Source: Clostridiales bacterium
GTDB taxonomy: Bacteria; Bacillota; Desulfotomaculia; Desulfotomaculales; VENG01
DNA: 64,000 nt
Direction of reading: 5' to 3'
Assembly (NCBI GenBank): GCA_021736985.1
Contig: JAIPEW010000006.1
Coordinates: 1 to 64,000, forward strand
In this document: positions 1 through 64,000 of the stretch, one piece after another
How the letters are laid out: each line of letters begins with the position of its first letter
How positions within the stretch are numbered: position 1 is the stretch's first letter
Made by a program: the position numbers and the translations under genes
Notes under the pieces: model-generated
What the model saw: the letters and a program-made list of their open reading frames with translations, nothing else
Database searches by the model: none
Told to the model about the DNA's origin: nothing

Positions 1-1031
1 GAATACCTACAGTGGTGGACCGAGTAGTACAACAGGCAATAGCCCATGTACTAACCCCGATATTTGAGGAACAGTTTTCGGACAACAGTTATGGATTCCG
101 TCCCGGACGAAGTGCTCATGACGCAATCAGGAAATGCCAAGACAACATAAATGAAGGATATAACTATGTTGTGGATATGGATTTGGAGAAATATTTTGAT
201 ACAGTCAACCAAAGTAAGTTGGTAGAAGTATTATCCAGGACGATAAAAGATGGACGCGTAATATCGTTAATCCATAAATACCTGAGAGCTGGAGTAGTAA
301 TAAAGCACAAGTTCGAAGAAACGGAAGTTGGAGTTCCGCAGGGCGGACCTCTAAGTCCGATTCTTAGCAATATCATGCTAAATGAACTGGATAAAGAACT
401 TGAAAGAAGAGGGCACAGGCTCGTCCGCTACGCGGACGACCTAATGATCTTCTGTAAAAGCAGGAGAAGTGCAAAACGCACATACGAAAACATACTCCCT
501 TATATCGAGAAGAAGCTATTCCTCAAAGTGAACAAAGAGAAAACAGTGGTTGAATACGTTGGTAAGGTAAAATTTCTCGGGTTTGCATTTTACCGGTACA
601 AAGGCAAAGCAAGAATCAGAATCCATCCGAAATCCGTTGCAAAGATGAGAAATAAAGTGAGAGAACTTACTTCCAGGAGCAACGGAATGGGCAATGAAGT
701 CAGAGCAAAGAAACTTAGGCGCTATATTATGGGATGGATCAACTACTTCAAGATAGCGGACATAAAGAAACTATTGTCCACTACGGATGAGTGGATGCGA
801 AGACGTATCCGCATGATTTTCTGGAAACAGTGGAAACGAGTGAAGACAAGAGTTGAAATGCTCAAATCATTTGGAGTACACAAACAGAAAGCATGGGAAT
901 ATGCAAACACAAGAAAAGGCTACCGGAGAACATCCAATAGCCCAATCCTTTCCAAATCCCTTACAAATAACGTTATTAAAGGATTTGGGTTCCTACTCTT
1001 TTCAGATTATTATCGACAAGTCACTGCGTAA
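1..1031 (+). CDS. ltrA: Group II intron reverse transcriptase/maturase, 5' end outside window
   Basis: The frame is open from the window edge (codons from base 3), so the gene begins upstream. The visible part holds the reverse transcriptase palm: FRPGRSAHDA, the first catalytic Asp in VDMDLEKYFDTVN, VPQGGPLSPILSNI, and the YADD box at about 425-442. A thumb/maturase X domain follows (MGWINYFKIAD) with a C-terminal GFLLFSDYY-type end. No HNH endonuclease domain follows the maturase domain. The family splices and retro-mobilises its host intron, and the intron's domain V/VI lies directly downstream as expected. The intron appears to sit inside the sigK element described below. Family assignment is certain; the 5' part cannot be judged. 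Confidence 0.95.
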   Translation, partial: IPTVVDRVVQQAIAHVLTPIFEEQFSDNSYGFRPGRSAHDAIRKCQDNINEGYNYVVDMDLEKYFDTVNQSKLVEVLSRTIKDGRVISLIHKYLRAGVVIKHKFEETEVGVPQGGPLSPILSNIMLNELDKELERRGHRLVRYADDLMIFCKSRRSAKRTYENILPYIEKKLFLKVNKEKTVVEYVGKVKFLGFAFYRYKGKARIRIHPKSVAKMRNKVRELTSRSNGMGNEVRAKKLRRYIMGWINYFKIADIKKLLSTTDEWMRRRIRMIFWKQWKRVKTRVEMLKSFGVHKQKAWEYANTRKGYRRTSNSPILSKSLTNNVIKGFGFLLFSDYYRQVTA

Positions 1032-1037
1032 ACTAAG

Positions 1038-1114
1038 GAACCGCCGTGTACCGAACGGTACGCACGGTGGTGTGGGAGGTCGGCTACTCAAATAATGGGT
1101 GGCCTCCTACCCGA
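1038..1114 (+). ncRNA. Group II intron domains V and VI (3' end of the ribozyme)
   Basis: Starting seven bases after the maturase stop, CCGTG-TACC-gaac-GGTA-cg-CACGG folds into the short two-part hairpin of a catalytic domain V. GGAGG at 1075-1079 then pairs with CCTCC at 1103-1107 as domain VI. The intron 3' boundary should fall just after this stem, near the CCGAT at 1110-1115. Placement behind an intron-encoded protein supports the call; the exact splice site is inferred. Confidence 0.8.
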
Positions 1115-1282
1115 TTGTAATTATAGATAGTAATTGTAAAAATAAAGTTCATACAGAACAATCCTATCTCATTGTTTGAGCAAGTTCACCAGCTAACCAA
1201 GTTCCAAATTATACTGGTTAATTAGGACATGCAAAAAGTAATATACATGTTTATATAAAGGTTTAAAAAGGCTGGTGGTTCT

Positions 1283-1429
1283 ATGAATAAAAAAAATAAT
1301 AAATTTAATATTTTAGTTAAGGTGATCTATTCGGGGGATTCAGCGCTCGACGATGCATATCAATTTTTAGCTCAAAAAATAATTAATAAGGAGAAAAAGA
1401 TATGCATGCAGCAATCTATGTCCGAGTGA
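1283..1429 (+). CDS. Small protein overlapping the recombinase start (48 aa)
   Basis: ATG at 1283 lies after AGGCTGGTGG and opens a 48-codon frame beginning MNKKNNKFNILVKVIYSG and ending in TGA at 1429. It overlaps the first 28 bases of the recombinase gene in another frame, so the two are probably translationally coupled. It has no membrane segment and I recognise no domain. Short basic proteins are often coded next to large serine recombinases and some act as directionality factors, but nothing in this sequence proves that role. The recombinase's own site (AAGGAGAAAAAG) lies inside this frame. Confidence 0.5.
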   Translation: MNKKNNKFNILVKVIYSGDSALDDAYQFLAQKIINKEKKICMQQSMSE

Positions 1430-2883
1430 GTACTGATGAACAGGTGCAGCACGGTTTTTCTCTGGCAGAACAGAAAGAAACTTGTCGTGCACGAGCAACT
1501 GCGCTTAAAGTATCTACTATAAAAGAATTTACAGATGAAGGCATTTCTGGTACAACACTGGATAGACTCGGGTTAACACAACTCAGGAAAGCAGTAAATT
1601 GCGGAGAAGTAGATACATTAATTTTACGTGATCCTGACCGGCTTTCCCGCAAACTTGCACACCAACTTCTTTTATCAGAAGAATTTGAAAAAGCCGGGGT
1701 GAAATTGGAATTTATAGACTTTGCCTGGCAGGATACTCCAGAGGGCCGTCTTTTTTATTCTATACGTGGTGCTATTGCAGAATTTGAACGTGAAAAAATA
1801 CGTGATCGTATGGTGCGCGGAAAAATGCAGAAAGCCCGCCAAGGCGGGCTTCCAATGGGGTTTTATGCTTATGGTTATACTCACAATCTAGAAAAAGGTG
1901 ATATCATTATTAATGAAGATGAAGCTGCTGTAGTAAGAAAAATTTTTAACCTTTTTATTTATAAAGATACAGGTATTAACGGTGTGGCAAAGTGGTTGAA
2001 TAAAGAAGAAGTACCTACTAAAAAAGGACGGTTTAAATGGCACCGCCAGGTAGTACGGCAAATATTACGTAATCCCGTTTATAAAGGAGAATGGCACTAT
2101 AAAGATATTATAATTCCTGTTCCTTCTATTATAGAAAATGAAACATGGTATAAAGCCAGGGAAAAACTTGATAAAGCCAGAAGGTTGTGGGCAGGTAATC
2201 CTCAAAATAAATATTTATTATCTGGTATTATAACTTGTCCGGATTGTGGTAATACAATGAATGGTATCTGTCCAAACTGGTGGGGAGAGAAAGTAAGATG
2301 CTATACTTGCCGAAAAAATTGTCAGGGAGCAAAAAATACTGGTTGTCAACCTCAAAAAATGCTTCCCGCAGAACCTATTGAAAAAGCTGTTTGGAAACAA
2401 GTTTGTTCCTGGCTACAAAATCCTGATACCATTATTGAAAAAATTATGCATATGTCTCACGAAGGTAACAGTCTCCAAAAAGAATTGCAGATGATACAAA
2501 AGCACTTGGCTGATGTTGATAAAGGGCAAGAAACAATAATGGGTGCATTATCATCCGGGCTAATTGAATTGGATGATAAAATTAAAAATAATCTGGAGCA
2601 GCTAAAAAGGCGGAAAGAGCGGCTGAAACAGCGGGAAGAAAAATTAACAAGTAATTTACAAATAATGCATAAAACAGCGGAAAAAGAGGTGTATTTGAAG
2701 AATATAACACGAGAATTATTATCCCAACTTGATACCCTTGATTTTATTGAAAAAAAGTCTCTTGTCCGCATCCTGATATCGCAGGTTGTAATATCAGGGG
2801 GAAATGTGCGAGAGGGAAAAAAATCCAACAATATTAATATTACTATCATAGCAAAACTGCCGGGTACAAAAAACATGTCATAA
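1402..2883 (+). CDS. Large serine recombinase, probable sigK-element (skin) excisionase, SpoIVCA-like
   Basis: 493 aa, the usual size for SpoIVCA-type large serine recombinases. The N-terminal resolvase domain begins AAIYVRVSTDEQ with the nucleophilic Ser at about residue 10. The DPDRLSRK and GAIAEFEREKIRDR blocks are intact. The recombinase domain (VAKWLNKEEVPTKKG...ILRNPVYKGEW) follows, then a zinc ribbon (CPDCGNTMNG...CYTCRKNC) and a long charged coiled coil at about residues 350-440. The ribosome site AAGGAGAAAAAG precedes ATG 1402. The gene ends 48 bases before the ATG of a truncated sigma-K gene, the arrangement expected of an enzyme that excises an element interrupting sigK. Catalytic role is sure; specificity for sigK is inferred from position. 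Confidence 0.93.
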   Translation: MHAAIYVRVSTDEQVQHGFSLAEQKETCRARATALKVSTIKEFTDEGISGTTLDRLGLTQLRKAVNCGEVDTLILRDPDRLSRKLAHQLLLSEEFEKAGVKLEFIDFAWQDTPEGRLFYSIRGAIAEFEREKIRDRMVRGKMQKARQGGLPMGFYAYGYTHNLEKGDIIINEDEAAVVRKIFNLFIYKDTGINGVAKWLNKEEVPTKKGRFKWHRQVVRQILRNPVYKGEWHYKDIIIPVPSIIENETWYKAREKLDKARRLWAGNPQNKYLLSGIITCPDCGNTMNGICPNWWGEKVRCYTCRKNCQGAKNTGCQPQKMLPAEPIEKAVWKQVCSWLQNPDTIIEKIMHMSHEGNSLQKELQMIQKHLADVDKGQETIMGALSSGLIELDDKIKNNLEQLKRRKERLKQREEKLTSNLQIMHKTAEKEVYLKNITRELLSQLDTLDFIEKKSLVRILISQVVISGGNVREGKKSNNINITIIAKLPGTKNMS

Positions 2884-2904
2884 TCAAACAGTATAATATA
2901 TTAA

Positions 2905-2930
2905 CTTTTGTCAGTGAAATTGAAATCTTA
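2905..2930 (+). other. Probable right attachment (recombination) site of the sigK element
   Basis: The frame of the downstream sigma-K fragment stays open upstream of its ATG. Its similarity to SigK proteins (EIEILMHLR here, ENEILMHLR in Bacillus SigK from memory) starts at about base 2916. Upstream of that the sequence is unrelated to sigma factors and adjoins the recombinase gene. The crossover should therefore lie near AGTGAAATTGAAATC. The exact core cannot be fixed without the left end of the element. Confidence 0.55.
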
Positions 2931-3287
2931 ATGCATTTACGTTCTAAAAAGAAGAACAAATCAGAATTGTCCCTATTTGATTCTATTGGAGTTGATAAAG
3001 AAGGTAATGAAATACAATTTATTGATATATTAGGTACTGATGCTGAAATAGTTACAGATAAAGTAACCAGACTGTTAGATCAGGAACAACTGTGGAAACA
3101 ATTAAAAACGCTCAGTTCTCAAGAAAAAAAGGTTTTAATAATGCGTTTTGGCTTAAAAGACGGGGTTAAAAAAACTCAAAAAGAGATTGCTAAAATGCTT
3201 GGCATTTCGCGGTCATATGTAAGCAGAATAGAAAAAAGGGCTATTTTACACCTGACTGAAAAATTTGCATCCCAATCCAGTTCATGA
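2931..3287 (+). CDS. sigK: Sporulation sigma-K, 3' half only (SpoIIIC-like fragment)
   Basis: This encodes sigma-70 region 3/4 only: SLFDSIGVDKEGNEI, then region 4 with the helix-turn-helix TQKEIAKMLGISRSYVSRIEKRA, the signature of SigK/SigE-class sporulation sigma factors. Region 2, which binds the -10 element and core polymerase, is missing, so the product alone cannot work. Similarity runs upstream of the ATG to about 2916 without a start codon, as in the 3' half of a gene split by a skin-type element. The left half should lie beyond the left edge of the window. Excision in the mother cell would rebuild the gene. A simple decayed copy is the alternative. Confidence 0.85.
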   Translation: MHLRSKKKNKSELSLFDSIGVDKEGNEIQFIDILGTDAEIVTDKVTRLLDQEQLWKQLKTLSSQEKKVLIMRFGLKDGVKKTQKEIAKMLGISRSYVSRIEKRAILHLTEKFASQSSS

Positions 3288-3824
3288 TTCAGACTTAAAA
3301 TACCATGTGTTTTTACCATACTTATTTTTTAATATAAAGTAATAACCTGAAGACTTATTTACTTTATATGTTCTGTAATAAACGTTCATATTATTTGGAA
3401 TTTCATAATTTTCTAACCCGGCAATTTGAGCCGGGTATTCTTTATTTATATTTAATGCATTATAACTATGCCCACTTGAATCCAATAAATTGATTTCACC
3501 TTTTAATTTGCTTTGGTTAATAAACACAGGAATAATAAAAAATTTTTCACTTTTCCCAGCCACTACATGATTATTAGTGCTAATATCCATTTCTTTTGTA
3601 AAAATATTGCGGCTTTCTATCCCGGCTTGTATTTTAAAACTATTTTCTTTTATCAAGTCTCCTGCTTTGTTGTAGTTGGATGGAAGAGGAACATTATGAT
3701 TTTGAGGTTTTGAAGTACCATTTATCACAATTAACAAGTAAACAATAAAAAAAATACCGGGGCCCAATATTATCATTAAATACCACCTGCGGGCAGATTG
3801 GTATTTACTATTTTTACTTTTCAC
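3282..3824 (-). CDS. Membrane-anchored extracytoplasmic protein, unknown function
   Basis: GTG at 3824 is preferred to the upstream ATG (3845) because AAGGAGGTG lies eight bases before it; the product is about 180 aa. One N-terminal transmembrane segment (YLMIILGPGIFFIVYLLIVI) is followed by a soluble domain with beta-strand-like alternation (FFIIPVFINQSKLKGEINLLD...YYRTYKVN), like the DUF4352-type immunoglobulin-fold domains of Firmicute surface proteins. That family link is tentative. It converges on the sigK fragment and overlaps its last six bases. Confidence 0.7.
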   Translation of the reverse strand: MKSKNSKYQSARRWYLMIILGPGIFFIVYLLIVINGTSKPQNHNVPLPSNYNKAGDLIKENSFKIQAGIESRNIFTKEMDISTNNHVVAGKSEKFFIIPVFINQSKLKGEINLLDSSGHSYNALNINKEYPAQIAGLENYEIPNNMNVYYRTYKVNKSSGYYFILKNKYGKNTWYFKSES

Positions 3825-3972
3825 ATCATACACCTCCTTAAACAAAGTAACCTTAATTATGTTGTTATGTCAAGATATTACTTTAATTGATTTTATAAGC
3901 ATAATTTAACGTTTAGAGTGTAAAACTATGGTTGTATTTAAAATAAATTACAATTTTCTGGAGGTGTATAAT

Positions 3973-4161
3973 TTGAAAATGGAAGTAGACCAAGACTTAT
4001 GTATAAGCTGCGGTGCATGTATAGACGCTTGTCCGGAAGTGTTTGATTGGAATGATGATGAGAAGGCTTGTGTTAAAGTGGATGAAGTTCCATCAAACAT
4101 TGAAGACCAGGCAGAGGAAGCCATGGAAAGCTGTCCTACAGAGGCAATTATAAAAAAATAA
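3973..4161 (+). CDS. Single-cluster [4Fe-4S] ferredoxin
   Basis: TTG at 3973 is the likely start, because GGAGGTG (3960-3966) lies six bases upstream; the product is about 62 aa. The motif CISCGACIDACP supplies three cluster ligands and ESCP near the C-terminus the fourth. The remaining Cys may form the disulfide seen in Thermotoga-type ferredoxins. It is acidic (DDEKACVKVDEVPSNIEDQAEEAME), as expected for a soluble electron carrier. It is a single-gene unit followed by a terminator. It could serve any of the ferredoxin-dependent enzymes coded in this window. Confidence 0.93.
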   Translation: MKMEVDQDLCISCGACIDACPEVFDWNDDEKACVKVDEVPSNIEDQAEEAMESCPTEAIIKK

Positions 4162-4190
4162 TACAGCTAGCTATATTTTTGTAATTTAAC

Positions 4191-4219
4191 GACACGGTAA
4201 TTTAACCGTGTCTTTTTTT
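4191..4219 (+). terminator. Rho-independent terminator after ferredoxin gene
   Basis: GACACGGT pairs with ACCGTGTC across a short AT loop and is followed by TTTTTTT. Confidence 0.9.
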
Positions 4220-4298
4220 CATTTTAGTAAACAAAGTGCTGGTCTTAAGAGAATAAAAATTGTAAAATGGTAAATAAATCCTCAGTGAGGGATAGGCA

Positions 4299-6569
4299 AT
4301 GAATAAACACTTAAAATTATTACTATTAATATCATTATCATTATTAATTTTCATATCTGTTAGTTCTGCACCTGCTTTAGCTCAGAAGCTATCACCTGGA
4401 CCAGTAGCATCAGGGGGTGAACTTTCCCCGAATTCCATTGATTTTAATGCAAATAATAACGGCAAAGTAATAGTGATTATTGCAGATAGAACCAGTATTG
4501 ATGATTGGGCCCGTATAAATGCTCCTAACCTTGATGCATTATGCTCACGTTTTAGTATAGGCTTAATGAATTGCGATACTGGCGGAAAAGATATTGCTGA
4601 TAATACTAATTTAACTATTGGATCTGGGGTTCCCCTGTGTGCTCCAGAAACAGCATCTTCTGCTTACATGTCAGACAAGTTGTTAAATAATGTAAAAGCA
4701 CGCAACATTTATAAACAGCGAACAGGCAAAAGTCCACCGGACAATTCCATATTACAGCTCGACATTGCAAAGATTTATAATTTAAACAAAGATTCTTCTT
4801 ACACGCTGGGCCCGGGCACTTTGGGGACGAAACTAAATGAACATGGAATAAAAACAGCTGTACTGGGAAATTCCGATAGTTTGCTTGGATTACAACGCCC
4901 TGCAGTATCTATGGCTATGAACAACGAAGGTATTGTAAGTAACGGTAGTATTGAAAAAAGCATATTATTAAAAAATAATGAATTTCCCGGTGGCGCTGTT
5001 ACAAATTATAACAAAATTTTAAAAAAACTAAATTCGCTATCTAATGATACTCGTTTTATTGTTATAGATACAGGAGACTTTTCACGTATAGAAGATGCCC
5101 GGGATAACGTGCTAAAAATCATAATTCCTGAATACCGTGAGAAAGCATTTCAAAGACTGGACAATTTTCTTGGCAGATTATTAAAACACATAAACTTAAA
5201 TAAAGATACTTTAGCAATAATATCCCCTACTGCAAAAGGAAATACAGTTAACGGTGAGAACTTGTTAACACCGGTGCTGTTGGCCGGAAACGGAATTGAA
5301 AATGGACTTATATATTCTCCTGCAACCAAACGACCGGGGATTATAAGAAACACTGATTTTCTACCTTTTATTTTTAAATTCTTTAATATTAAATCTCCCC
5401 CGGGTGTTACCGGTCAACCTTTTAAAGTTATGCCCGGTAATTACAGTATCGATGCACTTGTTAATTTGCAAAGTGACCTTGTTTTTAATCATAGCTGGCG
5501 GAGGCCGGTATTACAAAATTATATTTTATTACAATTAGTCTTACTAATTGTATCTTTAACTTATATATTTTGGAAAAAACCACTATCTTACTTTATTCTA
5601 TATCCATTAATTCTAGCTGTAATGTCTGTACCACTTGTTTTGTTAATACTTCCATTGATACAGGTTTGCTCCCCGGTAATTTTTTTAGGTGAAATATTTT
5701 GTCTAATTTTTATAATCACTGTAATATCTATTTTAACACGCCGGTGGGGTAATTTTGCGCCTATTTTATTTATAAGCGCAATTACCAGTTTAGTTCTTAT
5801 AATTGATTTGCTGCTAGGTGCTCCCTTGCAAAAATGCTCTTTATTTGGATATGATCCTATAGTCGGAGCAAGATTTTACGGGTTAGGAAATGAATACATG
5901 GGCGTTTTAATAGGTTCCACGATAATTGCAGCAACATCTTTAATAACAATTGTGCACAGGTACAAGCGTGCAATACTTACTTTAATCGGATTGTATTTTG
6001 CCCTGGTTATTTATGTAATTGCTGCACCGGGTATAGGTACAAATGTAGGAGGTACTATATCTTCAACAGGAGCATTTTTAGCTAGTATGCTGCTTTTATT
6101 GGATATAAAAATTACTCCCCGAATAATTGCTTACATTGGTGCCGGGATAATATGTGTAGTTTTAAGTTTTATTTTTTTTGACATTTCAAGACCAGCAGCT
6201 CAGCAATCACATATTGGACGTGTGGCTTCATTAATTTCTTCCGGTGGAATAGAAACAGCATTTAATATAATTTCCAGGAAAATAGCAATAAATATAAAGC
6301 TGATAAAATATACTATCTGGAGCAGAATCTTTATTGGAAGCCTTGCTTGCCTGGTAATTCTGTTTTACCGGCCGGTTGGAACGATGGAGTTTATACACAA
6401 AAAGTATCCATATTTATTCAAAGGCATCGCCGGTATCATCACCGGAAGTGTTTTAGCCCTTGTTTTTAATGACTCTGGCATTGTTGCAGCAGCAACTGCA
6501 ATGATATTCGGAGCTAATCCATTAATTTACATTATTTTACAGGAGCATATAGTATTAAATAAAACATAA
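4299..6569 (+). CDS. Large membrane protein with N-terminal alkaline-phosphatase-like domain
   Basis: 756 aa. A signal peptide (residues about 5-28, ending near SSAPALAQ) leads to an extracytoplasmic domain of about 360 residues. That domain resembles the alkaline phosphatase/sulfatase superfamily (GKVIVIIADRTSIDDW, MNCDTGG, FIVIDTGDF, AIISPTAKG), but the usual metal-binding His/Asp set is not obvious, so activity is doubtful. From about residue 405 to the end there are at least ten hydrophobic segments. I infer a cell-envelope role. GTGAGGGATAG precedes the ATG. It stands alone between the ferredoxin and speH units. Confidence 0.75.
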   Translation: MNKHLKLLLLISLSLLIFISVSSAPALAQKLSPGPVASGGELSPNSIDFNANNNGKVIVIIADRTSIDDWARINAPNLDALCSRFSIGLMNCDTGGKDIADNTNLTIGSGVPLCAPETASSAYMSDKLLNNVKARNIYKQRTGKSPPDNSILQLDIAKIYNLNKDSSYTLGPGTLGTKLNEHGIKTAVLGNSDSLLGLQRPAVSMAMNNEGIVSNGSIEKSILLKNNEFPGGAVTNYNKILKKLNSLSNDTRFIVIDTGDFSRIEDARDNVLKIIIPEYREKAFQRLDNFLGRLLKHINLNKDTLAIISPTAKGNTVNGENLLTPVLLAGNGIENGLIYSPATKRPGIIRNTDFLPFIFKFFNIKSPPGVTGQPFKVMPGNYSIDALVNLQSDLVFNHSWRRPVLQNYILLQLVLLIVSLTYIFWKKPLSYFILYPLILAVMSVPLVLLILPLIQVCSPVIFLGEIFCLIFIITVISILTRRWGNFAPILFISAITSLVLIIDLLLGAPLQKCSLFGYDPIVGARFYGLGNEYMGVLIGSTIIAATSLITIVHRYKRAILTLIGLYFALVIYVIAAPGIGTNVGGTISSTGAFLASMLLLLDIKITPRIIAYIGAGIICVVLSFIFFDISRPAAQQSHIGRVASLISSGGIETAFNIISRKIAINIKLIKYTIWSRIFIGSLACLVILFYRPVGTMEFIHKKYPYLFKGIAGIITGSVLALVFNDSGIVAAATAMIFGANPLIYIILQEHIVLNKT

Positions 6570-6674
6570 TACAAAAATGTAAAGTGCCTAAAAAACCTTT
6601 GAAATTAAGAGTAGATTCGAATAATCAACTAATAAATAATACATGTTAAATCTTACTAAAAAAATCATGCTTAA

Positions 6675-6702
6675 TTGACAATATTTAATAATATGTTAAA
6701 AT
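6675..6702 (+). promoter_or_regulatory. Sigma-A promoter upstream of speH
   Basis: TTGACA (6675-6680) and TAAAAT (6697-6702) are separated by 16 bases. The -35 box is followed by ATATT, as in three other promoters of the window. Confidence 0.75.
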
Positions 6703-6781
6703 GAATTTTGATTGGATAAGACAATCTTAAATATCAAGGAGGGAGTCTGTTCCGAAAACAATAAAAAGGGGGAATTTATAA

Positions 6782-7162
6782 ATGAAGCAGCTGGGCCGCC
6801 ATGTTTTAGCTGAGATTTATGGGTGCAGTTTTAACACCTTGAATAATGCAAAAAAAGTAGAGCGCATAATGGTAAATGCAGCGCTTGAATCTGGTGCAGA
6901 AGTAAGAGAATGTGTTTTCCATAAATTCAGCCCACAAGGAATCAGCGGCGTGGTGGTTATTTCAGAATCACATTTGGCCATACATACATGGCCTGAATTT
7001 GGTTATGCAGCAGTAGATGTGTTTACTTGTGGTGATAATGTGAATCCTTGGGAAGCATGTAATTACTTAAGTGAACACTTTGAGGCAAAAGAACTTAATG
7101 CGAATGAATCAAAAAGAGGAATCATAAGTAATACCCAACAAGAAAATGTTGTTAATCTCTAG
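6782..7162 (+). CDS. speH: S-adenosylmethionine decarboxylase proenzyme
   Basis: 126 aa, the size of the short bacterial SpeH class. The enzyme makes decarboxylated AdoMet, the aminopropyl donor for spermidine. The self-cleavage site is Glu62-Ser63 in VVISESHLAIHTWPE, where Ser63 becomes the pyruvoyl group. His68 and Cys83 (VFTCGDN) match the processing and proton-donor residues of the family. AAAAAGGGGG lies upstream of the ATG. No spermidine synthase (speE) is adjacent, so the partner must lie elsewhere. Confidence 0.95.
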   Translation: MKQLGRHVLAEIYGCSFNTLNNAKKVERIMVNAALESGAEVRECVFHKFSPQGISGVVVISESHLAIHTWPEFGYAAVDVFTCGDNVNPWEACNYLSEHFEAKELNANESKRGIISNTQQENVVNL

Positions 7163-7200
7163 GAGGGATTTTTATTTTAAGTGACACGGGTATGGGGTAA

Positions 7201-7250
7201 TATGACCTTGTAATTTGCTGGAAAAAGCAATTGCAAGGTCATTGCTTTTT
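7201..7250 (+). terminator. Rho-independent terminator after speH
   Basis: ATGACCTTG...AATTTGCT pairs imperfectly with AGCAATTGCAAGGTCAT and is followed by TTGCTTTTT. Confidence 0.8.
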
Positions 7251-7341
7251 ATTAACAGTTTATATTTTTAATTTAGAGAAGGAAATTATATTTATAATCC
7301 CGAATATTTAATAAGTTTATGTACTTGAGAGGGGTATAAAT

Positions 7342-8106
7342 ATGTATAATATACTTAAATGCGTAGAAAATGACTTAAAATCAGTTGACGAGATGCTTCG
7401 AAAAGAATATTTTATTAAGGCAGGAGATTTAAATGCTTTTGCAAGAGTTGAACAAAATTATTTGGAATCTACTATATGCCCGGGAGCAGTAATACTTACC
7501 GGTAGATTATTCAACTGTATAAATAATAAAATAATATCTTTAGCTGCTGTTATACAGTTTATTTATATAGCTTCTAAGATTCATGGATGTGTAAGTGAAG
7601 AAGACGATAAATATTCTAATGTAGAGAAAGACAAGAGAGATGGAAGCCAATTCCCAGTATTAGTTGGCGATTTTTTATATGGTAAATACTTTACTTTCTT
7701 ATGTAATAATAACATGGTAAACTACTTGAAACCATTATCAGAAGTTATCTGTTCTATACATGAAGCAGGAACAATAAAAGAAAAAACTCCTGCAGTTGAA
7801 ACAGACTCTATTATGATAGATATTATAATTAAGGAGTTCGCAGTACTTTTTGAAACTGGCTGCAGGTTGGCTGCTGATATTTCCGGGGTAGACAGCAAAC
7901 AGCAGGAAATTATGCTCGGCTTTGGTAAAAACTTTGGTATAGCTTATGGATTATGGCAGAAAAATACGCATCTTTATAAGATAAACACTCATTTAAGAAA
8001 GAGCAAAGATTTTTTAGAATTAATTCCAAACAATATTTATAAAGATCAGCTTAAACATTTACTACAATTTTTTAAACAAGAAAATTATCAATTAAATTGC
8101 TGTTAA
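7342..8106 (+). CDS. hepS: Heptaprenyl diphosphate synthase component I-like, non-catalytic prenyl synthase subunit
   Basis: 254 aa with the helical pattern of the isoprenoid synthase fold but without its Asp-rich motifs. The first reads IHGCVSEED where catalytic subunits have IHDDVVD, and the second reads IAYGLWQKN where a DDxxD is expected. The landmarks VLVGDFLYGKYF and MLGFGKNFGIAYG keep the spacing. In Bacillus the HepS subunit is a non-catalytic partner of HepT in making the menaquinone side chain, and hepS, menG and hepT adjoin. Here menG follows 22 bases downstream, but hepT is about 24 kb away at 32.7 kb. Confidence 0.75.
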   Translation: MYNILKCVENDLKSVDEMLRKEYFIKAGDLNAFARVEQNYLESTICPGAVILTGRLFNCINNKIISLAAVIQFIYIASKIHGCVSEEDDKYSNVEKDKRDGSQFPVLVGDFLYGKYFTFLCNNNMVNYLKPLSEVICSIHEAGTIKEKTPAVETDSIMIDIIIKEFAVLFETGCRLAADISGVDSKQQEIMLGFGKNFGIAYGLWQKNTHLYKINTHLRKSKDFLELIPNNIYKDQLKHLLQFFKQENYQLNCC

Positions 8107-8128
8107 AGTTAAAAGGCGGTAATAAAGA

Positions 8129-8848
8129 ATGATTTATAATAACAAATATAAAAATAAAGAAGAATATGTACACTCAATTTTTTCATCTATCGCGCATCGT
8201 TACGACTTGCTTAATACTGTATTAAGTTTTAACAGAGATAAATATTGGAGAAATTATGCAGTTTCTAAAACGCAGTTAAAAGAAAATGGATCAGTGCTGG
8301 ATATTTGCTGCGGGACTGCGATGTTAACCATAGAATTGGCTAAAAAAGTTGGCCCTAATGGTAGAATTGTAGGATTAGACTTTTGTGAAGATATGCTGGT
8401 AAAAGCAAGAGAGAATGTAAAAAGTGAAAGGTTAGAAAATAATATTGAACTTCTAAGAGGTAACGCTGTTGATTTACCTTTTAAAGATGATACTTTTGAT
8501 AGTACTACGATTGCTTTTGCACTACGAAATGTGCCGGATGTTGAAAAGACAATACGTGAAATGAGAAGAGTAATAAAACCTGGGGGAACAGTTGTGTCTC
8601 TTGAACTTTCAAAACCGGGAGCCCCGTTTTTTAAACAAGCTTATTATTTTTACTTTAATTGCCTGGTTCCAGTACTTGGAAAAATTGGTGCAGGCCAGGG
8701 AGGAGCTTATAGATACCTACCTGGATCTGTGATTGCTTTTCCACACCAGAGCAAAATAAGAGACCTGTTTGAAAAAATTGGCCTAAAAAATGCTGTTTAT
8801 TTTGAACTAACAGGGGGTATTGCTACAGTGCATATAGGAATTAAATAA
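8129..8848 (+). CDS. menG: Demethylmenaquinone methyltransferase
   Basis: 239 aa SAM-dependent methyltransferase of the UbiE/MenG family, the last step of menaquinone synthesis. It shows the family N-terminus (VHSIFSSIAHRYDLLNTVLSFNRDKYWR split over residues 10-40), SAM motif I VLDICCGTAMLTIELA, FCEDML, the TIAFALRNVPD motif and a C-terminal FELTGGIATVHIG. AAAGGCGG lies upstream of the ATG. It follows the hepS-like gene closely and probably shares its transcript. Presence of this gene implies a quinone-using electron chain. Confidence 0.93.
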   Translation: MIYNNKYKNKEEYVHSIFSSIAHRYDLLNTVLSFNRDKYWRNYAVSKTQLKENGSVLDICCGTAMLTIELAKKVGPNGRIVGLDFCEDMLVKARENVKSERLENNIELLRGNAVDLPFKDDTFDSTTIAFALRNVPDVEKTIREMRRVIKPGGTVVSLELSKPGAPFFKQAYYFYFNCLVPVLGKIGAGQGGAYRYLPGSVIAFPHQSKIRDLFEKIGLKNAVYFELTGGIATVHIGIK

Positions 8849-8849
8849 A

Positions 8850-8875
8850 AGACCCGGTTTTATGCCGGGTCTTAA
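8850..8875 (+). terminator. Rho-independent terminator after menG
   Basis: AAGACCCGG pairs with CCGGGTCTT across TTTTATG. No long T run follows, so it may also serve the convergent small gene. Confidence 0.7.
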
Positions 8876-8904
8876 AGTATAACTTTTTTATAAAATTTAA
8901 AATT

Positions 8905-9087
8905 CTACATTATAGTTTCGCATCGCTGTTGGGCTTCTTCTAAAAGAATACCTGTTTTTGTGCAAATTCTCATTAAGTTGTTTTTATCCATATCTGAAAT
9001 GTCAATCATTTGTCCCATTTCCATCATGCACTCCTGAGCATTTCTTATACAATTCTGTAATTCACTTCGTTCTGAAGTGTTTATCAT
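8905..9087 (-). CDS. Small cysteine-containing helical protein, unknown function (60 aa)
   Basis: ATG at 9087 has a strong AAAGGAGGGTG site upstream, so this is a real gene. The 60-residue product has Cys at 13, 20, 42 and 56, and is predicted mainly helical (SELQNCIRNAQECMMEMGQM). I recognise no family. The four Cys could bind a metal or form disulfides, but the spacing matches no standard motif. It is transcribed convergently to menG. Confidence 0.7.
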   Translation of the reverse strand: MINTSERSELQNCIRNAQECMMEMGQMIDISDMDKNNLMRICTKTGILLEEAQQRCETIM

Positions 9088-9231
9088 TTTTTATCACCCT
9101 CCTTTATTTTTAAATTTTCCCCTGGACTTGTCTTTTATACAACAATATATTACATAATACTTTAATACTGTTGCAATCAATGTAATCTTGCCATATAATG
9201 TTAGCCATAATTATGGTTAACGGAGGCACAT

Positions 9232-10644
9232 ATGAATTCTGAGAAAACGCTAAATTACCTGCAATTATTACCATCTGTGGATGAAATCCTGCAGCAAAAA
9301 GAATTAATTAATATAATTACCCCAAATAATAGGAAAACAATTGTAAGTATAATTAGAAATACTATTCAAGATTATCGACAGGATATTCTGGGAGAAGCTA
9401 GCAAGCCGTCATCCATGGATAAAGTAATTAAAGTTATAATAGATAATGTTATCAAAAAAGTAAATAAGCAATTCAGCCCCGGTTTAAGACGTGTTATAAA
9501 TGCATCGGGGGTGATTATTCATACTAACCTGGGACGTTCACTTCTCAGTGAAAGTGCTTTACAAGCTGTTAATATGGCAGCATCAAATTACAGCAACCTG
9601 GAATTAAATTTAGATAGTGGGAAAAGAGGTTCACGTTATACTCCCTTGGAGAAAATTATAACAGAAGTTACCGGTGCCGAAGCTGCACTAGTGGTCAATA
9701 ATAATGCTTCTGCTGTACTGTTAGCGCTTGGAACAATTGCAAATAATAAGGAAGTAATTGTTTCTCGCGGCCAACTGATTGAAATCGGGGGATCTTTTAG
9801 AATTCCTGATGTTATGGTTCAAAGCGGGGCTGAATTGGTAGAAGTAGGAACTACAAATAAAACATATCCGAATGACTATAAAAATGCTATTACAGAAAAT
9901 ACAGGTCTTTTACTCAATGTACATACAAGCAATTATCGTATCGTGGGTTTTACCAGGGAAACAACAGTATCTGAATTGGTCAAGTTAGGAAAAAAAGAAG
10001 GGGTACCGGTAATGTCTGACCTGGGAAGTGGTTCTTTTGTAGATTTAAGTCAATTCGGACTCCCATATGAACCTACTGTTGCCGAAATTGTAAAGGCCGG
10101 TGCAGATTTAATTACATTTTCAGGAGACAAACTGTTGGGCGGGCCCCAGGCAGGTGTAATTGTAGGAAAGAAAGATATTATTGAAAAAATGAAAAAAAAT
10201 CCTTTAAACAGGGCAATTAGAATAGATAAATTTACAGTCGCTGCATTAGAGGCTACTCTTAATGAATACCGTGATATTAATAGTGCTGTTAATAAAATAC
10301 CTACTCTAAAAATGATATCAAATTCCCCGGAAGAACTTTATACTAAAGCAGTTGATATGTTGGAAAAGTTCAATCAGGAGAATTTAACTGCTGCTAAATT
10401 TCAGTTGGTAAAAACAGTATCAAAAGTTGGTGGAGGAGCCATGCCTACAGCAGAGCTGCCTTCCTGGGGGGTGGAAATAATTCCTCAAAATTCAAATCCT
10501 AATGAGATAACATCTTATCTAAGGGAGGAAGAACCGGCTGTAATAGCAAGAATAAATGACAATAGTATTATTTTAGATATGCGTACCGTAAAAGAAGATC
10601 AAACAGGTGACCTTTTTGACGTAATAAGAAAATCCCTCTCCTAA
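9232..10644 (+). CDS. selA: L-seryl-tRNA(Sec) selenium transferase
   Basis: 470 aa, the usual SelA length. This PLP enzyme turns Ser-tRNA(Sec) into Sec-tRNA(Sec) with selenophosphate. The N-terminal tRNA-binding region leads to RVINASGVIIHTNLGRSLLS, the glycine-rich NNNASAVLLAL block, and TFSGDKLLGGPQAG with the PLP Lys at about residue 300. CGGAGG precedes ATG 9232. selB follows about 300 bases downstream, and the cognate tRNA is at 31951-32048, so the decoding set is complete except for selD, which is not in this window. Confidence 0.97.
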   Translation: MNSEKTLNYLQLLPSVDEILQQKELINIITPNNRKTIVSIIRNTIQDYRQDILGEASKPSSMDKVIKVIIDNVIKKVNKQFSPGLRRVINASGVIIHTNLGRSLLSESALQAVNMAASNYSNLELNLDSGKRGSRYTPLEKIITEVTGAEAALVVNNNASAVLLALGTIANNKEVIVSRGQLIEIGGSFRIPDVMVQSGAELVEVGTTNKTYPNDYKNAITENTGLLLNVHTSNYRIVGFTRETTVSELVKLGKKEGVPVMSDLGSGSFVDLSQFGLPYEPTVAEIVKAGADLITFSGDKLLGGPQAGVIVGKKDIIEKMKKNPLNRAIRIDKFTVAALEATLNEYRDINSAVNKIPTLKMISNSPEELYTKAVDMLEKFNQENLTAAKFQLVKTVSKVGGGAMPTAELPSWGVEIIPQNSNPNEITSYLREEEPAVIARINDNSIILDMRTVKEDQTGDLFDVIRKSLS

Positions 10645-10656
10645 TAGGGATTTTCT
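10628..10656 (+). terminator. Terminator overlapping the selA stop
   Basis: AGAAAATCCCT pairs with AGGGATTTTCTT. The left arm lies in the last codons of selA. The A-rich 5' side and T-rich 3' side allow it to work on both strands. Confidence 0.75.
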
Positions 10657-10663
10657 TATTAAA

Positions 10664-10881
10664 CTCCTACGGTCCATGGTTCACAACGGAGAATGAAAAT
10701 TCTTCTGACAGCAAGGTAGAAGACCGGTGGTTTCTTCCATGAGACTCCGTTATTTTCCGGAAACCCACCGGCCCTTTCAATTTGCAGGTTGTTATCGGAC
10801 CATAAACTTTTAGATTCCCACGAGTATCTGCTTACAACAAAGCATGAAAATTTTTCTGGCAGCCGCGGTAGAGCACCAGTC
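10664..10881 (+). ncRNA. Unidentified structured tandem-repeat region between selA and selB
   Basis: There is no plausible coding frame. Two copies of a unit lie 151 bases apart, and 25 of 30 bases match between 10683-10712 and 10834-10863. The first copy can fold: GGTCC (10671) with GGACC (10797) as an outer stem; AGAAT-GAAA-ATTCT (10690-10703); TCTTCT with AGAAGA (10701-10723), which competes with it; and CCGGTGG (10724) with CCACCGG (10765). Bases conserved between copies are mostly in loop positions such as CAGC and GGTAGA. It matches no riboswitch or tRNA I can recall. It may be a selB leader or a small RNA; function unknown. Confidence 0.4.
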
Positions 10882-10940
10882 TTTATAATAAAGTTAGTAT
10901 TTTACAAAAAATAAAAAAATAATTAAAAGAAGGTATATAA

Positions 10941-12854
10941 ATGAAACACCTGGTTATTGGAACAGCAGGACATGTAGATCATGGTAAAACTGTTCTAGTT
11001 GAAAAACTTACAGGTACGAACACAGACAGGTTGTACCAGGAAAAAGAAAGAGGCATCTCTATTGAACTGGGTTTTACATTTTTAACGTTAAACAACGGCA
11101 AAAGAGCAGGTATAGTAGATGTTCCCGGACATGAACGCTTTATAAAAAACATGCTGGCCGGCGTAGGTGGCATAGATATGGTAATAATGGTTATAGCGGC
11201 AGATGAAGGTGTCATGCCTCAAACCAGGGAACACATGGATATTATTGAACTGCTGCAAATAAAAAAAGGAATAGCTGTTATTACTAAAAAAGATCTGGTT
11301 GACGAAAGTTTACTCGAACTGGCAGAAGAAGAAGTACAAGAATTTTTATTTGAAACTAGTCTGGCAGGTACCCCGGTTATTAAAGTTTCATCTGTTACTG
11401 GATGTGGGATAGAATACTTAAAAAATAAGCTAACAGAAATATCTGCAGACGTCCCGCCCAGTCCGGAGACCGGGATTTCCAGGTTACCTGTAGACAGGTG
11501 CTTCTCTGTAACCGGTTTTGGAACTGTTGTAACAGGGACACTGGTTTCAGGGTATTTTAATGTTGGCGATAAAATAGAAATTTACCCACAGGGAATACAA
11601 TCAAGAATTCGTTCAATTCAAGTACATGGTGAAAATAAAGAACGTGCCGGGACTGGTCAAAGAGTTGCAATTAACTTAGCAGGGATAGAGAAAAAAGATC
11701 TAAAAAGAGGTAATGTTATTGCTCCTCCCAATACATTTAAACCGAGCAACCGCATAGATGTAAAATTCAAATTATTAAAAAGTTCACCAAAACCTATTAA
11801 AAACAGGGCACGTATTAGAGTTTATCTTGGTACTTTAGAAATATTATCAAGAATACTATTATTAGACAGAGATGAAATTCAGCCTGGCGAAGAATGTTAT
11901 GCACAATTATTTTTAGAAGATAAAACAGTAAGCGTAAAAAATGATAGATTTGTTATACGCTCTTATTCACCTATGCAAACCATAGGCGGGGGTAAAATAA
12001 TAGAACCTTTTGCGTATAAGCACAAAAGATTTAAAAATGACGTTATACAAGCAATTAAAATAAATGAAACGGGAACTCCACAAGAATTAGCTGAACAATT
12101 CTTATATAATAAAAAAACAATGCTTATGCAAAGTGAGATTGAGCCTATAGCTAACTTAAACAATAATGAAAAATCAGAAATTTTAAATAATCTTGTAATA
12201 GAAAACAAAATAACATGCATACAGGGAGATAATAATTGTTATATATCAAATTCAGCTTATAAAAATTGGACAGAAACAATTTTATCTTTAGTAAAAAAAT
12301 ATCATGATACATACCCATTAAGAGAAGGACATCCAAAAGAAGAAATTCGCTCCAAAAAATTTCCTGGGCTTAATAATAAACAATTCGACCTGTTTTTACA
12401 ATATATGGAGAAAGAAAATTTAATAATTACCAGGGGAGAAGTTATTTTAATACCTGAGTTTATTCCCATACCAGGTAAAAAACAGGAAGAAAATATAATA
12501 AAAATTAAAGAGATATTATTATCCAGCGGTACACAGCCGCCCATGTGGAAAAATATATGTAAACAGTTAGATTTGCCTAATGACCAATCTGTTGAATTAT
12601 TGCGTTATCTTTTAAGAAACAAAATACTGGCTAAAATCTCTGATGATATATATTTGCATTATAAAGTTTTAGATGAAGCAGAGGAAAAATTAATAAACTA
12701 TATAAGAGAAAAGGGACAAATATCGGTAAGTGAAGCCAGAGATATGTTCAATACATCCAGGAAATATACTCTTCCTCTTTTAGAGTATTTTGATACTAAA
12801 AAAATAACTAAAAGAACAGGGGATGTTAGGGTAGCTGGTAAAGTGCTTGAATAA
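10941..12854 (+). CDS. selB: Selenocysteine-specific elongation factor
   Basis: 637 aa GTPase that brings Sec-tRNA(Sec) to UGA codons followed by a SECIS hairpin. The G domain has TAGHVDHGKT, DVPGHERF and ITKKDL. Domains II and III follow (FSVTGFGTVVTGTL, EECYAQLFLEDK). The C-terminal third, from about residue 370, is the series of winged helices that read the SECIS RNA, ending in the RKYTLPLLEYFD-type block. AAGAAGG lies upstream of the ATG. Confidence 0.97.
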   Translation: MKHLVIGTAGHVDHGKTVLVEKLTGTNTDRLYQEKERGISIELGFTFLTLNNGKRAGIVDVPGHERFIKNMLAGVGGIDMVIMVIAADEGVMPQTREHMDIIELLQIKKGIAVITKKDLVDESLLELAEEEVQEFLFETSLAGTPVIKVSSVTGCGIEYLKNKLTEISADVPPSPETGISRLPVDRCFSVTGFGTVVTGTLVSGYFNVGDKIEIYPQGIQSRIRSIQVHGENKERAGTGQRVAINLAGIEKKDLKRGNVIAPPNTFKPSNRIDVKFKLLKSSPKPIKNRARIRVYLGTLEILSRILLLDRDEIQPGEECYAQLFLEDKTVSVKNDRFVIRSYSPMQTIGGGKIIEPFAYKHKRFKNDVIQAIKINETGTPQELAEQFLYNKKTMLMQSEIEPIANLNNNEKSEILNNLVIENKITCIQGDNNCYISNSAYKNWTETILSLVKKYHDTYPLREGHPKEEIRSKKFPGLNNKQFDLFLQYMEKENLIITRGEVILIPEFIPIPGKKQEENIIKIKEILLSSGTQPPMWKNICKQLDLPNDQSVELLRYLLRNKILAKISDDIYLHYKVLDEAEEKLINYIREKGQISVSEARDMFNTSRKYTLPLLEYFDTKKITKRTGDVRVAGKVLE

Positions 12855-12871
12855 TTAAAAGGAGAATATAT

Positions 12872-14005
12872 ATGGTAGAACAGTTTAAAGATTATATAAA
12901 GAATTTAATTAACAAAAAAGGACCTATAACATTTGAAGAGTTTATGGACAATGTACTTTATCACGAGCAGTGGGGTTATTATAATAAAAAAGCTGAATTG
13001 GGAAAAGAAGGCGACTTTTATACCAGCCCACATGTAAATCCAATTTTTGGATCTATGCTGGCAAAACAGCTGTATGAAATGTGGAACCAGGCAGGAAAGA
13101 CAGCTTCCTGGCACCTGGTAGAATACGGACCAGGCGAGGGAGTTTTAAGCAGAGATATATTAAAAACCCTGAAGGAACATTATCATGATTTTTTTAATAC
13201 ACTAACTTACTGGTGCGTAGAAAAAAGCTGGCGCATGATAAATAAACAAAAAGAAAATATAGAAACTTCCATACCTGGTAAAGTTAAATTTATCAATAAT
13301 CTAAATGAAATCGAAGAAGAAGGAATTACAGGATGTATTTTTAGTAATGAATTATTAGACTCTTTCCCTGTACATATAGTAAAAAATACCAGTAATGGTC
13401 TGAAAGAACTTTACGTTGATTATGACAATAATAATTTCATTTTTACACCTGGAGAGGTTTCTACCGGAGAATTGCAAAAATATTTTGAACTGCAAAATAT
13501 CGAATTAGAACCCGGGCAAACAGCAGAAGTAAATTTAAATGCAATAAAATGGCTGCAAAATACAGCAAAGCATTTAGTTAATGGATATATTATGACTATT
13601 GATTACGGAACTGAAGCAGAAGATCTTTATTCTTCACTCAGGTTTGATGGTACTTTACGCTGTTTTTCCAAACACCAGCTGAGTGTTTCCCCTTTTGAAA
13701 ACATAGGAAATCAAGATATTACAACAACAGTAAATTTTACTGCTCAGGAAAAATGGGGTGAAAAAACAGGATTAGAAAACCTGGGATTAGTTACACAATC
13801 ACAATTTTTACTAAACCTGGGTATATTAGAAGAAATCAGGCCGGAGGAAGAATATAAGTATGATGCCGAAAGAACAAAAAAAACTATGGCAGTTAAACAC
13901 TTGATTATGCCCGAAGGAATGGGAAGAATTTTTAAAGTACTTATACAGTACAAAGGAAACAATTTACCTGTTTTATCTGGAACAAAACAGGGTAGAGGAA
14001 TTTAA
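12872..14005 (+). CDS. MidA/NDUFAF7-family SAM-dependent protein methyltransferase
   Basis: 377 aa. The family start ITFEEFMDNVLYHEQWGYY, the GDFYTSPHVNPIFG block and the SAM-binding LVEYGPGEGVLSRDIL are clear, as is FSNELLDSFPVH. The eukaryotic homologue methylates an arginine of a complex I subunit; substrates of bacterial members are not established. It follows selB by 17 bases with AAAAGGAG upstream, so the two are likely co-transcribed, which may be historical rather than functional. Confidence 0.88.
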   Translation: MVEQFKDYIKNLINKKGPITFEEFMDNVLYHEQWGYYNKKAELGKEGDFYTSPHVNPIFGSMLAKQLYEMWNQAGKTASWHLVEYGPGEGVLSRDILKTLKEHYHDFFNTLTYWCVEKSWRMINKQKENIETSIPGKVKFINNLNEIEEEGITGCIFSNELLDSFPVHIVKNTSNGLKELYVDYDNNNFIFTPGEVSTGELQKYFELQNIELEPGQTAEVNLNAIKWLQNTAKHLVNGYIMTIDYGTEAEDLYSSLRFDGTLRCFSKHQLSVSPFENIGNQDITTTVNFTAQEKWGEKTGLENLGLVTQSQFLLNLGILEEIRPEEEYKYDAERTKKTMAVKHLIMPEGMGRIFKVLIQYKGNNLPVLSGTKQGRGI

Positions 14006-14024
14006 CTGCAATTTATTTGCAGTT
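14004..14024. terminator. Bidirectional terminator between convergent genes
   Basis: AACTGCA pairs with TGCAGTT across ATTTATT, placed between the stops of the MidA-like gene and rnhA; CTTGTTTTTT follows on the plus strand. Confidence 0.7.
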
Positions 14025-14461
14025 TATTCCTTGTTTTTTATTGCCTCTACAGCCAGCTTATCACACCTGTTGTTATATTCATTGTCTGCATGACCTTTAA
14101 CCCATACCCACTTGATGTTATGAATAGAAGCAAGTTCAAGAATTTTTGTCCACATATCTATATTTTTTGCAGGCTCATTATTTGATTTTTTCCAGTTCTT
14201 TGCCTGCCACTTTTTTACCCAATTCTTATTCATAGCATCTACAATATATTTACTATCTGAATAAAGGGTAACCTCACAGTTTTTTTTTAATGCTTCCAAT
14301 CCTTTAATTACAGCAAGTAACTCCATGCGGTTATTTGTAGTTTCATTGCACTTGCCTGATAATTCTTTTATTATCTCGCCATATTTTAAAACAACCCCGT
14401 ACCCTCCCGGACCGGGATTTCCACTGCATGCCCCGTCAGTATATATTTCAACTCTGGTCAT
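14024..14461 (-). CDS. rnhA: Ribonuclease HI
   Basis: 145 aa, standard length. It cuts the RNA strand of RNA-DNA hybrids. The catalytic acids are visible: Asp in IYTDGACSGNPGPGGYG, Glu in MELLAVIKGL, Asp in YSDSKYIVDA, and the late Asp in VKGHADNEYNNRCDKLA. It is a single-gene unit on the minus strand, convergent with the methyltransferase gene. Confidence 0.97.
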   Translation of the reverse strand: MTRVEIYTDGACSGNPGPGGYGVVLKYGEIIKELSGKCNETTNNRMELLAVIKGLEALKKNCEVTLYSDSKYIVDAMNKNWVKKWQAKNWKKSNNEPAKNIDMWTKILELASIHNIKWVWVKGHADNEYNNRCDKLAVEAIKNKE

Positions 14462-14638
14462 TCAGTTCACCTGCCATTTTTTAAGTTTAAATTTTATCAT
14501 CTTAATTATTATACTTCAAACTAAAAAAGTAAAATATAAAATATTATTTTGTCGTGCATAGAAGGATTTTGATTAATTGTATGGAATGAACAAGGGTTAG
14601 GTATTAAAGAGTACCGAATGTTAAGGAGGAGGTTGAGT

Positions 14639-15772
14639 ATGATGTCTTTTAAAAATTGCAAAGTTATTTTAGTTGCTGTGCTAGCGGTATTTATTTTAAT
14701 GGCTGCTACCGGGTGCTCCAGCAATAACAAGGAAAAGGAAGATGAAGCCCAAAATAAAGAGAAAAATGATAAGATTGATGTGGGCTTTATGTACGTCGGT
14801 TCAGCAGGAGATGCTGGTTGGACCTATGCACATGAGCAGGGAAGAAAGCATTTGGAAAATTTGGATTATGTAGAAGCGGATGATTATGTTGAGAGCGTTT
14901 CTGAGAGTGCAGAAGCGGAAACAGTATTAACACAACTTGCCGAAAAAGGTAACGATGTCATTTTTTCTACCAGCTTTGGGTTTATGGACTATACTGTTGA
15001 TGTAGCAAAAAGGTATCCCGATAAGATATTTATGCATTGTTCAGGTTTTAAAACCGCTGATAACCTCGGTACATATTTTGGCAGGATGTACCAGGCACGC
15101 TATTTGACGGGGTTAGTAGCAGGAAAAACTACTGAAAGCAATCTTATTGGATATGTAGCAGCACACCCGATCCCGGAAGTTATCCGTGGAATTAATGCTT
15201 TTACGCTCGGAGTAAAACAGGTTAACCCGGATGCCAACGTAAGAGTAATTTGGACTCATACATGGTTAGACCCGGCCAAGGAAAAAGATGCTGCCGAGGC
15301 TATTCTTGATCAGGGAGCAGATGTTATAGCCCAGCACCAGGACACTCCAGGCCCACAGGAAGCTGCTGAAAATGCAGGCGCTTATGGTATTGGATATAAT
15401 ACGGATATGAGTAAATTTGCACCGGATAATGTTCTGACTTCGGCAGTTTGGAACTGGGGTCCTTATTATGAAGAAGTTTTAAAATCTGTTAAAAATGATA
15501 ATTGGGAGTCAGGCCAGTACTGGGGATCTTTAAAAAATGGTGTTATAGATATTGCTCCTTACGGGCCCATGGTAAAACAAGAAACAAAAGATGTTGTTAA
15601 AAAGTGGAGAAACAAGATAGAAAATGAAGAATGGGATGTTTTTACCGGTCCTATTAAGAATCAAAATGGAGAAGTAAAAATAAAACAGGGCAAAAAATTG
15701 ACTGATAAAGAACTTTTAAACATGAATTGGTTTGTACAAGGTGTACAGGGAAAACTTGAATCTAACGACTAG
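14639..15772 (+). CDS. BMP-family nucleoside-binding lipoprotein of an ABC importer
   Basis: ATG 14639 is chosen because TTAAGGAGGAGG lies just upstream. The product (377 aa) has a lipoprotein signal with lipobox AATGC, so the mature protein is tethered to the outer membrane face. The PnrA/Med fold is shown by VGFMYVGSAGDAGWTYAHEQG, ETVLTQLAEKGNDVIF, and YVAAHPIPEVIRGINAF. Family members bind purine nucleosides. ATPase and two permeases follow directly, and xpt lies at the end, which supports purine uptake. Confidence 0.92.
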   Translation: MMSFKNCKVILVAVLAVFILMAATGCSSNNKEKEDEAQNKEKNDKIDVGFMYVGSAGDAGWTYAHEQGRKHLENLDYVEADDYVESVSESAEAETVLTQLAEKGNDVIFSTSFGFMDYTVDVAKRYPDKIFMHCSGFKTADNLGTYFGRMYQARYLTGLVAGKTTESNLIGYVAAHPIPEVIRGINAFTLGVKQVNPDANVRVIWTHTWLDPAKEKDAAEAILDQGADVIAQHQDTPGPQEAAENAGAYGIGYNTDMSKFAPDNVLTSAVWNWGPYYEEVLKSVKNDNWESGQYWGSLKNGVIDIAPYGPMVKQETKDVVKKWRNKIENEEWDVFTGPIKNQNGEVKIKQGKKLTDKELLNMNWFVQGVQGKLESND

Positions 15773-15806
15773 AATTGTTGCTGGCAGTTTTGCTGCCAGC
15801 GACAAT
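15773..15806 (+). promoter_or_regulatory. Stable intercistronic hairpin
   Basis: AATTGTTGCTGGCAG pairs with CTGCCAGCGACAATT around TTTTG, a 15-bp stem with a single wobble pair, and no T run follows. This position, between a binding-protein gene and its transporter genes, is typical of hairpins that protect the upstream message or cause partial termination, giving more binding protein than permease. Confidence 0.7.
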
Positions 15807-15823
15807 TTGTTAGGGGCGTTACT

Positions 15824-17353
15824 ATGAACCAAACTTTATTATTAGAGATGAAGCAAATTACTAAAAGATTTCCCGGGATATTAGCAAATGACCGTATAAA
15901 TTTCACTCTACATCCCGGAGAAATTCATATGCTGCTGGGGGAAAACGGGTCGGGCAAAAGTACTCTCATGAACATATTATCAGGAATTTATAAACCTGAC
16001 GGGGGAGAAATTTTTATAAAAGGTAGAAAAACAATATTTAAATCCCCCAGAGATTCTATTAAAGCTCGTATTGGAATGGTCCACCAGCATTTTAAGCTTA
16101 TCGATACTTTTTCAGCAGCTGAGAATATTGTTCTGGGAACACATAAAAATTTCAAGTTAAACAAGAATGACATTGAAAAAAAAGTATATGATTTAGCAAA
16201 AGAGAACGGGCTAGAGGTATCCCCGAGAGCAAAATTATGGCAACTATCCGTTGGCGAAAAACAGAGAGTAGAAATATTAAAATTACTGTACAGGGGAGCA
16301 GAAATTTTGGTTCTTGACGAACCAACAGCTGTATTAACTCCTGGTGAAAGCCGAGATTTATTTAGTAATTTAAAAAAAATGGCCAGGGAAGACCGGGGAA
16401 TAATTGTAATAACACATAAACTTCATGAAGTAATAGAAGCTGCAGACAGGGTTACAGTTTTACGCAGCGGAAAATCCATGGCTACATTAGAACAAAAAGA
16501 TTTTTCGCAGGAATACTTTGCACGTCTTATGGTAGGGCGTAAAGATATATTCTCTTTTTCTGAAAACATAACACTTGAACCTCCCGGTGAAAAAATTTTA
16601 GAACTTAATAATGTACAAGCATTAAATGAAAATGGCAGGCTCTCACTCAAAGATATTTCCTTTAATATTAGAAAAGGTGAAATATTTGGTGTTGCAGGAA
16701 TTGCCGGGAACGGCCAGCGCGAACTGGCAGAAACTATAACAGGATTACGTAAATGTACTTCAGGCAATATACATTTAAAAGGTGAAAATATCACGAACAT
16801 GTCTCCCAGTGAAATTAATGCAAAAGATGTAGGCCATGTTCCAGAAGACAGGGTGGGAACAGGCCTGGTTCCAGGCCTTGATATAATTAATAATATTATG
16901 CTTAAAGGGTATAAAAATTCTTTTTCCCGTGGGATTTTTTTAAATTATAAAAAGGCTTTTTCTAAGACAGGAGAAATATTAAATGAATTTGATATAAAAT
17001 TAGGTGATCCCAGCGGTCCTGTTAGCCTTTTATCAGGCGGCAACTTGCAAAGACTGCTTTTAGCAAGAGAAATGTCATCTAATCCTGCGCTGCTTGTTGC
17101 GGTTTATCCTATTAGGGGTCTTGACGTAGGTGCTATCGAGTCTGTACACAGGTTATTACTGGAGCAGCGATCTAACGGAACAGCAATTTTACTAATCTCA
17201 GAAGATCTTGAAGAAATCTTGAAGCTCAGTGATAGAATTGGAGTTTTATACGAAGGAACAATAAACGGTATATTGGAAAAACAAAATGCCGATTTAGAAA
17301 AAATAGCGCTGCTTATGACTAGAGTAAAAAACACAGGGGAAATAAACTCATGA
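15824..17353 (+). CDS. Nucleoside ABC importer, double ATP-binding subunit
   Basis: 509 aa with two ABC cassettes, as in the YufO/NupA and RbsA type. Cassette 1 has LLGENGSGKST, LSVGEKQRVEI and VLDEPTAVLTP. Cassette 2 has AGIAGNGQREL in place of a full Walker A and LLSGGNLQRLLLARE as signature, with VAVYPIRGLD at the Walker B position, so its catalytic site is degenerate, as is usual for this family. It overlaps the next permease gene by four bases. Confidence 0.93.
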   Translation: MNQTLLLEMKQITKRFPGILANDRINFTLHPGEIHMLLGENGSGKSTLMNILSGIYKPDGGEIFIKGRKTIFKSPRDSIKARIGMVHQHFKLIDTFSAAENIVLGTHKNFKLNKNDIEKKVYDLAKENGLEVSPRAKLWQLSVGEKQRVEILKLLYRGAEILVLDEPTAVLTPGESRDLFSNLKKMAREDRGIIVITHKLHEVIEAADRVTVLRSGKSMATLEQKDFSQEYFARLMVGRKDIFSFSENITLEPPGEKILELNNVQALNENGRLSLKDISFNIRKGEIFGVAGIAGNGQRELAETITGLRKCTSGNIHLKGENITNMSPSEINAKDVGHVPEDRVGTGLVPGLDIINNIMLKGYKNSFSRGIFLNYKKAFSKTGEILNEFDIKLGDPSGPVSLLSGGNLQRLLLAREMSSNPALLVAVYPIRGLDVGAIESVHRLLLEQRSNGTAILLISEDLEEILKLSDRIGVLYEGTINGILEKQNADLEKIALLMTRVKNTGEINS

Positions 17354-18450
17354 CAAACTATTCAAATAAAATCCCCATAACAATTGAAAAGAAATTGACA
17401 CCTTCGCCCCTGACAAGCATTCTCGTACCTTTGTTCTCTATTATATTGTCACTTCTTTTTGGGTCAATATTTTTTATAATAACGGGGAATGACCCGGTAG
17501 AAATTTATTCGGTAATGTTTAGCGGAGTATTCGGATCAGCATATGGGATAATTGAAACAATTGTAAAATCTATTCCCCTTTTACTGGCCGGGCTAGGACT
17601 ATCAATAGCTTTTCGTATGCAGTTATTTAATATTGGCGGCGAGGGACAAATATATATGGGAGCTGCTGCTGCTACCTGGATAGCTTTAAATTTAGCAGGT
17701 CAACCAGCCTGGTTGTTGCTACCTTTAATGATGCTTGCCGGGGGGGTTGCAGGGGGAATATGGGCCCTTATACCCGCTATTCCCAGGGCATACCTGGGAG
17801 TAAATGAAATTATTACAACACTTATGCTTAATTATGTTGCCATTTACTGGATTGATTATCTTGTACATGGCCCGTGGAAAGATCCTGATGGTTATAATTT
17901 TCCCATTACGTCTACTTTTTCAAATACCGCTCATTTACCTGTTATAGGGGATACACGTATACACGCCGGTATAATAATTGGGATTATACTAGCAGTTATA
18001 CTCCATTTTTTTATTCAGCAAACTAAATTTGGTTATGAAATACGCATTATTGGCCAGAGTCAAAATGCTGCACGGTATGCGGGAATGAATATAGTAAGAA
18101 AAATCATAATTGTAATGGTATTAAGTGGGGCTGTTTGTGGGTTAACTGGTATGGTAGAAGTTTCAGGTATTGTACACAGGCTTCAATCAGGTTTTAGCCC
18201 TGGATACGGTTATACTGCTATAATTGTTGCCTGGCTGGGCAGGCTTAACCCTCTGGCAATTATTATTACCGCCGTACTATTCGGCGGCTTGCAAGTAGGT
18301 GGTTATGCAGTACAAATGCAAAATATCCCGGTATCGATGGTAATGATGCTGCAGGGCAGTCTTCTATTTTTCGTGCTGGGCGGTGAAATATTAACACGCT
18401 ACAGGATAACTTTAAAAAATCGAAGCAGCCAGGGAGATGGTATATCATGA
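17350..18450 (+). CDS. Nucleoside ABC importer permease 1
   Basis: 366 aa, BPD_transp_2 family, about ten hydrophobic segments. Diagnostic stretches are GLGLSIAFRMQLFNIGGEGQ and LGVNEIITTLMLNYVA, typical of the YufP/NupB subunit. ATG overlaps the ATPase stop (ATGA) and its own end overlaps the next permease by four bases, so the three genes are translationally coupled. Confidence 0.93.
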   Translation: MTNYSNKIPITIEKKLTPSPLTSILVPLFSIILSLLFGSIFFIITGNDPVEIYSVMFSGVFGSAYGIIETIVKSIPLLLAGLGLSIAFRMQLFNIGGEGQIYMGAAAATWIALNLAGQPAWLLLPLMMLAGGVAGGIWALIPAIPRAYLGVNEIITTLMLNYVAIYWIDYLVHGPWKDPDGYNFPITSTFSNTAHLPVIGDTRIHAGIIIGIILAVILHFFIQQTKFGYEIRIIGQSQNAARYAGMNIVRKIIIVMVLSGAVCGLTGMVEVSGIVHRLQSGFSPGYGYTAIIVAWLGRLNPLAIIITAVLFGGLQVGGYAVQMQNIPVSMVMMLQGSLLFFVLGGEILTRYRITLKNRSSQGDGIS

Positions 18451-19379
18451 ACGTAGAGATATTAATACCCATATTGTCAACTGCAATTACTGCTGGAACT
18501 CCAATTCTTTACGCTGCCCTGGGGGAAATATTGACAGAACGTTCAGGTATTTTGAACCTGGGTGTAGAAGGCATGATGCTTGTCGGTGCTGTTAGCGGTT
18601 TTATGATTACCTTGATTACTAGTAAAATATGGTTAGGCCTGATAGCTGCTATGCTTGCCGGGGGGAGTATGGCTCTTATTCATGCCTTTTTAACTATTAC
18701 TATGAAAGCAAACCAGACAGTTACCGGACTTTCACTTACTATTTTTGGTACCGGGTTAAGTGCATTCCTTGGAAAATCAATGGTTGGAACACCGCTAAAA
18801 ACGTCAATGGAAGTTTTATCAATACCATATTTAAGTAAAATTCCTTTTGTGGGGCCCATATTTTTTGAACAGGACCCCCTAGTATATTTAAGTTACATAT
18901 TAGTTCCTTTTTTATGGTTTTTAATATATAAAACCAATTTTGGTCTCCAATTACGGGCAATAGGTGAAAATCCTGCAGCGGCTGATTCTCTAGGAATTAA
19001 TGTTTTTCTACAAAGATATGCTTATGTTATTATGGGTGGTATACTGGCTGGCCTGGGTGGGGCGTACCTTTCTATGTTTTATGTACCTACCTGGATGGAA
19101 AACATGGTTGCGGGCAGGGGATGGATAGCTATTGCACTTGTTATTTTTGCTACATGGAATCCTGCTCATGCATTATGGGGTGCATATATTTTCGGTGGTA
19201 TCGATGCACTTGGTTTTCGTTTACAAGCCATGGATATCATGGTGCAGTCATATTTCCTGAAAATGCTTCCCTATATATTTACTGTAATAGTACTTATTAT
19301 CATAACGCGTAAAAATGCAGAAAAACATATAGGAACACCACAAGCACTGGGTATACCTTATGACCGTGAAGAAAGATGA
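18447..19379 (+). CDS. Nucleoside ABC importer permease 2
   Basis: 310 aa, BPD_transp_2 family. It has AALGEILTERSGILNLGVEGMM split over residues 22-43, the NQTVTGLSLTIFGTGLS loop and RAIGENPAAADSLGIN, all typical of the YufQ/NupC partner. It starts inside the stop of permease 1. xpt starts close downstream, so import and salvage are one operon. Confidence 0.93.
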   Translation: MNVEILIPILSTAITAGTPILYAALGEILTERSGILNLGVEGMMLVGAVSGFMITLITSKIWLGLIAAMLAGGSMALIHAFLTITMKANQTVTGLSLTIFGTGLSAFLGKSMVGTPLKTSMEVLSIPYLSKIPFVGPIFFEQDPLVYLSYILVPFLWFLIYKTNFGLQLRAIGENPAAADSLGINVFLQRYAYVIMGGILAGLGGAYLSMFYVPTWMENMVAGRGWIAIALVIFATWNPAHALWGAYIFGGIDALGFRLQAMDIMVQSYFLKMLPYIFTVIVLIIITRKNAEKHIGTPQALGIPYDREER

Positions 19380-19407
19380 AAATATTTTCAAAGGTGTTGT
19401 ACATAAC

Positions 19408-19980
19408 ATGGATGCATTAAAAGAGAAGATTTTAAATGAAGGCAAAGTTCTTTCGGATAAAATACTTAAGGTGGACTCTTTTTTAAATCATCAAATAGAG
19501 CCTTCATTTGCACTCCAATTAGGGCAAGAAATTGTTTATCGTTTTAGAGAAGAAAATATAAATAAAATTTTAACTGTTGAAGCTTCTGGTATTGCAGTAG
19601 CATTTACTGCAGGTCTAGAATTAAATGTTCCTGTTGTGTTTGCTAAAAAAAATAGGGCTTCTACTTCTGACTTTAATGTATTAAAAAGTAGTATTTACTC
19701 TTTTACAAAAAGAGAAAGCATTGATATTTATGTAAACAAAAATTATTTGCATAAAGAAGATAATATTTTATTAATAGATGACTTTTTAGCTCATGGTGAA
19801 GCTTTAAAAGGATTGGTTAACATAATAAGGCAGTCACAGGCTAACCTGGTTGGCGCCGGAATTGTAATAGAAAAAGTTTTTCAACAAGGCGGCCGGGCAT
19901 TAAGGGATGAAGGAGTAAGGATAGAATCGCTGGCGCCGGTAGCTAGCCTTGCAGGAGGAAAAGTTATATTCTGTACTTAA
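19408..19980 (+). CDS. xpt: Xanthine phosphoribosyltransferase
   Basis: ATG 19408 is preferred to the earlier in-frame ATG at 19360, since Xpt proteins start M-ALKEKIL and AAAGGTG lies upstream; the product is 191 aa. It converts xanthine and PRPP to XMP. The PRPP loop is ILLIDDFLAHGEA; the flexible loop is KKNRASTS. It ends the purine transporter operon. I did not find a purine riboswitch ahead of it or ahead of the operon. Confidence 0.95.
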   Translation: MDALKEKILNEGKVLSDKILKVDSFLNHQIEPSFALQLGQEIVYRFREENINKILTVEASGIAVAFTAGLELNVPVVFAKKNRASTSDFNVLKSSIYSFTKRESIDIYVNKNYLHKEDNILLIDDFLAHGEALKGLVNIIRQSQANLVGAGIVIEKVFQQGGRALRDEGVRIESLAPVASLAGGKVIFCT

Positions 19981-20020
19981 TTAAAAGACCAGGAAAGTAA
20001 TTTTAATCGGGCTATAATGA

Positions 20021-20067
20021 ATACAGGTTAGTAGTCTAATATAAACTATCTAACTTGTATTTTTTTA
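20021..20067 (+). terminator. Rho-independent terminator after xpt
   Basis: ATACAGGTTAG pairs with CTAACTTGTAT (one G-U), followed by TTTTTTT. Confidence 0.85.
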
Positions 20068-20600
20068 TTCTGCACAAAGTTCAGAAGCTGCAGATTATGA
20101 TCTTACAGCACAAATAGGAAGTCCTTTTGCATAGGCAGGTAGAATGAAGCAGGTATGAAGTCTGAGAGGGAAGCACGGAGGCGAAAAGATTCAATTGAAA
20201 GTGTTTTGAGTATACCATTATTATTGACGAGTTTATCCATGATTGACGGACTTCGAGCTTTGTGAGCTACCCAAATAAGTATTACATGTATTTATTATTA
20301 TGTTATGTGAAGAGATTCTTTTGCTGAATTCATAAAAGCACGTGGTTTTGAAGTACTTCATGCTTCTAATTTGAGTGATCAAGGGTTAATTAGTTTATTC
20401 TCAAATATGAAGGATTGCTGGTTTTCGACCGGGGAATTAGCTTACAAATTTATTAGAAGTGCTTTTTGGCTGCTCCAGAGTCGAAAACAATTGTTGTCAT
20501 AAGAACAGAAACTAGAACTTTTAATCTATTAATAAAACTTGAAAAAGATTTCGGCTTACATATTGTAGCAACTTATTGTTACATTTCAATATTTATGCGC
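20068..20600 (+). pseudogene. Gene-free stretch with broken plus-strand reading frames
   Basis: No intact gene is visible. Open pieces with protein-like composition occur, such as SFAEFIKARGFEVLHASN (near 20315-20370) and, in another frame, PESKTIVVIRTETRTFNLL (near 20475-20530). They are broken by stops and frame changes, as in a decayed gene. The stretch at 20135-20200 looks different in base composition from the rest. I do not recognise a parent family. Chance open frames are possible. Confidence 0.3.
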
Positions 20601-20606
20601 AATTAT

Positions 20607-20642
20607 AAAACCTACCTCATAGAAGATTCGAGGTAGGTTTTA
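20607..20642. terminator. Bidirectional terminator
   Basis: AAAACCTACCTC pairs perfectly with GAGGTAGGTTTT around ATAGAAGATTC. It lies 100 bases past the putP stop on the minus strand and is symmetrical, so it can end transcripts from both sides. Confidence 0.85.
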
Positions 20643-20742
20643 CGTATTATATATGACTAAGTTGTAGATATACTGTCTCAATTCATTTCTTTAAATTTTA
20701 ATATTGAGAAATATATTTTTGGGTTTTTTTATTATTTATGCA

Positions 20743-22230
20743 TTAATTGTTATAACTTTCAAATTCCTTGATTACAGCCTCATCTGGTTTTTTATCTATT
20801 AAGCTAACTATAATAATAACCATGAAAGATAATATAAATGCAGGTACGATCTCATACAAACCGGTAAATGCCAGAAAGTTCTTCCATATAATTACTGTTA
20901 ATCCGCCTACAAGCATTCCTGCCAGGGCCCCGTGACCGGTCATTCGTTTCCAGTAAAGTGATAAAATTACTGTTGGGCCAAAAGTAGCACCTAGTCCAGC
21001 CCATGCATACGACACAATGTTTAACACGCTGCCGCCGCTCTGAGCTAATATTACTGCTAATAAGGCTATTAAAATTACAGATCCCCGGCTAATCCACATT
21101 AATTCTTTATCAGAAGCTGCCGGGCGAATTAGTGAACGGTAAAAATCCTCTGCAAGGGCACTGGAGGATACAAGAAGCTGTGAATCAATAGTACTCATTA
21201 TAGCAGCGAGAATAGCAGCTAAGAATAAACCTGCAATCCATGGATTAAAAATCATTTCTACTAAAACAATAAATACTGTCTCCGGGTCATTTAAAGGTTC
21301 TAGTGTTGTAATACCAACAATACCAATGAATATAGCAGCTAATAATGTTAGAACAACCCAGGTAACACCAATAAACTGAGCCTTGGGCATTTGTTTGGGA
21401 GAATTAATACCCATGAAGCGCACTAGTATATGAGGCTGTCCCATATAACCCATTCCCCAGGCTGCTAGAGAGATTATTCCTAGTAATGTTATCGAGCCAG
21501 GCTCACTAATCCAAAAAACCCCTTCTCCAAAATCATAATTTACATTTTTCATTGCATTTAACAAATCAGGGTTTAATGTACCTAGTTCATGCCAGAGAGA
21601 ATTAATCCCTCCTAAATCAGTAATTAATAAGGAGGGAACAAGTAATAACGCAATAAACATTAGAGTTCCCTGAAAGAAATCAGTCCAGTTAACCGCTAGA
21701 AAACCACCTAAAAAAGTATAAGTAATAATAACAGCTGCACCGACATAAAGAGCCATATTATAATCAAATCCAAAAGTAGTTGCAAACAATTTTCCACCAG
21801 CTACTAAGCCAGAAGAAGCGTAAATAAGAAAAAATATAAGAGTTAGTATTGCGGATATAATACGCAAAGAATGTGTATTATCATGGAAACGGTATTCAAA
21901 AAAATCAGAAAGAGTTATAGCATCAACAACTTCTGTATATTTTCGCAGTCTCTGGGCAACAAATTGCCAGTTAAAAAAAGTTCCAACAGCAAGTCCTACT
22001 GCAATCCACATAGCATTAAAACCACCGGCATAGGCTGCTCCGGGTAAACCAAGTAAAAGCCATGCACTCATATCACTGGATTCAGCACTGAGAGCAACTA
22101 CATACCCGTTCAACGAGCGTCCAGCTAAAAAATAATCAGACAAAGATTTATTTCTCTGGTAAAGAATAGCACCAACTAGGATCATGCCCAATATGTAAAT
22201 TAAAAAAACTGCTACCGTAGAACTGTGCAA
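20743..22230 (-). CDS. putP: Sodium/proline symporter
   Basis: 495 aa, SSS family, about 13 hydrophobic segments. It has LAGRSLNGYVVALSAESSDMSAWLLLG in the early region (residues 36-62), matching the Na+ and proline sites of PutP, and GTLMFIALLLVPSL further on. The start is TTG at 22230, with GGGGGGAATAAAT upstream, three bases after the stop of a tiny membrane protein gene. It imports proline with sodium, for osmoprotection or amino-acid fermentation. Confidence 0.94.
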   Translation of the reverse strand: MHSSTVAVFLIYILGMILVGAILYQRNKSLSDYFLAGRSLNGYVVALSAESSDMSAWLLLGLPGAAYAGGFNAMWIAVGLAVGTFFNWQFVAQRLRKYTEVVDAITLSDFFEYRFHDNTHSLRIISAILTLIFFLIYASSGLVAGGKLFATTFGFDYNMALYVGAAVIITYTFLGGFLAVNWTDFFQGTLMFIALLLVPSLLITDLGGINSLWHELGTLNPDLLNAMKNVNYDFGEGVFWISEPGSITLLGIISLAAWGMGYMGQPHILVRFMGINSPKQMPKAQFIGVTWVVLTLLAAIFIGIVGITTLEPLNDPETVFIVLVEMIFNPWIAGLFLAAILAAIMSTIDSQLLVSSSALAEDFYRSLIRPAASDKELMWISRGSVILIALLAVILAQSGGSVLNIVSYAWAGLGATFGPTVILSLYWKRMTGHGALAGMLVGGLTVIIWKNFLAFTGLYEIVPAFILSFMVIIIVSLIDKKPDEAVIKEFESYNN

Positions 22231-22233
22231 AAT

Positions 22234-22347
22234 TTATTCCCCCCGATCCTTATTATTAAGTACTAAATTAAATGCAGATAGAATTACAATTATACTCCCT
22301 GGCACTAACAGCCAGAATAAAGTTAAAGATGTAGGGCTATATTCCAT
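22234..22347 (-). CDS. Symporter small accessory membrane protein (37 aa)
   Basis: ATG 22347 has AGAGGGAGGAAAATC upstream, a strong ribosome site. The product begins MEYSPTSLTLFWLLVPG and has one transmembrane segment (FWLLVPGSIIVILSAF) with a short charged tail. It ends three bases before the TTG start of putP, so translation is coupled. Small one-helix proteins ahead of sodium:solute symporters are a known pattern in Firmicutes; the function is inferred from this position. Confidence 0.75.
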   Translation of the reverse strand: MEYSPTSLTLFWLLVPGSIIVILSAFNLVLNNKDRGE

Positions 22348-22534
22348 GATTTTCCTCCCTCTAAAGTAATTTAAAATGCTAAATTAATATGTTCGAGGTA
22401 TATATAAATCTACCTTCCTGATTTGAAAATTTAAACAATATAAATCAATATACCTATATGATTGTTTTTATTGTGCGGATATACTAAAATATACGCGTAC
22501 ATGGAGTTACAATCCAACTCCTGGAGGTGAAGAA

Positions 22535-25375
22535 TTGAATATTCAAGAAATAAGAGTAACAAATTTACATGGTATAACTGATATTAAGGGAAATGAAATC
22601 TTGTATGAGATTAAAAATTCTCTACAAATCAACAGTATTGATTCAGTTAAAACAGCAAAAATTTACAGGTTTGAAGGAATAAGTGAACAGGAAGCTTCTG
22701 TACTTGCTGAAAAATTATTATCTGAAACTATTTTTCAAAAATTTAGTTTAAATAAGCCCGTACTAAGCCGGTGTGATTATATGCTTGAAGTGGCTTACCA
22801 ACCCGGGGTTATGAATCCTGAAGCTGCTTCTCTTTTAAAATCAGCAGCGGATCTTGGCATTAACACCTTAAAGGCTGTTGATTCCAGCATGGAGTATTGT
22901 TTATCAGGTAGAAATATAAATACAGAAGATATTGACTTAATTACCAGGCGTCTGCTGGTTAATGAAACTGTAGAACGTGTAGTTAAAGAAAAGCCCAAAA
23001 CATTGATTATAGGGGGAGCACCGGGAGAAACAGAAATTATACCCCTTTGCAGTATGAATGACGAAGAAATGAAATCTTTAAGTAAGGACAGGCTTTTTCT
23101 TAACCTGGATGAAATGGAGATTATAAAAAAACATTTTACAAAATTAGGTAAAAACCCCACGGATTGCGAACTAGAAACTATAGCTCAAACATGGTCAGAA
23201 CACTGCGTACATAAAACTTTTAAGGCAAAATTAATAGTTGATGGTATTGAAAAGCCATCTCTTATGAAACGTTTGCAAGACTCTACCAGTCAGGCTGATC
23301 ACCCGCTGGTTTTATCTGCTTACGTAGATAATTCCGGCGTTATGGAATTATATGACGGTTTTGCACTTTGTGGTAAAGTAGAAACGCATAATTCCCCATC
23401 TGCCATAGAACCTTACGGAGGTGCTATGACAGGAAGCGGCGGGGCGTTTCGCGATATAATAGGTACAGGCCAGGGAGCCAAGGTTATAGCTTCTACTGAT
23501 ATGTTCTGTTTTGCTCCTCCGGATTTACCTTATTCCGAAGTCCCCCGGGGATGCCTGCATCCCCATTACCTTTTGCGCCGAGTTGTAGCCGGAGTAAGAG
23601 ATTATGGTAATCGCATGGGGGTCCCTACAAATAATGGTTCAATTCATTTTCATCAAGATTTTAAGGCAAAACCGTCGGTTATTGTAGGAGCATATGGCAT
23701 TACTGAAAAAGAAAAATGCAAAAAAAGAGAACCACGTACAGGGGATTATGCTGTAATATTTGGAGGACGTACAGGTAGAGATGGAATACATGGTGCTACT
23801 TTTTCAAGCGGTGAAATGACTAACAGAACGATCTCTGTAAATTCCAGCGCTGTACAGATAGGCAATCCTATTGAAGAAAAGAGAATGTGCGATGCACTAC
23901 TTGCAGCAAAAGATAGTGGGATAATTCAAGCTATTACAGATTGCGGTGCAGGAGGGTTTAGTTCTGCACTGGGAGAAATGGGACAGAAAGTTGGTGTAGA
24001 AGTCTGGCTTGATAGGGTACCCTTAAAATATCCAGGTCTTGCCCCGTGGGAAATATGGCAGTCAGAAAGCCAGGAAAGAATGGCAGCAGCAATTCACCCG
24101 GAAAATATTAAACAAATCATGGATATATGTAAAGAACACAATGTAGAAGCTACTGTAATAGGTGAATTTACTGGAAATAATCGGTTGGAAGTATATTATG
24201 AAAAACAAAAAGTATGCGATTTAGATATGGAATTTTTGCATAACGGGCTCCCACAACGTGTAATGTATGCATCCTGGAAACCGCAAAATATCGATAAACA
24301 GCATGCAGATCGTAATTTAGATTATGAAGAAATTTTTATAGAAATACTTAAGAATTTAAATGTATGTTCAAAAGAACCTGTTGTCAGGTTATATGATCAT
24401 GGAGTTCAAGGCAATAACGTGCTTGAACCCTTCGTTGGGGAAAACAGCGAAGGCCCCAGTGATGCAGCGGTAATTACCCCTGTACCTGGAAAGTCTTATG
24501 GAGTAGTAATTAGCCACGGGCTTAATCCAGTATTAAATAAATTGAATCCCTATTATGGAAGTTCTTGGGCAGCAGCAGAAGCGGTATCAAATGCAATTGC
24601 CGTAGGAAGTAATCCTGCAGATTTGTGCTTAATTGATAATTTTATATGGCCTTTTCCAGACGAAGAATCTCTGGGTGCCCTGGATATGGCTGTTGATGCA
24701 TGCACTGATTTTGTAAAAGCAACAGGCATGCCCTTTATTTCAGGTAAGGACAGTTTAAGCAGTACCTACCGATCAGACAGCGGTGATATTATAAAAATAC
24801 CACCTGTACTGTGTGTTTCAGCATTTGGCAGAATTGATTCTGTAAATAAAACTGTATCAGCAGACTTCAAACAAATCGGAAGCCATATTATTTCTATAGG
24901 TTATAATGACACCAATCAAATGGGTGGATCAATATATAATGATGTTTTATGTGCCGTTGATAACAATATACCCCGGGTACAACCGGATAAAATGTATGAT
25001 GTATTTAAGGTACTGCATAAAGCCATAAGCGAAAGTAAAATATTAGCTTGTCATGATATAAGTGAAGGGGGAGCAGCTGTTACACTGGCAGAAATGTGCT
25101 TTGGTGGAAACATGGGAGCAGATATTATTATTCCCCGGGAAGAACACCCCGAACATTTCTTGTTTAACGAGACCCCAGGCTGTTTTCTTGTAGAAATACC
25201 GGCATACTTAAAACCCTCGGATTTATTTACAGGTATTCCTTTTGTGCACCTGGGTAATACATCTGTTGATAAAACTATAAGGGTTAACCAGGACAATAAA
25301 GATTTATTTAAAGTAAACTTAGAAGAATTAAAAACTGCCTGGCAAAAACCTATGAGGGAGGTGTTTGGCGGTTGA
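22535..25375 (+). CDS. purL: Phosphoribosylformylglycinamidine synthase, PurS-PurL type
   Basis: 946 aa from TTG 22535, with CTGGAGGTG upstream. The first 170 residues are a PurS-like domain plus linker. PurL proper follows with TWSEHCVHKTFKAK, the ATP/metal loop GKVETHNSPSAIEPYGGA, the TDCGAGGFSSALGEMG motif and ACHDISEGGAAVTLAE. It makes FGAM from FGAR, using ammonia from PurQ. In many Clostridia the equivalent protein is one chain of about 1200-1250 aa fused to PurQ; here purQ is separate and overlaps by four bases (TTGA). Confidence 0.95.
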   Translation: MNIQEIRVTNLHGITDIKGNEILYEIKNSLQINSIDSVKTAKIYRFEGISEQEASVLAEKLLSETIFQKFSLNKPVLSRCDYMLEVAYQPGVMNPEAASLLKSAADLGINTLKAVDSSMEYCLSGRNINTEDIDLITRRLLVNETVERVVKEKPKTLIIGGAPGETEIIPLCSMNDEEMKSLSKDRLFLNLDEMEIIKKHFTKLGKNPTDCELETIAQTWSEHCVHKTFKAKLIVDGIEKPSLMKRLQDSTSQADHPLVLSAYVDNSGVMELYDGFALCGKVETHNSPSAIEPYGGAMTGSGGAFRDIIGTGQGAKVIASTDMFCFAPPDLPYSEVPRGCLHPHYLLRRVVAGVRDYGNRMGVPTNNGSIHFHQDFKAKPSVIVGAYGITEKEKCKKREPRTGDYAVIFGGRTGRDGIHGATFSSGEMTNRTISVNSSAVQIGNPIEEKRMCDALLAAKDSGIIQAITDCGAGGFSSALGEMGQKVGVEVWLDRVPLKYPGLAPWEIWQSESQERMAAAIHPENIKQIMDICKEHNVEATVIGEFTGNNRLEVYYEKQKVCDLDMEFLHNGLPQRVMYASWKPQNIDKQHADRNLDYEEIFIEILKNLNVCSKEPVVRLYDHGVQGNNVLEPFVGENSEGPSDAAVITPVPGKSYGVVISHGLNPVLNKLNPYYGSSWAAAEAVSNAIAVGSNPADLCLIDNFIWPFPDEESLGALDMAVDACTDFVKATGMPFISGKDSLSSTYRSDSGDIIKIPPVLCVSAFGRIDSVNKTVSADFKQIGSHIISIGYNDTNQMGGSIYNDVLCAVDNNIPRVQPDKMYDVFKVLHKAISESKILACHDISEGGAAVTLAEMCFGGNMGADIIIPREEHPEHFLFNETPGCFLVEIPAYLKPSDLFTGIPFVHLGNTSVDKTIRVNQDNKDLFKVNLEELKTAWQKPMREVFGG

Positions 25376-26148
25376 TCAAACCCAGGGCATGCATATTACG
25401 AACTGACGGAACAAATTGTGATCTAGAAACACGACACGCAGTGGAAAAAGCCGGCGGGGATGCGCAGTTGGTACATATAAACCACCTGCGGGAAAATAAG
25501 AATAGTTTATTTGATTTTCAATTATTAATAATACCTGGCGGCTTTACATATGGAGATGATGTTCATTCAGGTAAAATACTGGCTGTAGAATTACTTGCTT
25601 TTCTTAAAGAGCAAATGCTTGAATTTATTTACACGGGTAATTTAATCCTGGGAATATGCAACGGTTTCCAGGTATTAATGAGGACAGGGCTGCTTCCCGG
25701 AGATGATACAAACAATATAACAGGCACTTTAACACATAATGACAGCGGGCGTTTTGAGTGTCGTTGGGTAAATATGCTGGTACAAAAATCTAACTGTATA
25801 TTTACACAGGGATTAGAAGATTCAGTAGTAAGTTTTCAAGCAGCTCACGGAGAGGGGAAATTTTATACTGATAAAAATACCCTAAATAAAATAGAAGATA
25901 ACAACCAGGTAGTTTTACGATACAGTACAGCTAGTGGTGAACTTGCAGAGTCATATCCTGACAACCCAAATGGCTCATTAAATGCTGTTGCAGGTATTAG
26001 TGACAAGTCAGGCAAGGTTATGGGATTGATGCCGCACCCTGAAAGATTTGTTGAATATTATCATCATCCTAATTGGCGCAGAAAAAAGGATAAACCACAC
26101 GGTTTAATAATCTTTGAAAACGCAATAAATTATATTAATAAAAAATAG
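25372..26148 (+). CDS. purQ: FGAM synthase glutaminase subunit
   Basis: 258 aa class I glutamine amidotransferase. The nucleophile Cys is in LGICNGFQVLMRTGLLPG, and the His-Glu pair in MGLMPHPERFVEYYHHPNWR. It starts at TTG inside the purL stop, so the two chains are made together in fixed ratio. It supplies ammonia to PurL. A terminator follows at once. Confidence 0.95.
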   Translation: MIKPRACILRTDGTNCDLETRHAVEKAGGDAQLVHINHLRENKNSLFDFQLLIIPGGFTYGDDVHSGKILAVELLAFLKEQMLEFIYTGNLILGICNGFQVLMRTGLLPGDDTNNITGTLTHNDSGRFECRWVNMLVQKSNCIFTQGLEDSVVSFQAAHGEGKFYTDKNTLNKIEDNNQVVLRYSTASGELAESYPDNPNGSLNAVAGISDKSGKVMGLMPHPERFVEYYHHPNWRRKKDKPHGLIIFENAINYINKK

Positions 26149-26175
26149 TACCTAAATGGTACTATTTTTATTTTA
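26141..26175 (+). terminator. Rho-independent terminator after purQ
   Basis: AAAAATAGTACC pairs perfectly with GGTACTATTTTT around TAAAT, followed by ATTTT. Confidence 0.88.
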
Positions 26176-26246
26176 CGAGTATATAGCATTGTTTTTATGG
26201 TGATATTTTAATTAGATATAAATTTTAAAAACAGGGAGGAAATAAA

Positions 26247-26990
26247 GTGGTAACTCCTGCAATGCCAAAATGCTGGCGTGATGAAACAAAACCACATAAA
26301 TTCTGTCCAGGTTGCGGTCACGGTCTTTTATTAAAATGCCTGGGTGAAGCGATTGACGAACTCGAAATCCAGGGTGATACAGTATTTGGATGTGATATAG
26401 GATGTTCACTTTTATCATGGGACTTATTTAATATAGACAGTGTACAAACGCACCATGGAAGAACAACACCAGTGATAGTAGGTGTAAAAAGAGCCAGACC
26501 TGAATTAATTTGTATTGCTTATATGGGTGATGGAGGTGGTTATGCTATAGGTTCACAACACCTTGTAAATGCAGCGGCCCGTAATGAGAAAATTATGATT
26601 TTGCTTGCAAATAATACAAACTATGCCATGACAGGTGGTCAGATGGCTCCTACTACTATGCCAGACCAAAAAACAGAAACCAGCCCTTACGGGCGTGATA
26701 CCGATCTAACTGGTTATCCTATGCAGGGACCGGAGATGGTTGCTGCTATAGCCCGTGAAGGTTCATACGTAGCACGAGGAAGTATAGCTAATTTGCGCCA
26801 GCTAAAATCATACTGCAAAAAAGCACTGCAAAATCAAATACAGGGCAACGGCTTTTCCTTTGTAGAAGCCTTATCTGCATGTCCTACTAACTGGCGTACT
26901 AATGCACGGGATACATGGAAATTTGTAGAAGAAAAAATGACATCGTACTTTAAAGTAGGTGAAATCAAAGTGCCAGAACAATTTAAATAA
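26247..26990 (+). CDS. 2-oxoacid:ferredoxin oxidoreductase beta subunit, orphan
   Basis: 247 aa from GTG 26247 with CAGGGAGGAAA upstream. Thiamine diphosphate-binding beta subunit of the KorB/VorB/IorB class: FCPGCGHGLLLK, FGCDIGCSLL, THHGRTTPVIVG, and the TPP motif AYMGDGGGYAIGSQH...NNTNYAMTGGQ. Such enzymes split 2-oxoacids to acyl-CoA and reduced ferredoxin, or the reverse. No alpha or gamma gene is adjacent, and purine and membrane-protein genes flank it, so the partner must be elsewhere. The substrate cannot be told. Confidence 0.9.
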   Translation: MVTPAMPKCWRDETKPHKFCPGCGHGLLLKCLGEAIDELEIQGDTVFGCDIGCSLLSWDLFNIDSVQTHHGRTTPVIVGVKRARPELICIAYMGDGGGYAIGSQHLVNAAARNEKIMILLANNTNYAMTGGQMAPTTMPDQKTETSPYGRDTDLTGYPMQGPEMVAAIAREGSYVARGSIANLRQLKSYCKKALQNQIQGNGFSFVEALSACPTNWRTNARDTWKFVEEKMTSYFKVGEIKVPEQFK

Positions 26991-27000
26991 ACTGTAACAT

Positions 27001-27032
27001 TAAATGCTGCAGTATAAATACTGCAGCATTTA
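27001..27032 (+). terminator. Perfect 14-bp hairpin after the orphan beta-subunit gene
   Basis: TAAATGCTGCAGTA pairs with TACTGCAGCATTTA around TAAA. Only a weak T stretch follows (ATGTTT), so it may be a terminator or an mRNA end-protector. Confidence 0.7.
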
Positions 27033-27089
27033 ATGTTTAAAAAGATTTACTAAAAGTTAATAATTTATAATAGTAATAAATTCTAACAA

Positions 27090-28058
27090 GTGAGTGATAT
27101 TAAATTGTTTAAGCGATTTTTAAATCTCGGTTTTTTATCCTGGAAAAACCGCAAGAATAAGGGGTATAATCTAAGTTTTTATCTGGAAAATACAAATGAT
27201 AATAGAAACAAATTAGCAAAATGGCTGGATCTATTAGGCATAATACTCGTAACCTGGTTTGTATGGTTTATTTTATTATCAAATTATACAAAGAATCAAA
27301 AAGCGTTGTTACTGTCATTAGCATTAATATTTATTTCCACAATTATATTTAATATGATAAAAAGAATCAGGTTAAACAAAAAACTTTTACATACACGCAG
27401 GGAAATTTCCAGGAAAAGCTACATGGAAAATATTGATAATATGCAAGCTGAAGAACTAATCCATTTTACAAAGCAAGTTTTACAAAAATATGGTTTTACA
27501 TATAACAATAGTGAAGCAGCACATGAAGACAGCTGTACAGCAACAATTAAAAATAAATCAGTATTATGGAAATTTTTAAATAAAGATTTAAAGAAACAAG
27601 AAATAGTAAAATGGGTTACAGACAATGTTGATAATAATTATTATCATGCAATTATAATTACAACAAGAGATGAAATATCTTATGATATTAAATCTGCAGT
27701 TGAAATAGCATGTAATACTTATGTGGAATGGATAGACAACAGCAGGCTGGCTGCTCTAGCATCTTATATTGATCACCCTTCAACATCAGGACTTAAAGAA
27801 GAAGATTTTACAAACTCAGATTATTACCAGGAAAAAAATCAGTGGCAAGTAATAAAAAAACAAGCTATAGGTTCACGTAATAAAACGAGAAATTATGCAT
27901 TTACCGGTATAATTTTATTAATTTTATTTTTTTCGTTCGGAAATAATTTTGTATTTAATTTGTTGTATATTTTTTTCGCTGTGTTCAATATTATTATATC
28001 CTTAATTTCATATGCATTAGAAGTGCAAACCTCTAGAATTCAGCTTTTGAAGCCTTAA
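27090..28058 (+). CDS. Membrane protein with a degenerate restriction-endonuclease-like central domain
   Basis: About 322 aa from GTG 27090; the ribosome site is weak and the start is uncertain. Two hydrophobic segments (residues about 48-90) are followed by a soluble domain (MQAEELIHFTKQVLQKYGF...YYHAIIITTRDEI...ARLAALASY-like). Its layout resembles the Mrr-type fold found in membrane-bound Firmicute proteins. The usual D...QxK catalytic strand is not visible. Two C-terminal segments (FTGIILLILFFSFGNNFVF, then LLYIFFAVFNIIISLISYA) close the protein. The role is unknown; no restriction gene is nearby. Confidence 0.55.
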   Translation: MSDIKLFKRFLNLGFLSWKNRKNKGYNLSFYLENTNDNRNKLAKWLDLLGIILVTWFVWFILLSNYTKNQKALLLSLALIFISTIIFNMIKRIRLNKKLLHTRREISRKSYMENIDNMQAEELIHFTKQVLQKYGFTYNNSEAAHEDSCTATIKNKSVLWKFLNKDLKKQEIVKWVTDNVDNNYYHAIIITTRDEISYDIKSAVEIACNTYVEWIDNSRLAALASYIDHPSTSGLKEEDFTNSDYYQEKNQWQVIKKQAIGSRNKTRNYAFTGIILLILFFSFGNNFVFNLLYIFFAVFNIIISLISYALEVQTSRIQLLKP

Positions 28059-28170
28059 TTTTATATATAATACATTGTTTCTGGTAAGGTTTATATTTTC
28101 AGAAATTTATGATATATTTTAAATAACATCAATGAGGTTATTGGTTTTACATAAAAAGGAGGTGTGTTTT

Positions 28171-28713
28171 TTGGAATTAACAGAAGAAGAAATAAAAACA
28201 GCTAAAGAAACAAGCCAAAATATTTTAGAAAATTATACATGTACAGACAGGGGAAAAATAATTCCGGTACTGCAAAACATACAAAATGAATTAGGATATG
28301 TTCCTCTACCGGCTATGCAAACCGTATCAGATCATTTTGAACTCCCTGCAGTAGATATTTATAGTATTGTAACTTTTTATAATCAATTTCGACTAATACC
28401 CCCGGGGAAAAACCAGGTAAAAGTTTGCATGGGAACAGCCTGTCATATGAGAGGCGGGCAAATTATATTGGATTCATGGGAAAGGCGTCTGGATATTAAA
28501 TGTGGTGAAACCACAGAAGACAGGGAGTTTAGCCTGGAAAGAGTAGCTTGCGTAGGATGCTGTACCCTGGCACCCGTTGTAGTAATGAATGAAGAAATAC
28601 ACGGAAAAGTTACACCTACAAGAGTAGACGGGTTATTATACTCTTATCAGTTAGATAAAGAACAAGAGGAAGGAGAAGAACAAGAACAAAAGGCAGGGGA
28701 AGAAAATGAATAA
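28171..28713 (+). CDS. NuoE/HydC-like [2Fe-2S] subunit of an NADH-oxidising module
   Basis: TTG 28171 is chosen, since AAAAGGAGGTG lies just upstream; about 180 aa. It is the thioredoxin-like [2Fe-2S] subunit with KVCMGTACHMRGG (C-x4-C) and RVACVGCC (C-x3-C). The N-terminal helical region (IIPVLQNIQNELGYVP) is typical. The Glu-rich tail (QEEGEEQEQKAGEENE) is unusual. It overlaps the next gene by eight bases and forms a three-gene unit with NuoF- and NuoG-like subunits. Confidence 0.93.
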   Translation: MELTEEEIKTAKETSQNILENYTCTDRGKIIPVLQNIQNELGYVPLPAMQTVSDHFELPAVDIYSIVTFYNQFRLIPPGKNQVKVCMGTACHMRGGQIILDSWERRLDIKCGETTEDREFSLERVACVGCCTLAPVVVMNEEIHGKVTPTRVDGLLYSYQLDKEQEEGEEQEQKAGEENE

Positions 28714-30610
28714 TGAAACTTTTCAAAAAATCAAACAGGAAGCACTGGCTGATTGGCAGGCACTAAAAGAAAAAACAGTAATCATGGTTGGCACTGCAAC
28801 CTGCGGCCGTGCAGTCGGTGCTGTTGAAGTAATGAGAGCAATTGATCAAGAATTAGCTAATCAAGGAGTTAAAGATGCAGTATTAATGGAAGTTGGATGC
28901 ATGGGGCATTGTTATGCAGAACCCCTGGTCATAATTCAAAAACCTGGTTATCCTGCAATTTGTTACGGGTATGTTGATGAAGGAACTGCTTCGGTATTAG
29001 TCAAGGAATTCATTGTAGGAGATGACCTGTGCATTGAGTTCGCACTGGCTGCAACAGAACCTAATGATATGTTTCCTACATTTGAAGATTTTCCGAGGGG
29101 CATGGTTGAACAAAAAATTGTAATGGAAAACTGCGGTATTATTGATCCTCACAATATTAATCATTATATAGCAAATGGCGGCTATGAAGCATTAGCAAAC
29201 GCTATAGAAATGACGCCTGAACAGGTATTACAAGAAATAAAAAATTCGGGATTACGCGGCCGCGGAGGTGCAGGTTTTCCCACGGGTATAAAATGGGAAA
29301 CCTGCCAGAATATCGAGGATGATGTCAAGTATGTTATTTGTAACGCTGATGAGGGTGATCCGGGAGCTTTTATGGATCGTGCATTGTTAGAGTCTAATCC
29401 TCACCAGATGCTGGAGGGTTTGGCTCTTGCTGCTTTTACAGTTGGTGCATCTCACGGGTATATTTATATAAGGGCAGAATACCCGCTGGCTGTTGAAAGA
29501 GTTAGAATGGCTATTGAACAGGCAAAGGATAAAGGCTTGTTAGGTAACTCAGTCCTGGGCAGTAATTTTAACCTGGAGTTGGAAATTTTCCAGGGATCCG
29601 GTGCTTTCGTATGTGGTGAAGAAACTGCCTTAATCAATTCAATGCAAGGATATCCCGGGATTCCACGTCATCGACCGCCATTTCCGGCACAAGCAGGGTT
29701 ATGGAATAAACCTACAGTTATTAATAATGTAAAAACATTATCTTATGTTTCCCATATCATTAAAAAGGGAGCTGACTGGTTTAAGAGTATAGGAACTCCT
29801 GAAAACCCGGGTACAGCTATTTTTGCACTTGCTGGCAAAATAATAAACACTGGATTAACAGAAGTTCCTATGAGTACAACGCTTAAACAAATAGTATACG
29901 ATGTGGGCAGCGGCATAGAAAAAAGTAAAAAATTCAAGGCAGTACAAATAGGTGGGCCGTCAGGAGGTTGCATTCCAGAATCTTTATTGGATACTTCTAT
30001 TGATTTTGACTCACTTAGTAAGATCGGGGCCATGATGGGCTCGGGCGGTATGGTTATACTAGACGAAGATGACTGCATGGTAGAAATAGCACGTTTCTTT
30101 TTAGATTTTACTCAAAAAGAGTCATGCGGCAAATGCACATTCTGTCGAATTGGTACTAAGCAAATGTTAGACATACTAGAAAGAATAACTAAGGGAGAAG
30201 GTGTACTTGAGGATATAGATTACTTGGGAGAACTAGCTCAAAATATAAAGAACGGTTCTTTATGTAATCTGGGCAAAACTGCTCCAAATCCTGTTTTGAG
30301 TACCATAAGACATTTTAGAGATGAATATGAGGCTCATGTAATTGAAAAACGATGTCCTGCTTTAATGTGTAAAGAACTTACTACATTCTATATACTGCCT
30401 GAAAAATGTGAGCGTTCATGCGATGCTTGTATTGGATCATGTCCGGTAGAATGTATTTATTCTAATGAAGACAGGATAAAAGTTATCGACCAGGAAAAAT
30501 GCGTTAAATGTAACAGCTGTCTTGATGCTTGTCCACCACAATATGACGCGGTAATAAAACTTTCTCCCGTAGATATGCTGAAGGTAAAGGAGAATGTCAT
30601 AGATGAGTAA
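28706..30610 (+). CDS. NuoF/HydB-like NADH-binding flavoprotein
   Basis: 634 aa, the long HydB type. Residues about 1-125 are a second thioredoxin-like [2Fe-2S] domain (GTATCGRAVG...VGCMGHCYAEP). The core has the NADH/FMN site (LRGRGGAGFPTGIKWE, CNADEGDPGAFMDR, GAYVCGEE-like GAFVCGEETAL) and the [4Fe-4S] motif ESCGKCTFCRIG. The C-terminus adds two ferredoxin-like clusters (CERSCDACIGSCPVECI and CVKCNSCLDACPP). In electron-bifurcating hydrogenases and formate dehydrogenases this subunit holds the FMN. No hydrogenase or formate dehydrogenase catalytic gene is adjacent. Confidence 0.94.
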   Translation: MNNETFQKIKQEALADWQALKEKTVIMVGTATCGRAVGAVEVMRAIDQELANQGVKDAVLMEVGCMGHCYAEPLVIIQKPGYPAICYGYVDEGTASVLVKEFIVGDDLCIEFALAATEPNDMFPTFEDFPRGMVEQKIVMENCGIIDPHNINHYIANGGYEALANAIEMTPEQVLQEIKNSGLRGRGGAGFPTGIKWETCQNIEDDVKYVICNADEGDPGAFMDRALLESNPHQMLEGLALAAFTVGASHGYIYIRAEYPLAVERVRMAIEQAKDKGLLGNSVLGSNFNLELEIFQGSGAFVCGEETALINSMQGYPGIPRHRPPFPAQAGLWNKPTVINNVKTLSYVSHIIKKGADWFKSIGTPENPGTAIFALAGKIINTGLTEVPMSTTLKQIVYDVGSGIEKSKKFKAVQIGGPSGGCIPESLLDTSIDFDSLSKIGAMMGSGGMVILDEDDCMVEIARFFLDFTQKESCGKCTFCRIGTKQMLDILERITKGEGVLEDIDYLGELAQNIKNGSLCNLGKTAPNPVLSTIRHFRDEYEAHVIEKRCPALMCKELTTFYILPEKCERSCDACIGSCPVECIYSNEDRIKVIDQEKCVKCNSCLDACPPQYDAVIKLSPVDMLKVKENVIDE

Positions 30611-31244
30611 AACTGTAAATTTAACTATTGATGATAAACAGGTTTCAGCACAAGAAGGTGAAATGCTTTTATGGGTAGCACTAGAAAATGATATATATAT
30701 ACCTCATTTGTGTGCTATGAAAGATTATACTCCTTATGCAGCTTGTCGGCTTTGTTTTGTAGAAGTAGAAGGGAAAAAAGCCCCGGTAACATCATGTACG
30801 CAACCTGTATACGAGAATATGGTTGTGCATACACGTAGTGAGCGAGTTGATGAACTAGTCAAAAAAGGTTTTGAACTAATAATGTCCAACCATCACCTTG
30901 ATTGTAAAAATTGCCCCGGAAATAAAAATTGCGAACTACAAAAAATAGCTAAAGCTCGCAAACTACCATTAAAACCGAAAAAATTAATCCAGCAGGTTAA
31001 TGAAGAGCTGCCCATAGATGATAGTATGGATAAGATTGTATATGACCCACGCAAATGCGTACTTTGCGGGAAATGCATCACCGCATGTAAAGAAAATGGT
31101 AATGGCATACTAAATTTCGCTCATCGCGGAATAGATCGGGTAATTACAACTTTTGGAAATATTTCTTTAAAAGAAGCAGGCTGTTTAGACTGCGGTGCTT
31201 GTGCAGAAGTTTGTCCCGTTGGAGCAAGATCTATTAAAGAATAA
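30603..31244 (+). CDS. NuoG N-terminal-like iron-sulfur subunit, no catalytic domain
   Basis: 213 aa. [2Fe-2S] domain (HLCAMKDYTPYAACRLCFVEV), the His-Cys [4Fe-4S] motif (HHLDCKNCPGNKNCELQ), and two [4Fe-4S] sites (CVLCGKCITACKENG and CLDCGACAEVCPVGA). It stops where HydA or FdhA would continue into the active-site domain. It thus looks like an electron relay that passes electrons between the NuoEF module and a separately coded partner, such as hydrogenase, formate dehydrogenase or ferredoxin. A terminator ends the unit. Confidence 0.93.
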   Translation: MSKTVNLTIDDKQVSAQEGEMLLWVALENDIYIPHLCAMKDYTPYAACRLCFVEVEGKKAPVTSCTQPVYENMVVHTRSERVDELVKKGFELIMSNHHLDCKNCPGNKNCELQKIAKARKLPLKPKKLIQQVNEELPIDDSMDKIVYDPRKCVLCGKCITACKENGNGILNFAHRGIDRVITTFGNISLKEAGCLDCGACAEVCPVGARSIKE

Positions 31245-31287
31245 AAACAAGGGTGCTTCCCTGAAAAAAGGAGGCACCCTGTTTTAA
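31245..31287 (+). terminator. Rho-independent terminator after the NuoEFG-like unit
   Basis: AACAAGGGTGCTTCC pairs with GGAGGCACCCTGTT (two G-U or mismatched positions), followed by TT. Confidence 0.85.
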
Positions 31288-31427
31288 CAAATACGTTTTA
31301 ATAAATACAATGATAAACAATTAAAAAGCCTGCATTAGTTTGCGCCTGTTTGATTGTCTAAGATTTACAGGACATTTGTTCAACGGTACTGTGCCATCAA
31401 ACAACCCTGAATCTACTATCTTAACCG

Positions 31428-31812
31428 CTATACTACAGCTATTGCTCCAAAAATTGTATGACCGATGAATTCACTTATTGCTGTTTCAGGTAAAACTGGA
31501 TTTGTCCTTGTTGCTCCCATGACGGATAAAGCACCATATAATAAACTCCACATTACCTGTATCCCAAAAATACTAGTAACAACATTATCAGCAATACAAC
31601 CAACTATTGTACAAGTTTTATCAGCTATTTTATGGGGAGGAACATTTCTGCTGCTCTAGTTGCGCCTGTAAATTCAGCAAAATTATATTTTTTTTAATAT
31701 ATTCACTAAATTAACTTTTACGATATTTACTCCAAGCCCGGCAACAGTTCCCAGAATTAGTATGTCTTTTATTTTATAAATTTCAATAAATAAACTCTTT
31801 AGAGGTTATCTT
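31428..31812 (-). pseudogene. Frameshifted membrane-protein gene
   Basis: On the minus strand the frame KDILILGTVAGLGVN, a shifted frame NFAEFTGATRAAEMFLP, and the first frame again (IADNVVTSIFGIQVMWSL, GALSVMGATRTNPVLPE) together give one continuous membrane-protein-like sequence broken by stops near 31640-31700. The pieces recall a conserved Firmicute membrane family, but I cannot name it. It lies alone between the NuoG-like gene and tRNA-Sec. Confidence 0.55.
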
Positions 31813-31874
31813 ATGAAAATTAAAATTAGATAATTCACATCAACTTGGATTATCTAAAAAAAATACTTAATAAA

Positions 31875-31916
31875 AATAACGTAAAATTCTAATACTTATA
31901 ATAATTTTACGTTATT
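31875..31916. repeat. Perfect 14-bp inverted repeat upstream of tRNA-Sec
   Basis: AATAACGTAAAATT (31875-31888) pairs with AATTTTACGTTATT (31903-31916) around a 14-base loop that contains TATAAT. It may be a terminator-like hairpin or may overlap the tRNA promoter. Confidence 0.7.
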
Positions 31917-31950
31917 TGACGAAAATAATAACATGGAATATAATTTTATT

Positions 31951-32048
31951 GGGAGTGGATGGGGCCTGGTGGCCCTCCTGGTCTTCAAAACCAGTCGTGG
32001 GGCGGCGATCCCGTCCTTGGTGAGTTCGATTCTCACACACTCCCGCCA
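31951..32048 (+). tRNA. selC: tRNA-Sec (anticodon TCA)
   Basis: 98 bases with encoded CCA. The anticodon stem CTGG-TCTTCAAAA-CCAG carries TCA. Hallmarks of bacterial tRNA-Sec are present: a long acceptor arm starting GGGAGTG and ending CACTCCC, an extended D stem (GGGCC-TGGT-GGCCC) with a four-base loop, a long variable arm and discriminator G before CCA. It serves UGA decoding with selA and selB of this window. Confidence 0.97.
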
Positions 32049-32058
32049 ATAAATGTGC

Positions 32059-32091
32059 AAGGCTTCCACTTGTGGAAGCCTTTAAATTTTT
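32059..32091 (+). terminator. Rho-independent terminator after tRNA-Sec
   Basis: AAGGCTTCCAC pairs perfectly with GTGGAAGCCTT, followed by TAAATTTTT. Confidence 0.88.
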
Positions 32092-32179
32092 CTAATATAA
32101 AATAGTCCTTCTATCTAAAAACGAGTATAATTTATTGGTAATTTCTGCATACAAGAGACTGCATGTGGTTCATCATTTA

Positions 32180-32431
32180 CTATTTTTCTTGTTTCCAGCG
32201 ATGTTTGCAATTAATACAAATAAAATCTGCGGGTTTTCTAGTTTTTATTATTTTTCTCAACAAACCTCCACCGGCTAGTCCAACACCAAGTAGATATATA
32301 ATTGAATTGTCTAACATTAAGCCAATAGAAAAACAAAATAGGCCTATAAGCATGGCAGCATAGCCTTTATTGTATTCTTTAATGTTATCAGAACCGCAAT
32401 TTGGGCAAGAAACAATCTTTGCTTTTGACAT
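32180..32431 (-). CDS. Small zinc-ribbon membrane protein (83 aa)
   Basis: AAAGGAGAGG precedes ATG 32431. Two CxxC pairs, CPNCGSDN near the N-terminus and CINCKHRW near the C-terminus, flank two hydrophobic segments (YAAMLIGLFCFSIGLML and IIYLLGVGLAGGGLL). The halves would form one zinc ribbon with the membrane hairpin between. Similar small proteins are common in Firmicutes and have no known function. It stands alone. Confidence 0.75.
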   Translation of the reverse strand: MSKAKIVSCPNCGSDNIKEYNKGYAAMLIGLFCFSIGLMLDNSIIYLLGVGLAGGGLLRKIIKTRKPADFICINCKHRWKQEK

Positions 32432-32677
32432 GTTTATCCTCTCCTTTATTCTTTTTTTTATATTTCTTTTTAAAATATTTTTTTTCCTTCTATTTGTTAA
32501 TCATCTAATAAATATCATTTTAACATAAATGCAATAGATTATTCATAAAAGTAACTACTAACAAACAAAACTGGATTTAGTTTTCTCTTTATTTTTAGGA
32601 AGGATTTTTTAAAATATCTGGCGAAAACAATCTAAAATTTATTTACTAACAAGCCCATAATAAGCAGGTGATATACC

Positions 32678-33640
32678 TTGATTTACCTTTTTGATGAAAT
32701 AAATACAGAACTAACAGTCGTGGATAAAGAATTATTAAAACAAGTTGATTCACCAGATTTAATGATCACAGAGACATCCAGGCAGTTAATTAAAGCAGGC
32801 GGTAAAAGATTACGTCCTGCTTTTAGCTTGTTAAGTGGAAAATTTCATGATTTTGACATAGAAAAAATACTACCGCTTGCCGTAGCCCTGGAATTAATTC
32901 ATATGGCTACCCTGATACACGATGACGTTGTAGACGCTGCATTAACCAGGCGCGGAAAGTCTACGGTTAAAGCTCAGTGGGGTAATAGAATATCCACACA
33001 TGTTGGTGACTATCTATTTGGAAAATCACTTATACTGTTATCTTCTTATCAAGATAGTATCATTCCCAATGTACTATCTAACACCAGTGTAAAAATGTGT
33101 GAAGGTGAAATATACCAAATATCTGCTTCTTATGACAGCCAGCAAACGATAAAAGATTACTTTTATCGTGTCAATAGAAAAACAGCATTATTAATAGCAG
33201 CTTCATGTCAACTTGGAGCAGCTGCCTGTGGAGCTTCACCTGATATATACATGGCTTTGCGCCGTTATGGTCATAATGTTGGTATGGCATTTCAAATAAC
33301 AGATGACATTTTAGACATGACTGCTGAACAAGAGTGCATGGGAAAACCTATAGGTGGAGATTTACGACAAGGAATTATAACTTTACCCGTTATTTTAGCT
33401 TTGAAAAATAGCACTCATCAAAAGCGTTTATACCAATTAATAAATAAATATAATAAATCGGAAAATGAAATACAAGAAGCTATTAATATAATAAAAAAAT
33501 GCAAAGGATTAGAGATGTCCTCTAATATAGCATATCATTATATTGAAAAAGCCAAACAGCAGCTTGATTATCTTCCTGATATTAGCACAAAAAAAACTTT
33601 GATGACTATTGCAGAATTTATAACTTATAGAAATTTTTAA
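32678..33640 (+). CDS. hepT: Heptaprenyl (polyprenyl) diphosphate synthase component II
   Basis: 320 aa from TTG 32678 with AGCAGGTGAT upstream. Both catalytic Asp motifs are intact: LIHDDVVDAALTRRG and AFQITDDILDMT, with GGKRLRPAF before them. It elongates allylic diphosphates for the menaquinone side chain, and should pair with the HepS-like subunit at 7.3 kb. It heads the heme gene cluster. Confidence 0.92.
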   Translation: MIYLFDEINTELTVVDKELLKQVDSPDLMITETSRQLIKAGGKRLRPAFSLLSGKFHDFDIEKILPLAVALELIHMATLIHDDVVDAALTRRGKSTVKAQWGNRISTHVGDYLFGKSLILLSSYQDSIIPNVLSNTSVKMCEGEIYQISASYDSQQTIKDYFYRVNRKTALLIAASCQLGAAACGASPDIYMALRRYGHNVGMAFQITDDILDMTAEQECMGKPIGGDLRQGIITLPVILALKNSTHQKRLYQLINKYNKSENEIQEAINIIKKCKGLEMSSNIAYHYIEKAKQQLDYLPDISTKKTLMTIAEFITYRNF

Positions 33641-33746
33641 ATATATTATTTATACTACAGTTGCCTGCATATTTAAATTTTGGTAACATTAAAAAGTGTA
33701 CATGTCTTTTTAGGCAAGAATATTGCTAATAAGGAATTTTTTATAA

Positions 33747-34394
33747 ATGAATAAATATTACCCCGTTTATTTAAAAATAAAAGAAGAACTCTGCATTGTT
33801 GTTGGCGGGGGGGAAGTTGCTGAACGTAAAGTACATTCGCTTCTTGAGTATAATGCGCATGTAAAAATAATTAGTCCTAAATTAACCCCTGAGCTTGAGC
33901 AGTTGGCAAGTAAAAACCTTGTAATTTATAAACAAGATTATTACCGCTATGGTGACTTAAAAAACGCCTTTTTAGTTATAAGTGCTACTGATAAAAAAAA
34001 TGTAAATCGCGCTGTTGCTAACGAATGTGCTGAGAGAGGTATTTTAATAAATGTAATTAATAAGCCATCACTGGCAAATTTTTATGTACCTTCAACGCTA
34101 AAGCGAGGACCATTATCTATAGCTGTTTCTACTGCTGGGAAAAGCCCTCTTATGGCTAAAATAATCAGGGAAGACCTCGAAATACTTTACGGACAAGATT
34201 TTGCTGATTTTATAAATTTTTTGAGTGAACAAAGGGAAAAATTGATTTTAAGCATGAAAGACTCTGGCGAAAGACATAAGCTTCTTAAAAAATTAGTAGA
34301 TAGAGAAACATTGTTATTATTGAGGCAGGGAAATCTGCAAAAGGCAAAGGAGCGGGTTATTAGTGTCTGTTCTAACTATTGGACTAAACCATAA
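33747..34394 (+). CDS. Precorrin-2 dehydrogenase (siroheme synthase N-terminal type)
   Basis: 215 aa, MET8/SirC family. NAD-binding loop CIVVGGGEVAERKVHSLLEY, then VISATDKKNVNRAVANECAERGILINV and the STLKRGPLSIAVSTAGKSPLMAKIIRE block. It oxidises precorrin-2 to sirohydrochlorin; some members also insert iron, and no other ferrochelatase is visible here. hemA starts 32 bases before its stop. Confidence 0.93.
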   Translation: MNKYYPVYLKIKEELCIVVGGGEVAERKVHSLLEYNAHVKIISPKLTPELEQLASKNLVIYKQDYYRYGDLKNAFLVISATDKKNVNRAVANECAERGILINVINKPSLANFYVPSTLKRGPLSIAVSTAGKSPLMAKIIREDLEILYGQDFADFINFLSEQREKLILSMKDSGERHKLLKKLVDRETLLLLRQGNLQKAKERVISVCSNYWTKP

Positions 34395-35673
34395 AACAGC
34401 ACCCGTGGAAATACGCGAAAAATTATCATTTGCTGAGCATTCAATGCATGAAAACTTAACCCAGTTGCAATCAAACTTGGGTATAGAAGGCTCTGTAATA
34501 CTATCAACATGTAACCGCACAGAAATATACACGGTGAGTAAAGATGAAGAACAGGGGTTAGATAGTATTGTTGAATTTTTATCCGTCAGATCAGGTGTTT
34601 CTAAAGAACATATTTTAAATTTTATCTATATTCAAACAGGACAAAAAGCAGTTGAACATCTTTTTAAAGTTACTTCTGGGCTTGATTCTATGTTAATAGG
34701 TGAAACACAAATTCTTGGCCAGGTACGTAGTGCCTATGAAATTGCATTAAAAGTCGGAAGTACAAATAGTGTTTTAAACACGCTTTTTCAGCAAGCTATT
34801 AATACAGGCAAGGCAGCACGGGCCCAAACTGGAATCGATCAACATGCAGTTTCAATTAGTTATGCGGCAGTTGAACTGGCAAAACAAGTTTTTAAAGACC
34901 TTACTGGACGTAAAGTTCTTGTCATTGGCGCCGGAAAAATGAGCGAGCTTACTACAAAACACCTTGTGAGCAACGGGGTTTCTGGTGTTATAGTTTCTAA
35001 CCGTTCATTTGACAGGGCCGTAGAACTGGCCAGGCAATTCAATGGGATTGCAGTAAAATTTGATGAGTTATTTCAGCATATGGAAAAAGCTGATATTGTA
35101 ATAAGCTGCACAGCCGCGACACATTATGTTGTACGTTATCATCAAGTGATGCAAGTTATGGACAAGCAGCCAGGTAAAAAATTAATGTTTATAGATATTG
35201 CAGTACCCAGGGATATACAACCAGACGTGCGTGAGATTGAAAATGTTACTGTTTATGATATAGATGCATTACAAAACGTGGTAGATAATAATATAAATGA
35301 AAGAAAACAAGCTGCAATTATGGCAGAAACTATTATTATAGAAAATGCTAAGAGTTTTATTGAATGGGAGAAAAACCAGTATGTCATCCCTACTATCACA
35401 GAATTAAAGCACAGGGGTGAGGAAATAAAACAAAAGGAATTGCGTAGAGCATACAATCGATTAGGAGAAATGACAGACCACCAGCGTAAAGTGGTAAGTT
35501 CTATGGCAAATTCTATTGTTAATCAATTACTGCATGATCCTGTTACATGTTTAAAATCTTATGCTTCAACAGAAAAAGGAGCTATATATACAGAAGCACT
35601 GCAAAATTTATTTAAATTAAACACAGCAAATAATGTGAAAGAGGATAAAGATAATGATATCAAGGCAAATTAA
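34363..35673 (+). CDS. hemA: Glutamyl-tRNA reductase
   Basis: 436 aa from GTG 34363. Start MSVLTIGLNHKTAPVEIREK, catalytic Cys in SVILSTCNRTEIY, GLDSMLIGETQILGQV, and the NADPH loop KVLVIGAGKMSELTTKHL. It reduces glutamyl-tRNA to glutamate semialdehyde, the first step of tetrapyrrole synthesis by the C5 route. Its overlap with the dehydrogenase gene means coupled translation. Confidence 0.97.
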   Translation: MSVLTIGLNHKTAPVEIREKLSFAEHSMHENLTQLQSNLGIEGSVILSTCNRTEIYTVSKDEEQGLDSIVEFLSVRSGVSKEHILNFIYIQTGQKAVEHLFKVTSGLDSMLIGETQILGQVRSAYEIALKVGSTNSVLNTLFQQAINTGKAARAQTGIDQHAVSISYAAVELAKQVFKDLTGRKVLVIGAGKMSELTTKHLVSNGVSGVIVSNRSFDRAVELARQFNGIAVKFDELFQHMEKADIVISCTAATHYVVRYHQVMQVMDKQPGKKLMFIDIAVPRDIQPDVREIENVTVYDIDALQNVVDNNINERKQAAIMAETIIIENAKSFIEWEKNQYVIPTITELKHRGEEIKQKELRRAYNRLGEMTDHQRKVVSSMANSIVNQLLHDPVTCLKSYASTEKGAIYTEALQNLFKLNTANNVKEDKDNDIKAN

Positions 35674-35834
35674 TCTTAGGAGAAATTAAAATATAAAGTT
35701 ACAGGGTGAAAGCAGAATACTACACACCCGCACTTTTATGACTAACATTTGTTTAAAATGTATCATTGTATAAATATTGTATAAATATTTGCATTGTTAA
35801 ATTATTTATACAAAAAGATACTGGAGGCAAATAA

Positions 35835-36779
35835 ATGCACAACAATATTGTCATAGGCACTCGTAAAAGTGAATTAGCTATGCAGCAAACCAGGTATGTA
35901 TATGAACACTTGCAAAAATTAAACCCAGAATACAGTTTTGAAATAAAAGGAATGAAAACTACAGGTGACAATATACTGGATGTTGCTTTAGCCAAAATAG
36001 GAGATAAAAATCTTTTTACCAAAGAATTAGAACTGGCACTCGAAAATGAAGAATTAGACTTAGTTGTACATAGTATGAAAGACCTTTCTACTGAACTTCC
36101 TGAGGGATTAACAATAAGCGCTGTAACAGAGCGAGAATTTCCAGGTGATGTATTAATAGCACCGGAAGGAACTACTATAGATAATCTTCCAAACGGGGCA
36201 AGTATAGGAACCAGCAGTTTAAGAAGGCAAGCACAATTATTACGGTACCGTCCTGATTTAAAAATTGTAACCATCAGGGGAAATATACATACAAGAATAC
36301 GCAAGCAAAGTGAACAAAATTTAGATGGTATTATTTTGGCTCATGCTGGTGTTTACCGCATGGGAATGGAAAATACTATTGCTCAAAAGATTCCTTATTC
36401 TATTTGTCTTCCAGCCGTAGGACAGGGAGCACTAGGGATAGAAACACGAGAAAATAACCCGTTTATAAACAACATTGTAAGAAAATTAAATCATTATGAA
36501 TCCAGCTGTGCAATAAAAGCAGAAAGAGCACTTTTGAAAACTCTAGAAGGAGGGTGCCAGGCTCCTATAGGTACACTCGGCCAAGTTAGCGACAAAAACC
36601 TATATTTACAGGCATTAGTAGCCAGCCTTGACGGTAAAGATAATGTTTATCAGGATTTGGAAGGTCATGTGGATAAAGCAAATAATCTTGGAAAAGAATT
36701 AGCATATAAATTGCTGGCATCTGGAGCAAAAGAAATTTTGGATAAGGTTAAACAGGAGACTGATAATCATGAACAATAG
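35835..36779 (+). CDS. hemC: Hydroxymethylbilane synthase
   Basis: 314 aa. Joins four porphobilinogens into hydroxymethylbilane. Start VIGTRKSELAMQQT, DLVVHSMKDLSTELPEGL, GTSSLRRQAQLL, and the dipyrromethane cofactor Cys in LEGGCQAPIGTLG. TACTGGAGGC precedes the ATG. It overlaps cobA-hemD by 11 bases. Confidence 0.97.
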   Translation: MHNNIVIGTRKSELAMQQTRYVYEHLQKLNPEYSFEIKGMKTTGDNILDVALAKIGDKNLFTKELELALENEELDLVVHSMKDLSTELPEGLTISAVTEREFPGDVLIAPEGTTIDNLPNGASIGTSSLRRQAQLLRYRPDLKIVTIRGNIHTRIRKQSEQNLDGIILAHAGVYRMGMENTIAQKIPYSICLPAVGQGALGIETRENNPFINNIVRKLNHYESSCAIKAERALLKTLEGGCQAPIGTLGQVSDKNLYLQALVASLDGKDNVYQDLEGHVDKANNLGKELAYKLLASGAKEILDKVKQETDNHEQ

Positions 36780-38298
36780 TAAAGTTTTCTTAATTGGAGC
36801 TGGCCCGGGTGATCCCGGATTAATAACAGTAAAAGGTGCAGATTGTATTGAATATGCAGATACTATTATATATGACCGTCTTGTTTCCCCCCAATTATTG
36901 AAAAAAGCCGGTAAAAACGCAGAGTTTATATTTGCAGGCAAGGGCCCGGATCATCACGCTCTAAAACAGGCTGAAATTAACCGTATTCTAGTTGAAAAAG
37001 CTCAAGAAGGTAAAACTGTAGCAAGATTAAAAGGTGGAGACCCATTCGTTTTTGGAAGAGGAGGCGAAGAAGCCCAGGCATTGGCAGAAAATAATATCCC
37101 ATTTGAAATAATACCGGGGGTAACTTCTGCCATAGCTGCTCCTGCGTATGCCGGAATTCCAGTTACTCACCGTGAATTTAATTCTAATCTCTCCATAATT
37201 ACTGGAAACGAAGATCCTGATAAACAGGATTCTGCTATTAAATGGGAGCATATTGCACCAGGAAGCGGTACTTTAATTTTTTTAATGGGCATGGCTAACC
37301 TTCCTAATATAGCACACAAACTAATTAAACACGGTCGTGATCCTTTTACACCTGCAGCTTTAATTAGATGGGGTACTTATTCAAAACAAGAAACATTAAC
37401 TGGAAACCTGGAGAATATTGCTCAACTAGCAGAGCAAAAGGAATTTAAGAATCCATCGGTTATAGTAGTGGGAGATGTTGTAAACCTGAGGGAGAAATTA
37501 ATGTGGTTTGAAAAAAAGCCGCTGTTTAATAAAAAAATTATCGTAACTCGCACCAGGGAACAGGCTAGCATGCTTTCTAAAAAATTATCATGGTTAGGTG
37601 CAGAACCTGTAGAATTACCCACAATAAAAATTATTCCCCCGGAAGACTTTACACCATTAGATAAAGCTATTGAAAAAATACATTATTTTAAGTGGATAAT
37701 TTTTACCAGTGTTAATGGTGTAAAAATATTTATGCAAAGATTTTATCATTTAAATAAAGATGTTCGAGATTTAAAAGATATCAAAATATGTGCTATTGGT
37801 CCTGCTACAGGAAAATTATTAAATGCTTACGGTTTAAAAGTAGATTTTGTTCCCAGCGAATTCAAGGCAGAACAAATAATCGAGGGTTTAAAAAATAAAC
37901 TATACCCGGGAATTGAAATATTGCTGCCCAGGGCAGATATTGCCAGAAATATATTACCTGAATCATTAAAAGAATCAGGTGCAAATGTGACTGAAATTGC
38001 AGCATATAAAACAATTACTGAGAGCAGTAATACAGGAGCAATTTCTAAGATGCTGGAAAATAATGAGATAGATATTATCACCTTTACTAGTTCATCAACT
38101 GTGCGAAATTTTGCAACCATGTTTAATAATAAACGCTTACAAGAACTTTTGCAGGGTGTTCATATAGCGTGTATTGGGCCTATTACAGCTAATACCGCTA
38201 TAGAATTAGGATTAGATGTTTCCATACAAGCCAGTGAGTATACTATTGATGGCCTAGTAGAAGAGATAATAACTACATTAAATAAAAATATGTTATAA
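36769..38298 (+). CDS. cobA-hemD: Uroporphyrinogen-III methyltransferase/synthase fusion
   Basis: 509 aa, two enzymes in one chain. Residues 1-245 are CobA/SUMT (KVFLIGAGPGDPGLITVKG, DTIIYDRLVS, ARLKGGDPFVFGRGGEE, PGVTSAIAAPAYAGIPVTHR), making precorrin-2. Residues about 250-509 are HemD (KIIVTRTREQASMLSKKL, FTSVNGVKIF, FTSSSTVRNF), closing the ring. The fusion is common in Clostridia and commits flux to siroheme, heme via Ahb enzymes, and cobalamin. Confidence 0.96.
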   Translation: MNNSKVFLIGAGPGDPGLITVKGADCIEYADTIIYDRLVSPQLLKKAGKNAEFIFAGKGPDHHALKQAEINRILVEKAQEGKTVARLKGGDPFVFGRGGEEAQALAENNIPFEIIPGVTSAIAAPAYAGIPVTHREFNSNLSIITGNEDPDKQDSAIKWEHIAPGSGTLIFLMGMANLPNIAHKLIKHGRDPFTPAALIRWGTYSKQETLTGNLENIAQLAEQKEFKNPSVIVVGDVVNLREKLMWFEKKPLFNKKIIVTRTREQASMLSKKLSWLGAEPVELPTIKIIPPEDFTPLDKAIEKIHYFKWIIFTSVNGVKIFMQRFYHLNKDVRDLKDIKICAIGPATGKLLNAYGLKVDFVPSEFKAEQIIEGLKNKLYPGIEILLPRADIARNILPESLKESGANVTEIAAYKTITESSNTGAISKMLENNEIDIITFTSSSTVRNFATMFNNKRLQELLQGVHIACIGPITANTAIELGLDVSIQASEYTIDGLVEEIITTLNKNML

Positions 38299-38336
38299 TA
38301 TGCAAAAATATTTATTTATAAATTGAGGGATTATAA

Positions 38337-39512
38337 ATGATAAATATTAGCAGGTTAATGTGCGGCATTCAGTATTATGGAGATACCTTGAGATATAGTA
38401 ATACATCTGCCAATCAAAAGAATGGTACTTCAAAAGGTTTCGGTCCGGTAGTAGTTTGGAATATTACACGTACTTGCAATTTAAAATGTAAACACTGTTA
38501 TTCTGATTCAGATAATATACGTTATGAAAATGAATTAACTACCAAACAAGCTTTTTCACTTATTGAAGAATTAGCAAACTTTAACGTGCCAGTAATACTT
38601 TTTTCAGGTGGAGAACCGTTATTAAGACCTGATTTTTTTGAATTGATAAATTATGCCATAAAAATGAATATACGAGTAACTGTTTCAACAAACGGCACAC
38701 TCATTACCCCTGAAATTGCGTCAGATTTGCAAAAGGCAGGAGTATCATATGTAGGGATAAGTATTGATGGTATAGGCGAAAATAATGATCGTTTTAGGGG
38801 TAAGAAAGGTGCTTTTGATGCTGCATTAAAAGGTATACAGTACTGCAGAGAAAAACAGCAAAAAGTAGGTCTTCGATTTACTATTAATAAGCACAATTAT
38901 AAAGAAATTGAGGATATATTTAAGTTAATCGAAGAAGAACATATACCAAGAGCGTGTTTTTATCATTTAGTATATTCCGGCAGGGGTAGTAAAATGATAG
39001 ATGAAGATATATCACATGAAGAAACCAGGAATATACTTGATAAAATTATTGATTATACAAAATTTTCTTACTCAAAAGGTACATATAAAGAAATACTTAC
39101 TGTAGATAACCACGCAGACGGGGTATACACATACTTAAAGTTGTTAAATAATGACCCCGACCAGGCAGAAAAGGCACTTGCGCTGCTTAAATTAAATGGC
39201 GGAAACCGTAGCGGCATAGCGATATCTCAAATTGATTGGCAGGGTAATGTGCATCCTGACCAATTCACTCAAAATTATTTACTAGGAAATGTTACACGGG
39301 AAAGTTTTTCAGATATATGGAGTAATTCCAAACATCCTGTGTTAAATGGATTAAGAAACCGCAAGATCCTTCTAAAAGGAAGATGCAGTCATTGCAAATG
39401 GCTTAATATTTGTAACGGTAATTTTAGAACCCGGGGAGAAGCATATCACGGGGATTTCTGGGCCCCAGATCCAGCTTGTTATCTTACAGATCAGGAAATA
39501 GGAATAAATTAA
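38337..39512 (+). CDS. ahbC: Radical SAM protein of siroheme-dependent heme synthesis (AhbC/NirJ1-like)
   Basis: 391 aa. Radical SAM motif CNLKCKHCYSDS after VVWNITRT, GGEPLLRPDFFELI, and a C-terminal SPASM-like Cys region (CSHCKWLNICNGNFRTRGE). The AhbC class removes acetate side chains from didecarboxysiroheme to give Fe-coproporphyrin III; NirJ acts similarly in heme d1 synthesis. It sits among hem genes with ahbA, ahbB and ahbD homologues, which favours the AhbC role. Confidence 0.88.
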   Translation: MINISRLMCGIQYYGDTLRYSNTSANQKNGTSKGFGPVVVWNITRTCNLKCKHCYSDSDNIRYENELTTKQAFSLIEELANFNVPVILFSGGEPLLRPDFFELINYAIKMNIRVTVSTNGTLITPEIASDLQKAGVSYVGISIDGIGENNDRFRGKKGAFDAALKGIQYCREKQQKVGLRFTINKHNYKEIEDIFKLIEEEHIPRACFYHLVYSGRGSKMIDEDISHEETRNILDKIIDYTKFSYSKGTYKEILTVDNHADGVYTYLKLLNNDPDQAEKALALLKLNGGNRSGIAISQIDWQGNVHPDQFTQNYLLGNVTRESFSDIWSNSKHPVLNGLRNRKILLKGRCSHCKWLNICNGNFRTRGEAYHGDFWAPDPACYLTDQEIGIN

Positions 39513-39530
39513 TCACGGGAGGTGTTAACC

Positions 39531-40508
39531 CTGTCATATCCAATGACTCGCATGAGAAGACTTCGCAAAAGTTCTGTCTTGCGCAACTTGTTAAGAGAAA
39601 ACAAACTGCAAGTAGAAGATTTGATTTTCCCTGTTTTTGTAACAACTGGAAGCGAAATCAAAAAACCTGTAAAATCGATGCCCGGAATATATAATTATTC
39701 TCTGGATGTATTATTAAAAGAATTGAAGACTGTGCAGAACTTAGGTATACATGGAATAATATTATTTGGAATTCCTGAAAACAAAGATGCATATGCTTCT
39801 GAAGCATATGCTGAAAATGGCATAATCCAAAAAGCCGCTGCAGCTATAAAAGAAAATTATCCTGGTCTACTTGTGATTACAGACGTATGTCTATGTGAAT
39901 ATACTGACCACGGGCACTGTGGACTGATAAAAGATAAAAATATACTTAATGACGAAACATTAACTATTTTGCAAAAAATTGCTGTATCCCATGCTCGCAG
40001 CGGTGCAGATATAGTAGCACCCTCGGATATGATGGATGGGCGGGTAGCTGCCATTAGAAAAGCCCTTGATAGAGAATATTATACAGACATACCCATAATG
40101 GCATATTCTGCAAAATACGCATCTGCTTTTTATGGTCCATTTAGAGAAGCAGCGGATTCTACGCCTCAATTTGGCGACCGAAAAACTTACCAGATGGATC
40201 CACCAAATTCCAGGGAAGCAATACGTGAAATAGAACTTGATATTAATGAAGGTGCAGACATTGTAATGATAAAACCATCAATCGCTTACATGGATATTAT
40301 ATCCAGGTCACGTGAATATTTTGATCATCCTTTAGCAGCATATAATGTAAGTGGAGAATATTCAATGATTAAAGCTGCATCAGCCCAGGGTTGGATTGAT
40401 GAAAAAGCTGTTGTATTAGAATCTTTAACCGGTTTAAAAAGAGCAGGTGCAGATATAATAATTTCTTATCATGCAGTTGATGCTGCTCAATGGCTGCAAG
40501 AAATCTAA
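39531..40508 (+). CDS. hemB: Delta-aminolevulinic acid dehydratase
   Basis: About 325 aa. The best-placed start is CTG 39531 (SYPMTRMRRLRKSS), with CGGGAGG eight bases upstream; ATG 39543 is too far from it and no other site is seen. Zinc-type active site Cys motif DVCLCEYTDHGHCG, Lys in MAYSAKYASAFYGPFREAA, and second Lys region VMIKPSIAYMDI. It condenses two aminolevulinates to porphobilinogen. A few bases separate it from ahbC. Confidence 0.95.
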   Translation: MSYPMTRMRRLRKSSVLRNLLRENKLQVEDLIFPVFVTTGSEIKKPVKSMPGIYNYSLDVLLKELKTVQNLGIHGIILFGIPENKDAYASEAYAENGIIQKAAAAIKENYPGLLVITDVCLCEYTDHGHCGLIKDKNILNDETLTILQKIAVSHARSGADIVAPSDMMDGRVAAIRKALDREYYTDIPIMAYSAKYASAFYGPFREAADSTPQFGDRKTYQMDPPNSREAIREIELDINEGADIVMIKPSIAYMDIISRSREYFDHPLAAYNVSGEYSMIKAASAQGWIDEKAVVLESLTGLKRAGADIIISYHAVDAAQWLQEI

Positions 40509-40544
40509 AAAACTTGCCCTTTCTAGGTGGAAAGGATTGATAAT

Positions 40545-41537
40545 ATGCTGGTATCATGGAATACGACAAATGCTTGCAATCTTTATTGCAAACATTGTTA
40601 TCGTAATGCCGGTGAAACTGCTGATAAAGAACTAAATACTTCAGAAGCAAAAAATTTAATTAATGAAATAGTCAAATCAGGCTTTAAGATTATGATTTTC
40701 AGCGGCGGTGAGCCTTTGATGCGTAAAGATATTTACGAACTCGTGGAATACGCATCACAACAAGGTTTGCGCCCTGTCTTTGGGACCAATGGTACACTTA
40801 TTACCACTGAAGTTGCTCAAAAATTAAAAGAAGTCGGCTCTAAAGGTATGGGAATAAGCCTGGACAGCACGGATAAATATAAACATGACGAGTTTCGCGG
40901 CGTTTCCGGTGCATGGGAAAAAGCCGTAAATGGTATGAGAGCCTGTCATGAAGTAGGTCTACCGTTTCAAATTCATACTACTGTTATGGATTGGAATTAT
41001 AATGAAATTGAAAAGCTTACTGATTTTGCTGTTTCAGAAGGTGCAGTTGCACACCATGTTTTTTTTCTGGTACCCACAGGGAGAGCTGTTAATATCGAAG
41101 AAGAAAGCCTAAAGGCTACTCAATATGAAAGTTTACTTCATCGCTTGTTAGAAAAACAAAAGGAAGTTTCCATAGAAGTTAAACCTACATGCGCACCTCA
41201 ATTCATGCGCATAGCCAGTCAAAAAAGTATAAAAATGCGATTTACCAGGGGCTGTATTGCAGGAATTTCATATTGTATAATAAACCCTGTTGGAGATGTT
41301 CAGCCCTGCGCATACCTTGATATACCAGCTGGGAACATAAGAGAAACAAGTTTTAGCAAAATATGGAATAATAGCGAGATATTTAAAAAACTTCGTTCTA
41401 TGGAATATTCAGGAGGATGCGGATCCTGCCGGTATAAAGATATATGTGGAGGGTGCAGGGCCCGGGCATATTTTTACCATGGGGATTACATGGCGGAAGA
41501 ACCCTGGTGTCTTTATCATGGCAGAAAGGGATATTGA
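40545..41537 (+). CDS. ahbD: Radical SAM heme synthase-type protein (AhbD/NirJ2-like)
   Basis: 330 aa from ATG 40545; GTG 40527 is in frame, but AGGTGGAAAGG sits between and fits the ATG. Radical SAM motif CNLYCKHCYRNAGE, MIFSGGEPLMRKDI, and C-terminal SPASM cysteines (CGSCRYKDICGGCRARAYF). AhbD decarboxylates two propionates of Fe-coproporphyrin III to vinyls, giving heme b. NirJ2-annotated homologues in Firmicutes are of uncertain role; the complete ahb gene set here supports heme synthase. Confidence 0.85.
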   Translation: MLVSWNTTNACNLYCKHCYRNAGETADKELNTSEAKNLINEIVKSGFKIMIFSGGEPLMRKDIYELVEYASQQGLRPVFGTNGTLITTEVAQKLKEVGSKGMGISLDSTDKYKHDEFRGVSGAWEKAVNGMRACHEVGLPFQIHTTVMDWNYNEIEKLTDFAVSEGAVAHHVFFLVPTGRAVNIEEESLKATQYESLLHRLLEKQKEVSIEVKPTCAPQFMRIASQKSIKMRFTRGCIAGISYCIINPVGDVQPCAYLDIPAGNIRETSFSKIWNNSEIFKKLRSMEYSGGCGSCRYKDICGGCRARAYFYHGDYMAEEPWCLYHGRKGY

Positions 41538-41538
41538 T

Positions 41539-42033
41539 ATGGAAGTACATAATTTAGATAAAAAGATATTAGACATAATTCAAACTGATTTTCCACTTGT
41601 GCCTGAACCTTATAAAGAATTGGCATACAGGTTAAATACATCAGAAGAATTAATTATAGAAAGAATAAAACACTTGCAGCAGTCAAAAATTATAAGAAGG
41701 CTTGGTGGTATCTTTGATTCCCGTCAGGTAGGTTATACAGGAACACTAATAGCAATGAAGGTCCCCGGACATAAAATTAATAATGTTACCAGAGTAATAA
41801 ATGAATATTCGGGCGTTACACACAATTACCTGCGAGATCATGAATATAATATGTGGTTTACACTTTTAGCAGAATCACAAGAAAAAATTAAACAAACTAT
41901 CAAACAAATACAGGTAGAAACAGGAATAACCCAGATATTAAATCTTCCGGCAAGTAAAATATTTAAAATAAAAGTAAATTTTAATCTGCAGGGAGAGGAA
42001 AATGCTAAACGAGAGAGAGAAACAAATAATTAG
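41539..42033 (+). CDS. ahbA: Siroheme decarboxylase subunit A
   Basis: 164 aa from ATG 41539. Lrp/AsnC-like fold: helix-turn-helix-like N-terminus (LDKKILDIIQTDFPLVPEPY, RIKHLQQSKIIRRLGGIFDS) and a RAM-like C-terminal domain. AhbA and AhbB form the dimer that removes two carboxyls from siroheme. The motif RRLGGIFDSRQVGYTGTLIA with its conserved Arg/His set matches the family. It overlaps ahbB by 32 bases. Confidence 0.9.
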   Translation: MEVHNLDKKILDIIQTDFPLVPEPYKELAYRLNTSEELIIERIKHLQQSKIIRRLGGIFDSRQVGYTGTLIAMKVPGHKINNVTRVINEYSGVTHNYLRDHEYNMWFTLLAESQEKIKQTIKQIQVETGITQILNLPASKIFKIKVNFNLQGEENAKRERETNN

Positions 42034-42472
42034 GGAATTGCAAGAAGATTTGCCTTTAGTAAATAGGCCTTTTGAAAAAATCGCTCAAAAGCTTGGTATG
42101 GAAGAACAAGAATTAATTAATAAAATTAAAGAACTAAAAGAACAAGGCATTATGCGCAGGTTTGGAGCAGCAGTAAAACACCAGCATTTAGGCTATATTG
42201 CTAATGCTATGGTGGTATGGAAAATTCCGGAAAATGAAATTGTAACAGCAGGTGATTTAATGTCTGAATATCCAGAAATAAGCCACTGCTACCAGCGGCC
42301 AACTTATCCTGGTTGGCCATATAACTTGTTTACTGTACTTCACGGAAAAACTGAAGAAGAGTGTATAAACAAAGCTAAGCGTATATCTAAAGAAACAGGT
42401 TATTATAACTACAGGTGTTTATTCAGCACAAAAGAATTAAAAAAAAGCAGTATGAAATACTTTGTAGATTAG
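42002..42472 (+). CDS. ahbB: Siroheme decarboxylase subunit B
   Basis: 156 aa, paralogue of the preceding gene (REKQIIRELQEDLPLVNRPF, IMRRFGAAVKHQHLGYIANA). AhbB carries the substrate-site His/Arg residues; HQHLGY and HCYQRPTYPGWPYNLF are the diagnostic stretches. AGAGGAAA precedes ATG 42002, inside the end of ahbA, so equal production of the two subunits is built in. Confidence 0.9.
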   Translation: MLNEREKQIIRELQEDLPLVNRPFEKIAQKLGMEEQELINKIKELKEQGIMRRFGAAVKHQHLGYIANAMVVWKIPENEIVTAGDLMSEYPEISHCYQRPTYPGWPYNLFTVLHGKTEEECINKAKRISKETGYYNYRCLFSTKELKKSSMKYFVD

Positions 42473-42493
42473 ATTTTTAAACGGGGTGTTAAT

Positions 42494-43789
42494 GTGAACA
42501 TAAGCTTTAAAAATTCTGAAGAATATTATGCTAGGGCAAAAGAAATAATCCCTGGAGGTGTAAACAGCCCTGTAAGAGCTTTTAATTCTATCAAATTAGA
42601 TCCAATTTTTATCGAGCGGGGAGAAGGTCCTTACTTATATGATGTAGACAAAAATAAATACATAGACTACGTTTGTTCGTGGGGCCCCCTTATTTTAGGG
42701 CATAGGCACCCTGAAGTTATTGAAGCGTTAACTGAATCCCTGCAAAAAGGTACAGGTTTCGGTGCCCCTACAGATTCAGAAACAAAATTAGTACAAGAAA
42801 TTATAGATGCTGTTCCATCCATTGAAATGGCCCGGTTAGTGAGTTCTGGTACAGAAGCAACCATGAGTGCTCTTCGCCTAGCACGCGGATACACAGGAAG
42901 AAACAAAATTGTAAAATTTGAAGGATGTTATCACGGACATGTAGATTCTCTTCTAATTAAAGCCGGTTCCGGTGCGTTAACAAATGGTGTACCAACTAGC
43001 CCTGGTGTTCCATCCTCTATAGCAGAAGATACTATTGTTCTCACATATAATGATATTGAAAAATACAGGGAATTATTTTATAATCAAGGTTCTGAAATTG
43101 CAGCAGTAATAGTGGAACCCGTAGCAGGTAATATGGGAGTTATTCCTCCTGAACCTGGATTTTTAGAAAACCTTCGTAAGATCACACTACAATATGGTAG
43201 TATACTAATTTTCGATGAAGTTATGACAGGTTTCAGAGTTGCTTACGGAGGGGCACAAGAACTATATGGTATTGAGCCGGACTTAACATGTCTAGGAAAA
43301 ATAATTGGCGGGGGATTACCTGTAGGTGCTTATGGTGGAAAGAAGAAAATCATGGAATACATATCACCATCTGGACCAGTGTATCAAGCAGGAACCCTTG
43401 CTGGAAATCCCATTACAGTTAAATCTGGATTAGCTACACTAAACGTTCTAAAAAGAAAGAATATTTACGAACAGTTAAACAAAAAAGCATCACGTCTAGC
43501 AAAAGGAATTCAAGATGCAGCTCAAGAATCAGAGTACAATATCTCAATTAACCGGGTAGGCTCCATGTTATGTACTTATTTTACAGACCAGCAGGTAATT
43601 GATTTCTCTTCTGCTAACAATTCCAATATACAGGCATTTTTAAATTATATTACCCTTATGCTTAAACAGGGCATATATATGGCCCCTTCCCAATTTGAAG
43701 CTGCGTTTATATCACTACAACATGATGAAGAACATATAGAAAAAACTGTAGCAGCTGCAAAAAAAGCTTTTAAAAAGTTAAAGAAATAA
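42494..43789 (+). CDS. hemL: Glutamate-1-semialdehyde 2,1-aminomutase
   Basis: 431 aa PLP enzyme making aminolevulinate. [16 protein letters not shown] start, [17 protein letters not shown], the [16 protein letters not shown] block and the PLP Lys in [19 protein letters not shown]. It ends the heme operon, which now covers every step from glutamyl-tRNA to siroheme and heme. Confidence 0.97.
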
Positions 43790-43829
43790 TTATAATCATG
43801 CAAAAACTATATACACTAAAATTTTTTTA

Positions 43830-43858
43830 TTGACAATATTATACCTTGATGATATAAA
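43830..43858 (+). promoter_or_regulatory. Sigma-A promoter of rex
   Basis: TTGACA (43830-43835), 17 bases, TATAAA (43853-43858). TGTATGTGAATTTAATAA just downstream has loose likeness to a Rex operator; autoregulation is possible but weakly supported. Confidence 0.7.
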
Positions 43859-43950
43859 TATTTATTGTATGTGAATTTAATAACGCTATTTTATTTTCAT
43901 AGAAAACTATCTACTAATATAATGTAGTTACTTTAAAGGAGGCGAGTTTA

Positions 43951-44586
43951 TTGAAGAACTTACGGGTTCCAGAGGCAACAGTAACAAGGTTATCTTTGTA
44001 TTCTCGCTTCCTGGAACGCTTAGACAAAATGGGAGTCACTACAATTTCTTCCGGCGAAATTGCTGAAGGAGTAGGAGTAAGCCCAGCCCAGGTAAGAAAA
44101 GATCTTGCTTATTTTGGAGAATTTGGTACTCGAGGCGTAGGATATAATGTAAATGATTTAAAAAAATATACCTTAAAAATTTTAGGCCTTGATCATCCCT
44201 GGTCCTTAGTTTTAGTTGGAGCAGGAAATTTAGGATTTGCACTTTGCACATATAAAAGTTTTAATGTGCGAGGTTTTACTATAAAAGGAACTTTTGACAA
44301 TGACCAGTCTAAAATAGGAAAAAACATTGGAGAATTAGAAGTTTTACCTATCGAAAGATTTGAAGAAAAAGTTAAAGAATATGATGCCAGAATTGGTATT
44401 ATAGCAGTACCCCCTAAAGCTGCCCAGGAAATAGCAGACTTAATGGTAGATACAGGTCTAGAAGCAATACTAAATTTTGCTCCTGTAGCTTTGAATATAC
44501 CGGACCACATAGAAATCAGAAATGTTGATTTATCAGTTAAACTGGAAGTGCTTACTTTTAACCTGGGCCTTCATACAAATAAATAA
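43951..44586 (+). CDS. rex: Redox-sensing transcriptional repressor Rex
   Basis: 211 aa from TTG 43951 with AAAGGAGGCG upstream. Winged helix ([46 protein letters not shown]) then a Rossmann domain ([24 protein letters not shown]) that senses NADH/NAD+. Rex represses fermentative and electron-transfer genes at low NADH. The hdr/flx and nuo-like operons of this window are plausible targets, but no clear operator was found at them. Confidence 0.96.
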
Positions 44587-44645
44587 CAAAACACAAGCTT
44601 TTAAATAAACAGCTAAAAGTTAATAAACAAAAAAAAGATAAACAC

Positions 44646-44674
44646 TTGACAATATTTAATCTAAAAAATATAAT
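44646..44674 (+). promoter_or_regulatory. Strong sigma-A promoter of the tRNA cluster
   Basis: TTGACA (44646-44651), 17-base spacer, TATAAT (44669-44674): a full consensus, 18 bases ahead of tRNA-Pro. Confidence 0.93.
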
Positions 44675-44692
44675 AGAAACTGCTTTTTATTA

Positions 44693-44770
44693 CGGGATGT
44701 AGCGCAGTTTGGCTAGCGCGCTTGCCTTGGGAGCAAGAAGTCGAGGGTTCGAATCCCTCCATCCCGACCA
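44693..44770 (+). tRNA. tRNA-Pro (anticodon TGG)
   Basis: Acceptor CGGGATG/CATCCCG, anticodon stem CTTGC-CTTGGGA-GCAAG, T arm GAGGG-TTCGAAT-CCCTC, encoded CCA. Confidence 0.97.
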
Positions 44771-44780
44771 TTTTCACAAA

Positions 44781-44866
<86 letters not shown>

Positions 44867-44872
44867 GTATGT

Positions 44873-44947
44873 TGGGGCGTAGCCAAGCGGTAAGGCACCG
44901 GGTTTTGGTCCCGGGACTCGCAGGTTCGAATCCTGCCGCCTCAGCCA
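44873..44947 (+). tRNA. tRNA-Gln (anticodon TTG)
   Basis: Acceptor TGGGGCG/CGCCTCA, anticodon stem CCGGG-TTTTGGT-CCCGG, T arm GCAGG-TTCGAAT-CCTGC, encoded CCA. Confidence 0.96.
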
Positions 44948-44950
44948 AAA

Positions 44951-44978
44951 AAACCCCGTGATAATTCACGGGGTTTTA
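44951..44978 (+). terminator. Rho-independent terminator of the tRNA cluster
   Basis: AAACCCCGTG pairs with CACGGGGTTT around ATAATT, followed by TACT; T-rich on the 3' side. Confidence 0.88.
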
Positions 44979-45042
44979 CTATTGACAAGTTTTTTGAACA
45001 GTACACATAATATTTGCTAATAAGAAAACATAAAATAGTTTA

Positions 45043-45189
45043 TCAAGTACTGGGTCTTTGTATACCTGTCATTCTTTGATATTTTTTACTTTCTCCTGCT
45101 TTTCCCATATCCCACACAGGTTTATAACCGCGAGGAAAATTACGATTTTTCTCATGATTTTTTAAAAATCCTTGAACTCTTTTAGACAC
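45043..45189 (-). CDS. Small basic protein, unknown function (48 aa)
   Basis: GTG at 45189 follows ATAGGAGGTAATAGT, a strong ribosome site, and the frame runs 48 codons to TGA. The product starts MSKRVQGFLKNHEKNR and is rich in Lys, Arg and aromatic residues, with no membrane segment. The stretch PRGYKPVWDMGKAGESKKYQ looks like a conserved, folded or nucleic-acid-binding peptide. No family recognised. It is divergent from the downstream ferredoxin gene. Confidence 0.65.
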   Translation of the reverse strand: MSKRVQGFLKNHEKNRNFPRGYKPVWDMGKAGESKKYQRMTGIQRPST

Positions 45190-45336
45190 ACTATTACCTC
45201 CTATTTATTTAGTTCATTTTATTTTTTCTAAAATTAATAAATTTAATTTAAAATAATGAAGTATTATTAGCAGGATTTTATCATAACTCGTAGAAAGATT
45301 ATTTTGATAATTTTTTAAATTCAAGGGGGTAGTATT

Positions 45337-45573
45337 TTGGCTCAAGAAAAAAAGAAGAAAACACCTAAGTTCAATTTTGTTATTGACCCCGATAATTGTA
45401 TGTCATGTGCAGCATGCGAAGTGGAATGTCGTTTTGGAGCAGTTTATATTGATGAGAATGTTAATTACGCGATTAGTCTTGAGAAGTGCAACCGTTGTGG
45501 TCGCTGTTACAGGGCCTGTCCAGTAGATGCAATAAGTAAAAATCCTAATCCTGATTATCAAGAAGCTAGCTAA
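45337..45573 (+). CDS. 2[4Fe-4S] ferredoxin
   Basis: 78 aa from TTG 45337 with AAGGGGGTAG upstream. Two motifs, CMSCAACEVECRFGA and CNRCGRCYRACPVDA, each bind a [4Fe-4S] cluster; the first has Arg where Pro is usual. The Lys-rich start (AQEKKKKTPKF) is unusual for clostridial ferredoxins. It is a single-gene unit with its own terminator. Confidence 0.92.
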   Translation: MAQEKKKKTPKFNFVIDPDNCMSCAACEVECRFGAVYIDENVNYAISLEKCNRCGRCYRACPVDAISKNPNPDYQEAS

Positions 45574-45590
45574 AAATACAATAATCTTGT

Positions 45591-45619
45591 ATCCGGGGTT
45601 TTTTACCCCGGATTTTTTC
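45591..45619 (+). terminator. Rho-independent terminator after ferredoxin gene
   Basis: ATCCGGGGT pairs with ACCCCGGAT around TTTTTT, followed by TTTTT. Confidence 0.92.
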
Positions 45620-45641
45620 ATGTATTTATAATATCACTTTA

Positions 45642-45670
45642 TTGACAATATTATATGTAACATTTATAAT
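45642..45670 (+). promoter_or_regulatory. Sigma-A promoter of tRNA-Leu
   Basis: TTGACA (45642-45647), 17-base spacer, TATAAT (45665-45670), a full consensus. Confidence 0.9.
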
Positions 45671-45706
45671 AAGCAATGCAATTGATGTTAAAATAAAATA
45701 CTCAAT

Positions 45707-45794
45707 GCGGCAGTGGCGGAATTGGCAGACGCGTAAGATTCAGGTTCTTATGGGCGTAACGCCCGTGGAGGTTCAAATCCTCTCTGCCGCACCA
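45707..45794 (+). tRNA. tRNA-Leu (anticodon CAG)
   Basis: Acceptor GCGGCAG/CTGCCGC, anticodon stem TAAGA-TTCAGGT-TCTTA, long variable arm TGGGCGTAACGCCCGT, encoded CCA. Confidence 0.97.
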
Positions 45795-45800
45795 AAACAT

Positions 45801-45850
45801 AAAAAACCAGGGTTTGTAGTCATTAAGATTATAATTCCCTGTTTTTTTTT
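45801..45850 (+). terminator. Probable terminator after tRNA-Leu
   Basis: CAGGG pairs with CCCTG across a long AT loop, with flanking A and T runs; nine or more T follow. Confidence 0.65.
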
Positions 45851-45898
45851 ATTGTTCTCCAAAAAAAAATAAATTCTATATTTATATAGGGGGAATAA

Positions 45899-46696
45899 TG
45901 TATATCCACACTGAAAAACTCTTTAACAATCTATAAATTACTGCCTAGAACAAACTGCAAGAAATGCAAACTCCCAACATGTCTGGCTTTTGCTGATGCA
46001 GTAATAAAAGGGGAAAAAAGTCTTTATGACTGCCCTTATCTGGATACTAAAATAAAAAAAGAAAAAACCGTTGATGTAGTTACTATTGACTATAATCAGC
46101 AGCAAATACAAAAGCACTTAAAAAAACTGGTAACTCAGATTGACTTCTTATACTCTGCTGAAAAATTAGGAGCAAAACAATACAATAATAAGCTGTACAT
46201 AAAAATGCTGGGAAAAAATTTTATTATTGATAATAATGGTAATATTACATCTGATTGCCATATAAATCCATGGATAACCATACCTTTACTTAATTACAGT
46301 ATATACAGCAAAGGGAGCGACATTTCCGGAGAACATATTTTATTCAGGGAAATGAAAAATGTATCAACCAGGCAAGATCTTTTTGAAAAAAAATGTATAA
46401 AACCTTTAAAACAAATAGCTGATAAAGATTTTACTTTTTTCAAAAATATCTTATGTATTTTAGGTGGTAAGCCATTTATAAATAATTTAATTCCTGGTAC
46501 TTCATATGTTTTAAATTTACTACCGAAAATCCCGCTTTATATTAATTATCAACAACAGGATGATAATATTAAGTCCAAGTTAAATATTACTTTTGATAAA
46601 ACTTCAGAAGAAAATCTGCAACCTGAACTAATTTATATACTTTGTCTTGGACTTGCTATAATGACTGAAAAAATAGCTTCGAAGCATTTTCTATAA
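45899..46696 (+). CDS. DUF3786 protein with AcsC-like N-terminal Fe-S domain; start irregular
   Basis: The open frame (about 265 codons) starts with YKLLPRTNCKKCKLPTCLAFA, and the four Cys are spaced C-x2-C-x4-C-x16-C exactly as in AcsC at 48.5 kb, the domain that binds a [4Fe-4S] cluster in the corrinoid protein. The rest (LGAKQYNNKLYIKMLGKNF, ISGEHILFREM, CILGGKPF) matches DUF3786. The frame has no ATG before 46205. ATG 45898 with GGGGG upstream is one frame off and stops after 12 codons. Either an unusual start (CTG 45911) is used, or a one-base frameshift has broken the gene. Confidence 0.65.
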   Translation, partial: CISTLKNSLTIYKLLPRTNCKKCKLPTCLAFADAVIKGEKSLYDCPYLDTKIKKEKTVDVVTIDYNQQQIQKHLKKLVTQIDFLYSAEKLGAKQYNNKLYIKMLGKNFIIDNNGNITSDCHINPWITIPLLNYSIYSKGSDISGEHILFREMKNVSTRQDLFEKKCIKPLKQIADKDFTFFKNILCILGGKPFINNLIPGTSYVLNLLPKIPLYINYQQQDDNIKSKLNITFDKTSEENLQPELIYILCLGLAIMTEKIASKHFL

Positions 46697-46706
46697 AAAA
46701 AAAGTC

Positions 46707-46726
46707 CAGCTTAAGCTGGACGGGGA
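46707..46726 (-). terminator. Terminator-like palindrome facing the minus strand
   Basis: GTCCAGCTTAAGCTGGAC is a perfect palindrome preceded on the plus strand by nine A, that is, followed by nine T on the minus strand. No minus-strand gene lies to its right. Confidence 0.55.
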
Positions 46727-46864
46727 GAGATAGAACTCACCAAAGCGGAGCATTATTATTCTTAACTAAATATACAAGCGCTATACATTATAATATTATT
46801 TTTTTTATACAATAACATGTATATAAAATGTTATAATGTAACTGTAGTATTTTTTTATGCGTAC

Positions 46865-46874
46865 GGGGGGGGGG
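46865..46874 (+). repeat. Run of ten G acting as ribosome binding site
   Basis: Ten consecutive G lie seven bases ahead of ATG 46882, where the Shine-Dalgarno sequence should be. Such tracts can change length by slippage and alter translation. Confidence 0.85.
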
Positions 46875-46881
46875 AATAATT

Positions 46882-47193
46882 ATGAAAGATTTTGCTCAAA
46901 AAATGTTTTTAGCAGGAATGGGAGCATTTGCTTTAACTAAAGATAAAGCAGAAGAAATTATTAGTGAAATGACAAAAAAGGGGCATATTGACAGAGATGA
47001 AGCACAATCTTTACTAAAGAACATGATCAATAAAGGGGAAGAAGAGAGAGAAGAATTAAAACAAACTGTAAAAAAAGAATTTGATAAATATTATAAAGAA
47101 CTTAATTTAGTTACTTCAAAAGAATTAAATGAGATAAAAGAAAAAATTGCCGAGTTAGAGAAATCTATAAAACAGGAAAATAATCAAGATTAG
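46882..47193 (+). CDS. Phasin-like coiled-coil protein
   Basis: 103 aa. It begins MKDFAQKMFLAGMGAFALTKDKAEEI, as in poly(hydroxyalkanoate) granule-associated/phasin-like proteins: an amphipathic hydrophobic N-terminus then a charged helical stretch with heptad pattern (ELKQTVKKEFDKYYKEL, LNEIKEKIAELEKSIKQ). Many Firmicutes carry such proteins without polymer synthesis, so the granule role is not established. Its ribosome site is a ten-G run. A gene-poor stretch of 350 bases follows. Confidence 0.7.
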   Translation: MKDFAQKMFLAGMGAFALTKDKAEEIISEMTKKGHIDRDEAQSLLKNMINKGEEEREELKQTVKKEFDKYYKELNLVTSKELNEIKEKIAELEKSIKQENNQD

Positions 47194-47543
47194 TTGTACG
47201 TGGTATTTTGTAGGACATCCTTAAAAACATAATCATTAAACTATCACCTAAAATTATTATATTCAAATATTGTTTAATAGATACCCATGTATTACCAGTC
47301 TTTTCATTGATATAAATAAAACGATTTTATTAAAGAGTGTTTGCACTATTTTTGTTTCTGCCGGAAGGATTTTAATAATTTTCGTAGAACAGAACATAAA
47401 TAGTAATCAAAATATTAAGAATTTATTGATAGCATGACTTATAATGGATATACTGAAAAAATTAACAAAAGATGTGTTAATTTTTGGCAATTTTATAATT
47501 ACAACAAAATTAGTCTAAATGTTATGAATTAGGAGTGACAAAA
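47194..47543 (+). promoter_or_regulatory. Gene-free leader region of the cooC-acs operon
   Basis: No coding frame is convincing. It holds a -10-like TATAAT at 47440-47445 without a good -35, and a 10-bp inverted repeat AAAAATTAAC (47456-47465) with GTTAATTTTT (47475-47484), just ahead of cooC. The hairpin would lie in the leader of the operon transcript. Confidence 0.45.
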
Positions 47544-48323
47544 ATGAAAATTGCTATATCAGGTAAAGGCGGCGTTGGTAAAACAACTATTACATCTATA
47601 CTGGCTAAACAGCTGGCAGAAAAACATTCAACTGTTTTTGCCATGGATGCAGACCCGGATGCCTGTCTTGCATCTGCTCTTGGAATCCCCGAGGAAAAAG
47701 CGCTAAACATAAAACCAGTGGTTGAAATGAGGGATTTAATAAGAAACAGAACTGGAGCCGGGTCTTTTTATGTATTAAATCCTAAACTTGATGATGCAGT
47801 AGAAGACTATTGTTATAAACACGGTAATATATGGTTTTTGCGTATGGGTGATGTTAAAAAAGGTGGTTCCGAATGCTACTGCAGAGAAAATACTTTTTTA
47901 AACGCTTTAGTATCATCTCTATTACTAGAGAGGGATGAAGCAGTTTTAATGGACATGGGGGCTGGTATAGAACATCTAACCAGGGGTACAGCCCGGGGTG
48001 TAGATTTAATACTTGTAGTAATAGAACCTAATAAGAACAGTATAAATACTGCTCATCGCGTTCAACAACTAGCAGAAGATTTATCAATAAAAAATGTAAA
48101 AGTTATTGCTAATAAAATTAATGGAGATAAACAGAAACAATTTATTGAAGATAACTTTAATGATAATGATATACTAGGCATTATTAAGTACAATGAAAAT
48201 ATTTGGGAAAGTTCCCTGGAATCATCATTACCAAACGAGTTAGGAGAAGATACGATAGAACAAATCAACAATATCTGCAGTAAAATAGAGGCTGAGATTA
48301 ACAATAATGAAAAAAAATATTAA
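47544..48323 (+). CDS. cooC: CODH/ACS nickel-insertion ATPase, CooC-type (first copy)
   Basis: About 259 aa from ATG 47544 with AGGAGTG upstream. MinD-type P-loop ATPase: ISGKGGVGKTTITS, FAMDADPDACLASAL, and the metal-binding C-x-C pair in KGGSECYCRENTFL. It matures the nickel site of CO dehydrogenase or acetyl-CoA synthase. It leads the acs cluster here, although acsA and acsB are not in the window. Confidence 0.93.
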   Translation: MKIAISGKGGVGKTTITSILAKQLAEKHSTVFAMDADPDACLASALGIPEEKALNIKPVVEMRDLIRNRTGAGSFYVLNPKLDDAVEDYCYKHGNIWFLRMGDVKKGGSECYCRENTFLNALVSSLLLERDEAVLMDMGAGIEHLTRGTARGVDLILVVIEPNKNSINTAHRVQQLAEDLSIKNVKVIANKINGDKQKQFIEDNFNDNDILGIIKYNENIWESSLESSLPNELGEDTIEQINNICSKIEAEINNNEKKY

Positions 48324-48460
48324 TAAGCTAATTAGAGCACAAAACATCCAGCTTATGTAAAAAATTTTAATGTATATATTAAATAATACTTGCCGGACAA
48401 AAAATCCGGCTGATCATTATTTTTATATGCATAATATAAATAGAGAAAGGAGTATGGAGT

Positions 48461-49798
48461 ATGGGTTTAACAGGATTAGAAATTTTTAAACAATTACCAA
48501 AAACAAACTGTAAAGAGTGTGGATTTCCTACGTGTTTAGCTTTTGCAATGGCTCTAGCTAGCGGCAAAGCTAACTTAGACAGTTGTCCTTACGTATCTGA
48601 TCAAGCAAGGGAAGCTTTAGAATCTGCATCTGCACCTCCTATGGCTACGGTTACAATTGGTACTGGTGAACAAGAATTCACTATTGGTGGAGAGACAGTA
48701 GCTTTTCGCCACGACAAACGTTTTGAAAACATGACCGGTATTGCAATTTCTGTAGCAGACACTGATGGCACTGATGCTATAAAAGAAAAAGTAAATGAGG
48801 TTAATAAACTATTATTTGATCGAGTAGGTATGATCCAAAATGTAAATCTAGTAGCTGTTAATAATAAATCTGGAGATGCCGAAAAATTCGTTGAAGCTGT
48901 AAAGGCTGTAAAAGAATCATCTAAGTTTGCTATTGCATTAATCACAGAAGATCCGGCAGTTGCTGAAAAAGCACTTGAAGTATGTGCTTCTGACAAACCA
49001 CTGCTTTATGCTGCTACAAATGATAATTATGAAACAATGACTGAATTAGCTAAAAAGAGCGAGGTTGTACTTGGTGTAAAAGGTACTGACCTCAACAATC
49101 TTTCTGAATTAGTAGAGAAGATTCAAGAACTTGGTTACAAGCAGTTAGTTATTGACACTGGTGCACGCGAGTTAAGCCAGGTATTAGCTGATCAAACACA
49201 AATACGCCGCCAAGCTCTCAGGAAAGTTCGTTCCCTTGGATATCCTGCTTTTACAATGGTATGCGATGATGATCCAATACAAGCAGTTGCTGATGCTAGT
49301 GTGTATATTTCTAAATACGCAGGCATTATTGTCTTCCCATCTGCAGACCCAGCAGAGATATTACCTTTAATCACTTTGCGTCTTAATATATATACTGACC
49401 CGCAGAAACCAATTGCAGTAGAAGCAAAAATACATGAAGTCGGAGAACCGGATGAAAATTCACCCGTATTTATTACAACTAACTTCTCCCTGACTTTCTT
49501 CTGTGTACAGGGTGATATTGAAGCAGCTAGGGCAACTGGCTATATACTCCCCGTAGATACCGACGGGACATCTGTTTTAACTGCCTGGGCATCAGGGAAC
49601 TTAACACCTGAAAATATTAATGAATCACTTCAATCAACTGGTATAATGGATAAAGTTAACCACAAAAAAATAATAATACCAGGTGGCGTTGCAGTATTAA
49701 GCGGTAAGCTTGAGGATGTAACAGGTTTAGAAATCATGGTTGGTCCTCGTGAATCCTCTGGTTTACCTACTTTCTTAAAACAACGTTGGAATGCTTAA
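48461..49798 (+). CDS. acsC: Corrinoid iron-sulfur protein large subunit
   Basis: 445 aa, usual length. N-terminal [4Fe-4S] domain (CKECGFPTCLAFAMA...CPYV), a TIM barrel (LYAATNDNYETM, LVIDTGARELSQVL), and a C-terminal cobalamin-binding part (IIPGGVAVLSGKLEDVTGLE). With AcsD it carries the methyl group from methyl-THF to acetyl-CoA synthase. AGAAAGGAG precedes the ATG. Confidence 0.97.
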   Translation: MGLTGLEIFKQLPKTNCKECGFPTCLAFAMALASGKANLDSCPYVSDQAREALESASAPPMATVTIGTGEQEFTIGGETVAFRHDKRFENMTGIAISVADTDGTDAIKEKVNEVNKLLFDRVGMIQNVNLVAVNNKSGDAEKFVEAVKAVKESSKFAIALITEDPAVAEKALEVCASDKPLLYAATNDNYETMTELAKKSEVVLGVKGTDLNNLSELVEKIQELGYKQLVIDTGARELSQVLADQTQIRRQALRKVRSLGYPAFTMVCDDDPIQAVADASVYISKYAGIIVFPSADPAEILPLITLRLNIYTDPQKPIAVEAKIHEVGEPDENSPVFITTNFSLTFFCVQGDIEAARATGYILPVDTDGTSVLTAWASGNLTPENINESLQSTGIMDKVNHKKIIIPGGVAVLSGKLEDVTGLEIMVGPRESSGLPTFLKQRWNA

Positions 49799-49877
49799 GA
49801 CGTAAGTATAATACAGGTTATTATTCTAGAATTTGCAGAATTAATTGTATGCAATACAAATAAAAGGAAGTGTACAA

Positions 49878-50639
49878 ATGGCTTTTAACATATCTATAGC
49901 TGGAAAAGGCGGTACTGGAAAAACAACAATGTCATCATTAATTATAAGACAATTAATAAAATATAAAAAGAAACCTATTTTAGCTGTTGATGCAGATGCA
50001 AACGCCAATCTAAATGAAGCTTTAGGCATGGAAATAGAAGACACAATATCAGATGCATTAAACAGCCTGTATAATGTTAGAGATGTAACTATGCCCGGCG
50101 GCATGACTAAGGATAAATACATGCAGTACCGCATTCACCAGGCTTTATCAGAAGGTGACGAAGTAGATTTACTTGTCATGGGCGGGCCAGAAGGATCAGG
50201 TTGTTATTGTTATGCAAACAACTTGCTGCGCGGCTTTATGTCTGAGTTAAGTCAAAATTACAATTACATGGTTATGGATAATGAGGCTGGTTTAGAACAT
50301 CTAAGCAGGAGAACCACTCAAAATGTAGATGTTTTATTTGTTACCAGTGATGCCAGCGCCAGGGGAATAAGGTCAGCTGGGCGTGTAAAAGAATTGGTAG
50401 ATAAGCTTAAACTAGACATAAAAGAAATTTTCCTAGTAGTAACTAAAGTTGAAGAAAATTCACTACAATCTTTACAACCAGAGATTGAACGTACAGGGTT
50501 AAAACTAGCTGGTGAAATTCCTCTGGACAATCAAGTATATGAATATGACTTAAACAGTAAACCCTTATTTGATTTACCCGAAGATTCCAAAGTAGCAACT
50601 GCAATTACAAACATACTTAAAAACTCGGGAATCTTGTAA
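49878..50639 (+). CDS. CooC-family ATPase, second copy
   Basis: About 253 aa from ATG 49878 with AAAAGGAAG upstream; the in-frame ATG at 49845 has no site. P-loop SIAGKGGTGKTTMSS, LAVDADANANLNEAL, and C-x-C in GPEGSGCYCYANNLLR. It sits between acsC and acsD, as in other acetogens where the AcsF-type ATPase lies inside the acs operon. It is thus more likely tied to ACS or corrinoid protein maturation than the first copy. Confidence 0.93.
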   Translation: MAFNISIAGKGGTGKTTMSSLIIRQLIKYKKKPILAVDADANANLNEALGMEIEDTISDALNSLYNVRDVTMPGGMTKDKYMQYRIHQALSEGDEVDLLVMGGPEGSGCYCYANNLLRGFMSELSQNYNYMVMDNEAGLEHLSRRTTQNVDVLFVTSDASARGIRSAGRVKELVDKLKLDIKEIFLVVTKVEENSLQSLQPEIERTGLKLAGEIPLDNQVYEYDLNSKPLFDLPEDSKVATAITNILKNSGIL

Positions 50640-50675
50640 AATATAATATTTAATATACAGAAAGGAGCGGAAATA

Positions 50676-51626
50676 ATGGCCGTTAATATAGCAAAAGAAA
50701 AATGGACCAGCAAAGTTAGTGAGATGGTTATCGGTACTGAACCTAACGCGGTTAAAGTAGGTGGGGAAGCTACATTACCATTCTTACACTTTGAAGGCGA
50801 AATCCCTAATAGGCCTGCAATGGCACTTGAAGTTAATGATATGGAACCAACAGACTGGCCTGAAACTGTAACAAAACCTTTTAAAGGTGTATTATCCGAT
50901 CCGGTTGCATGGGCAAAGAAAAATGTTGAATATGGGGCTGACTTGATTGCCTTAAATTTAGTTAGTGCTGACCCTGAAAATAAAGATGCTAGCGGCGAAG
51001 AATGTGCTGAAACTGCAAAAGCCGTAGCTGAAGCAGTTGATGTACCTCTAATTATTCTAGGGTGCGGTGTTGAAGAAAAAGACTCTGAAATTATTCCTGC
51101 TGTTGGTGAAGCTTTAAGCGGTCAAAATCACCTTCTTGGCTTGGCTACTGAAAATAATTACAAGAGACTTGCTGCTACTGCCATGGTGCATGGTCACAAT
51201 GTAATCGCATCCAGTCCTCTAGACATTAACCTGGCAAAACAGCTAAATATTTTAATAACTGAAATGAATCTCGGTGCTGATAAAATTGCTATTGATCCAC
51301 TTGTAGGCGCATTAGGATACGGTTTAGAATATGCTTATTCAATCATGGAACGCTCACGTTTAGGTGCTTTGATGGGTGATAAAATGTTATCACAACCTAT
51401 TATTTCTTTTGTAGGACCTGAAGCCTGGAAAGCAAAAGAGTCAAAAAGCCCAATTGATGAAAACCCTGCGTGGGGAGAATTAGAAAAACGTGCTATACTC
51501 TGGGAAGTCTCAACAGCAGTAGCATTTGCCCAGGGAGGCAGTTCCTTGTTTGTACTTCGCCATCCTGAGTCTGTTAAACAATTAAAAACTCATTTTGAAA
51601 AGCTTATGGTAAGTAATAAATACTAA
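50676..51626 (+). CDS. acsD: Corrinoid iron-sulfur protein small subunit
   Basis: 316 aa TIM-barrel subunit: PFLHFEGEIPNRPAMALEV, GADLIALNLVSADPENKDAS and IDPLVGALGYGLEYAYSIMER. It forms the heterodimer with AcsC that holds the corrinoid. AGAAAGGAGCGG precedes the ATG. It follows the CooC-type ATPase by 36 bases. Confidence 0.97.
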   Translation: MAVNIAKEKWTSKVSEMVIGTEPNAVKVGGEATLPFLHFEGEIPNRPAMALEVNDMEPTDWPETVTKPFKGVLSDPVAWAKKNVEYGADLIALNLVSADPENKDASGEECAETAKAVAEAVDVPLIILGCGVEEKDSEIIPAVGEALSGQNHLLGLATENNYKRLAATAMVHGHNVIASSPLDINLAKQLNILITEMNLGADKIAIDPLVGALGYGLEYAYSIMERSRLGALMGDKMLSQPIISFVGPEAWKAKESKSPIDENPAWGELEKRAILWEVSTAVAFAQGGSSLFVLRHPESVKQLKTHFEKLMVSNKY

Positions 51627-51645
51627 AAACTAAGGGGGTAAAAAA

Positions 51646-52440
51646 ATGATCCTAATTGGAGAGCGTATTAATGGGATGTTCAATGATATCAAAGAAGCTA
51701 TCAAGAACAAAGACCCTGAACCAATTAAACAGCACGCAATTAAGCAAGAAGAATCTGGCGCTGGCTATCTGGATGTTAACACTGGTCCAACTGTAGACAA
51801 AGAAAACCAACCAGCAGTAATGGAATGGTTAATACAGGTTGCTCAAGAAGTAAGTAAACTACCGTGCTGTATTGATACTACAAACCTTAATGCAATTGAA
51901 GCAGGATTAAAAGTGCATAAAGGAAAAGCATTAATCAATTCAACTACTGCAGATCAGGCTAAAATGGATATCTTTTTACCACTAGCTGCTAAATATGAAG
52001 CTGGAATAATAGGCCTTACCATGAATGAGAGAGGTGTACCTAAAACATCTGCAGACCGCATTGCATTAGCTATGGAACTTGTAGTTAATTGTGATATGCA
52101 AGGAATTCCTACTGATGATCTCTTTTTGGATCCATTAATCTTACCTTGTAATGTTGCTCAAGAACATGCCCCCGAAGTTCTAGAAACATTACAACAAATA
52201 AAAACCTTATCAGACCCTGCACCAAAGTCTACCATAGGTTTAAGTAATGTTTCTCAAAGTTGTGTAAACCGTAATCTTATTAACAGAACTTACCTCATAA
52301 TGGCCATAGCTTCCGGCCTTGATTCAGCTATTGTTGACGTTTATGATTCTTCCCTCGTTGAGGAAGTAGCAGCTACCAAGATTTTGAAAAATGAAGATAT
52401 ATATTGTGATTCCTTTGTAAAGACATATATACAAAGCTAA
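51646..52440 (+). CDS. acsE: Methyl-THF:corrinoid iron-sulfur protein methyltransferase
   Basis: 264 aa pterin-binding TIM barrel. MILIGERINGMFNDIKEAI start, GAGYLDVNTGPTVDKENQ, CCIDTTNLNAIEAGL and STIGLSNVSQSCVNR. It moves the methyl group of methyl-THF to the cobalt of AcsCD. Its substrate is the product of the methylene-THF reductase whose metV starts at the right edge. A terminator follows. Confidence 0.97.
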   Translation: MILIGERINGMFNDIKEAIKNKDPEPIKQHAIKQEESGAGYLDVNTGPTVDKENQPAVMEWLIQVAQEVSKLPCCIDTTNLNAIEAGLKVHKGKALINSTTADQAKMDIFLPLAAKYEAGIIGLTMNERGVPKTSADRIALAMELVVNCDMQGIPTDDLFLDPLILPCNVAQEHAPEVLETLQQIKTLSDPAPKSTIGLSNVSQSCVNRNLINRTYLIMAIASGLDSAIVDVYDSSLVEEVAATKILKNEDIYCDSFVKTYIQS

Positions 52441-52449
52441 AAAAATTTC

Positions 52450-52494
52450 AAAAGGGCAGTTTCCATTTGTTTATGGTTCTGCCCTTTTGTTTTA
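52450..52494 (+). terminator. Rho-independent terminator of the acs operon
   Basis: AAAAGGGCAG pairs with CTGCCCTTTT, followed by GTTTTAAATTTT. Confidence 0.88.
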
Positions 52495-52516
52495 AATTTT
52501 GCAAATTTTAAAACAA

Positions 52517-52545
52517 TTGACAGCCTAAAAGAGAAATATTATACT
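52517..52545 (+). promoter_or_regulatory. Sigma-A promoter of the hdr-flx-met operon
   Basis: TTGACA (52517-52522), 17-base spacer, TATACT (52540-52545). It lies just past the acsE terminator and about 170 bases ahead of the hdrA gene. Confidence 0.82.
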
Positions 52546-52604
52546 AATTCCAAGGTGTTGAGTATTTTTATGGCTCATTTCATCAGCTTTTATTGTTAAA
52601 TTTG

Positions 52605-52665
52605 TTATAATATTAATAAAATTAATATTATAATTTATTTTTTGATAAAAAATAAATTATAATAT
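52605..52665 (+). promoter_or_regulatory. Two overlapping, mutually exclusive perfect hairpins in the hdr leader
   Basis: Arm 52605-52617 pairs perfectly with 52621-52633 (13 bp, loop AAA). Arm 52625-52643 pairs perfectly with 52647-52665 (19 bp, loop GAT). The segment 52625-52633 belongs to both, so only one can form. All pairs are A-T. It lies between promoter and hdrA, a place for an attenuator-like switch or a protein operator. No T run follows. Confidence 0.75.
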
Positions 52666-52717
52666 CGTTCAGTTTTGACTACTTAACACCGGTTCAGGAG
52701 GACGGATGTGATACAAG

Positions 52718-55700
52718 ATGAGTAACAAAAAAAATGTTGGTGCTGTATTAGTCGTTGGAGGTGGCATAGCTGGCATACAAGCATCACTTGATTTAGCCGA
52801 TTTGGGTTATTATGTATATTTAATTGAAAAATCAACTGCCATTGGTGGCGAAATGGCCAGATTAGATAAAACCTTCCCAACAAATGATTGCTCAATGTGT
52901 ATCTTGTCTCCCAAACTTGTTGGTTGTGGAAGACACTTAAACATAGAAAACCACACAGGTACAGAAATAAAAAGCTTAAAAGGAATTGCTGGTAATTACA
53001 AAGTCCTTTTGCACAAACATGCTAGATATATTGACACAGAAAAATGTACTGGGTGTGGTGAATGTTCCAATGTATGTCCTGTTGAACTACCTTGCCAATT
53101 TAACTGCGGGCTTGATAAAAGAAAAGCAGTTTACAAGCTTTATGCTCAAGCCATGCCTGCTGCTTACGCAATTGAAAAAAATGGCTTTTCACCTTGCAGA
53201 GCAGCTTGTCCAGCCGGAGTTAATGTGCAAGGTTATGTGCAGTTAGTAAAAAATGGAAAATATAAAGAAGCATGGCGTTTAATATATGAGGATAATCCCC
53301 TACCGGCAATCTGCGGTAGAATATGTACTCGACCTTGTGAATCCCATTGTTATCGGGGAAAAATTGATAGTCCTGTAAGCATACGGGAACTTAAAAAATT
53401 TGCTGCTGATTTTTGTTATAAAAAGCCAGATGAACTTCCACTTCCTCAAGTTCCGCAAAATAAAAGTAAAAAAGTTGCTGTTATCGGCTCTGGCCCTGCG
53501 GGCTTATCTGCTGCTTACCAGTTAATAAAATCTGGTTATGATATTACAGTATTTGAAGCAATGTCTGAACCAGGTGGAATGCTCAGGGTTGTAATACCGG
53601 AATATAGGTTGCCTAAAAATATTCTAGATTTTGAAATAAGCTTGCTACAAAAAATTGGTGTAAAAATAGAAACAAACTGCAGGCTGGGACAAGATTTTAC
53701 TCTTAATAGTCTGAAAAAACAAGGATATGAGGCTATATTCTTAGCTATAGGAGCGCAGAAAAGTGTATCTCTCAATCTCCCGGGTGAGAAATTACAAGGG
53801 GTACAATCAGGCATAGAACTTCTTAAAAAAATAAACACTGGTAAAAACCCTGAAATAGGTCAGCGCGTTGCAGTTATTGGTGGAGGCAATACTGCCATGG
53901 ATGCAGCAAGAACAGCACTAAGAGTAGGGGCTAGCGAGGTAACAATTGTTTACCGTCGTTCTGAAGATGAAATTACTGCAGAACAAGAAGAAATAAGACA
54001 GGCTAAAGAAGAAGGTGTCCAATTTAAGATGTTAACATCCCCTCAGAAAATAATGGGAAACAGTGGGGAAGTTAATGGTCTTAAATGTGTTTATAATGAT
54101 TTAGGAGAGCCCGATTCTAGCGGCAGGCGGCGACCTATACCTATAGAAGGAACTGATTTTGAACTTGATCTGGATAGTGTAATAATAGCAGTGGGCCAAA
54201 ACCCTGAATTAAACGGTGTAGAACCATATTTGGAAGTATCAAAAAAAGGTACTGTTAAAGTTAACAATAGTACTATGAATACTGGTGCAGAAGGCGTTTT
54301 TGCGGCAGGTGACGTTGTTACTGGACCTGCCAATGTGATTGAAGCTATAGGAGCAGGGAAAAAAGCAGCAGCAAACATTGATTGTTACCTGCAAAATAAG
54401 ATTAACAAAAATAAAATAAATAGTAATGCAGAAGATAATGTTGTAGATTTTCCTAATCATGAGTCTGGAAATACAGGTATTTCACGTTTAGAACCAGAAG
54501 AAATTAAAGCAGAAAAACGTATCAATAATTTTTCGGAAATTTCTTTAGGCTTTTCAGAAGAAGATGCACGTAAAGAAGCAGAACGTTGTCTTAATTGTGC
54601 AATATGCTCTGAATGCGGGCAATGCGTTGAAGCATGTATGTCTAAAGCTATTAACCATGATATGCAAGATGAGGAAATAGAATTAAATGTGGGGTCAATT
54701 ATTATAAGTACCGGCTGTGAAACTTATGATCCTACTAATTTAGAATATCTAGGTTACAATAGGCATGCCAACGTGCTTACTAGTATAGAATTTGAACGTG
54801 TTTTAAGTGCATCAGGACCATATGGAGGATACATCCAAAGACCCTCAGATGGCAAAGAACCTAAAAAAATTGCCTGGTTACAATGTGTTGGTTCTCGTAA
54901 CCATCGAGAAAACCAAGGTTATTGCTCTTCAGTATGCTGTATGTATGCTATAAAAGAAGCAGTAATAGCTAAAGAACATTGCAGTTATCCTTTACATACA
55001 ACAATTTTTTATATGGATATGCGTACTTATGGTAAAGAATTTGAACAATATTATGAAAAAGCAAAAAATGAGTTAAAAGTAAATTTTGTAAGGTCTAGAA
55101 TATATTCTATATCTGAGCTTCCAGATAAGGATAACAATCTTTTCATAAGATACGCCGATGAACATGGAAATATATGTAACGAAGAGTTTGATCTAGTAAT
55201 ACTTTCAGTAGGTTTAAAACCATCTTCTGACACCGTAGATATTGCCAGAAAGATGGATTTGAATTTAAACAAATATAATTTTATTGAACCAAAACAACTT
55301 ACCGGTGTTAACACAAATAAAGATGGTATCTATGTTGCTGGTACATTAAGCGGTCCTAAAGATATTCCAGAAACTGTTATGCAAGCAAGCGCTGCAGCAG
55401 CAGATTCTGCTTCATTACTAGCTAATGTTCGTGGTACAATGGTAAAAGAAAAAGCCTTTCCGCCCGAAAAAGATATAGCTGGAGATATTATACGTATAGG
55501 TGTATTTGTTTGCCACTGTGGTATTAATATCGGTGGCACAGTTGATGTTCCTGAAGTAGTTAACTATGTAAAGAATATAAATAGTGTAGCGTACGCTACT
55601 GATAAACTATACACATGTTCCCAAGACGCAACAGATCAAATAAAAGAAGCAATCCAGGAATATAACTTAAACAGGGTTGTTGTAGCTTCTTGCACTCCCA

Positions 55701-57142
55701 GAACGCATGAACCTCTATTTCAAGAAACAATTAAAGAAGCAGGACTTAATCCTAACCTTTTTGAAATGGCTAATATTAGGGACCAATGCTCATGGGTGCA
55801 CATGAACAATCCAGTGGAAGCAACTAAAAAAGCGAAAGATTTAGTTGCTATGGCAGTTGCTAAATCAAAACTATTGGAGCCTATTCAGTCTTCTGAAGTT
55901 GAAATAAATCACAATGTATTGGTTATTGGTGGAGGCATTGCGGGATTAAATAGTGCCCTTAACCTGGCAGAACAAGGATATAAAGTAAACATTGTAGAAA
56001 AAGAAAAACAGTTAGGGGGAATAGCTAAACGCATAAATTATGGTATAAAGGGAGAAGATGTACAATCTTATTTATCCGGCTTAATCAAAGATATATATAA
56101 CAATTCTTTAGTTACAGTTTTTACTGAGTCTGAGATTAAAGATGCTAGCGGATTTGTAGGTAATTATACAACAACTTTAACTACAGGCGAAGAAATAAGC
56201 CACGGGGTAACAATAATTGCCACAGGAGCCAATGAATATAAACCATCCGAATATTTATACGGACAAAACAACAGGGTAATGACGTTGTTAGAATTAGAAG
56301 AAGCAATGGCTAGTAACGATGTTAAGATTAATAACGCAGAAAATTATGTTTTTATACAGTGTGTAGGCTCTAGAGATGACAAGAGGCCTTATTGCAGCCG
56401 CATTTGCTGCACTAAGTCTATAAATACAGCACTTAAAATTAAAAAAAGTAAACCTGAAGCAAATATATATATCCTTTACAGGGATATAAGAACTTACAGC
56501 TTCCTTGAAGATAAATACAGAGAAGCAAGACAAAAAGGTGTTATATTTATTCGCTACAATAATGCTGATAAGCCCGTAGTTGAAAATTCAGGTAGCACTC
56601 TCAAGGTTACAATTACTGATCACGTACTAGATATTCCAATTGTCATAAGTGCTGATATTATTGGACTTGCATCAGCAATTGTTCCACCTGAAGAAAATAA
56701 TAATAAACTTAGCCAACTTTACAAAGTACCTTTGAATCAAGATAACTTTTTCTTAGAAGCCCATATGAAACTACGCCCTGTTGATTCCAGTGCAGACGGT
56801 GTATTTATGGCCGGATTAGCACATGGACCTAAAAATTTAGAAGAAAATATTGCTCAAGCTAAAGCTGCTGCAGGCAGGGCCGGTACCATTTTAACCCAGG
56901 ACACTATCTCTATAGAAGGAAAGTGTGCTGTTGTAGATAAACAAAAATGTGTTGGATGTAGAACTTGTGAGTCAGTATGCCCGGCACATGCAGTGCAACT
57001 AGATGAACAACAAAAAGTAGCTGTAGTAAACGAGGCACTCTGTAAAGGCTGCGGGGTATGTGCCTCATCTTGTAGGTGTGGAGCAATAAATATAAAAGGT
57101 TGGACTGACGAACAAATCGCAGCCATGGTAAATGCACTATAG
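52718..57142 (+). CDS. HdrA-type flavoprotein with inserted GltD/NfnB-like NAD(P)H module
   Basis: 1474 aa; typical HdrA of this long class is about 1000. FAD loop VVGGGIAG at residue 13, cluster Cys 58, 61 and 70, ferredoxin motif CTGCGECSNVCP (110-121). Residues about 155-570 are a complete GltD/NfnB-like unit: CRAACPAG and CGRICTRPCESHC clusters, GSGPAGLSA (about 256), GGGNTAMDAARTA (about 389). Another Fe-S site (CAICSECGQCVEAC) is at about 625. HdrA then resumes, with a second FAD loop VIGGGIAG (about 1069) and two C-terminal clusters (CVGCRTCESVCP, CKGCGVCASSCRCG). HdrA bifurcates electrons at its FAD; the insert suggests direct NAD(P)H entry. AGGAGGACGG lies upstream. Confidence 0.93.
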   Translation: MSNKKNVGAVLVVGGGIAGIQASLDLADLGYYVYLIEKSTAIGGEMARLDKTFPTNDCSMCILSPKLVGCGRHLNIENHTGTEIKSLKGIAGNYKVLLHKHARYIDTEKCTGCGECSNVCPVELPCQFNCGLDKRKAVYKLYAQAMPAAYAIEKNGFSPCRAACPAGVNVQGYVQLVKNGKYKEAWRLIYEDNPLPAICGRICTRPCESHCYRGKIDSPVSIRELKKFAADFCYKKPDELPLPQVPQNKSKKVAVIGSGPAGLSAAYQLIKSGYDITVFEAMSEPGGMLRVVIPEYRLPKNILDFEISLLQKIGVKIETNCRLGQDFTLNSLKKQGYEAIFLAIGAQKSVSLNLPGEKLQGVQSGIELLKKINTGKNPEIGQRVAVIGGGNTAMDAARTALRVGASEVTIVYRRSEDEITAEQEEIRQAKEEGVQFKMLTSPQKIMGNSGEVNGLKCVYNDLGEPDSSGRRRPIPIEGTDFELDLDSVIIAVGQNPELNGVEPYLEVSKKGTVKVNNSTMNTGAEGVFAAGDVVTGPANVIEAIGAGKKAAANIDCYLQNKINKNKINSNAEDNVVDFPNHESGNTGISRLEPEEIKAEKRINNFSEISLGFSEEDARKEAERCLNCAICSECGQCVEACMSKAINHDMQDEEIELNVGSIIISTGCETYDPTNLEYLGYNRHANVLTSIEFERVLSASGPYGGYIQRPSDGKEPKKIAWLQCVGSRNHRENQGYCSSVCCMYAIKEAVIAKEHCSYPLHTTIFYMDMRTYGKEFEQYYEKAKNELKVNFVRSRIYSISELPDKDNNLFIRYADEHGNICNEEFDLVILSVGLKPSSDTVDIARKMDLNLNKYNFIEPKQLTGVNTNKDGIYVAGTLSGPKDIPETVMQASAAAADSASLLANVRGTMVKEKAFPPEKDIAGDIIRIGVFVCHCGINIGGTVDVPEVVNYVKNINSVAYATDKLYTCSQDATDQIKEAIQEYNLNRVVVASCTPRTHEPLFQETIKEAGLNPNLFEMANIRDQCSWVHMNNPVEATKKAKDLVAMAVAKSKLLEPIQSSEVEINHNVLVIGGGIAGLNSALNLAEQGYKVNIVEKEKQLGGIAKRINYGIKGEDVQSYLSGLIKDIYNNSLVTVFTESEIKDASGFVGNYTTTLTTGEEISHGVTIIATGANEYKPSEYLYGQNNRVMTLLELEEAMASNDVKINNAENYVFIQCVGSRDDKRPYCSRICCTKSINTALKIKKSKPEANIYILYRDIRTYSFLEDKYREARQKGVIFIRYNNADKPVVENSGSTLKVTITDHVLDIPIVISADIIGLASAIVPPEENNNKLSQLYKVPLNQDNFFLEAHMKLRPVDSSADGVFMAGLAHGPKNLEENIAQAKAAAGRAGTILTQDTISIEGKCAVVDKQKCVGCRTCESVCPAHAVQLDEQQKVAVVNEALCKGCGVCASSCRCGAINIKGWTDEQIAAMVNAL

Positions 57143-57161
57143 CAACTGGGGAGGGAAACTT

Positions 57162-57602
57162 ATGGAAAAAGAACCAAAGATAGTAGCATTTCTATGCAAC
57201 TGGTGTAGTTATGCTGGCGCCGACCTTGCAGGGGTTAGTAGATTACAATATCCTCCAAACGTTCGAGTTATAAGAGTACCGTGTTCAGGAAGAATAAATC
57301 CCCTATTTATAATTAACGCTTTGCGTAACGGTGCCGACGCCGTACTCACTTCAGGCTGTCATCCCGGTGACTGCCATTACGCAACTGGTAATCTAGTAGC
57401 TCGTAGGAAGTTTGCTTTACTAAAAAACTTAATGGATTATATCGGAGTTGAAGATGAAAGAGTAAGTTTCAGCTGGGTATCTGCCTCTGAAGGAACTCGA
57501 TTTGCCGAAGTAATCAACAAAGTAACAGAGAGAGCTAAGAAGGTAGGCCCCAATAACGGGTTATTTAATAAGGAATCGGGGTGTGGCGGATGCAATCAAT
57601 AA
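57162..57602 (+). CDS. MvhD/FlxD-like [2Fe-2S] adaptor, first copy
   Basis: 146 aa from ATG 57162 with GGGGAGGG upstream. MvhD carries electrons between HdrA and an electron-input module. Conserved Cys: FLCNWCSYAGADLAG, PCSGRI, SGCHPGDCHYATGN, and a C-terminal CGGC. It lies between hdrA and the flx-like genes, the order known for flxD units. Confidence 0.92.
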   Translation: MEKEPKIVAFLCNWCSYAGADLAGVSRLQYPPNVRVIRVPCSGRINPLFIINALRNGADAVLTSGCHPGDCHYATGNLVARRKFALLKNLMDYIGVEDERVSFSWVSASEGTRFAEVINKVTERAKKVGPNNGLFNKESGCGGCNQ

Positions 57603-58546
57603 CAACTGCAGTTCAAAACTCAGCTAAAAAGTTATTAGAAGAAAATAAAGTTGATGTGGTAATTGGTTTCAAAAAAGGTACCATACCTCTTCGCAGTACT
57701 CCAGTATTTATACGTGATTCAAATGATGCAGACAAGCTGGAATGGAACTATTATTGCGAAAACAATCTTGCTAACTACCTTCGTAACAAAGATCAAAAAA
57801 TTGGTGTAGTAGTAAAAGGTTGCGATTCCAGATCTATTGTAGCATTAATGAAAGAAAATCAATTAACCAGAGACAATTTATATCTAATTGGAGTACCTTG
57901 CAGCGGTATGATTGACAGGAAGAAAGTAAATAGGATAATTGGCGACAAGGAAATCTTAGAGACTAATTGCAACGAAGATTCTTTGATAATTAAAACTAAA
58001 GATTCTGAACAGACAATTAAATTGAATGAGGTTATGCACAATTCTTGCTTAAAATGTAATCACAAAAATCCTGTCATTTACGATGAAATGGTAGCAGAAC
58101 CAGTATCAGAAAACTCGAATACTGATTTCTCTGAAATCAAAGAATTTGAAGAAAAGCCAGCAGAAGAAAGGAAAAATTTCTTCATAGAAGAACTCAGTAA
58201 GTGTATTCGCTGTTATGCTTGTAGAAATTCTTGTCCCATGTGTTACTGTCAAGAATGCTTCGTGGACTCTACCAATCCTGAATGGATCGGTAAAAGTGCT
58301 GAAAATGTACAAGATAATTTGTTTTTCCAGGCTGTTCGAGTATTTCATTTAGCGGGACGCTGCGTAGACTGTGGTGCTTGTGAACGTGCATGTCCAATGG
58401 ATATTAATTTAGGACTTTTAACACGTAAACTGTATAAAGATACAACAGAAATGTTTAACACAGAAGCTGGCGCCAATTTGGAAGATGCACCCGCGCTTTC
58501 AACTTATAACATGGATGATCCACAACCCTTTTTATTGAAGGAATGA
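57590..58546 (+). CDS. FlxC-like iron-sulfur protein with FrhB-type N-terminal domain
   Basis: About 318 aa; ATG 57590 or GTG 57581 could be the start, both overlapping the mvhD end. The N-terminal half resembles the FrhB/FdhB fold (VVVKGCDSRSIVALMKE, IGVPCSGMID). The C-terminal half has two [4Fe-4S] sites, CIRCYACRNSCPMCYCQECF and CVDCGACERACPMD. In FlxABCD-HdrABC complexes the FlxC subunit relays electrons from the NADH-binding part to HdrA. Named by domain layout and neighbours. Confidence 0.82.
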   Translation: MQSITTAVQNSAKKLLEENKVDVVIGFKKGTIPLRSTPVFIRDSNDADKLEWNYYCENNLANYLRNKDQKIGVVVKGCDSRSIVALMKENQLTRDNLYLIGVPCSGMIDRKKVNRIIGDKEILETNCNEDSLIIKTKDSEQTIKLNEVMHNSCLKCNHKNPVIYDEMVAEPVSENSNTDFSEIKEFEEKPAEERKNFFIEELSKCIRCYACRNSCPMCYCQECFVDSTNPEWIGKSAENVQDNLFFQAVRVFHLAGRCVDCGACERACPMDINLGLLTRKLYKDTTEMFNTEAGANLEDAPALSTYNMDDPQPFLLKE

Positions 58547-58560
58547 GGTGAAATAAAATC

Positions 58561-59574
58561 ATGATATTGACAAAAAAAGATGTTCCTAACTTTTTAGACA
58601 GCCTGAAAAATAATTATCAAGTTTTTGCTCCGGTTAAACAAGATCATTATACAGAGTTTAAAGAAATAGAAAACGGAGCAGATGCTGTATTGGATTACAG
58701 TAATACTAAGACTCCTCCAAAGAAAATTTTATTCCCACAATCAGAAAAACTTTATTGTTATAAAGTTGAGGAAAATGGTGTACAAATGGAGGAAAAGGCT
58801 GATGAGCAGCAAAAAGTAATTTTTGGTATCCGCCCGTGTGATGCAAAAAGTTTTACTATACTTGATAAAGTATTCGATAATAATAAGTATCAAGATCCTT
58901 ATTATTTGAACAGGCGTAAAAATACTATATTGGTGGGAATAGGTTGTAATGCTCCTGAATCCACCTGTTTTTGTACTTCATTAGGTGGCGGGCCCTTTGA
59001 TACCACTGGTTTAGATTTACTTTTAGTTGATATTGGTGATTGTTACCTAGTTGAAGTAATATCTGAAAAAGGTAAGAACATGTTGACTTCCTGCAAAGAA
59101 GCAGGGGAAGAAGATAAGAAAAAGGCATCTCAAGTAAAAGAGAATGCAACTCTTACCACTTCAATTAATATAGAAGGTATAAAAGAAAAACTTGATAATA
59201 ACTTCTATAATGAAATCTGGGACTATATTTCTGAAAAATGCATAGGATGTGGTTCCTGTACATTCTCATGTCCTACCTGTCATTGTTTTGACATAGTTGA
59301 TGAAACTGCAGATTCAGGCGGATGTCGCATACGTAACTGGGATTCCTGCATGTTTCCCTTGTTCACCTTACATGGATCGGGTCACAATCCGCGCCCGAGC
59401 AATAAAGAACGTTTTCGCAACCGTATTATGCACAAATTTAATTACTTTGTAGAAACAAATGATATTACTGCTTGTGTAGGATGCGGTAGGTGTATAAAAA
59501 ATTGCCCTGTAAATATGGATATTCGCGAAATTTTAGAAGAAATTCAGGGGTTGGAAGCGAGGTCGGTTAGTTAA
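58561..59574 (+). CDS. FlxB-like iron-sulfur protein (AsrA-related)
   Basis: 337 aa with AATGAGGTG upstream of the ATG. N-terminal half as in anaerobic sulfite reductase subunit A (VIFGIRPCDAKSFTILDK, GIGCNAPESTCFCTSLGGGP). C-terminal clusters CIGCGSCTFSCPTCHCFD and CVGCGRCIKNCPVNMD. It shares its end with the start of the FAD/NAD-binding gene (TAATG), so translation is coupled. A true sulfite reductase is unlikely since asrC is absent. Confidence 0.85.
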   Translation: MILTKKDVPNFLDSLKNNYQVFAPVKQDHYTEFKEIENGADAVLDYSNTKTPPKKILFPQSEKLYCYKVEENGVQMEEKADEQQKVIFGIRPCDAKSFTILDKVFDNNKYQDPYYLNRRKNTILVGIGCNAPESTCFCTSLGGGPFDTTGLDLLLVDIGDCYLVEVISEKGKNMLTSCKEAGEEDKKKASQVKENATLTTSINIEGIKEKLDNNFYNEIWDYISEKCIGCGSCTFSCPTCHCFDIVDETADSGGCRIRNWDSCMFPLFTLHGSGHNPRPSNKERFRNRIMHKFNYFVETNDITACVGCGRCIKNCPVNMDIREILEEIQGLEARSVS

Positions 59575-60413
59575 TGAATAATCCATATCTACCCATACCA
59601 ATGAAATTGATTAAGAACTTCAGGGAAACAGATGATAAGTTAGTTAATTCATTTACTTTGGAGTTTATAAATGAAGAAGACAAAAAGAACTTCACCTATA
59701 CCCCTGGACAATTTGCTGAATTAAGTGTATTCGGGAAAGGTGAATCGCCGTTTGGTATTGCGTCATCCCCGACAGAACCTGGTATATTAAAATTCTCAGT
59801 AGCTAAAGTAGGTAAAGTTACTACGTCTCTTCATTTAACTGAAGAAGGAACCACTTTAGGAGTCCGTGGCCCCTTGGGAAACAGTTTTCCTATTGAGAAA
59901 TTAAAAGGCAAAAATATTGTCTTAATAAGCGGGGGATTTGCTTTTACTACCCTGCGATCACTTGCAACATATATTCTTAATGAAAATAATCGGGGAGATT
60001 TCGGCAACCTTACGATTATTTACGGTGCTAGAACTCCAGGTCTCCTGTTATACAAAGAAGAACTGGCAGAATGGGATAAACGCTCTGACATTGATTTGCA
60101 TAAAACTATTGACAAACCTGCTGAAGGATGGGACGGTAAAGTAGGTTTTGTACCTCAAGTAACAGAAGAAGTTGCTCCTAGTCCAGAAAATACTTATGCA
60201 ATAGTATGTGGACCACCCATTATGATCAAGTTTACTATGCCTGCTCTTGAAAAATTAGGTTTCAAATCTGACCAAATTATAATGTCTTTAGAAAACAGGA
60301 TGAAATGCGGTATAGGAATGTGTGGAAGGTGCAATGTAGGAAGCAAATATGTATGTAAAGATGGTCCTGTCTTTACAAGAGCTCAACTGTTGGAAATGCC
60401 CAACGAATACTAA
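59574..60413 (+). CDS. FlxA-like FAD/NAD(P)H-binding oxidoreductase
   Basis: 279 aa, ferredoxin-reductase fold with FAD domain (YTPGQFAELSVFG, SPFGIASSP), nucleotide domain (VLISGGFAFTTLRSL, IIYGARTPGLLLYKEEL, AIVCGPPIMIK) and a C-terminal [2Fe-2S] motif CGIGMCGRCNVGSKYVC, as in AsrB, FlxA and dihydroorotate dehydrogenase PyrK subunits. It should oxidise NADH or NADPH and feed FlxB. Together with the inserted NfnB module of the first HdrA, the complex has two pyridine-nucleotide sites. Confidence 0.88.
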   Translation: MNNPYLPIPMKLIKNFRETDDKLVNSFTLEFINEEDKKNFTYTPGQFAELSVFGKGESPFGIASSPTEPGILKFSVAKVGKVTTSLHLTEEGTTLGVRGPLGNSFPIEKLKGKNIVLISGGFAFTTLRSLATYILNENNRGDFGNLTIIYGARTPGLLLYKEELAEWDKRSDIDLHKTIDKPAEGWDGKVGFVPQVTEEVAPSPENTYAIVCGPPIMIKFTMPALEKLGFKSDQIIMSLENRMKCGIGMCGRCNVGSKYVCKDGPVFTRAQLLEMPNEY

Positions 60414-60480
60414 AATATATTAAAAAAGAAATAATACACCTTTCTTTTGTGCTGGACTCTAGATGAGAGGATGTGATCTA

Positions 60481-63378
<2,898 letters not shown>

Positions 63379-63379
63379 C

Positions 63380-63805
63380 TTGGATAATTTTGAACCAAAA
63401 ATTGTAGCTTTTTGTTGCCATTACTCTGCATATTCAGCAGATTTAGCTGGTTCCATGCGCCTTCAGTATCCTCCTAATGTGCGGATAATAGAACTTCCTT
63501 GTTCCGGAACTATTGACCACAAAGTATTGCTGTCTGCTGTTGAAGATGGAGCTGACGGTATATTCGTAGCTGGTTGCATGGAAGGAGATTGTCACTTTAC
63601 AAGGGGAAATTATCGAGCTAAAAAACGAGTAGAAAAAGTTAAAGAAATACTTGATGAAATTGGTTTTGGATCAGACAGACTGGAAATGTACAATGTATCT
63701 GCAGACAATGGAACACGCTTTGCTGAAATTGCTAATGAAATGACAGAACGCATACGCAGTTTAGGTCCTAGTCCTTTTAATAAGAAAGAAGGTGACAAAA
63801 ATTGA
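63380..63805 (+). CDS. MvhD-like adaptor, second copy, altered Cys motif
   Basis: 141 aa from TTG 63380 with AGGGAGGTG upstream. It aligns with the first MvhD (DLAGSMRLQYPPNVRIIELPCSG, AGCMEGDCHF), but the N-terminal CNWC is replaced by CHYS, so one expected ligand is missing, and the C-terminal CGGC is absent. It lies between the second HdrA and metV and overlaps metV by four bases (TTGA). Confidence 0.88.
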   Translation: MDNFEPKIVAFCCHYSAYSADLAGSMRLQYPPNVRIIELPCSGTIDHKVLLSAVEDGADGIFVAGCMEGDCHFTRGNYRAKKRVEKVKEILDEIGFGSDRLEMYNVSADNGTRFAEIANEMTERIRSLGPSPFNKKEGDKN

Positions 63806-64000
63806 TAGTAGCTGAACAAAAACCAATCAAAACCATAGCGGATTTAATTGAAGATAGTAATAAAGTATTATTAGTTGGATGTTCTGCATGTGTAGCTGTA
63901 TGCCTGGCTGGTGGAGAAAAAGAAACTGAAGTCCTGGCAAGTGCATTGCGTATTAAGCGCAAACAAGAAGGAAAACCACTAGAAACAGTAACTAAAATGG
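63802..64000 (+). CDS. metV: MetV, methylene-THF reductase partner (3' end outside window)
   Basis: TTG 63802 inside the mvhD stop, with AGAAGGTG upstream. The visible 66 residues carry VLLVGCSACVAVCLAGGEKETEVLA, the Cys-rich start of the MetV/MTHFR_C family. MetV is the zinc and iron-sulfur partner of MetF in acetogens, and metF would be expected just to the right. This links the hdr-flx genes to methylene-THF reduction. Confidence 0.88.
   Translation, partial: MIVAEQKPIKTIADLIEDSNKVLLVGCSACVAVCLAGGEKETEVLASALRIKRKQEGKPLETVTKM

Follow-up and report, generated by a model that had tools for sequence, protein, structure and literature searches.

A sigK-intervening (skin) element in a Desulfotomaculales genome and its cargo of alpha/beta SASP genes

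The skin element of Bacillus subtilis (spoIVCB/spoIVCA/spoIIIC) resembles the locus described here in its large serine recombinase, the split sigK, a short core and inverted repeats around the recombination sites, which in B. subtilis comprise 5-bp repeats and a 21-bp imperfect repeat (PMC5025042). The skinCd element of Clostridioides difficile (recombinase CD1231, recombination directionality factor CD1234) also splits sigK; its serine recombinase is needed for excision, and its sites carry a 22-bp imperfect inverted repeat (PMC5025042). Integration in sigK has further been described for Alicyclobacillus phage MMB025 and other sigK-integrated prophages (PMC13141910). A likeness of another kind is provided by SPbeta, which undergoes excision in the mother cell and carries sspC, an alpha/beta SASP gene expressed in the forespore (PMC8270828, PMC4191935) under sigma-G control (PMC8270828). 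A full-text literature search over a limited collection, judged from titles and abstracts, yielded no description of SASP genes in a skin, and no description of SASP cargo was found for skinCd.

The window analysed here, 64,000 nucleotides long, is the beginning of contig C12 in a draft genome of 65 contigs and 2.84 Mb (G000). Position 1 is a contig edge, and the sequence begins within the reverse transcriptase ORF of a group II intron. The ORF at 1402-2883 (plus strand) encodes a large serine recombinase of the SpoIVCA/CD1231 type, 493 aa long, with Resolvase (PF00239), Recombinase (PF07508) and Zn-ribbon (PF13408) domains and an intact catalytic region MHAAIYVRVS; its product is presumed to be the excisionase/integrase of the element. 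It is 51–60% identical to eight skin recombinases of the group and shares invariant residues with them, R8 and S10 among others; its best phage match, at 38%, is to MMB025. The preliminary description had correctly placed a SpoIVCA-like recombinase at the 3' fragment of sigK. An ORF does begin at position 1283, where that account started, but it is a small one (1283-1429, plus strand; 48 aa, MNKKNNKFNILVKVIYSGDS...) that overlaps the start of the recombinase gene at 1402. Its product has no match in Pfam; homologues precede the recombinase in loci L073, L077, L078, L080, L088, L151, L155, L156, and L158, and we may guess at an accessory factor. Neither arm of the element yielded a recognisable directionality factor, and an Rfam search of the first 10 kb of the window gave no match.

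The 3' half of sigK (2922-3287, plus strand; TIGR02846/PRK05803) encodes regions 3-4 and lacks a start of its own. The fragment matches the SigK model only from position 110–112 to the end (TIGR02846 110-226, E 2e-45), in agreement with the earlier view that it is limited to regions 3-4. The reported spacing of 48 bases between the recombinase stop and the fragment applies to the ORF that begins with ATG (2931-3287), and the startless, mid-gene homology noted before this ATG extends back to 2922. A SigK search of the whole genome located the 5' half at the end of contig C59 (SigK match C59:1658-1987; L018:2038-1674, minus strand), where its ORF runs to a stop inside the element. The same search, covering all contigs, detected no intact sigK; at E<1e-20, SigE (C44) was the sole further match over the full length. 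Thus, the proposal that a skin-like element splits sigK, against which an intact gene and a missing 5' half would have spoken, is borne out by the opposite pattern, a 5' half and no intact gene. Joined at a shared GA, the halves yield a single 242-codon SigK, in frame and with ENEILMHLR across the junction, which gives a gap-free alignment with SigK of G001, a genome of the same family in which the gene is intact (182/239 identical; 76%). The insertion point lies in the C-I-E-N-E-I stretch of the protein.

Gene order in G001 places the two contigs together. The genes at 4.3 to 31 kb of the window keep the order found on G001:C36 from 97 down to 64 kb, and the part of C59 beyond a methyltransferase gene is colinear with the same contig from 108.8 to 115 kb; hence, C12 and C59 flank one locus. 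The block from the methyltransferase to sigK (L018:2177-2869; window 3282 onward) is inverted relative to G001. By this synteny and by the attP palindrome described below, the halves lie at one locus, in the same orientation and with the element between them, its interior not being closed in the assembly. The in-frame, colinear SigK, the near-palindromic attP and the gene order of G001 together indicate that the halves belong together, and they support the view that C12 and C59 carry the two ends of one sigK-intervening element.

Comparison of attL and attR suggests GA as the crossover dinucleotide (attR 2922-2923, plus strand; partner L018:1675-1674 on C59). The circle junction attP, assembled from the inner sides of C59 and C12, reads TATATTAACTTTTGTCAGTGAAATTGAAATTTCAATGTCAAAGGTTAGTATG and is a near-palindrome, self-complementary about the GA at 20/26 positions; random joins had 6.7 such positions on average, and 0/100,000 reached 20. 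In this arrangement TTTGTCA, the right inner arm (2907-2913, plus strand), pairs with a left-arm TGTCAAA (L018). A comparison covering more than 40 attL and more than 50 attR sites places the split at identical codons: conservation of sigK reaches through the GA at attL and starts with the GA at attR, and arms resembling TTGTCA/TTGACA lie inside the junctions, an arm type common to most of the skins compared. The locus described here has the same short shared core with inverted-repeat arms, which would give precise in-frame rejoining. The first of two GAAAT repeats had been considered as the attR core and was dropped after comparison with the other skins. From dozens of genomes the survey thereby defines the att core by comparison, as GA within the codons for E-N-E.

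We surveyed sigK in 60 genomes, namely this one and relatives of its order. The gene is split in many of them, with gaps of 2.9–78 kb, and intact in many others. Most of the 80 named loci with related recombinases have a sigK half adjoining the recombinase. Here the recombinase gene adjoins the 3' half and has the same direction as sigK; several relatives have it next to the 5' half and oppositely oriented. Dozens of Desulfotomaculales-like and Bacilli genomes have skins at this codon; the element type is therefore already known, and the homologous recombinases beside sigK halves split at one codon are a fourth, independent ground for interpreting the present locus as a skin. Taking these lines together, we are highly confident that the locus is the recombinase end of a sigK-intervening element, and likewise of the proposed mechanism of its excision.

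The skins of relatives are both small and large, and their cargo varies. Very small ones exist, down to 1.8 kb in the MAG Ch109 (L165:9702-11491), where the recombinase is the sole coding content. A 2.6-kb skin (L229:9808-12427) holds, apart from the recombinase, just one gene, for a YhcN/YlaJ sporulation lipoprotein, and so is a second example of cargo related to the spore. The skin of G002 (L071:878-9838) consists of two exact 4483-bp tandem copies with a recombinase gene in each, reflecting either a double integration or an effect of assembly. One genome, G030 (C17, C26), has a split sigK plus an intact SigK-like paralogue. In Fictibacillus nanhaiensis (L182:9926-19076), a SpoIVCA-like recombinase with no sigK halves nearby is followed by an apparent germination-receptor operon and five SASP genes.

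The left arm of the element, on C59 and so out of sight for the preliminary description, contains two tandem alpha/beta SASP genes of 88 codons each, 83% identical to each other. Both match PF00269 (71.3 and 70.1 bits; cut-off 22), and in an alignment both carry the conserved halves KYEVA.E.G and TSR.NG..GG..TKRLV. This arm is directly contiguous with attL, so the SASP genes lie inside the element under any closure of its interior. They are the only strong SASP genes in the draft genome; the one further PF00269 match, at 22 bits (MARRKGIMSEQLKYELAEELG...), looks like the minor SspF type. Relatives mostly have 2–6 PF00269 matches per genome. G001 has a canonical SASP gene between gpr and recG, and SASP genes lie beside recG or gpr in further relatives too. 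In the present genome the gpr protease gene is retained, and recG and gpr are separated by a gap of 93 bp on an unbroken contig with no SASP gene between them; the counterpart of the second G001 SASP locus likewise has none. Loss of the chromosomal copy between recG and gpr is thus well supported and, given the recG- or gpr-adjacent SASP genes in other relatives, probably took place in this lineage.

Both SASP genes are preceded by GAATT-N18-CATAATA, a sigma-G-like arrangement, a motif that recovers only 1/29 other SASP promoters of the order. No SASP gene was found in the skins of the other genomes examined, many of which were covered only in part, and no relatives of the skin SASPs were found in the viral contigs searched. 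A general association of skins with SASP cargo was considered and rejected, as the other skin loci examined had none and their cargo varied.

The length of the element depends on how its interior is closed. A group II intron interrupts it and breaks the assembly, both contigs ending within the intron: its 3' part occupies window positions 1-1116 (plus strand; RT/maturase ORF 3-1031, TIGR04416 E 3e-102), and its 5' part, recognised by Rfam group-II matches, forms the end of C59 (L018:567-1, minus strand). Judged by a full 1927-bp copy (C12:104682-106608), about 244 bp of intron are missing between the contig ends, and the simplest closure probably gives an element of ~4.8 kb (1673 + 244 + 2921). 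The insertion lies just past a terminator-like hairpin of the second SASP gene. The intron is present in several copies (window 1-1116; L038; L040; L039; L036; L037) whose 5' exons have terminator-like hairpins at their ends, a feature to be expected for group IIC introns. Contigs C13 (13.4 kb) and C38 (8 kb) end at exactly the same intron bases as C59 and C12, so either pairing of contigs is possible, and the two might also belong to the element, making it a skin of more than 26 kb that resembles the large prophage- or ICE-like ones. Skins of 38 and 78 kb do exist in the order, and C38 encodes a YopX-like protein and a Gp3-like recombination directionality factor (PF18897; L037:2589-3773). 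In a search of 22 genomes of the order, however, the latter turned up only here, and none was found in the 21 relatives, most of which have a split sigK. No C38 genes were found near the homologues of the C13 helicase in relatives; neither this nor the directionality-factor survey discriminates between the two pairings. The two arms read contain no phage structural, packaging or lysis genes, although C13 and C38 might belong to the element. As the simplest closure takes only 244 bp of intron and many relatives have skins of 1.8–9 kb, we regard the larger skin as doubtful.

Two further readings concern the role of the element in its host. The SASP genes could be passengers of a recently acquired element, the SASP genes of the host itself having been missed by the assembly. 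The genome is indeed a draft in 65 contigs, and sspC on SPbeta-type phages shows that SASP genes can be mobile (PMC8270828); yet the recG-gpr region is complete on one contig and free of SASP genes, the second G001 locus is equally empty here, and the assembly is listed as 100% complete, which makes this reading unlikely. Alternatively, the element might be a decayed remnant whose halves are no longer joined, leaving sigK dead and the strain unable to finish sporulation. Such decay would fit the location of the halves on different contigs and the inversion of the methyltransferase-sigK block with respect to G001. It is nevertheless highly improbable: the recombinase gene is intact, as are the two halves of sigK and the two att sites, joining gives a perfect frame, and sigE and gpr are intact alongside other sporulation-type sigma genes.

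The most satisfactory reading of the locus is a domesticated skin, retained in the germline, on which the host depends twice, for restoration of sigK in the mother cell and, less certainly, for SASPs in the spore. By analogy with B. subtilis and C. difficile, the recombinase would act in the mother cell during sporulation, synapsing attL and attR and cutting at the GA dinucleotide; the element would leave as a circle, and a precise in-frame sigK would be restored. The cell type and the timing of this excision are transferred from these two species, and no motif stood out in a sigma-E scan of the region before the recombinase. The forespore would retain the element, and SASPs expressed from it there would coat the forespore DNA, the only place where they are needed; both the forespore expression and the SASP function of the cargo genes are predicted. 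We lean modestly towards a view of the skin as a carrier, now restricted to the germline, of genes essential to the spore: every canonical alpha/beta SASP gene of the species would lie inside discarded DNA, the ancestral copy between recG and gpr would be lost, and loss of the element would cost the spore its DNA protection. To the question why many spore formers keep an element that splits sigK, cargo that comprises the host's only major spore-DNA-binding proteins would offer a direct, testable answer: the forespore, which has to retain the element, needs these proteins, and the mother cell, which gives it up, can do without them. If this is true, retention of a skin is selectable without invoking the timing of sigK.

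Compared with the known systems, the element differs in size, layout and relation to its host. The B. subtilis skin is phage-like and 48 kb long, whereas the present element probably measures ~5 kb and includes a group II intron and SASP genes; its recombinase gene, unlike that of B. subtilis, adjoins the 3' sigK half and has the orientation of sigK. In skinCd a directionality factor gene has been demonstrated, while here only a small conserved ORF precedes the recombinase. MMB025 is an active 105-kb phage, in contrast to the absence of phage structural genes from the two arms read here. SPbeta, a complete phage, is inserted in spsM and not in sigK. Its sspC is an addition to the other SASP genes of its host; in the genome described here, the other canonical SASP genes are gone. 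Hence, what distinguishes this member of a known element type is the location of the species' only canonical SASP genes inside discarded DNA.
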